Origin: Acidobacteriota bacterium
GTDB lineage: Bacteria > Acidobacteriota > Terriglobia > UBA7540
NCBI GenBank assembly: GCA_031292775.1
Contig: JARLGN010000623.1
Location: 1-34,622 of the forward strand
Direction: 5' to 3'
Length of the DNA stretch: 34,622 nucleotides
Shown: positions 1-34,622 of the stretch, in pieces
Numbering within the stretch: the stretch's first letter is position 1
How the letters are laid out: each line of letters starts with the position of its first letter
The notes under the pieces: generated by a model
Database searches by the model: none
The model's input: only the letters and a program-made list of their open reading frames with translations
Told to the model about the DNA's origin: nothing
Position numbers and translations under genes: made by a program

Positions 1-1287
1 AACCCTGTCCCAATCATAAAATTCCGCAGCTCTTTGCCGTGCGCCTCGCCCCAAGCGCTCGCACAGGTCATAATCCTTGACGAGAAGATCCAGGGCAGCC
101 GCCGTCTCTCGCACAACTTGCTCAGGCGAGTGGGCCGGAATCTTGATGCCGCATCCTTCCACTGTGTGGAGTCCCGGCCCGCCCAAACCCAAACAAATCA
201 CCGGCCTTCCACATGCCATCGCCTCTATTACCACCAAGCCGCCCCCATCGCGCAGGCTGAGGAACATGAACACATCGCAGTCACGCATGGCGGCCAGCAA
301 TTGTTTCCGGGGCATCCACTTCTCGATACGCGCACGCCCTTCAAGGCCCAGGTCGCCGATCAGTTTTTGAAGAGGTCCGAGTTCGGGGCCATCTCCTACG
401 ATGGTAAATTCAGCGCTGGGGCACTTCCCGGCAAAGGCGCCAAAACCCCGTAGGGCCAAATCAAAGCCTTTGAGCGGAACCAACCGCCCCGCCGACAGGA
501 TGCGGAACTTATCTCCCCTCGTGTGTGGCCGGTCAGGGGCAAGCTCATCAGCGGAAATCCCGTTGACGGACAGCAGCCTCACCTTGTGACGCCACCGCGA
601 TGCAACGCCTTCGACCGCCTCATGATTGCAGGCCATGATGACCTTGGCCCGGGATTGGCCCAACAGGAAAAACGGATCATGGCGGAACATCCATTGGCCA
701 AATGACCGCACATACTCCGCAAACCGCGCGCCCAAAGCAAATTGCCTCAAGAACGGCCGGGGTATTCGATGCGCCCCGCCGCCCGGACCTCTTACGTAAG
801 GTACAGGTAAAAGGGCTCCCACGATGCTGGCCATCCAATCGTTGGTATAGGTCAGATGGTGTACGAGGTCAAACCGAATCTGGCGGTGGAGGCGGCGCGC
901 CGCAAAGTACGCAGCCCACTGCCACAAGTATGCGTAAAGATGAAGGCCGCCCATAAACCCCGAAAACGGGGTCAGCCACCGCGGCAGGCCGACGAAATGA
1001 AACTCCACACCGGGCAACGGCCCTTTGCTGAGTTCTTCCTCAATCGCCGCCCGGTTCTCATCGTAAGTGATCACCCAGAGGTCACACGACCGCCCCAACC
1101 GCCTGACGATGTTCCACGCCATAAAGTCACCGCCCCCGGGAACAGAATGACCTGGGTTCGCCAAACAGGCATAGGCGGAAATCAGGACGCGCGGGCGGTG
1201 CTGGGTTTTGACATTACTTTGCAGGATTGCCTCCCTTTCATGCGGTGAGTCTGAATCAACCCACTTTCTTCGCGATCGACCGCCCAA
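1..1287 (-). CDS. GT4-family glycosyltransferase, truncated by window start
   Basis: Minus-strand reading frame is open to base 1 and reads ...ILSAGRLVPLKGFDLALRGFGAFAGKCPSAEFTIVGDGPELGPLQKLIGDLGLEGRARIEKWMPRKQLLAAMRDCDVFMFLSLRDGGGLVVIEAMACGRPVICLGLGGPG... (typical GT-B/GT4 C-terminal domain). Start is uncertain: no in-frame ATG nearby; a TTG at 1287 or a rare start near 1220 is possible. Confidence 0.85.
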   Translation of the reverse strand, partial: MGGRSRRKWVDSDSPHEREAILQSNVKTQHRPRVLISAYACLANPGHSVPGGGDFMAWNIVRRLGRSCDLWVITYDENRAAIEEELSKGPLPGVEFHFVGLPRWLTPFSGFMGGLHLYAYLWQWAAYFAARRLHRQIRFDLVHHLTYTNDWMASIVGALLPVPYVRGPGGGAHRIPRPFLRQFALGARFAEYVRSFGQWMFRHDPFFLLGQSRAKVIMACNHEAVEGVASRWRHKVRLLSVNGISADELAPDRPHTRGDKFRILSAGRLVPLKGFDLALRGFGAFAGKCPSAEFTIVGDGPELGPLQKLIGDLGLEGRARIEKWMPRKQLLAAMRDCDVFMFLSLRDGGGLVVIEAMACGRPVICLGLGGPGLHTVEGCGIKIPAHSPEQVVRETAAALDLLVKDYDLCERLGRGARQRAAEFYDWDRV

Positions 1288-2329
1288 CTTGAATCAGGGG
1301 ATTCTCAATAAGGTGATAAGCCATGACCGATGCGGCCCCGGTGATGGCAATAAATGCCACCACCTTCAGGGGAAGCGGGAGCCACGGCATGTAAGTGAAC
1401 ACCAAGGCCAGGCTTGGAATGTGAAGCAGGTAGATTCCATACGAGTATTTGGCCAGTTGATGTGCTAGGTACCGTAACCAGGGAGACCGGACCTCTGCAA
1501 ACAGGGGAATGGCAAGACCCAGAAGCAGGCAAGTGGCCGCGTTTACTGCCACATTTCGAGGAGTGGTGATGAGCACTCCCCTCATGAATACACACCGCGC
1601 CAGCATAAGACCGAGAATTGCCAGCGGCCATGCGAAAGACGGAAACCTCACGCGCACCTGCCCGAGCAATCGGAATGCGACCATTCCACCAATGAACATC
1701 GGTGGAAATACGGCAGCCTGAAACACCCGAGGCACATTCAAGACAGTGAAAGCAATGGCCAGAACCGTGGCGCCAAACCACATTGCCAGAGGCACTCGCG
1801 CTCGATCATACTTCCTGAGAATCAGAAAGATTGCGGGGAGAAGCAGGTACATCTGTACTTCCCAAGGCAGACTCCAGAGCGGCATCTCAATATTCGGATA
1901 GCGAATGATGTTTTGCACCAATGCCAGATTTGCTAGGATGCCGCGCCAGCCCATCTGCACTATCAGTTTGCCCGGAACGTCTGTTAGTCCCGTCGCCAGC
2001 ACCAGGATGATGCACGCCCAACAAAGAGGATAAATGCGAAAAGCTCGCCGAATGTAGAAATTTAATGTCAGGTTGTTCGACCTCGTCCGCTGCATCGACA
2101 ATAAAAGGACCAATGATGTGTGTACAAAGAAAAAAAGCACGCCGCCCACGCTAAAATTATGGACAGAAGCGGGGTACGGAAACTTGATAGAAAAACGGAA
2201 GAGATGCGAACCCGCCACGGCAAGAACGGCAAAGGCGCGCAACACGTCAAGATTCGGCAGATCCTTGGCCACGGCAAGGGTCCCGTTGGGACCTGGAATC
2301 GCCCTTTCCTCGATCAAATTCTGTTCCAT
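1256..2329 (-). CDS. Acyltransferase-3 family membrane protein (OafA/YrhL-like)
   Basis: LPNLDVLRAFAVLAVAGSHLFRF start motif, multiple TM segments, C-terminal YGIYLLHIP...LIENPLI motif. Confidence 0.88.
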   Translation of the reverse strand: MEQNLIEERAIPGPNGTLAVAKDLPNLDVLRAFAVLAVAGSHLFRFSIKFPYPASVHNFSVGGVLFFFVHTSLVLLLSMQRTRSNNLTLNFYIRRAFRIYPLCWACIILVLATGLTDVPGKLIVQMGWRGILANLALVQNIIRYPNIEMPLWSLPWEVQMYLLLPAIFLILRKYDRARVPLAMWFGATVLAIAFTVLNVPRVFQAAVFPPMFIGGMVAFRLLGQVRVRFPSFAWPLAILGLMLARCVFMRGVLITTPRNVAVNAATCLLLGLAIPLFAEVRSPWLRYLAHQLAKYSYGIYLLHIPSLALVFTYMPWLPLPLKVVAFIAITGAASVMAYHLIENPLIQVGRSIAKKVG

Positions 2330-2375
2330 TGCATGGGTGTCAGCCCGTTGTGCTCACCCCAAAACCGGTGAGCAT

Positions 2376-3266
2376 TCATGCTAACGCCGCTCCTCCTTGA
2401 CTCGATCCCTGCACACTACGGTCCCGGTTGGTATTACAATCAGGCCCTTCCCTCTCGGCGATGGCGTAGAATTCGGGAATCCCCTGCCAGCGAAGTGTAT
2501 CAATCTTCGCGAATCCGCACGACGACAAGAACTCCAAAATTTCGTCATCGGTTACTCCCGGCGGAAGCAGCGTGGGATGAATTTCGGCAATAACCGCGCG
2601 GCATTTTGTGTCTGACAGAGTCAGCCGCAATCCAGTCATCACGCCCTTCTCAAATCCCTCCACGTCGATCATCACCACGTCGGGGTTGGGCAACTTCTGC
2701 TCCTCCCGGAAGCGATCACCCCGCACAACGCGGACCGACTGGCTTTTCTCTTGCCCGTTTCGGGATGTGACGAGGCTGGAAAACAGCAAATCATCTCCGG
2801 TGAATAGGCCCGCTTCACCATTGTAGTCAGCCAGGGCCACCCGGAAGGCACGGGCGTTGGTCAGACCGTTCAATTGCAAATTGTCATTAAGGTGCGCGTA
2901 CGTTTCCGCCGCCGGTTCAAACGCGAATACCTGCCCCCCCGCGCCGGTCTTGCGCGCCGCGAACACGCTACAAATGCCAATATTGCTGCCGATATCGTAA
3001 ACCACATCACCGGATCGCAAATTCTTGTCGAGAAACTGAATGACCTCGATTCGCCAATGGCCTGTGGCCGCCTTTCCGACCATGCGCAACTGCTCCGGCG
3101 TCCGAACATGAAACCGGCAATCAAATTCCCCAAGTTTCACCGGCATGATGCCATTCCGAGGGCGTGCCCAGGCATAATAGGCCTTGCGCAGCGCCGAGCG
3201 TAAGCCCAGCGCTCGTACGATGCGGATGACCAGCGGATTATAGGTCAGCTTTTTGAGAACGGTCAT
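2376..3266 (-). CDS. FkbM-family SAM-dependent methyltransferase
   Basis: VYDIGSNIGICSVFAARKTGAGGQVFAFEPAAETYAHLNDNLQLNG...VVMIDVEGFEKGVMTGL; start set at MTVLKK (3266) because the longer ORF overlaps the upstream GT2 gene. Confidence 0.87.
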   Translation of the reverse strand: MTVLKKLTYNPLVIRIVRALGLRSALRKAYYAWARPRNGIMPVKLGEFDCRFHVRTPEQLRMVGKAATGHWRIEVIQFLDKNLRSGDVVYDIGSNIGICSVFAARKTGAGGQVFAFEPAAETYAHLNDNLQLNGLTNARAFRVALADYNGEAGLFTGDDLLFSSLVTSRNGQEKSQSVRVVRGDRFREEQKLPNPDVVMIDVEGFEKGVMTGLRLTLSDTKCRAVIAEIHPTLLPPGVTDDEILEFLSSCGFAKIDTLRWQGIPEFYAIAEREGPDCNTNRDRSVQGSSQGGAALA

Positions 3267-3420
3267 GCGAACCTGAGGCCGTCCAGCTAATCTGGGGATC
3301 ACCTCCTCCCCCAAATTGCGGGCTTGACCTGGCGCCATCCTTCTTTGCTCATCTCCGTCAACCGCCACCGAGGTGAGGGCGATTCCAGCCCCCGGCAGAA
3401 GCAGAGCCGGATCATCGATC

Positions 3421-4416
3421 TTATTCCGTGGCAGAACTGATGGTAAAGTCTCCCTTCGGGAGTCGTCCCAGCAGCCCATCCCGAACTCCTTTTAACTCCC
3501 CCGCAACACACGCCCACTGACCACCGGCCGCGATTTTAGCGATCCGCCACGCTGTGCGCAGGGGAACAAGCAGGACGCAACAGACGAGCTGGACGAAATT
3601 CGCGTGGCGCCGCACGGTCCAGAGATGATTGCGGGTTATCAAATATCGAACTCTTGCGGGCTGCCTGTTCTGCGTGTGGGAAACAGCATGCCAGAGCTTC
3701 GCGGTCGGGCAGAGGATGAGAGAAAAACCTGCGCCTCGGCAACGCAGCGACCAATCGATGTCCTCCACGTACGCAAAATATTCCGGGTCAAATCCCCCGA
3801 CCTTTCGGGCAATCTCCCTCGGCATGAGGATGCAGCAGCCAGACGCGTATTCCGCCTCCCCGCAAGAGTCGAAACTACCATCATCGACCCGATTGTACGC
3901 GATATTAGAGAAGATCCCTGTCCAAAGACTCACGCGCCCGACGGTAAACCACAGCCGCGTAGGATCGCTTTCCCAATAGATCTTGGGAATTACTGCCGCG
4001 CGGCCACCGTGCTCCGTGGCGCACGCAATCATATTTGAAATCATGGCAGGATCGACGCGCGTATCGTTATTCAGCATGAGGATGTAATCTGCGCCGCGGT
4101 CCAGCCCCCATTTGGCTCCCTGGTTCGACGCTGCGGCAAATCCCAGATTACTCGCGTTCCTGAGAATCTCAACATCGGGGAATGCTCCGGCGATCGCTTC
4201 GATTGATCCGTCCGTAGAGCCGTTGTCAACCACCAGGCATTGAATATCGACGCAGTCGGATTGTCGCAGACTCTCAAGGCAACGGCGGGTCACATCTCCG
4301 CCGTTCCAATTCAAGATGACCACTACAATTTTTTTCATGGCTTTACTCATTTGGGCGGTGCACCCTGCCCGGCACGCCGAATGGACCGGAAAGCCATACG
4401 AAGGCGCGGGAATCAA
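3421..4416 (-). CDS. GT2-family glycosyltransferase (rhamnosyltransferase-like)
   Basis: MKKIVVVILNWNGGDVTRRCLESLRQSDCVDIQCLVVDNGSTDGS...ILMLNNDTRVDP; ATG at 4416 overlaps upstream stop (ATGA); an alternative start MKKIVVV is at 4338. Confidence 0.9.
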   Translation of the reverse strand: MIPAPSYGFPVHSACRAGCTAQMSKAMKKIVVVILNWNGGDVTRRCLESLRQSDCVDIQCLVVDNGSTDGSIEAIAGAFPDVEILRNASNLGFAAASNQGAKWGLDRGADYILMLNNDTRVDPAMISNMIACATEHGGRAAVIPKIYWESDPTRLWFTVGRVSLWTGIFSNIAYNRVDDGSFDSCGEAEYASGCCILMPREIARKVGGFDPEYFAYVEDIDWSLRCRGAGFSLILCPTAKLWHAVSHTQNRQPARVRYLITRNHLWTVRRHANFVQLVCCVLLVPLRTAWRIAKIAAGGQWACVAGELKGVRDGLLGRLPKGDFTISSATE

Positions 4417-5636
4417 GCATTTCTTGTTCTTTTCTCCACGAGTGCGAGCAGTTTGGGTTCAACGTCGTCCACGATTTTCTTCCATGTGTATTTCTCTTCG
4501 ATCCGCCGCCGCGCCGCGCCGGCCATCTGGGCTCGCTTCCTGGGATCGCGAAGCAAATTAATCACCTGGTCACCAAAATCCGTTTCGGAATCGGCTATCA
4601 AGACTTGCTCTCCATCTACGACGTCAATTCCCTGACACCCAATGGGGGTGGCAACGACGGGAACCCCGCTGGCCATTGCCTCCAACACCTTGAGTTTGGT
4701 GCCTTCCCCGAACCGGTACGGCGCCACAGCCACGGCTGCGCGTGCATAGTACGGCCGAGTGTCCTCCACGGTTCCGGTCACATGAATACCTGGGACCTTT
4801 TCCAAGTCCCGGATTTCCTGGTTGGGATTGCTGCCCACAATCCAAAATTCCGCGTCAGGAATTTCCTTTCGAACCGCGGGAAAAACTGTTTGGGCAAACC
4901 ACAACGCCGCCAGTCGATTCCGAAAAACGCCCAATCCTCCACATAGAATTATGGTGTTTGAATCTTTCTGCGCCGTCAGCAGGGACGTGTAAGAATCCGC
5001 ATCGATCCCATTGGGAACGGTCCATAGGCCCACATTGGCCGGAATAAAGCTCCGCGCAAATTCTGTCTCCCGGTCGGAAGCGCAGAGAATGGCAGCGATC
5101 CGCGAGACCAATCTTTTTTGGAACCAAGCAACTTTGAGCACGTTGAGAAGACCAAAGACCCGCATCGCCACATTGCCGCGGCGCATGTATTGGCGCCACA
5201 AAAGGCCTTCCGACTCATGTTCGTCAAACACCACGGGAGTGCTTTTCGCCACTTTGCTGGGGACAGAATCCGCAAGAAAGGCAAAGTTAGCCAGAATCAG
5301 ATCAAAATGCTGATCGGCGAGAATCTCTCGAATAACACGCCGAATCTCATTGCTACCAAACTTCGAGTTGGTATAGGGATATGGCGAAAACAGGGCCCGC
5401 AGACCTGATAACAGAGCGTTTGACCGCTGTGAACTGGCGGGCGGGCGGTAGTACGCCACATGTTTGCAAAGTACCGCTACAGGATTATCAGGTGAAGGAG
5501 TTGGACCTGAGTTGCCTGCCAGCAGATAGATTTCGTGCCCACGACTCGATAGTTCCTTCAGAATCCCAAATATTCGAATCATGTTGCCACCATAAAGTGG
5601 CCAGGGGAAAAAGGGTGAAAGTACAAGAATCCTCAT
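4413..5636 (-). CDS. GT4-family glycosyltransferase
   Basis: MRILVLSPFFPWPLYGGNMIRIFGILKELSSRGHEIYLL...YRFGEGTKLKVLEAMASGVPVVATPIGCQGIDV. Confidence 0.9.
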   Translation of the reverse strand: MRILVLSPFFPWPLYGGNMIRIFGILKELSSRGHEIYLLAGNSGPTPSPDNPVAVLCKHVAYYRPPASSQRSNALLSGLRALFSPYPYTNSKFGSNEIRRVIREILADQHFDLILANFAFLADSVPSKVAKSTPVVFDEHESEGLLWRQYMRRGNVAMRVFGLLNVLKVAWFQKRLVSRIAAILCASDRETEFARSFIPANVGLWTVPNGIDADSYTSLLTAQKDSNTIILCGGLGVFRNRLAALWFAQTVFPAVRKEIPDAEFWIVGSNPNQEIRDLEKVPGIHVTGTVEDTRPYYARAAVAVAPYRFGEGTKLKVLEAMASGVPVVATPIGCQGIDVVDGEQVLIADSETDFGDQVINLLRDPRKRAQMAGAARRRIEEKYTWKKIVDDVEPKLLALVEKRTRNA

Positions 5637-5672
5637 TAACTCCGCCTAGTGCTCAGGTTTCCAAATCCCAAC

Positions 5673-5796
5673 GCCGGCCAACCGGACAATCTCATGCCCG
5701 CATCTCGCAAGCTCGCGCAGGATGCCATCTATCCGAACCACATTCCCGCACGAAAGCGGCCAGGTGAAGAAGCGGTGAAAGTACAAAGATCCTCAT
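5673..5796 (-). pseudogene. Decayed 5' fragment of a GT4 glycosyltransferase gene
   Basis: From ATG at 5796: MRIFVLSP, then a 1-nt shift, then FFTWPLSCGNVVRIDGILRELARCGHEIVRLAG, matching the intact neighbour's MRILVLSP FFPWPLYGGNMIRIFGILKELSSRGHEIYLLAG (21/33 identical after the shift). Confidence 0.82.
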
Positions 5797-5843
5797 CATC
5801 CTGGCTACTACCCAGGCCGGAACCTCAGCGCGGATGGACGGCT

Positions 5844-7019
5844 TCACGCTTCGGTTCCCTCCTTCAGAAAATCTTTGACCGCCTGGTGTATCTGGGCCTG
5901 GAAGGATGCCGGAGAAAATCGATTGGCGCTCTGCCGCAGATGTTGGCACAGGTTCTCCTGCTCAGCATTACTTCTCAGAACGGCATCAATCTTATCCACC
6001 GCGTCGGCGTCGTCCTGGAAAACCAGCGCAGGGTGATTGACGATCTCCACCTGCCCTCCTCCCTTGGGCACAAACACGATACACCCGGCGTTCACCATCT
6101 CGCCCACGGCAATTCCAAAGGGTTCATTCTCCCGGCCATGAATCCCATACCGATGGCTGGCCAATAATTTCTTTTTTCCATCGCCTATTGCCCAGCCTTC
6201 CAGGAATACCCAGTCGCGGTTTTGATCGGCGAGACTTTTCACCATCGTCCCATAGGGAGAATCGTCGAGCCCTCCGAGGATGTGCAAGTGGATGTTGTGC
6301 CCTCTTTGCCGGACTCGGGAGAGTATTTCGATAATAGCATCCACCCTCTTTTCGGGGGAGATTCGCCCCAGGCATATAAACCCATTTTCGCGTTCGGAAA
6401 ATGGGACTTGCGGAAAATCATCTTCTACCGGCGGATACAGGGTTTGTGACTCCACCCCGAATTTCTGCCGCATGAGGTTTGCCGACCAGTCGGAATTGGC
6501 CAGTGTCAGGTTCCGTTTCCAACCATCGGCGCTGGCCCCGGAAACCATTGCACATAGGGTCAGGTAGACCCTGCGAATGGGTGACCGACCATACCACCAG
6601 CGGTTCCAACTGCGGACGCCGGGATGAAGGGAAAATCGCCATTCTTCCACAAAGGCAAAATCGGCAATCATTTGGATCCCGCGCCGGCCAAAGTCCATGG
6701 GACCATAACAACTGATCAGGACATCGAATTCCGAAGCGACGCGCCGAACATAACGCTGGAAGAAGCTCCCTTTCAAACCGACAAACTTCGCTGTGCTCCG
6801 CAACCCCATCGGCAGTGGCGCATATTGAATGGAGAAGTCATCCGTAACGAGACTCGTCCCATAATAGGTGTTCAGCCGGGCAAGGTCGATTTTTCCCGTG
6901 GTGATCAGGGTAACATCGTAGTCCTTTTTTAGAGCCTCCAGGGTCCACAGGACTGGCGACTCCGATCCTCCCAAGCCCATTCCGGGGTGCACCACGGCGA
7001 CCCGTGCTTTTTGCGACAT
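5844..7019 (-). CDS. GT4-family glycosyltransferase
   Basis: RVAVVHPGMGLGGSESPVLWTLEALKKDYDVTLIT... FICLGRISPEKRVDAIIEILSRVRQRGHNIHLHILGG...YGIHGRENEPFGIAVGEMVNAGCIVFVP. Confidence 0.9.
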   Translation of the reverse strand: MSQKARVAVVHPGMGLGGSESPVLWTLEALKKDYDVTLITTGKIDLARLNTYYGTSLVTDDFSIQYAPLPMGLRSTAKFVGLKGSFFQRYVRRVASEFDVLISCYGPMDFGRRGIQMIADFAFVEEWRFSLHPGVRSWNRWWYGRSPIRRVYLTLCAMVSGASADGWKRNLTLANSDWSANLMRQKFGVESQTLYPPVEDDFPQVPFSERENGFICLGRISPEKRVDAIIEILSRVRQRGHNIHLHILGGLDDSPYGTMVKSLADQNRDWVFLEGWAIGDGKKKLLASHRYGIHGRENEPFGIAVGEMVNAGCIVFVPKGGGQVEIVNHPALVFQDDADAVDKIDAVLRSNAEQENLCQHLRQSANRFSPASFQAQIHQAVKDFLKEGTEA

Positions 7020-7144
7020 TCTCTTATTGCCCTTCCTCCAACTATTACGGGTTCTCTGGAAAGTCCCTTCTCAGGCATTCTGCCAGCACGTGTATGCCGC
7101 TATCTAGATCTGGCCGGATCAGTCCTGAGAAAACGAGCGCTTCT

Positions 7145-8224
7145 CTAGGCGTCAATGGCTTTTACGCCGAGATCTTTATGGCCCAGGCTCGGTGGGGGCG
7201 CGAGCCTATACCCCAATCTTATCATTGGCTTTTCGATAAAGTAGAAACTAAGAGCAGCCACGCCGAAAAGAGCCAGCAATTGCATGGAGGACCAGGGGAG
7301 GAACCTTTCGAACGTGAACAATTGCTGCCAAATATAGAGGCTGTAAGAAAGCCTCCCAATCCAACGAAGTACAGAGAATTCCAACAGGCGCCCAAGCCAG
7401 GTATGCGGATTCAACATCGTCGCGACAATAAGAAATGGCATAAGCATGGACTGAATCGATCTGCCACTTGGGGTATAAGTACGACCGCCCGTGACCAAAA
7501 TAATCACAACAATTACGGCAACAGCCCCCACAGTAAGATATTTCGCGAGCCACTTGGTCAGTTTTGGGGATTCGAGCGCGAGGGCGAAAAGGCATCCAAG
7601 CAGGAGACCATCAAAACAGACTTCTGCGCGCTCCCACTCTCCCTGCCCGAGCGTGGCGCCCCCAATATGATGGAAAGCAATCAAGCGCCAAACCCATATC
7701 CCAAGGATAAGAATCGACGCGGTATACCTCGCACGATATAAACCGAAAAGCACTAAAAGGGCCGGCCAGATCAGGTAAAACTGCTCCTCGACTGATAGGG
7801 TCCAATAATGAACATCGATAACGGTGCCCCCCGCCGGCATATAGTTCCGGAAAAAACAAAGAGCGGAAAGCCAATATTTCAAACTGAATGGCAAAACACC
7901 TGCCAGACCCAAAAAGGCAACGATGAGCAGGTAAGTGGTTGCGGGAGGCAGAATCCGGCAAACTCTCCGCACATAAAAGCGCTTCAGACTAATTCGCCCT
8001 GAGCAATTCGATTCCTCAATCAAGCGTGAGGTGATCAGAAATCCACTGATGGCGAAAAAGAGTTGGACGCCTTTTACACCACTTCCGGTTAGGACCCAAT
8101 AAACCCAATGAGGCATCTGCTTGATTACGCTCGCCGAATAAGCGAAATGGGAAAAAATCACCGCCAGGACCGCGAAAGCCCGCCAGCCATCGAGCGTAGG
8201 AAGATACCCTACTGGTTTCGCCAT
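7145..8224 (-). CDS. Acyltransferase-3 family membrane protein (OafA/YrhL-like)
   Basis: YLPTLDGWRAFAVLAVIFSHF...HYWTLSVEEQFYLIWP...YSLYIWQQLF...FYFIEKPMIRLG. Confidence 0.9.
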   Translation of the reverse strand: MAKPVGYLPTLDGWRAFAVLAVIFSHFAYSASVIKQMPHWVYWVLTGSGVKGVQLFFAISGFLITSRLIEESNCSGRISLKRFYVRRVCRILPPATTYLLIVAFLGLAGVLPFSLKYWLSALCFFRNYMPAGGTVIDVHYWTLSVEEQFYLIWPALLVLFGLYRARYTASILILGIWVWRLIAFHHIGGATLGQGEWERAEVCFDGLLLGCLFALALESPKLTKWLAKYLTVGAVAVIVVIILVTGGRTYTPSGRSIQSMLMPFLIVATMLNPHTWLGRLLEFSVLRWIGRLSYSLYIWQQLFTFERFLPWSSMQLLALFGVAALSFYFIEKPMIRLGYRLAPPPSLGHKDLGVKAIDA

Positions 8225-8256
8225 CGATTTCTCCCTTTAGTCCCTATTTGCGACAG

Positions 8257-8442
8257 AGGTAGCGAGCCCAGATCTGCATTTGTTCCATAGCAGGCATTCA
8301 GCCGGGCCAAGTCTACTTTGCCCATGGTGATGAGGGTAACGTCCTAGTCCTTTTTCACCGCCTCGATCGTCCACAGGACAAGCAACTTCGAGCCCCCCAA
8401 GCCCATTCCGAGGTGCATGACGGCTATCTTACGCGGCCGCAT
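8257..8442 (-). pseudogene. Decayed 5' fragment of a GT4 glycosyltransferase paralogous to the gene at 5844..7019
   Basis: From ATG at 8442: MRPRKIAVMHLGMGLGGSKLLVLWTIEAVKKD*DVTLITMGKVDLARLNACYGT versus intact RVAVVHPGMGLGGSESPVLWTLEALKKDYDVTLITTGKIDLARLNTYYGT; in-frame TAG replaces the TAC Tyr codon. Confidence 0.88.
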
Positions 8443-9274
8443 GGGTCGAAGGTCTCCTCCGAGCAATCATTTGGATTTCATCTCGGCGCTGCATTTCGCT
8501 GATATCGTCAAAGCCCAGTGCCGCCATGAACTCTGTGATCATCGCCTGGGTCGTGCCCTTGGGCAAAAGGTAAGGATGCACCTCGCACACCACCAACTCA
8601 GTCGCCGGGTTGGAAAGCGTTTCCCGCAAGCCTCGAAGCACCACGTACTCAAAACCCTCCACATCGATTTTGACGACCCGTGGATAGGGAAGCCCGTGGG
8701 TCCTGCGAAAATCGTCCCCGTTCACGATCTCCACAGATTCGACCGACTCGCCTTCTTTGGGGGCGATTTCAGAGGGCATGAGTGAAGCGGCCGGTCTGTC
8801 CACAAAAAGTTGGCCCTTGCTGTTCTCCTCACCCAAGGCAGCCTTAAAGGCAGCGACGTTTTTCAAACTGTTCACGCTGATGTTGCGCTCCAGCATTTCA
8901 AAGTTATGGGTCTCAGGCTCAAAAGCCATCACCTTCCCCTTCTCACCCACAACAAGTGCGGAGAGTATGGTAAAGATCCCGATATTGGCCCCCACATCCA
9001 GAAAAACATCTCCACTGTGGAGACAAGGGAGTACTAATCGCAGGATTTCGTCCTCGAGCATAAGATTGAATTCCACCTGGACGAGTTTCGCCGGATTGGT
9101 GACGCGGAAAGCGGACTTGACCCCGTAAAGGTTGGACCGGTAGATTCCGCCGGATTGTGTCGCCATCTTGTAGTGCAGGCTGCGTAGCAAATCCGTAAGT
9201 TTGAGTGCCCTCAGAACACGTAAGACTCCGGGATTGTAAATGAATTTCTTTAGCCCGCTCATCGAACCTCTCAT
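8429..9274 (-). CDS. FkbM-family SAM-dependent methyltransferase
   Basis: VFLDVGANIGIFTILSALVVGEKGKVMAFEPETHNFEMLERNISVNSLKNV...VVKIDVEGFEYVVLRGL. Confidence 0.9.
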   Translation of the reverse strand: MRGSMSGLKKFIYNPGVLRVLRALKLTDLLRSLHYKMATQSGGIYRSNLYGVKSAFRVTNPAKLVQVEFNLMLEDEILRLVLPCLHSGDVFLDVGANIGIFTILSALVVGEKGKVMAFEPETHNFEMLERNISVNSLKNVAAFKAALGEENSKGQLFVDRPAASLMPSEIAPKEGESVESVEIVNGDDFRRTHGLPYPRVVKIDVEGFEYVVLRGLRETLSNPATELVVCEVHPYLLPKGTTQAMITEFMAALGFDDISEMQRRDEIQMIARRRPSTHAAA

Positions 9275-9313
9275 TCTTATAAGGAAAGGATCCTATTCTT
9301 TTCCTGCCCGTCG

Positions 9314-10546
9314 TCAAACCGACCGGTTAAAGCGCTCTGCCCAGGTCCGGACGTAGTTCTTCACGCCCTGGGGCACAAAGCGGCGCCACGTTGGGGAGGA
9401 CAATTTGGGCAATTGGATCTCCGACAATGGAATAGGCGCGTATGCCGGGGGTTCATGCGCCAAGAGAGCTTGCAAAAGGTCTTCATGATCCCTGACAACC
9501 CGCTCAACCGTGAAGCGATCGCGGATGGTTCGAATTGCCGAGGCGGATAAAGTCTCCAGGCGCTTCCGATCAGCGGCCAGATCCACTATGGATTCGGCGA
9601 ATTCAGAAGTCCTGCCAACCGTGCAGAGGAGTCCGTTGATCCCATGGTCCACAACGTAATCGGTGGTTCCGGCGATTCTGGAAACAATGGGAACACAGCC
9701 ACACGCCATCGTTTCCAACAAAGCCCATGGGACGCCTTCGTAGCGTGAAGGAAGCACGAATAGATGCGCCCGTTGGAGGAGTGGCAACGCCTCCTCCCGG
9801 CGCAAAGTTCCGTGAAAGGTCACTCGGGCGTTGAGATGAGCATGCGCGAATGCATCCACCAGCCGATCCTTGTCGGGCCCATCACCGATAATATCAAAGT
9901 GAAAATCCACCTTCGCGCGGATAAGTCGATTGGCAATTTTGGGAAGCATCATGACCGCTTTGGAAATATCATCCAGCCGGCCCACGTAGACGAGCCGGAG
10001 AAGTCCATTGAAATCCCGGATCGTTCCAGGGGTTAAGGTTTCAACCTCGACCCCACCGGGAATGACCGCGCACTTCCCCGGGGGCACTTTCCAATCCCGA
10101 ACCAAGTCGCGCCGTTCTCGTGGAGTTTCGGCGATAATCCTATCAATTCTGTTGAGATTCGTGGCCGCCAAGGCGTATGTGTGGTGCGTCATGCTCCCGC
10201 AACGGTTAATGATCCTCACCCGGGCTGGCAGGGCAGGTGCGGCGGCGATGGTAAACATCTGCCCCGTACAGAAAACCACGTCGATTTCCCGTTCCACGAC
10301 CCACCGGACAAACGCCGCGGCGTTCTGGTACACGTCGGAAGCGCCAGGCACCAACACCTTTGAGAACTGGTCGGAAAAACCCGGGACGGGTTCGCCCCCC
10401 CCATCAGCGCCAGTGGTAACTGCCGACACCTCCCACCCAGAGCGCCGCAAACCTGCACCCACAACGTTATAGACCGTAGTAACGCCACATAAGAGGGGCG
10501 AAATGCACCATGCGATCTTTCCCTTTATACCTGTGGCTTGAACCAT
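9314..10546 (-). CDS. GT4-family glycosyltransferase
   Basis: RLVYVGRLDDISKAVMMLPKIANRL...FHFDIIGDGPDKDRLVDAFAHAHLNARVTFHGTLRREEALPLLQRAHLFVLPSRYEGVPWALLETMACGCVPIVS. Confidence 0.92.
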   Translation of the reverse strand: MVQATGIKGKIAWCISPLLCGVTTVYNVVGAGLRRSGWEVSAVTTGADGGGEPVPGFSDQFSKVLVPGASDVYQNAAAFVRWVVEREIDVVFCTGQMFTIAAAPALPARVRIINRCGSMTHHTYALAATNLNRIDRIIAETPRERRDLVRDWKVPPGKCAVIPGGVEVETLTPGTIRDFNGLLRLVYVGRLDDISKAVMMLPKIANRLIRAKVDFHFDIIGDGPDKDRLVDAFAHAHLNARVTFHGTLRREEALPLLQRAHLFVLPSRYEGVPWALLETMACGCVPIVSRIAGTTDYVVDHGINGLLCTVGRTSEFAESIVDLAADRKRLETLSASAIRTIRDRFTVERVVRDHEDLLQALLAHEPPAYAPIPLSEIQLPKLSSPTWRRFVPQGVKNYVRTWAERFNRSV

Positions 10547-10622
10547 AATGATCCCGGCAACCTGCTACTTACCCTTGATATCCTCCAACAACATCCACAG
10601 GACTGACGAACGCTGCGCCCTG

Positions 10623-11603
10623 TCAAGGCTTCTGTCCCCAAGCCACCAGCGAATTGCTAAGAGTACTCCGATAGAATCGATTCTGAGAACTAATGCGGAT
10701 TCCAGCAGATCTGCAAAATCGATGTACCCACAGGATCAACTCTTTCCAAGCCGGTTGGAATTGAAGCCGCCATCGGAAGTGCTCAAACCCTGCCTCACGG
10801 AACATCCACTGTATCGAACTGACCGTAAAGAAAAAAAGGTGCTCGGGCGGGTAAACCCAGTAGTCCATGGTCCCCTGAAGCCGCGCATGGGCAGACGAGT
10901 TGTCACCCGTCATCAAGATACAAAGTCCTCCCCGTGCGAGTAAACTCCGCGCGTGGCGAACGAAACCAAGAGGAGTTTTGAGGTGCTCAATCACCGCCCA
11001 CAAAACTATGGCATCCCACCCCCCTTCATTGAACTTTAAGAAGTCGTGCGAAACGACCGGCACGCCCATTTTCTCTTGTGCACGCCGCGCATTATCTTTG
11101 TCGAGATCGAGGCCGAGAATGTTCTGATACCCCATGTCCGCCAGGAACCTCAAGATTGTCCCATCGCCCGCACCCACATCCAAAACCCGCGCCTTGCGAT
11201 TCCTGCCCAGGATTCGGTCAATACACTCGCTGCTCCTCTTCCAAGAGTCGACCTTGTCTGCACGACAGTAGAGCGGCTCCGTGGAGCCGAGATAATTCGC
11301 CCAGTAACTTGGCCCATAGAATTGTGCGAGGAATTCCGAAGAGGGTTGGGGCCATACGAAACCCAGGCCGCACCGCTGGCATTCGAAAATAGGCCAGCCA
11401 TAAACATTCGCCACAAAGAGAAGGGCCCGGTGCGAGCAAATAAGGCATTTCTCTGGAGGAGCTTGGTCCTTATCAAGAATGAAATCGAGATCAAGGTACA
11501 CATTATCCTGCTCCCTCCGAACTGGCCCCCAGAATTCATGAGGGGGCCGATGCTCATCAGTCGTGGAAGAAGCCGTGATGTACTCGTTACGAAGTCTATT
11601 CAA
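10623..11603 (-). CDS. Class I SAM-dependent methyltransferase with N-terminal Cys4 zinc-ribbon-like motif
   Basis: CLICSHRALLFVANVYGWPIFECQRCGLGFVWPQP; ARVLDVGAGDGTILRFLADMGYQNILGLDLD; WDAIVLWAVIEHLKTPLGFVRHARSLLARGGLCILMTGD. Confidence 0.87.
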   Translation of the reverse strand: MNRLRNEYITASSTTDEHRPPHEFWGPVRREQDNVYLDLDFILDKDQAPPEKCLICSHRALLFVANVYGWPIFECQRCGLGFVWPQPSSEFLAQFYGPSYWANYLGSTEPLYCRADKVDSWKRSSECIDRILGRNRKARVLDVGAGDGTILRFLADMGYQNILGLDLDKDNARRAQEKMGVPVVSHDFLKFNEGGWDAIVLWAVIEHLKTPLGFVRHARSLLARGGLCILMTGDNSSAHARLQGTMDYWVYPPEHLFFFTVSSIQWMFREAGFEHFRWRLQFQPAWKELILWVHRFCRSAGIRISSQNRFYRSTLSNSLVAWGQKP

Positions 11604-11687
11604 GTCTTTCCCTCTCGGCCCATGGCAATACCTTACCGGGGGAAGGTGCGTGTATGCCCGCCTGCCATACCGGTACCGGGCCTCAAA

Positions 11688-12602
11688 CTAACGGTGGAGC
11701 TTGACCATGTTTTCAAGGCGTTGCGCGGCGTCATCCTTGCAGCCGCATGGGCGGACAGCAACAAAGTCATGACCAACGGGTTTGGCCATTTTCTCGGTGA
11801 CCCGGTACAATTGCGTGGACCAATACTTCCTAAGGTCGTACGCCAAAAACTCGTATCCCATTCCCGCGAGCACCTTGACAACGGGCTCTGACCAAAAACC
11901 CTCATTCCCCACATGGCATTCGAACAACACGGCACCCGGCCTTACCTCTTGCATCCAATCCCGCATCGATTCGAGAACCACTCCTTCATGGCCTTCCACG
12001 TCGATTTTGACCAGCGACACCCGTTGACATCCCAAAGCCCGGACGTACTCGCCGGCATCCTCCAAGCGGACACGAGTGTTTTCCACGCCAAGCTGCTTGT
12101 CGTCGGAAACGAGGGTCATCGTCCCCAGATTCCCGGCTTCCATAATCGCCATCTCTGCTGACCCGCTTCGATTGGACAAAGCACATTCATGTATTACTGC
12201 CTGACCATAGCCGTTGATCATCATCGACGTTCGAAGAAATTGCGCCAGCACCGGCTGGGGCTCAAACATATGGACTTTGCCTGTTGCTCCCACCTGTTTG
12301 CAGGCGAAGAGGCCAACCACGCCAAAGTTGGCGCCAATATCCAAAACGGTATCACCAGGACGCAACACAGCCTCCACCACACTGGTGATCCTGGGGTCGT
12401 GCTCCCCCCATAGATACATTGCCCGGCCGACATAATCATCCAAGAAAACGATCGCCCGCACACCATAACGAAGTTCGGCGACGGCTACTCCTTTACCACA
12501 CACCCATGCGGCGATTGACGAGTCGGTGATGCGATGGCCGACCTTAACCGTTCTCAGCTTGCGGACAACGCCGGCAAGTGCAGCACGCGCGACTTCCCCC
12601 AT
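11688..12602 (-). CDS. FkbM-family SAM-dependent methyltransferase
   Basis: VLDIGANFGVVGLFACKQVGATGKVHMFEPQPVLAQFLRTSMMINGYGQ...VSLVKIDVEGHEGVVLESM. Confidence 0.9.
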   Translation of the reverse strand: MGEVARAALAGVVRKLRTVKVGHRITDSSIAAWVCGKGVAVAELRYGVRAIVFLDDYVGRAMYLWGEHDPRITSVVEAVLRPGDTVLDIGANFGVVGLFACKQVGATGKVHMFEPQPVLAQFLRTSMMINGYGQAVIHECALSNRSGSAEMAIMEAGNLGTMTLVSDDKQLGVENTRVRLEDAGEYVRALGCQRVSLVKIDVEGHEGVVLESMRDWMQEVRPGAVLFECHVGNEGFWSEPVVKVLAGMGYEFLAYDLRKYWSTQLYRVTEKMAKPVGHDFVAVRPCGCKDDAAQRLENMVKLHR

Positions 12603-12666
12603 TTCGGATTCCCTTTCCCACGATGCTTCTACCCCAACGGAGGATCAGCATTAGTTGTGGGCAACA

Positions 12667-14253
12667 TTATCTGGCGATTGACACGTCCAAATGTTTCAAT
12701 AGACTGCGAACGTACAGAATGACAACTCCCGTTCCAAGGTAGGCCATAATAACGCTGGCCCAAATCATACCAGAGAGTCCGAACGCCTTGGCCATAACAA
12801 TCTTCAGCACCGCTGCGGCGAGGGCTTGGAGCAGCCCAACCGCCACTTGAAACTTCATTTTGTTAATCCCATTCAAAAAGATGCCCAAGGCACTCGCAAC
12901 TATAATGATGATCTCATATAGCGCCATACCGAACAGCAATCCCCAAGTCGGGTGAACCTGGGGCCCCACCCAAACCCGCACGATTAGTTTTCCAAACGCT
13001 GCCAAACCCAAAACCGCAGGGCCGAAAACCAACACGCTATAGCCGACTGAATGGAAGAAGGTCAACTTCACCCACTTCGAATCACCCCGGGCAAATGCCT
13101 CCCCATAAGCAGGCCAGAGGGGGATGATAAACATATTTGCAACCGAGCCCACCAAAAGAAAAAGCCGTATGGGAACCGAGTATTGGGTCACGGCTTCCGG
13201 ACCGAGGACTTGGGTGATAATGATAAGGTCAAGAGGCAAGGTGAAGGCGCCGCAGATCTGTAGCAGAAAGAACATAAGACCGGTATGCAGGATTTTCCGT
13301 GCGGCGGCGGTATCCCAATAAGCCCACTCCGGCAGGAGCTCCGGGCGGGCAAACCCGAACTCCTGCACCCAATTCCCAAAAACGCCAAGGATTTGTCCTC
13401 CCAGTATGGCGAGAATCAACCAGGGCAGTCCGCCATTCCGGTGCATGACCATTATCAAACAACCTAGCCCCGTCAGGTTGCCAATGATCATCCAGAAATT
13501 CGCCAGATATCCTTCCTGATGCCCCGTCTGAACCCGCTGGACCACATCTAAGGGTATATTTGTCAGGAAGCAAACAAGGAAAACAATGACCGCCGGCCCT
13601 GCCTCGTGGGCGGCGAGAGGGGAAGAGACATTAAACAGTCGCGTCCAGGGGATAAAGGGGTACACACATGCAAATATTCCCAGCAAGAGGGTTGCAACCC
13701 CCAGTAAGACGAAAAATGCACTCGACACATACTTGTGTACGGCCTCGACGTCGTCCCTGCCACGTGCCTCCGCAATGGCATTCAGGAGTCCATTGCCGAT
13801 CCCAAGGTCCGCGAATGTCAGAAAGGCGACGACAGAAGTGACGGACATCCACAAGCCGTAGCGCTCTGTTCCGAGATATCGAATCGTCAGGCGGACGGTA
13901 AGAAGTGAAGTGAATACCGTCACACATCGTGCCATCACGGACGTGATGGTCGTCAGCGCGGCGCGCCGATACCGCTCCCGCGAGCGTCCCTCCTGCGTGG
14001 ATGTATCGAACGGCTTCAACCGCAGCAAGCCCTTCAGGCTGCGGATGCGGCACAGGATTCCCTGCACACTGAATCGTCCCCCGGCGTCCACAGCGGAGGG
14101 AAGCCGTGGATCCGGCGAAGCAACTGCTGACGATTCAGTGGTTTGCAGCGAATTTTTTACTAGGGGATCAAGCGACATTATTGAAGGTGATTCCTTAAAA
14201 TCGTCGAAAGTGCTGTTTGGCCGCTCCCACGCGGTGAGTTTGGGAAAGCTCAA
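12667..14253 (-). CDS. Wzx-like polysaccharide flippase / polysaccharide biosynthesis protein
   Basis: Large polytopic protein; LLTVRLTIRYLGTERYGLWMSVTSVVAFLTFADLGIGNGLLNAIAEA is the characteristic MOP/Wzx N-terminal block. Confidence 0.88.
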   Translation of the reverse strand: MSFPKLTAWERPNSTFDDFKESPSIMSLDPLVKNSLQTTESSAVASPDPRLPSAVDAGGRFSVQGILCRIRSLKGLLRLKPFDTSTQEGRSRERYRRAALTTITSVMARCVTVFTSLLTVRLTIRYLGTERYGLWMSVTSVVAFLTFADLGIGNGLLNAIAEARGRDDVEAVHKYVSSAFFVLLGVATLLLGIFACVYPFIPWTRLFNVSSPLAAHEAGPAVIVFLVCFLTNIPLDVVQRVQTGHQEGYLANFWMIIGNLTGLGCLIMVMHRNGGLPWLILAILGGQILGVFGNWVQEFGFARPELLPEWAYWDTAAARKILHTGLMFFLLQICGAFTLPLDLIIITQVLGPEAVTQYSVPIRLFLLVGSVANMFIIPLWPAYGEAFARGDSKWVKLTFFHSVGYSVLVFGPAVLGLAAFGKLIVRVWVGPQVHPTWGLLFGMALYEIIIIVASALGIFLNGINKMKFQVAVGLLQALAAAVLKIVMAKAFGLSGMIWASVIMAYLGTGVVILYVRSLLKHLDVSIAR

Positions 14254-14535
14254 TGGAATCGGGACGTAGCGTAAATGTACTCCATAGCGGGTTCGTCCGG
14301 GACTCCTTACCTGCCCCCACGCATAACGGCGACTCCTAACCTGTCAATGTCGCACCTTTTGCGCGGCTCATGAAGACAGCAGCAAGGAAGTATATCCGAT
14401 TGAGGCGGTTCCTCAAATTAGATTTCTATGACCCGGAAGACTTATCAATGTTTCGGGCGGGCGGCGATTTGGTTTCGACTATCCCGCAGTTCCGGAAGTG
14501 CGGGAAAGGGTGGTGGATTTCCCCATTGCGAATTG

Positions 14536-15336
14536 CTACTTTCTCGATCGCATTTTGTGGCACAACACATCGAACCACGCAAGGGCCATAAACTGGGGGC
14601 CGTAGATCAAGGCCCTTCTCCAGACGGTGCGGGGTTCGTGGAGTAGGCGCCAGAACCATTCCAAGCCAGCACGGCTGGCCCAACGCGGCGAGGGGACAAC
14701 TTTTCCACTGTGGAACTTGATGGCCGCCCCCACCGCCACGATTACAGGCACCTTGAGCCGGTCGCGGTGGGCAGCGATCCATCTTTCCTGCTTCGGAAGG
14801 CCCAAGGCTACCCATAGAACATCGGGGTTTGCCTGGTTAATTGTTTCAACAATTTGGGCGTCTTCTTCGGGTGTAAGCTGGCGAAATGGCGGAGAGTAGG
14901 TGCCGATGATCTTTACCCCAGGGTGCTTTTGCCGTAGACGGTCGCTGGCCAACGACAAGGTCTCATCAGTATCGCCGTAGAGGTAATTTGTGAAACCCTT
15001 CTCACGGGACAACTCACAAAACGCCGACATCAAGTCTGCCCCGCGAACCTGATGAGTTTTGCATGACATTTTCTTGGCTGCAATCCGCGCCGCCCAACGC
15101 CCGTCGGGGACCGAAAGGTCCGCAGTTCGAAGAACCGCTCGGAAATCATGATGCTTGTGTGCCTCGAGCGCGCCGTGCGAGCCCGTAACCGCAATCCAAT
15201 GGGGGCGGTCACGATCCCGAATCCATTGTTCCATCAAGCGCACGACGTCCTCGACGCCAATAATGTGAACCGGCGCTCCCAGAACATCAACGCAGGGTGG
15301 CAAATCCACTCGATGAGTCAAGGATTCAACATTCAT
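14536..15336 (-). CDS. WecG/TagA/CpsF-family glycosyltransferase
   Basis: WIAVTGSHGALEAHKHHDFRAVLRTADLSVPDGRWAARIA...GADLMSAFCELSREKGFTNYLYGDTDETL...PDVLWVALGLPKQERWIAAHRDRLKVPVIVAVGAAIKFHSG. Confidence 0.93.
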   Translation of the reverse strand: MNVESLTHRVDLPPCVDVLGAPVHIIGVEDVVRLMEQWIRDRDRPHWIAVTGSHGALEAHKHHDFRAVLRTADLSVPDGRWAARIAAKKMSCKTHQVRGADLMSAFCELSREKGFTNYLYGDTDETLSLASDRLRQKHPGVKIIGTYSPPFRQLTPEEDAQIVETINQANPDVLWVALGLPKQERWIAAHRDRLKVPVIVAVGAAIKFHSGKVVPSPRWASRAGLEWFWRLLHEPRTVWRRALIYGPQFMALAWFDVLCHKMRSRK

Positions 15337-15387
15337 ATTGAAACCACACCGCTACGATTTATCGGCTAAGAAACCTTTGGGGTTTTT

Positions 15388-16092
15388 CTAACTCCGCGCT
15401 ACTGGGGCCTCGCAGGCATGCTTGGCCACCGGAGCGATTCGTTTCCTCGCGGCGCGTCGTCCGCCGAGCAGACGTGGTAGTTTTGCGGAACGATCTTCCC
15501 ATTTGCCCGTAAACGTCACGAGGAAGGAGACAAAAACCAAGCGAAGGTCCAACCAGAAGGTCTGCTTCTTAATGTAAATGAGGTCGTAACGGAGTTTCTG
15601 GCGCCGCGGCAGTTCACTATGGCCGTAAATTTGAGCGATGCCTGTAAGCCCTGGTGTGACAGCATGCCGGCGGTCGAATCCTGGAATATCGACGCGGAAT
15701 TTCTTTACCAATTCCGACCACTCGGGTCTGGGGCCCACAAAGCTCATATCCCCGCAAAAGATATTCCAAAGCTGAGGCAGTTCGTCCATAGCGGTGGAGC
15801 GCAGAATCCGACCCACGCGCGTGATTCGCGGATCGCGTTCTTTTGCCGTGACTACTCCCCACTTGGCATCTGAGTCTGGCACCATGGAACGGAACTTGAC
15901 GCTTCGGAATTCCTTACAATCCTTCCCCACACGGGGCTGGCCATAAAAAATGGGCCCACCATCCTCGATCTTAATTGCAATTGCAATTGTTGCCCAAAGC
16001 GGCGAGGAAAGGATCAACCCGAACCCGGAGAGCGAAATGTCAAAAAGTCGTTTAAGCATCTGGTTAAAAATTGACACCCGTGGCTTGAACAA
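15388..16092 (-). CDS. Polyprenyl-phosphate sugar-1-phosphate transferase (initiating, WcaJ/EpsL-like catalytic domain)
   Basis: LKRLFDISLSGFGLILSSPLW...GGPIFYGQPRVGKDCKEFRSVKFRSMV...LRSTAMDELPQLWNIFCGDMSFVGPRPE...TPGLTGIAQIYG. Confidence 0.93.
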   Translation of the reverse strand: MFKPRVSIFNQMLKRLFDISLSGFGLILSSPLWATIAIAIKIEDGGPIFYGQPRVGKDCKEFRSVKFRSMVPDSDAKWGVVTAKERDPRITRVGRILRSTAMDELPQLWNIFCGDMSFVGPRPEWSELVKKFRVDIPGFDRRHAVTPGLTGIAQIYGHSELPRRQKLRYDLIYIKKQTFWLDLRLVFVSFLVTFTGKWEDRSAKLPRLLGGRRAARKRIAPVAKHACEAPVARS

Positions 16093-16099
16093 ATCGATG

Positions 16100-16200
16100 A
16101 GTTGAGCTCGTCAAGAAAGTTAAACAAGTTAAAGAGTTCGCACGCTTAGGCTTTGAATTATCAACTCTTCGACTCTTTCAACTATTCAACCTCTTCCTAT
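16100..16200. repeat. Imperfect inverted GTTAAA/GTTGAA-rich repeat
   Basis: GTTAAACAAGTTAAAGAGTTCG on one side and CAACTCTTCGACTCTTTCAACTATTCAACC on the other; the reverse complement of the latter (GGTTGAATAGTTGAAAGAGTCGAAGAGTTG) aligns with the former. Confidence 0.55.
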
Positions 16201-17343
16201 ACCACCCGGCAGAGTGAGCAAAGATCGTAATGTCGCCAACAGGGCACGATGGTGCCAATCAAACTTCAACCTGCCATTCAACCTCACAAGCAAGTCAGAC
16301 GCATTTGCTGCGTCGAAAAATCTGTCAATTTGATTGTCGGAGAAGTGACCGGCGAGTTTCCGCGCAAAATAGCCGACAATCAACTCATTGCCAAAAGTTG
16401 ACCGCCAATAACGTTCGAACTCGCCTAGGGTCCGAGTGCTGAAATTCCTGGTTCGAAAAGCGCGACTGACAACATCGGCCACCAGTTCGGCCGATAGCAA
16501 CCCGTAGTAAATGCCTCCGCCGGTGGTTGTTTTAATATGCCCGGCAGCTTCACCCGCGGCAATAACACGGTCGACAACGCATCTACCCACAGCAGCCTGG
16601 GCAATCCCCTTTCGATCGATCTTTAGAGTCGAAATGTCTGTATTTGGTGAAACCCTCTGGACAAGCTTGACGAAGTAAGGGTCGGGGTTGTCCTCAGTCA
16701 TTAACCCCACTCTCCACCGATTGTTACCCAGTGGAATTTCCCAGCCAAAGGCCCCGGGTGCAACGCCCCGACCAACAAATACCCTGGTGGCATTGCCATG
16801 GCCGTTGGGTGGAAGGGACATTTCCGCCTGGACGGCGCGCAAGAATTGCCGCGGATGCGCCAACCCTAGAGAATGATTCAGCGAGCCGTTCACACCGGTG
16901 GTAATAATAGCCACCTGCGCGCGGAGACTCGCAGGCGCCTCTTCCGCAGGACGATATTGAATTTCCACCGAATGCTTTTCAACTGCCAGAGAATTCACCC
17001 AGCATCCGAGTTGAAGTTTTGCCCCGGCATTGACGGCGCGCTGCGCCAGTGATCGATTAAACTCCCCTTTATCAATTACTTGTGCAAGCGGGCCTTCTGT
17101 CCGGTACTCCAGTTTCTTTCCGCCGGGCGAGACCGCCTGGATGCATTTAATTTCTGACAAAATGGGGTCCGTCGGAAGATCAAAGCGAGCAAAAGCCTCG
17201 TCTCCGACGACACCAGAGCAAATTGCCCGATCGCCGATGCGGCTTTGGGCCTCAAAAAGGACGACATCCAGCCCCGCCTGAGCTAGAAGATAAGCGGTGT
17301 GTATGCCTGTGGGCCCTGCCCCAATGACGGCGACGTCTGTCAA
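16186..17343 (-). CDS. FAD-dependent oxidoreductase, geranylgeranyl reductase family
   Basis: N-terminal MTDVAVIGAGPTGIHTAYLLAQAGLDVVLFEAQ (GxGxxG Rossmann), CSGVVG motif, and C-terminal AAGEAAGHIKTTTGGGIYYGLLSAELVADVV typical of COG0644 proteins. Confidence 0.8.
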   Translation of the reverse strand: MTDVAVIGAGPTGIHTAYLLAQAGLDVVLFEAQSRIGDRAICSGVVGDEAFARFDLPTDPILSEIKCIQAVSPGGKKLEYRTEGPLAQVIDKGEFNRSLAQRAVNAGAKLQLGCWVNSLAVEKHSVEIQYRPAEEAPASLRAQVAIITTGVNGSLNHSLGLAHPRQFLRAVQAEMSLPPNGHGNATRVFVGRGVAPGAFGWEIPLGNNRWRVGLMTEDNPDPYFVKLVQRVSPNTDISTLKIDRKGIAQAAVGRCVVDRVIAAGEAAGHIKTTTGGGIYYGLLSAELVADVVSRAFRTRNFSTRTLGEFERYWRSTFGNELIVGYFARKLAGHFSDNQIDRFFDAANASDLLVRLNGRLKFDWHHRALLATLRSLLTLPGGIGRG

Positions 17344-17403
17344 TCTGCCTCCTTCTCCAATCCCTTTTCCTTAAACCTTCCTGCGCAGCTCGAAGTGAGC
17401 TGG

Positions 17404-17991
17404 TTACTTTGGCCGCGTCACCCAATCGTAGTTTACGCCCGGATCGTCAAACGGGATTCGCCCCTCGTCTTTGGGGTTATAAGTCCGGTTAGTGGCATAA
17501 ACCAACATCCCGTGGTCCGCCCCCACGATTTTGTAGCCATGGGCAACGCCGGGCGGAATCCGCAACTTCCAAGGGCGCTGAGCGCCAGTGAAGACCGTAT
17601 TCACTCTCCCGCAAGTCGGTGAACTCTCACGAAGATCGCAGAGGATGACTTGGAACATTCCCGTGAGCGGAGCCCAAAGGTCCGTTTGTTCAAAGTGATA
17701 GTGGATAGCTTTGATGACTCCCGGATACGAGATGGTGAACGAAACTTGAATCCGGCTGCCATTTGCCGGATCAAAATCCCTCGCAATCCCCGGGTCCCCA
17801 AAGCGAAAGAGCTCAGCAAACAAACCGCGATCGTCCGGAAGCTGCGTCAGCGGCTCGACTTCGACACCCTCAATCAGTTGTTGTGCTTGTGGATCGCCAA
17901 TAATGCTGCCACAGCCCGGCTGGGAGTGAGGCACGATGACCAAGCGGACGCCATCACGTTCAGCCACCAACTGGGGAGTTGGAACAATCAT
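17404..17991 (-). CDS. rfbC: dTDP-4-dehydrorhamnose 3,5-epimerase
   Basis: LPDDRGLFAELFR...RIQVSFTISYPGVIKAIHYHFEQTDLWAPLTGMFQVILCDLR...LRIPPGVAHGYKIVG. Confidence 0.88.
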   Translation of the reverse strand: MIVPTPQLVAERDGVRLVIVPHSQPGCGSIIGDPQAQQLIEGVEVEPLTQLPDDRGLFAELFRFGDPGIARDFDPANGSRIQVSFTISYPGVIKAIHYHFEQTDLWAPLTGMFQVILCDLRESSPTCGRVNTVFTGAQRPWKLRIPPGVAHGYKIVGADHGMLVYATNRTYNPKDEGRIPFDDPGVNYDWVTRPK

Positions 17992-18901
17992 GCCCTGTCA
18001 CCTCTCGCTGAAGCGGTTTTTCTCCACGATCCGACGCCGGTAGAGCGAACTCCCCCAGGCGTTGGCCCTCCTCGAGATAATGTGCCAAGCCTTCCCTCCA
18101 ATGGGGAAGAACACCCAAATGACTTTCGATCAGGCGATGGTTCTCAAGCACGGAGTTCGCCGGACGCGGGGCCATTCGTCCGGATTCCTGGGTGGAAATC
18201 GGAACCACGCGGACTTGTTCCAATCCCCCCAATTTCAGTATCTCCCGGGCAAACTCAAACCAACTGCAATTCCCTGCCCCCGTCACATGGTAGATTCCAT
18301 AAGCTTGGACTTGCACCATTTGCGCAAGCTTCAACGCCAAGTGATAGGTGTACGTCGGTGAACCCCGCTGGTCACTCACCACTCGAAGCTCATCCCGCTC
18401 CTTGGCAACCTTGAGAATAGTGGCCACAAAATTCTTGCCGCGTGGACCGTACAGCCAGGAAGATCTTACAATAAAGTGCCGCGCCAGCAACGCTTGCACC
18501 TGCTGTTCCGCCTCCCACTTCGTGCGGCCGTAAACGCTAAGGGGATTCGGAGCGTCGTCCTCCCGGTAGGGTCTTGCCAGGGAGCCATCAAAAACATAGT
18601 CCGTACTAACATAGAGCAAAACGGCACCGATTTCGGCACAGGATCGAGCCACATTCCGCGTTCCCCGGGTGTTGACATCCCTGGCTATCTGAGGGTTCGC
18701 TTCACAACCGTCGACATCTGTGTAAGCGGCGAGGTGAAACACAAAGTCCGGCCGCAGATCCCCAAATGCTCGCTGAACCGCGGCTTCCTGGGAAATGTCG
18801 AAGTCCTTGATATCGACTCCCACAACTTCGTGCTCAGTCCCCAGGCACGGCAGCAGCGCAGTCCCCAGCATCCCCCTGGCACCCGTAACGAGAATTCGCA
18901 C
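17960..18901 (-). CDS. rfbD: dTDP-4-dehydrorhamnose reductase (GTG start)
   Basis: MRILVTGARGMLGTALLPCL...FHLAAYTDVDGCEANPQIARDVNTRGTRNVA...YVSTDYVFDGSLARPYREDDAPNPLSVYGRTKWEAE. Confidence 0.93.
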   Translation of the reverse strand: MRILVTGARGMLGTALLPCLGTEHEVVGVDIKDFDISQEAAVQRAFGDLRPDFVFHLAAYTDVDGCEANPQIARDVNTRGTRNVARSCAEIGAVLLYVSTDYVFDGSLARPYREDDAPNPLSVYGRTKWEAEQQVQALLARHFIVRSSWLYGPRGKNFVATILKVAKERDELRVVSDQRGSPTYTYHLALKLAQMVQVQAYGIYHVTGAGNCSWFEFAREILKLGGLEQVRVVPISTQESGRMAPRPANSVLENHRLIESHLGVLPHWREGLAHYLEEGQRLGEFALPASDRGEKPLQREVTGHDCSNSPVGG

Positions 18902-19947
18902 TACTTCTTTCCTCCGCGGTTGAGTACTTTCGCCAACGTGGAATCGCGGCGCTCATACTGTTGCCGGTAATACGAGCGATACACGCGAGCCGTCACGCGC
19001 CGAATCCATTCACTGTTGGACAAGTACCAATCAACGGTCTGTTTCAGCCCATCATTCAGCGCTATTTTCGGTGCCCAATTCAATTCTCTACACGCCTTGT
19101 CGCTGTTTAGGGCGTACCGGCGGTCATGACCGGGGCGATCCTGGACGTAGGTCAGCAACGAATCGGGTTTGCCGACAAGTTGCAGGATGCGGCGCGCAAT
19201 CTCAAGATTGGGCCACTCATTCCCGGCACCCAGATTGTAGATCTCTCCATCCCGGCCTTGGTGCAGGGCAGCGTCCAGGCCTGCGCAATGGTCCGTAACG
19301 TGAATCCAGTCTCTCACTTGCAGCCCGTCCCCATACACGGGAATATTCTGCCCCTGGAGAGCACGAGTAACAATGAGGGGGATGAACTTCTCCGGGTATT
19401 GGTAGGGTCCGTAGTTGTTCGTGCATCTAGTGATGATAACCGGAAATCCGTAAGTTCGGAAGTAGGCACGGGCCAGGAGGTCAGCCCCCGTTTTGCTGGC
19501 AGCGTAAGGGCTGTTGGGGGCTAGAAGGCATTCCTCCGTGAATTTTTCACCGGATGGAGCACTTCCATAAACCTCGTCCGTGCTCACCAACACAAAGCGC
19601 TTGACCCCCGCGTGACGGGCGGCGTCCAACAGGCACTGGGTCCCGAGGACGTTAGTTTTGACAAAGGCGGTACTGTCCAAGATGCTCCGGTCGACATGCG
19701 ACTCGGCGGCAAAGTGAACGACCGCATCGACCCCTCGCATGGCTTCTTGCACCTTATGGCGATCGCAAACATCCCCACGCAAAAAGGTGTAACGCCTGTT
19801 CTTTTCCACATCCCGGAGGGTATAGAGGTTTCCAGAGTAGGTAAGCTTGTCCAGATTCCGGATGGAATACCGGGGGTGCCGGGCCAGAATGTAACGAATA
19901 AAGTTCGAACCGATGAAACCTGCTCCCCCTGTAACAATGAGCTTCAT
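18901..19947 (-). CDS. rfbB: dTDP-glucose 4,6-dehydratase
   Basis: MKLIVTGGAGFIGSNFIRYILARHP...VHFAAESHVDRSI...VSTDEVYGS...YAASKTGADLLARAYFRTYGFPVIITRCTNNYGPYQYPEKFIPL. Confidence 0.95.
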   Translation of the reverse strand: MKLIVTGGAGFIGSNFIRYILARHPRYSIRNLDKLTYSGNLYTLRDVEKNRRYTFLRGDVCDRHKVQEAMRGVDAVVHFAAESHVDRSILDSTAFVKTNVLGTQCLLDAARHAGVKRFVLVSTDEVYGSAPSGEKFTEECLLAPNSPYAASKTGADLLARAYFRTYGFPVIITRCTNNYGPYQYPEKFIPLIVTRALQGQNIPVYGDGLQVRDWIHVTDHCAGLDAALHQGRDGEIYNLGAGNEWPNLEIARRILQLVGKPDSLLTYVQDRPGHDRRYALNSDKACRELNWAPKIALNDGLKQTVDWYLSNSEWIRRVTARVYRSYYRQQYERRDSTLAKVLNRGGKK

Positions 19948-20014
19948 TAAAACCTCTGCTTAATTGGAGACAAACAACAACCCCAGACTCCACGTGGAAT
20001 TGGGCCTTGAATAG

Positions 20015-20740
20015 CTATTTCTGTGCCATGCCTTCTGCCACCAGATTCGTTGCCAAACGCAAAGACTCGAAAGTCCCCGCATCGGTCCACCAGCCATCAA
20101 GAATGCTGTAGGTCAGCGTTCCTTCCTGCAGGTAGGCATTGTTTACATCCGTGATCTCCAACTCTCCCCGGCGGGAAGGCTTGAGCTGATTGGCTTTGTC
20201 AAAGACCGATCCGTCATAGAAGTAAACACCCGTCACGGCAAATTGACTTGCTGGAGCGGAAGGCTTTTCTTCGATGCGAATGAGCCTGTCCCCATCGAAA
20301 ACCGGAACTCCAAACCGCTCGGGGTTAGTAACACTCTTGAGGAGGATGTGGGCGCCACTGGCTTGCTGTTCAAAATTGGCGACGGCCTGCTTGATGCTAC
20401 CCGCCAAGATATTGTCACCTAGAATCACGCAGATTTTCTCGCCCTCGGCAAAGTCCTCGGCCAGTCGAAGGGCATCCGCGATGCCGCCCTCACCCTCTTG
20501 ATAGGCGTAGTTCAACCGCCTCAGTCCGAAGTCCTTCCCATTGGCCAGCAATCGCAAGAAATCACCAGCGTTGCGCCCGCCCGTGACAATGAGAATCTGC
20601 ATAATTCCCGCATTCACCAATGTCCAAATGGGGTAATAAATCATCGGAACGTTGTACACGGGCAGCAGATGCTTGTTAGTGACTTTCGTCAACGGGTACA
20701 GCCGCGAACCTGTTCCCCCCGCAAGAATAACACCTTTCAA
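20015..20740 (-). CDS. rfbA: Glucose-1-phosphate thymidylyltransferase
   Basis: LKGVILAGGTGSRLYPLTKVTNKHLLPVYNVPMIYYPIWTLVNAGI; the conserved N-terminus implies a TTG start at 20740 rather than the 20860 ORF start. Confidence 0.92.
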   Translation of the reverse strand: MKGVILAGGTGSRLYPLTKVTNKHLLPVYNVPMIYYPIWTLVNAGIMQILIVTGGRNAGDFLRLLANGKDFGLRRLNYAYQEGEGGIADALRLAEDFAEGEKICVILGDNILAGSIKQAVANFEQQASGAHILLKSVTNPERFGVPVFDGDRLIRIEEKPSAPASQFAVTGVYFYDGSVFDKANQLKPSRRGELEITDVNNAYLQEGTLTYSILDGWWTDAGTFESLRLATNLVAEGMAQK

Positions 20741-20871
20741 TTCGCATCCCTCCACGCCGGCGAACACCTCAATGTCGTCCGGGCACTGACCATCTATTAT
20801 CCTGCCACAAAGTTGCACGCATGATGAGTCATAAAAAGATTCCCGAAATGATAAGGTCAAGCGGGGAAACT

Positions 20872-22269
20872 CTAATTTAGAAGTTCACTGCTTTGATCTC
20901 TGCTCGAATCCCAGGCAATCTTCGGGGGATCTTTCTGAGCCGGACCGGAATGCGTGGCAATGGCGAGACACACCACAAACCATGTGGCATTGGCGGGAAC
21001 ACGCAAGTTGAAATCAACAAAACTATGGCAGAACAACCCCACCGCGCCCAGCGTTGCGCCCATTTGAATCCAGCCCCAGCCATGCCGCAAACGTTTCCCC
21101 ATATCGCGAAAAGCCGAACGAATGAAAATCGTGATAGCCGCCAAAATCAGCACGAACCCGGGCAATCCGGTTTCCGCGACTGCCTCCAAAACGTCATCAT
21201 GGGCATGGGCCCAATGGAGGTCCGTAGTAAAACTCAAGTAACTTGGGAAGGCATATTCAAAGCATCCCACGCCGATACCCATCCCGGGATGGCTGCGTAT
21301 GAGGTGGAACGTATCAACCGCCACGCGCCATCGATCACCAAGCTTTGACTGCAGTGATCCGCCGGTTTCAAGAGCGTCCCAGGAACGACCCGTTACGCTC
21401 CCCCTGCTGACCAACCAGGAAAATCCAACGGCGGAAGCCAGCACTACGCCCAGCAGCACGACAAATAAACGCGGGGGCAGGCGGCGCGAGCGGTGTGCCA
21501 CAAGAATCCCTGCCAAAAGCAACCCTTCAATCACCAGGACGATCGAGGCACCTCGGGAGCCACTGATCCAAATGGAGATAATGACAAGACTCACCCCGCT
21601 CCAGAGCAACAATTGCAAGATGATATTCATTGACCGGGAGAGGATATACACAATAGAAATGGGAAGCAGCATTTCCATTAAGCCCGCGTAATTATTGTGA
21701 TTAACGTAAGGTCCAAAAGGTGCGCCCATCACATGATAGGTCCAATATATGACTCGCCAGGGACTCCACAGCATTTGCGCAATACCCAGGAGGCACAAGG
21801 CAACAGCCAGAAGGGTTGTGATCAAGCCAAACCAGTCCAAAGCCCTGCCATTCTCCGGCTGGTTGTTGAGAAGTTGGCCTGCCAGAAAGAAAAAATTGAA
21901 ATTGGTGACAATCTTAACCACTGCTTCGCGCGTCGCCACATGGTCATAACTCAAATTTGTGACCAACTGCACGACCGCGAGGGCAAGAAATGCCAGGAAG
22001 GGCCAATAGAGCGGGGACCAAACAATCTTCAGAACGCCGCGGTGGGCGCAACCCGCCGCCCAAAGAATCAGAGTAAGGACAGACAGTGTCATCAAGGCTG
22101 CCCACGCCCATGGCTGCATTGCGCCGAAAGCCCAAGGGGCTCCACAAATGGTGGCAATAAGAAGAATTCGGGCAAGGGTGTGAAAAACTGATTTCGACAC
22201 TTGGGACCTGTCCTTGGAGGAGGATTCGCCGGAATGAAGCGGGGGGTTTGACGGAAGTGAAATTGTCAC
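20872..22269 (-). CDS. O-antigen ligase / Wzy-like polymerase membrane protein
   Basis: Polytopic protein with GAPFGPYVNHNNYAGLMEMLLPI and SHPGMGIGVGCFEYAFPSY...HAHDDVLEAVAETGLPG motifs; GTG at 22269 overlaps the upstream stop (GTGA), so preferred over the 22449 start. Confidence 0.88.
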   Translation of the reverse strand: MTISLPSNPPLHSGESSSKDRSQVSKSVFHTLARILLIATICGAPWAFGAMQPWAWAALMTLSVLTLILWAAGCAHRGVLKIVWSPLYWPFLAFLALAVVQLVTNLSYDHVATREAVVKIVTNFNFFFLAGQLLNNQPENGRALDWFGLITTLLAVALCLLGIAQMLWSPWRVIYWTYHVMGAPFGPYVNHNNYAGLMEMLLPISIVYILSRSMNIILQLLLWSGVSLVIISIWISGSRGASIVLVIEGLLLAGILVAHRSRRLPPRLFVVLLGVVLASAVGFSWLVSRGSVTGRSWDALETGGSLQSKLGDRWRVAVDTFHLIRSHPGMGIGVGCFEYAFPSYLSFTTDLHWAHAHDDVLEAVAETGLPGFVLILAAITIFIRSAFRDMGKRLRHGWGWIQMGATLGAVGLFCHSFVDFNLRVPANATWFVVCLAIATHSGPAQKDPPKIAWDSSRDQSSELLN

Positions 22270-23657
22270 TGGACCCCCTGTTGGTTGGCACCGGCTCCGC
22301 GGAGGTCCACCGCTTGAAGAGTAACATCGTCCAGCCAGACTGTCCCGGTTATGTCGCGATTGGACATTTGATCTTGCGGCCTCCAGAAAGAAACTCTCAC
22401 GGCCTGAGTCTGTGGTCGGGTTGTAAACGAAACTCCAACGGGATGCCACGGAGTGGTACCCAGAGTAGGATCACTCGTCTGCGCAGTGCAATCCTGACAA
22501 CCCATCTCCACCACCCGCAACCGCGGCCCACTGCTGGAGGTGAGATAGTTGGATCGAACGTAAGCCGATAATCGATATTGTGTGTTTGGTTTAATGCGAA
22601 CAACTTGACCCACCAAGTCATAACTCGCGTTCCGGCCCACCGCAAAATTTATCTTTAGGCACTTTTGGCCCTTGTAAGCGGAAGGGTCGGAAAAATCAAA
22701 TAGCAAATCCGGGGAACTATCAGTGCGCCAGTCAAATCCGGTGTTCAACGGAACCCCCTCAAAGCTGCCATCGTAGAGGACGTTTGCGTCCTGCGAATTG
22801 GCTCCCGGCGGAATTTCGCCAGCGCGCTGGAGATCATCCCATACCGTACCGGCATTCTGGATCTGATTATGGTCAATAAGAAAGTCCAGGAAGGGTTTCG
22901 CCACTGTCAGGTTGGGGGAACGATCAGGGCCGGCGAGCATCTGCCCCCAAATCCGCATGGCGCTTTCGTAATCAGCCGTGGACACCAAAAACATCAGGAA
23001 AGCAAACCTTGCCGACGCATCTTTTCCGTTGGGGACAACTCCCGTGTAAATCGCTTGCGGATCACGCGTGGCGCGGAGGCACAATCGAAAAGTCGGGTCG
23101 AGATAATCGGAGTCCAGATCCAGAAGTCTGCGGAAGTAGCTGAAAGCTTTCTGCGGATGGTCCGTCAGGAGGTAATGATTTCCAATCGCCCACAGCAATC
23201 CGGGGGTCGAGGGATTCAGGGCGCAGGCACGCTCAAAGGCGTCATCCGAACACGCCGAGTCTCCGGCGAAATCGCAAGCCGACCCCAAATCAGACCAGAA
23301 CTCCCAACGCCGCGGGTTAAGGGCAACTGCCTTCCGTAGGGTCTTTACTGCCTCGGGAAGATTGATGTCCGTTGGATCATAGGCATAAGCCAGTCCCATG
23401 CTATGGAACAAGTCGGGGTTGTCCGGATCATCACGAAGTGCCTTTTGAATGTCGGGAATGGAATGAGAATCAAGCTGTTCTGCGGACCTTGCCGCGCGCC
23501 TGGCTTCATGGGTCAACCAAGCACCGCCGGCAATGATGGGTATCAGGAGCAGAACGACGCGCAGCCAAGGGCGCAAGGACCATTCAAGGATGTGATTGGA
23601 GCTACCCCAGATCGAAGCCCCCGCACCAGTAAGGTCAGGGTTGGGAAGTCGACTCAT
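22266..23657 (-). CDS. TPR protein with C-terminal carbohydrate-binding-like region
   Basis: N-terminal TM; TPR-like DNPDLFHSMGLAYAYDPTDINLPEAVKTLRKAVALNPRRWEFWSDLGSACDFAGD; C-terminal LYDGSFEGVPLNTGFDWR...YRLSAYVRSNYLTSSSGPRLRVVE...VWLDDVTLQ resembles CBM_4_9/galactose-binding-like modules. Confidence 0.75.
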   Translation of the reverse strand: MSRLPNPDLTGAGASIWGSSNHILEWSLRPWLRVVLLLIPIIAGGAWLTHEARRAARSAEQLDSHSIPDIQKALRDDPDNPDLFHSMGLAYAYDPTDINLPEAVKTLRKAVALNPRRWEFWSDLGSACDFAGDSACSDDAFERACALNPSTPGLLWAIGNHYLLTDHPQKAFSYFRRLLDLDSDYLDPTFRLCLRATRDPQAIYTGVVPNGKDASARFAFLMFLVSTADYESAMRIWGQMLAGPDRSPNLTVAKPFLDFLIDHNQIQNAGTVWDDLQRAGEIPPGANSQDANVLYDGSFEGVPLNTGFDWRTDSSPDLLFDFSDPSAYKGQKCLKINFAVGRNASYDLVGQVVRIKPNTQYRLSAYVRSNYLTSSSGPRLRVVEMGCQDCTAQTSDPTLGTTPWHPVGVSFTTRPQTQAVRVSFWRPQDQMSNRDITGTVWLDDVTLQAVDLRGAGANQQGVQ

Positions 23658-23761
23658 TTCGTGAATGATCCTAGAAAGTGATGTTTGGCGAACGAGCGGG
23701 AATCCGGTCCAGTCTCAGCCCCGGATGATCCCGCGTTCGTTCCCGTGACAATTCTGAATGC

Positions 23762-26071
23762 TCACGCACTACGGGGTGAATCCTTGGACCTTGAACGGCC
23801 TGCTCCGGAAGAATGCGATGGATTCGACACGGCGACATCATCGTAATAGGACTCGCGGTAGGGTCCGTAATAGGTTCCATAATACGTGTCGAAGCGCATG
23901 TCAACCTTATTGAGCACCATCCCCAGAACCCGGGAACCGGCGTTTTCAAGGATTCGATGAGCCCGGGCAAGGGCCCCCCGCGCCGTCGTCCCACTGGCGA
24001 CCACCAGAATAACCCCGTCCACCATGGCGGAAAGTACCACGGCGTCGGTAACCAGAAGCAACGGAGGCGAGTCAATGACGATCTGGACAAACCGCTTCAT
24101 TAAATCCTTCAGAGTGCCCTCCATCATGTGCGACGAAAGCAATTCCGCAGGATCAGGAGGCCGGGGACCCGCCGGCAGCACCCAGAGATTGGGGACCCGC
24201 TCATACTGAATCAATACATCATCCAACGAATGTGCCCCCGTCAGGTAGCTGCTTAATCCCTTCTCGTTGGAAACTCCCAGCGTCTTGGCAACGGAGGGAC
24301 GGCGCAAGTCCGCATCGAGGATCAAAACCGGGCCTCCCCTTTGGGCGAAGGACATTGCCAGGTTGGAGGCAACAGAAGTTTTCCCTTCACCAGCCTGGGC
24401 ACTGGTAACCAGCAATGTTTGCGGTGGACGGGGAGCGGTGGAGAGCAAAACTGAAGTCCGGAGGCTCCGGAACGACTCTGACAGGGGTGAGGATGGGTGC
24501 TTAAGAACAGCCAAACCCACGCCTGACTGGCCCACCGGGTTTAGGGTACGGCCTCCGGCGACTTGCCTTCGCTTGGACCCGTTGGACTCGGCGGGGATGA
24601 CCGCCAAAGCCGGTGCATTTACGATTCGTTCCGCTTCCTCAGTGGTCCTGACCGAACTATCCAGGGCTTCCTGGACAAATGCCAACGTGATCCCAAGAAT
24701 CAAGCCAACGAGTAAACCCGCAGTGATATTGCGCTTTCGGTTTGGACTGATCGGATGCACGGGGATGGAGGCCGGGTCGATAATCTGAACGTTGGTAACT
24801 TGCAGACTGGCGGCTAGAGTGGCATCTTTCAAGCGCTGCAAAAGGCTCTCATAAAGCTGCTGGTTGATTTCGAATTCCCGCTTCATGATGTTGTGCTCAA
24901 TCATGCGCTGATTGAGTGCGCCGACTTCCGCCTTCTCTCTCGCCAAGGCATCACCCAACAGCTTTTCCCGGCTAAGGGCCGCCAAGTAATCATTGTGAAC
25001 TTTGGCAATAGCCTGCTTGCGTGCATTTTCGATCAGGCCTTGCAATTGCGTCATCTGGTCATGCAGCCGAATGACCTTGGGAAAATTCGGCCCATACTGG
25101 CCAAGGGCATCCTGGTACGACCCCTTGAGGTCGCTGTATCTCTCTTCCAAATGCTGAAGAACTTCGTTCTGCACGATGATTCCAACCTGGGCTTCGTTGG
25201 CTTTCGCCAGCTCATAAAGAGATTGTTTCTGGATCAGGTCGCTCTCGGCAGTCCCGAAGTCCTTGTTGAGCTGCTCCAGCCTCTGATCGTTGATGGTCCC
25301 TTTGTCCCCTCCCGTACTGATGATCAGGTTTTGGCGCTCGTAAGCTACCAAAGCCTCTTGCGATTTCTCCATCTTCGCCTTTAACTCTTGTAACTGCGTC
25401 TCCATCCCGCGTGAAGCCCGGCCGGTAAAATCGATTCGCTCCTGGAAGTTGGATTCAATATAGTTGTTAACCAATTGATTCGCAACATTCGCCGCCAGCT
25501 CCGGATTTCCGCTTTCATAGCTGACGGAAAGAATGCGGCTGTCTTTCAGAGGCTCTACTTTGAGGCCATCCTTAAATTCCGCGATCAATGCCGTTTTGCG
25601 TGCCCCGGCGATCTGCGCCGGCGATTGTCCCGAAGCCTTGGATAAGCTGGAACTCTGGGGCTCCGCACGATCAAGCCCCAGTTGCTCCATCGTTGTCCAT
25701 GACAGGCTGTCGCTCTGCAAAACCTGGATCTGGGTGGTTAGAAATGAGAAGTCCTCCTGGGGAGCCTGGCGGTAAACCTCGCTAAGGGTTTGAAGTTGGG
25801 GGTAGTTGGTCTCCACCTCAATGTTCGCCGTCGCTTTGTAAATAGGTTGCATTTTGAAGGAATAAATCGCCGTCAGCACTGAAACGACAACGGTGGCAGT
25901 GATGATAGTCGCAGCCCGCTTGACGACGATGTGCCAAAACGTGGCGAAAGTGAAATGCGCGTCGTTCCCCTGCGCCGCCTCCAACTCCAGGGTTGTCGGC
26001 ATGTAGCTGTTGATTCTCTGCGAAAGATCTCGCCCGATAGGCGATAAAGACTCGTTGTCAGGCACCGTCAA
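23762..26071 (-). CDS. Polysaccharide co-polymerase fused to BY-type tyrosine kinase (Wzc/ExoP-like)
   Basis: Wzz-like N-terminal domain, coiled coils, Walker A TSAQAGEGKTSVASNLA, Walker A' VLILDADLRRP, Walker B VIDSPPLLLVTD, C-terminal Tyr cluster YYGTYYGPYRESYYDD. Confidence 0.93.
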   Translation of the reverse strand: MTVPDNESLSPIGRDLSQRINSYMPTTLELEAAQGNDAHFTFATFWHIVVKRAATIITATVVVSVLTAIYSFKMQPIYKATANIEVETNYPQLQTLSEVYRQAPQEDFSFLTTQIQVLQSDSLSWTTMEQLGLDRAEPQSSSLSKASGQSPAQIAGARKTALIAEFKDGLKVEPLKDSRILSVSYESGNPELAANVANQLVNNYIESNFQERIDFTGRASRGMETQLQELKAKMEKSQEALVAYERQNLIISTGGDKGTINDQRLEQLNKDFGTAESDLIQKQSLYELAKANEAQVGIIVQNEVLQHLEERYSDLKGSYQDALGQYGPNFPKVIRLHDQMTQLQGLIENARKQAIAKVHNDYLAALSREKLLGDALAREKAEVGALNQRMIEHNIMKREFEINQQLYESLLQRLKDATLAASLQVTNVQIIDPASIPVHPISPNRKRNITAGLLVGLILGITLAFVQEALDSSVRTTEEAERIVNAPALAVIPAESNGSKRRQVAGGRTLNPVGQSGVGLAVLKHPSSPLSESFRSLRTSVLLSTAPRPPQTLLVTSAQAGEGKTSVASNLAMSFAQRGGPVLILDADLRRPSVAKTLGVSNEKGLSSYLTGAHSLDDVLIQYERVPNLWVLPAGPRPPDPAELLSSHMMEGTLKDLMKRFVQIVIDSPPLLLVTDAVVLSAMVDGVILVVASGTTARGALARAHRILENAGSRVLGMVLNKVDMRFDTYYGTYYGPYRESYYDDVAVSNPSHSSGAGRSRSKDSPRSA

Positions 26072-26126
26072 GCTCCCGTTCAGGAAAATCGAATTTTGCC
26101 GTACCCATTCTCACTCCAGCCGGTCC

Positions 26127-27206
26127 TCAGTGGTAAATGACCAAGCTCGATCCGGTATAGCCCGCTACTTGGAGGGCGGTAGACGCCGTCTGGTGCAGGG
26201 CCTTGATCCGGGTACTTTCAGGCACATAGAGAATATCGTCCGGTATCAATCTTATATCGGCAATCTGCCCTTTCACCATGCTTTTGTAATCCACCGGAAT
26301 TTCATTCCGCTTTTCCTCTGGACCGGCAGGATCGCGACGCAGGATGGCAATTCGTCCTTTTTTGGCAAAGGTCGTCACATCGCCGGCCATGGCCAGGGCT
26401 TTAAGCACCGTAATTTGAGTACGGGTTTCGTTCAGTACGTATCCACCCGGGCGGGTCACAGCCCCCATGACATAAATAAGCTCAGCGCGCTGGACCGTCA
26501 CTCTATCCCCTGGATAAAGGAGGATATTTGTCTTATCATCGCCCGTCTCCACCAGCTTGTGAATGTCCAAAGTAAAGGGCTGCCCCTTGGCGGAGGGATT
26601 CACGCCTCCCGTCTGGACGCTATCGGCAAGGTCGGCGCGTAGGCCAATATCTCCCCGCGTAATGATTGCGTTGTTGCCCGCCTCAGGTGCAAGCCCACCC
26701 GCCTCAACCAGAATATCAAGCAACCGGGTGGGGCCGTAGATCGGATATGATTGCGCTTTCTTAACTTGCCCGGAAACCGTTACCGCATGCTGCCGCGTTT
26801 CTTTAAGTGAAACGGTTACATGCGCGTTATTGAGCATCCCGGCTTCACGAAACTTGGCAGCAATCAGGGCAGAAAGTTGATCCATGGTTTCGCCGGCGGC
26901 GGCAATCGGCTGCTGCAACAAGGGCAGGGTTAGAAATCCATTGGAACTGACTCGATAAGTGCGGGTAACTTCCGGCACGTCCATGACGTAAACATCCAAC
27001 AGGTCTTCCGGGCTCACCGTGTAATCGTTGACCAGAGTCTTGGTCACGGTGGCGGAACCCACGGGCGATGGGGTCTCCTTCGCGGCCACCATCGACGGCG
27101 CGACCGGCGCGGCCTTCACTTCCTGTGCGCGGACCGGGGTAAACCCGGCAAGGAGATAAACCGCCAAGCCCAAACCTGCAACCATCGCGGATCTTCTGAT
27201 TTTCAT
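26127..27206 (-). CDS. Outer-membrane polysaccharide export protein (Wza-like, SLBB)
   Basis: Signal peptide MKIRRSAMVAGLGLAVYLLAGFTPVRAQ; YTVSPEDLLDVYVMDVPEVTRTYRVSSNGFLTLPLLQQPIAAAGETMDQLSALIAAKF; YPGDRVTVQRAELIYVMGAVTRPGGYVL. Confidence 0.9.
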   Translation of the reverse strand: MKIRRSAMVAGLGLAVYLLAGFTPVRAQEVKAAPVAPSMVAAKETPSPVGSATVTKTLVNDYTVSPEDLLDVYVMDVPEVTRTYRVSSNGFLTLPLLQQPIAAAGETMDQLSALIAAKFREAGMLNNAHVTVSLKETRQHAVTVSGQVKKAQSYPIYGPTRLLDILVEAGGLAPEAGNNAIITRGDIGLRADLADSVQTGGVNPSAKGQPFTLDIHKLVETGDDKTNILLYPGDRVTVQRAELIYVMGAVTRPGGYVLNETRTQITVLKALAMAGDVTTFAKKGRIAILRRDPAGPEEKRNEIPVDYKSMVKGQIADIRLIPDDILYVPESTRIKALHQTASTALQVAGYTGSSLVIYH

Positions 27207-27341
27207 AATCGCCAGTTGTTTCCTGCCCATGGATCCCACCTCACTCCACAACATGCAACATGAATTCAAACCATTTTCTTCGATCGCCGCTCGCTTGGCG
27301 GCAGTTTCCAGCGCTCGTTGCCCACCCGATAACCTGCAATC

Positions 27342-27365
27342 ATTATATCTCACCATATCTCACCA
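27342..27365 (-). promoter_or_regulatory. Tandem decamer GGTGAGATAT x2 overlapping a TATAAT hexamer upstream of the export gene
   Basis: Minus strand reads AAGTCT GGTGAGATAT GGTGAGATAT AATG; TATAAT at 27347..27342; no good -35. Confidence 0.4.
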
Positions 27366-27667
27366 GACTTGGGCAGTTGACGATTCCGCAGGATACCCAG
27401 TATTTCTCATGGCCAGGAATCCATAGGGGTGAATTTGGGGGCGTTCTCGGTCTCTAAATCGTCCGCTTGGGCTCAAGCCGTCTGTCCTGGGATAGTCTGT
27501 TTATTCGCAGCCTCCGGGGCAATCGCCCTTCAGCAGGAAAGTCGGGATAGGGTAGTCAAGCGACAGGGCACAAAGCTCGTACCACGACGGCGGGTAAAGC
27601 GAGGACAGGCATCTTTTAGCCACTCTGCGACGCGAAAACCCTCGCAATAAAACCTCCCGTAAACCCG

Positions 27668-27687
27668 GCGGAATCAGGATTCCGCCC
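27668..27687. repeat. Tight palindrome in the intergenic/leader region
   Basis: GGCGGAATC-AG-GATTCCGCC, perfect 9-bp arms. Confidence 0.7.
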
Positions 27688-27844
27688 TTGCCATCTTCCA
27701 CGGATTGATCGCCGCCATCTTTCGCAGCCTGTTTCAATAATACTTAAGATGACATCGTGTGTTCGCGGGCACTGGCTCTTGCAAACACTCGACCGTAAAT
27801 CCGGCGAGGCTGTACTGCGCTATCGCGCTGGATTCCGGCATGTT

Positions 27845-27884
27845 GCGCAAACAAATATTGACGAGCAGTAGTATATGTTTGCGC
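27845..27884. promoter_or_regulatory. Operator-like inverted repeat overlapping the promoter
   Basis: GCGCAAACAAATAT (27845..27858) and ATATGTTTGCGC (27873..27884), arms flanking the predicted start region and covering the -10. Confidence 0.5.
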
Positions 27885-27898
27885 TTCCGGGTTGTCAA
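27870..27898 (-). promoter_or_regulatory. Near-consensus sigma70-like promoter directed toward the polysaccharide operon
   Basis: Minus strand TTGACA-N17-TATACT (-35 at 27898..27893, -10 at 27875..27870). Confidence 0.65.
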
Positions 27899-28102
27899 TA
27901 CCGGGTGGGTTCGTTGTCACGGCAAAGCGGGGTGTCCTAAGGTGCCGCACGCTCAAAGGTGTGGCGGCCCTTCGGCATTGTTCGAATACCTGAAACTCGT
28001 TGGCGAAGACCTGATGGCTGCGGCTTTGTAATCCACTCTGAATGAAACAATTGAGCGGATACAAGCCGCGACCACACATAGGGGCCAGCGGCCCTGGCCC
28101 TC

Positions 28103-28121
28103 GGCCGAACGGCGTTCGGCC
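28103..28121. repeat. REP-like palindrome
   Basis: GGCCGAAC-GGC-GTTCGGCC. Confidence 0.65.
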
Positions 28122-28260
28122 CTACATCGCGCGCCAGATATTTGCTGAAAAAACAGGATTGTACGAACTTGCAAGGCATTGTTAGGTGCGTTTCGCCTTA
28201 CTTTGGGGTTCTCAGCATGACGATGGCAATGTATTTATTAACACCCCAAGGAGGAAAGGC

Positions 28261-28296
28261 TGCGGAGTAATCCCGCCGGGGCGGGATTACTCCGCA
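28261..28296. repeat. Perfect 17-bp-arm palindrome
   Basis: TGCGGAGTAATCCCGCC-GG-GGCGGGATTACTCCGCA. Confidence 0.85.
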
Positions 28297-28375
28297 CGAT
28301 CCACTGATTGTCAACACAAAGCTCCCCGCACGTGTTCCTCGAAGCGACGAATTTGCCTTTCCGTGACGACAATTC

Positions 28376-29758
28376 CTATAAAGCGCGCAAGAAAGCTACG
28401 AGGTCATCCTTTTCCTGGGCGGCCAGGTGGAGCTGTTGAATAAGGTTGAAGTATTCCACCGTATCCTCAAGGGTGAAGCACCGCCCGTCGTGCAGGTAGG
28501 GTGGGGAGTCCTTGATGCCTCGCAAGGGGAACGTCTTAATGGGACCGTCGGCATCCATCAACATGCCATTCACCATTTCCTGCCTGTAAAACCGCTCCGC
28601 CCTGAGGTTGTGCATGCTGTTATCGGTGTAGTAGGGGGCAGGATGGCAGAAAGCGCACCGGCCCTTTCCGTTAAAGATGGCCTCACCGCGTAGTTCACTT
28701 GGGGTGGCCTTGGTGCGATCGAGTTCGCCGTAAATATCAAGCTTGGGAGCGGGAGGGAAATCCAGGATCTCCATGAATTCCGCCATGGCATGAACCTGGG
28801 AACCCCTTTCCAGAATGTTAACCCCTTTCTTGGCGGCCATGGCGATGTCGCCGTCGAAATAGGCGGCGCGCTGTTCAAATTCGGTAAAGTCCTCCACCGT
28901 TTTAAGGGCACGCTGAGAACCGAAGAGCCGTTGGATGTTCACTCCCCGCAGGGAAGGCGTTTGGATGCGGTGCCTGAATTCCTGGGGTCGGATGTCTCCC
29001 ACCAGATGGTTCGCCGCGTTGGTATGGCCGTTCACATGACAGTCGAAACACGTTACGCCCAGGCTCGGGCGGTCCGTCCGCCGGTCCTCCGTCGCATTGA
29101 ATTGCTGTTGGGGAAACTGGGTCACCAGAAGGCGCAGACCTTCAAGCTGCTTGGGGTTCAAAATCCCATTGAATATCTCATAGTAGTTATCGATGGTAAT
29201 GATGCGTCCTTTAGCCACATCACCAAGGTCGGGCCGGGTGGTGAGGTAAATTGCGGGGGCCGGGTCTGGAATGAATTGTTCAGGCAGATCGAAATCCAAA
29301 TCAAACCGAACCAGCCGGGGCAGTGGTTTCGTGGTCATGTCCGGAAAGAGCATGCCCCCTTCCGCGTGGTCGGCAAACGGTAACGGTTTGTACGGGAAAA
29401 CCCCCTTCTCTTTGATTTGTTCGGGGGACATGTTGTTAAGCTGCTCCCACGTCACGCCTCGGAGGTTGGCTGTCGGTCCCACGGGGATGGGTTTCCCCCC
29501 CGACATGAAAACCTCGCCCCTGGTTCTCTTGGCGAGCACATAACGGGAGCTCAGCATTTCCATGTGCTCTTTGGCTCGCGCGGCTTTTACTGCCATGCGT
29601 GCGGCTTTGATTTGGTCGAAGGAAACATCCTGATTCGTCGGTCCATAGCTGGAGACGACCGTCCCCTGCTGGGCATGAACGAGAACCGTGGCGGCCCCCA
29701 CGACCAACAGAATACAGATCCCAATTAACATCATGGAGTAGGTCTTTTTTCCGCTCAT
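28376..29758 (-). CDS. Di-heme cytochrome c peroxidase-like protein
   Basis: N-terminal signal/TM (MSGKKTYSMMLIGICILLVVGAATVLVHAQQ); two CxxCH motifs (CFDCH, CAFCH); PLRGIKDSPPYLHDGRCFTLEDTVEYFNLI near the C-terminus. Confidence 0.85.
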   Translation of the reverse strand: MSGKKTYSMMLIGICILLVVGAATVLVHAQQGTVVSSYGPTNQDVSFDQIKAARMAVKAARAKEHMEMLSSRYVLAKRTRGEVFMSGGKPIPVGPTANLRGVTWEQLNNMSPEQIKEKGVFPYKPLPFADHAEGGMLFPDMTTKPLPRLVRFDLDFDLPEQFIPDPAPAIYLTTRPDLGDVAKGRIITIDNYYEIFNGILNPKQLEGLRLLVTQFPQQQFNATEDRRTDRPSLGVTCFDCHVNGHTNAANHLVGDIRPQEFRHRIQTPSLRGVNIQRLFGSQRALKTVEDFTEFEQRAAYFDGDIAMAAKKGVNILERGSQVHAMAEFMEILDFPPAPKLDIYGELDRTKATPSELRGEAIFNGKGRCAFCHPAPYYTDNSMHNLRAERFYRQEMVNGMLMDADGPIKTFPLRGIKDSPPYLHDGRCFTLEDTVEYFNLIQQLHLAAQEKDDLVAFLRAL

Positions 29759-29918
29759 TCTGCAGTCCTCCTTGCTCTGCTCTAGTTTGGGCCGACACGC
29801 CGAAACCTGCGTGACGGTCGGCCAAAGAACCGGAATTTCCATTACCGACCTCCGGCCCCACGGCTAACCTACACCTGACCGCCGCGGGATGCAATTGTAC
29901 TTATCGGGTGGCTTCGCG

Positions 29919-29962
29919 ACTCGGGATTAGGGTTTAGGGATTCGGGATTCGGGCACCGGGGT
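29919..29962. repeat. GGGATTCGGG-type simple repeat
   Basis: GACTCGGGATTAGGGTTTAGGGATTCGGGATTCGGGCACCGGGG. Confidence 0.6.
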
Positions 29963-30129
29963 GGGCCTGAACGGTCGCCGACATGCCAATGCCGCAGAGG
30001 GCGCAGGGAAAACAGAGAAGTTGTGGTTTGCAAGGCTTCGCGCCTTTGCGTGTTGGCGTGGCGTCTTCAGTGCGGCGTCTTTGGGCTTTGGGCGCCTCTC
30101 GCGCAGAGGTTGTGGTATGCTCTGCGCAA

Positions 30130-30210
30130 ATGGACGGAAGAAATAAACTCTACTTTGGTAATAACCGGAGTATTCCTCGCGAATACGTCGCGGATGGGGT
30201 GCCCAAATGA
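30130..30210 (+). CDS. Possible 26-aa mini-ORF overlapping the next gene by ATGA
   Basis: MDGRNKLYFGNNRSIPREYVADGVPK*; its TGA overlaps the ATG of the downstream gene. Confidence 0.3.
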   Translation: MDGRNKLYFGNNRSIPREYVADGVPK

Positions 30211-31025
30211 CACCGGATAAGTTGAAGAGGCTCACTTACTCAAAGTATCTTTTCAGACGGGCTAAGTATTTTCAGCAATTAGGAAACGAGTTGTCATCTG
30301 CAGAAGCGGTGCTTGCAGCCCACGATGCGGCTGAAATGTTGATGCGCGTCATTACCGACCATCTGGGTGCCAGTCCAGCAGACAAAATCATGGACTTCTG
30401 GAAGCTTGTCAAAGACAAAACTGGCTCAGAGCCGCCTCATAAAGGGGCAATGGACAGGCTCAATAATCTTCGCGTAGGATTCAAGCACAAAGGTAATCTG
30501 CCCAATTCGAGCGTTGTCGCAGACCTCATGCCTAGCGTGGCGGCCTTCTGCGCGGAAAGTGCGGAGCAGTATCTAGGAGTTGACTATGAGTCAGTGAGCT
30601 TAATCGATCTGATTCCAAATGCAGAGGCGCGTGACAAAGTGAAGGAGGCAGAAAAGGCCAAGGCCGAAAGCAACATTCCCAACGCCTTGCTTGCCCTCGG
30701 TATTGCCTTCGATAAGCTACATGATGAAGCTCGCAAGAGGGACAGCCTTGGCCTGATTCCGCAATTCCATGGCAGGTCTGACGTGGACCAAGCACATATT
30801 AGAGCTGTCCGGCAGGTAATTGACACGGTGAACATAATGATATTGGGCATCCATCCACCGAGGTTGCGTCGCTTTTCGGCGTCCACTCCTATACGTACGT
30901 ACGCGATGTCAGGAGCGATGCAGGTGAGTTGGCCCTATGACCCGGGGCGGCTGGGCTCGGACGACTATGACTTTTGCCATCAGTTTGTCATCGACTTCGC
31001 CTTGCGACTCGCGGGTTCGGGTTGA
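30207..31025 (+). CDS. Hypothetical protein, HEPN-like alpha-helical domain
   Basis: Helical N-terminal region with LNNLRVGFKHKGN (R-x4-H motif as in HEPN proteins); no orthologue recognised. Confidence 0.65.
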   Translation: MTPDKLKRLTYSKYLFRRAKYFQQLGNELSSAEAVLAAHDAAEMLMRVITDHLGASPADKIMDFWKLVKDKTGSEPPHKGAMDRLNNLRVGFKHKGNLPNSSVVADLMPSVAAFCAESAEQYLGVDYESVSLIDLIPNAEARDKVKEAEKAKAESNIPNALLALGIAFDKLHDEARKRDSLGLIPQFHGRSDVDQAHIRAVRQVIDTVNIMILGIHPPRLRRFSASTPIRTYAMSGAMQVSWPYDPGRLGSDDYDFCHQFVIDFALRLAGSG

Positions 31026-31156
31026 GCAAGCGTAGCGCGGCATCTCTCAGTTTCAAATCTTCCTGTTCTAACCTGGTGGCCAACCCACGCAGTCAATGGC
31101 CAGTTACCGCCTCAGTATGATAGCCCCTTCGCAGGCTGCACTCGAAGCCGCGAAGC

Positions 31157-31348
31157 GGCGGCAGATTGTGGCCCATGGCACCAGCCATGGGAATAATGCG
31201 CAAGAAGAGGGACGAGCCCCGGCAGGGGCGGCAGAAATCATGGACTACTCGTTTGCCGAAGACGTTCTTTCGCCCCTGCCGGGGCTCCCACAGCAATTGC
31301 GAGCGCGTCTTTTTCCCACGGCTCTCGCCATGGGCCACATTCTGCCGG
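31157..31348. repeat. Long imperfect inverted repeat with perfect 17-bp inner arms
   Basis: Outer arms GGCGGCAGATTGTGGCCCATGGC / GCCATGGGCCACATTCTGCCGGC; inner arms GAGCCCCGGCAGGGGCG (31214..31230) / CGCCCCTGCCGGGGCTC (31271..31287). Confidence 0.85.
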
Positions 31349-31542
31349 CCCTGCCGGGCCTAAGTCCCCACCGCCGGGACAAAGCCACGGCGCCCAGCCT
31401 GCACCCCTATAATATAGCCTCCATGAGAATATTTCAGTTGACAAGCCAGGTAGCCGGTATACACTAGATGCTGAGGCCAGCTCCCGCTGGCGGACCGGCA
31501 AGACCGCGGACCTATACAACGGGTCGGCGCAAACCATAATGA

Positions 31543-31659
31543 CAGGTGTCAGGTATCGGGTATCAGGTGTCAGGGGAAAAGCAGAATCCCGTCCTGTGGC
31601 GCGATGCCCGAATCCCGTGTCCCGAATCCCGCCCCCTGACACCTGGCACCTGACACCTA
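31543..31659. repeat. Inverted repeat AGGTGTCAGG... upstream of the AANRRN-type gene
   Basis: AGGTGTCAGGTATCGGGTATCAGGTGTCAGGGG (left) and CCCCCTGACACCTGGCACCTGACACCT (right). Confidence 0.75.
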
Positions 31660-31677
31660 CTCTATGGAGGTTCTTAC

Positions 31678-32832
31678 ATGTCGCTCATCAAAAAGCACGC
31701 AATGACCGCAGAGAAACTCGCCGCGAACCGGCGGAACCAGAAGTTTTGCCATGGTCCGGTAACGGACGAGGGGAGAGAGCGCATCCGCGCCGCCCTGCGG
31801 CGTTTTGGTTACAACGCACCGGCGGAGGAGGCGGCGATGCGCGCCCTGGGCGAAGAGCCCGCCGACTTCCAGGAACTGCTGGAAGGGCTCTGGGAGGAAT
31901 GGGATCCCGCAGGCGCCTCGCAGGAGGGCGTGGTGATCTCCCTGGCGCGGGCCCTGTGGCTGATGAATCGCGCCGCCCGCATGCAGGAAGGCTACGCCGT
32001 GCGCCAGGCCACGGAGGTGAGCAGCGGGCGGCAAGACCGGTTGCACGTGCAGATGATGCGGCTGAAGATGACGGAGGAGAGACTACAGCGGGTCGCCCAG
32101 GCGGTGGCCAATGAGCACTACGTCACCACTCCCGAGGACCTGGAGAGGATGAAGAACCTGCACCAGGAGGGCGTGTTGAAGGAGATGGGCGAAATTGCTC
32201 TGGCCCTTTTGTATCAACTTCAGCCGCCGGGCACGGGTGAAGACGGGGTGGACCGAAACGAGCAGCAACGCCGGGTCCTCGTGAGGATCAAGGAGATCTT
32301 TGGTCTGAATTCCGACACTCCGCCCAAGGTGAGAGTACCGCCAGGTTCGAGCCAGCCACAGGACTGCCAGCAGGATGGCGGCTCTACCGAGATGCCGCCA
32401 AGCTCCAGTCCGGCACCGGCCGACCTGCCAACCGCTTCAGGACAGGTTCCGGCTGGCGCTACCCAACCAGCGCGGACGGAGGTGCGATATCCCAGGATCA
32501 CGGCGGAGGAATGGGAGGCACGGGAGCGGCCCCGCCAGCTTCTGGAGAATCTCCTCACGCGGCAGGTGGAGACTTGCAAGGCGCAGCGCAAGGCCATCCT
32601 CAAGGAGTCCGTAAAGGGTCCGTCGCCTTACGAGCGCGCTGCGGAAATCGCTCCCACTCACGCGGACGCGCGCCTGATGCGGCGAATGCAGGATTCCAAC
32701 CTTCGGGAAGCCCGACGGCTTACCAACCTGCTGCTGAAAATTAAACGCTACGAGCGCCAGAGGGAAGCATCAGCGAAAACCGAACCTTTCCAAGATGTAC
32801 CTGAAACAGAAGGAGTTAGCCTTTTAGAGTAA
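31678..32832 (+). CDS. Hypothetical protein of the 'AANRRN...GP.T.EG' type
   Basis: RBS-like GGAGG upstream; MTAEKLAANRRNQKFCHGPVTDEGRERIRAALRRFGY N-terminus; helical body; Pro/Ser-rich linker; second charged helical region. Confidence 0.8.
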   Translation: MSLIKKHAMTAEKLAANRRNQKFCHGPVTDEGRERIRAALRRFGYNAPAEEAAMRALGEEPADFQELLEGLWEEWDPAGASQEGVVISLARALWLMNRAARMQEGYAVRQATEVSSGRQDRLHVQMMRLKMTEERLQRVAQAVANEHYVTTPEDLERMKNLHQEGVLKEMGEIALALLYQLQPPGTGEDGVDRNEQQRRVLVRIKEIFGLNSDTPPKVRVPPGSSQPQDCQQDGGSTEMPPSSSPAPADLPTASGQVPAGATQPARTEVRYPRITAEEWEARERPRQLLENLLTRQVETCKAQRKAILKESVKGPSPYERAAEIAPTHADARLMRRMQDSNLREARRLTNLLLKIKRYERQREASAKTEPFQDVPETEGVSLLE

Positions 32833-33180
32833 AAATGTCATAAGGCTTTATTCCATTAGAACTAAACCACTTAGCTCGAAACACGGGATCCGGAGAGAAG
32901 AAATGGGTACGGCTTTCCAAGATGTGCTAGAAACAAAAGGGGTTAGCGATGATTAACGGAAACCGCACGAAAATGTATATTATTGAAACTAATATAGTTG
33001 GTCAATTTCATGGTGGGCAGAACCGTGAAAAAAAAGGGGCAAAAAACGGGGTCAATTATCGCTAAGTTATTGAAAACACATATAGAAAAAATGTCAACTT
33101 TTCGCCTTTCCATGATATTTATGAAAACAAACGAGTTAAGCCACGCTTTCCAAGATGTTGATGAAAAGAAAGGAGATTGC
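32786..33180 (+). repeat. Three degenerate copies of the gene's 3'-terminal sequence
   Basis: CTTTCCAAGATGTACCTGAAACAGAAGGAGTTAGC (32786), CTTTCCAAGATGTGCTAGAAACAAAAGGGGTTAGC (32913), CTTTCCAAGATGTTGATGAAAAGAAAGGAGATTGC (33146). Confidence 0.8.
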
Positions 33181-33309
33181 TGTTGGGCACGAGATCGGAG
33201 AGAATTGATCATTGGTGCAGGCGGCAAAGGCAACACAGAGCCGGAATTCTCACCACGGGTTTGGAAGGGCGAGGCTTCACAGTCTGCGGAAAAACCATGG
33301 CTATTGCAC

Positions 33310-33364
33310 GCCCTGAAAGGGCATAAGTTAATAGCCGGGGGCAATGCCCCATAAGCGCTAAGAT
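33310..33364. repeat. REP-like hairpins
   Basis: GCCCTGAAAGGGC (33310..33322) and CCGGGGGCAATGCCCCATAAGCGC; the latter recurs inverted near 33585..33613. Confidence 0.75.
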
Positions 33365-33427
33365 CATCCTTGATCTCTCTCGGCAAATCCATGATAAGCG
33401 ATTTAGAATGAATGCAAAGCAGGGATT

Positions 33428-33563
33428 TCACCACAGAGGCCACAGAGATCACGGAGAGCAGGTGGAGAAAACCTGTGCTTCAACAAACAAGGAACCGCCA
33501 TCCCCGCCCGTTAAGGCAGAAGCGCTTTCCTCTGTGGTCTCTGTGCGCTCCGTGGTGAATCTC
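33428..33563. repeat. Inverted CACAGAG-type repeat
   Basis: TTTCACCACAGAGGCCACAGAGATCACGGAGAG on the left; CCTCTGTGGTCTCTGTGCGCTCCGTGGTGAATC on the right. Confidence 0.8.
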
Positions 33564-33584
33564 TTATTTGAGGGTCAGTTGTTA

Positions 33585-33794
33585 TCTTTGCGCTTATGGG
33601 GCAACGCCCCCGGAATTCGTAACGTTCAATTCCCGACCCCGAAGGGGTCGCATTACTCCAATGCCGGATGCGCGAAACCTGAGTGGGACCTGAGTGATTC
33701 CAACATGGAATCGACCCTTTCAGGGTCGGACCTGTCGATGGCACGTCTTCCGGGGGCGTTGCCCCCGGCTACTCAATCAATCCCCTGCGGGGAT
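33585..33794. repeat. Cluster of short hairpins (REP/BIME-like)
   Basis: CGACCCCGAAGGGGTCG (33634), GATTCCAACATGGAATC (33696), CGACCCTTTCAGGGTCG (33712), CCGGGGGCGTTGCCCCCGG (33750), ATCCCCTGCGGGGAT (33780). Confidence 0.85.
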
Positions 33795-33884
33795 TCAAGG
33801 ATCGGCACAGCGGGCGGGACGCGCTACGTCTGAGGGAATCCAGGCTTCCACTCTTGTGTCGCGCACCAACAGAGGCCGCATAGC

Positions 33885-33913
33885 TTGACACGCAAGTCCA
33901 GTCAAACTAGTAT
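33885..33913 (+). promoter_or_regulatory. Candidate sigma70-like promoter of the UDP-sugar dehydrogenase gene
   Basis: TTGACA-N17-TAGTAT immediately upstream of ATG at 33927. Confidence 0.45.
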
Positions 33914-33926
33914 CAGGACTTACACT

Positions 33927-34622
33927 ATGACCGATAATGCCAACGTAGTTAAGCCAGATTTAGGCGAGGCCACGATCACGGTGCTGGGGCTAGGCCATAT
34001 CGGGCTTCCCACGGCGCTGGGATTGGCCGAATTGGGGCACCACGTGATCGGCGCGGACGACGACGCCAGCAAGGTGGAGCGCATCCGGTCGGGGGATCCA
34101 ATCTTTTATGAGCCCGGCCTTGCCGACTTGTTGGCGAAGCACCTGCAAAGCGGCAGGTTTCAGCCCGTCAACGAGGTGGATTCCGCCGTTCAATCGGGCA
34201 CCATCATCTTCATCTGCGTCGGCACCCCGCAAAAAGCCAACGGCCAGGCCGACCTCGCCCAAGTGGAAGCGGTGGCGCGGGTGGTGGCGCGCAATCTGAA
34301 TGGCTACAAACTCATCGTGGAAAAGAGCACGGTTCCGGCGATAACCGCGCAGTGGCTGAAGCGAACCATTGTGCGCTATAACCTCGGAAAGCCGCCGGTG
34401 GCGGAGGGCGAGAGCAAGTCCGGCCAGCCTACCCCGGCGCCCCCGGATTTTGATGTTGCCTCCAATCCTGAATTTCTCCGGGAGGGCAAGGCGCTGGAGG
34501 ATTTCTTCCGGCCTGACCGCATTGTTTGCGGAGTGGAGTCCGAGCGGGCGCGCCGGATCTTGACAAGCCTTTATAGCCCCCTACAACGGCCGATAGTGGT
34601 TACCGACATCAGCACGGCCGAA
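33927..34622 (+). CDS. UDP-glucose/GDP-mannose dehydrogenase family protein, truncated by window end
   Basis: ITVLGLGHIGLPTALGLAELGHHVIGADDDASKVERIRSGDPIFYEPGLADLL...IIFICVGTPQKANGQADL...VEKSTVPAITAQWL...ASNPEFLREGKALEDFFRPDRIVCGV. Confidence 0.93.
   Translation, partial: MTDNANVVKPDLGEATITVLGLGHIGLPTALGLAELGHHVIGADDDASKVERIRSGDPIFYEPGLADLLAKHLQSGRFQPVNEVDSAVQSGTIIFICVGTPQKANGQADLAQVEAVARVVARNLNGYKLIVEKSTVPAITAQWLKRTIVRYNLGKPPVAEGESKSGQPTPAPPDFDVASNPEFLREGKALEDFFRPDRIVCGVESERARRILTSLYSPLQRPIVVTDISTAE

Follow-up and report, generated by a model that had tools for sequence, protein, structure and literature searches.

A dispersed repeat unit of Terriglobia (Acidobacteriota) with a one-sided array of sites that share a concertedly changing 7-bp code

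The window analysed here, a 34,622-nt stretch of an Acidobacteriota genome (contig JARLGN010000623.1), contains a full copy of a repeated unit whose predicted parts follow one another in the order TAGSCT box, sigma-70-like promoter, ORF and array of repeated sites (Table 1). The array block at 32786-33180 (+) is 395 bp long and AT-rich (38% GC, as against 64% GC in the ORF), and in it one site occurs five times, accompanied by half-sites. Scanning the window with a site matrix built from ~70 related elements, we found five plus-strand sites (GATG at 32794, 32921, 33063, 33114 and 33154; scores 19.8-31.7) and no array sites on the minus strand; when the window was shuffled three times by mononucleotide, no matrix score reached 8. 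The sites are non-palindromic and their spacing is rigid, the step from site 3 to site 4 being 51 bp in 62 of 69 copies and 50 bp in the rest, and that from site 4 to site 5 being 39-41 bp. A preliminary description of the locus had reported that the 3′ end of the gene recurs at 32913 and 33146 in an AT-richer stretch. These three copies are real, as is the difference in base composition, and a fourth copy lies at 33106. The same description had pointed to a resemblance between CACGGGATCCGGAGAGAA and CACGAGATCGGAGAGAA and to a mini-ORF, MGTAFQDVLETKGVSDD with its stop codon. The resembling pair is present at 32883 and 33188 with one indel, but its downstream member is not conserved in other copies read, which makes the resemblance a probably incidental one. 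The mini-ORF can be read in the sequence but lacks conservation as a reading frame.

Table 1. Positions of the unit's features within the window
Feature	Position	Strand	Description
TAGCCTC box	31415-31421	+	Upstream of the promoter, near the unit's left edge
Sigma-70-like promoter, TTGACA-16-TACACT	-35 at 31438-31443, -10 at 31460-31465	+	Predicted from sequence
384-aa ORF	31678-32832	+	Family with ANRxN...GPxT..G motif; C-terminus FQDVPETEGVS encoded by the first array site
Array site, first copy	32786-32820 (35 nt); matrix site 32787-32818	+	TTTCCAA + GATGTACCTGAAACAGAAGGAGTTA; doubles as C-terminal codons of the ORF
Array site 1 of the core model	32913-32947; matrix site 32914-32945	+	TTTCCAA + GATGTGCTAGAAACAAAAGGGGTTA; 86% identity to the first copy over 35 nt
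Half-site (site 2)	32976-33000	+	TATATTATTGAAACTAATATAGTT; lacks the conserved 7-mer; other copies have a half-site at the equal position
Conserved A/G tract	33027-33051	+	GAAAAAAAAGGGGCAAAAAACGGGG; from the alignment of copies
Array site 3	33056-33087	+	GTTATTGAAAACACATATAG..; best conserved site
Array site 4	33106-33140; matrix site 33107-33138	+	TTTCCAT + GATATTTATGAAAACAAACGAGTTA; 69% identity to the first copy; overlooked in the preliminary description
Array site 5, final site	33146-33180; matrix site 33147-33178	+	TTTCCAA + GATGTTGATGAAAAGAAAGGAGATT; 77% identity to the first copy over 35 nt

Other repeats lie around the unit. Just upstream of the promoter is a facing pair of Acido-Lenti-1 hairpins at 31146-31191 (-) and 31315-31361 (+), which score 40.8 bits (gathering threshold 37) and 30.0 bits, the latter below gathering; a second such pair occurs near the copy in L009. 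Directly 3′ of the array we found a second dispersed repeat family (CCGGGGGCAATGCCCC...) at 33240-33361, with further segments at 33335-33364 and 33584-33613, which is unrelated to the array and recurs in more than 20 places in its own genome. Two more very abundant dispersed repeats lie beside the element at L208 in genome G003 (1083-1205 and 1218-1322); each of the genomes G003, G005 and G007 gave more than 30 matches to them.

A search of the window's own genome with 31600-33400 revealed that 32786-33173 matches a second locus at 80% (E 5e-97) and that some ten further block matches reach E 1e-10 or better, mostly to copies that lack the ORF. Because the block recurs in this way, the array repeats are not due to chance. 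Approximately 17 array copies were collected from this genome and ~80 from the genus overall. The site 3 pattern matched 15 times in the own genome, at least 33 times in G001, seven times in G002 and four times in G006, and its reversed control matched nowhere in the genus genomes; G003, G005, G007 and G008 carry a diverged array type. With a looser pattern, 23 of the 39 genomes and 15 of the 18 genera of the bacterial family were matched, and the reversed-pattern control again gave zero. In genus g13, G136 yielded more than 20 copies and G020 more than 35, counts that are lower bounds because many G020 matches sit at contig ends. A scan of named public genomes returned Terriglobia/Acidobacteria assemblies, several of them labelled bog or fen, and a few unrelated bacteria. 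A phage origin was considered and not adopted; the viral scan (IMG/VR) returned one isolated pattern match. Literature searches covering the motifs, repeats in Acidobacteria and elements of the non-autonomous kind returned no description of the unit.

The majority of copies lack the ORF yet keep the array, and many of them keep the promoter. ORF-less copies have promoter and array in common with ORF-bearing copies and show remnants of the ORF's start and end at the promoter and the array; partial copies with only the ORF start or only the ORF end were also found (L070, L010, L011 and L185). Conversely, relatives of the ORF have the array directly 3′ in congeners and also in other genera (L036, L038, L041, L043 and L296). 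The preliminary description had suspected a multi-copy gene family rather than simple decay and had suggested comparing the 3′ ends and tails of paralogues. Paralogues were found, and because they share both the 3′ end and the downstream tail, a coincidental resemblance between unrelated ends is not what the comparison returned; nor is the pattern one of simple decay.

Allowing at most two mismatches to TTGACA-16/18-TATACT upstream of the array in 81 genus copies, we predicted a promoter on the forward strand in 24 copies, compared with 4 of 81 on the reverse strand. These 24 promoters were picked blind to the TAGSCT box, which lies no more than 60 nt upstream of 20 of them and in only 5 of 1175 control windows. 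TAGSCT is also enriched 3′ of the array (18 of 79 copies vs 3 of 632 control windows), and the window's own copy has none within 130 bp after the array. There is no inverted array at the unit's left edge: the hexamer TAGSCT is all that is enriched at both edges, and terminal inverted repeats are absent. The copies in G136 resemble one another more closely than those elsewhere, and their edges could be resolved to a few bp; full copies there start at the -35 box, stop at the array end and have unrelated flanks. Nearly all copies read in the genus of G136 and G020 have a palindromic A-tract, AAAAAAAGAATTCTTTTTTT, before the first site (e.g., L299 3025-3050), at the position where the block shared by these copies starts. 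No target-site duplication was recognised at element copies.

Every element has its own 7-mer preceding GATGTT, which is itself nearly invariant. The 7-mers are TTTCCAW or CTCTCGC in the own genome, TTGCCAA, TTTCCAC or GCCAT-TATG in G001, TTGCCAC in G002, TTCCGGC in G003, G005 and G008, CGAAGCTAGGAA in G136 and CGAAGCTGTTAT in G012. Sites within one element differ in their 7-mers by a mean of 1.10 of 7 positions. When a given site is instead compared between elements, the mean difference is 2.31 inside a genome and 3.07 across genomes, and none of 2000 within-genome partner permutations reached the observed concordance. The 7-mer of site 3 lags behind those of the other sites. In the parts of the repeat outside the 7-mer and GATGTT, a site is closer to the same site in other elements than to its neighbours in its own element, as if the sites evolved independently; repeats within arrays are degenerate, and spacers are homologous between elements. 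Our central result is this concerted change, which is confined to the 7-mer. Had whole repeats been converted or shuffled, the entire repeat would have become homogeneous, and this is not what we see; the pattern fits several sites read by one factor. Two elements at matching places in two species, L018 (G000:C370) and L180 (G001:C19), carry TTTCCAT and TTGCCAA, and this one pair suggests that the code can change without a new insertion.

These patterns bear on the mechanism originally proposed for the locus, i.e., repeated 3′-end recombination or tail shuffling among the copies of a gene family. Paralogues do have 3′ ends and tails in common, as tail shuffling would predict, but the array is fixed and rigidly spaced, occurs with and without a gene, has position-specific site sequences and changes in concert at the 7-mer only, and we give this mechanism next to no credence. 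The earlier observation is confirmed, and its interpretation is partly supported.

Purifying selection acts on the ORF (omega 0.22-0.47 vs relatives), and its product is predicted to be all-helical, with a mean pLDDT of 77. We found no matches above threshold for the window ORF in Pfam, NCBIfam, PHROG or PDB sequences, and Foldseek searches with its model returned nothing at E <0.001 among PDB folds; domain, sequence and fold searches detected no transposase, recombinase or other enzyme in the ORF. One of 16 members of the ORF family matched a PHROG terminase small subunit (3.5e-4), which we do not count as evidence. We found no intact ORF alongside TTGCCAA, the site type seen most often in G001. 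The leader was considered as coding sequence and rejected, as its ATG is conserved but the reading frames diverge; at 31540-31660 it contains low-complexity CAGGTGTCAGG / CCCGAATCCCG tracts, and other copies have similar tracts in their leaders and right flanks. In the window (FQDVPETEG) and in L036 (SHDVVENKG) alike, the last residues of the ORF are encoded by the first site, as would be seen if the repeats were remains of a translated, repetitive C-terminus (DVxENK). Such a coding relic is highly improbable: the distances of 142 and 40 between sites are not divisible by 3, which puts the sites in different frames, the frame is not unbroken and ORF-less copies keep their arrays.

We also considered whether the array acts as RNA. 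Folding of the array showed no excess stability over shuffles (z +0.35 and -0.39), no consensus base pair was recovered across 17 array copies, and Rfam identified no family over the array, returning only weak chance matches and the nearby Acido-Lenti-1 hairpins. A structured non-coding RNA of the Rfam type was rejected on these grounds. Guide-like pairing was likewise rejected, as the reverse complement of an element's own 7-mer is not enriched in array flanks (0.090 vs 0.099). Because fold, consensus pairs, Rfam match and reverse-complement enrichment are all lacking, we infer that a multi-site platform acting at the level of DNA is favoured. By analogy with CsrB-type or Hfq-binding sponges, the copies might instead be genes for an unstructured, A-rich RNA that is made from the promoter and titrates an RNA-binding protein through a repeated linear motif. 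The strong predicted promoter retained in ORF-less copies, the linear A/G-rich motifs and a leader that is free to vary would all suit such genes, but the absence of fold signal, consensus pairs and an Rfam family over the array speaks against them, and concerted change of the 7-mer is harder to explain with a common housekeeping RNA-binding protein; we regard an RNA of this kind as quite improbable.

The genomic position of the copies raises a different question. We called neighbouring genes with a simple codon-usage script and named their functions by eye from the first residues. Among 61 copies not belonging to the TCCGGC group, 51 have a co-directional next gene within 600 bp (p ~1e-7). 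The locus pairs L018/L180 and L022/L119 (G000 vs G001) have 3′ flanks that are orthologous over 2.5-4 kb and 5′ flanks that are not. Elements at matching places that keep the 3′ but not the 5′ flank count against an insertion reading, since simple insertion does not predict this pattern. We also observed the unit upstream of a gyrA-like gene in both L035 (G007) and L046 (G001), the latter copy having the full ORF. Co-directional next genes, conserved 3′ and lost 5′ synteny and the recurrent gyrA-like neighbour would each be expected if the unit were a cis-regulatory upstream region, with promoter and array forming a long leader or operator of the next gene and the 7-mer a regulator site whose specificity drifts per lineage. 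On the other side, the next gene is convergent in 9 of 9 counted TCCGGC-type copies, the downstream genes appear ordinary and mixed in function and share no common role, and dozens of copies with repeated edges and internal-deletion forms would be unusual for regulator sites. A cis-regulatory role is rather unlikely in our judgement, if the most substantial of the alternatives. In one orthologous comparison, that of L208 (G003) with G007 and G005, a site looks empty, which is better read as a later deletion because G007 retains a degenerate last site. Two other loci were rejected as empty sites: the 5′ flank of L010 is rearranged, and L122 gave no clean site.

In our favoured reading, to which we give about an even chance, the region represents an ORF-bearing copy of a Terriglobia unit that is dispersed, resembles a transposable element and carries multiple sites at one end only. 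In its favour are the dispersal of the copies, the arrays next to ORF relatives, the ORF remnants, the recurring edges, the TAGSCT enrichment on both sides, the rigid spacing, the concerted 7-mer and the lack of RNA structure. Counting against it are the lack of any enzyme detected in the ORF, of an inverted array at the left edge and of a recognised target-site duplication, the outcome of the L208 comparison, the TTGCCAA type with no intact ORF, and the flank pattern described above. On this transposable-element-like reading, an AT-rich array of about seven rigidly spaced sites would follow an ORF of a helical family at one end of the unit only, and most copies would be internal-deletion or decayed derivatives that retain the array and in many cases the promoter, in the way that non-autonomous elements retain their ends. 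The array would be a multi-site binding platform in which the constant part (GATGTTnnTGAAAACAAA), together with the A/G tract, supplies the architecture and the 7 bp before each site supply the specificity, read by one putative trans factor; all sites in one element would then have to change together, because the same factor would read all their 7-mers. The concerted 7-mer lends indirect support to such a predicted factor. We infer that the array may be bound by a protein, perhaps the product of the ORF, and that this putative binding may serve movement of the unit. A bolder reading, which seems to us unlikely, is that the unit stands for a new class of mobile elements in bacteria, one whose multi-site end is one-sided, whose 7-bp recognition code shifts together with a trans-acting partner, and whose spread depends on a helical protein family not yet described in place of any known transposase. 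If the proposed reading is true, a large, mostly uncultured soil group has an abundant dispersed unit that the family libraries searched do not recognise, whose site code shifts within a constant architecture, and which would offer a natural series for a nucleic-acid-binding factor and its many dispersed sites co-changing in specificity. For annotators, it would mean that the AT-rich 3′ tails in these genomes, often at contig breaks, are instances of a single unit instead of genes in decay.

Several known systems resemble the unit in part. The genome of Ca. Solibacter usitatus is reported to be similarly repeat-rich, with many short repeats, mostly <50-100 nt, and many paralogues, and the parts of its description available to us contain no account of the unit or array (PMC3174227). 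CRISPR-like and iteron arrays also place direct repeats after a promoter or leader, but in the unit the spacers are conserved between elements, the repeats are degenerate and no cas or replication gene was seen. Like bacterial MITEs and small interspersed repeats, e.g., BOX, RUP, SPRITE (PMC3049150) and TIMEs (PMC4133298), the unit is dispersed, intergenic, mostly non-coding, high in copy number and lineage-specific. Short ORF-less copies and the longer coding copy have promoter and array edges in common, as MITEs and their longer relatives would. Unlike MITEs, the unit carries a promoter of its own and has a long form with an ORF; its array is non-palindromic with concerted 7-mers, and its ends have no inverted repeats. 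In REP/RAYT systems, each genome has its own repeat type, which is thought to track a specific protein. The unit resembles REP sequences in having a genome-specific repeat type; its sites are non-palindromic, unlike the palindromic, GTAG-headed REP, and no tyrosine transposase was found in its ORF. The ends of Tn7, Tn5053/Tn402 and Mu carry several transposase sites at fixed spacing. The unit differs from Tn7, Tn5053 and Mu in that its array is at one end only (five plus-strand and no minus-strand sites in the window) and in that neither DDE transposase or partner genes nor a duplication was seen. The unit is like these elements in having several ~25-32 bp direct sites, rigidly spaced and AT-rich, beside the element's edge, and in having short derivatives that keep the ends.
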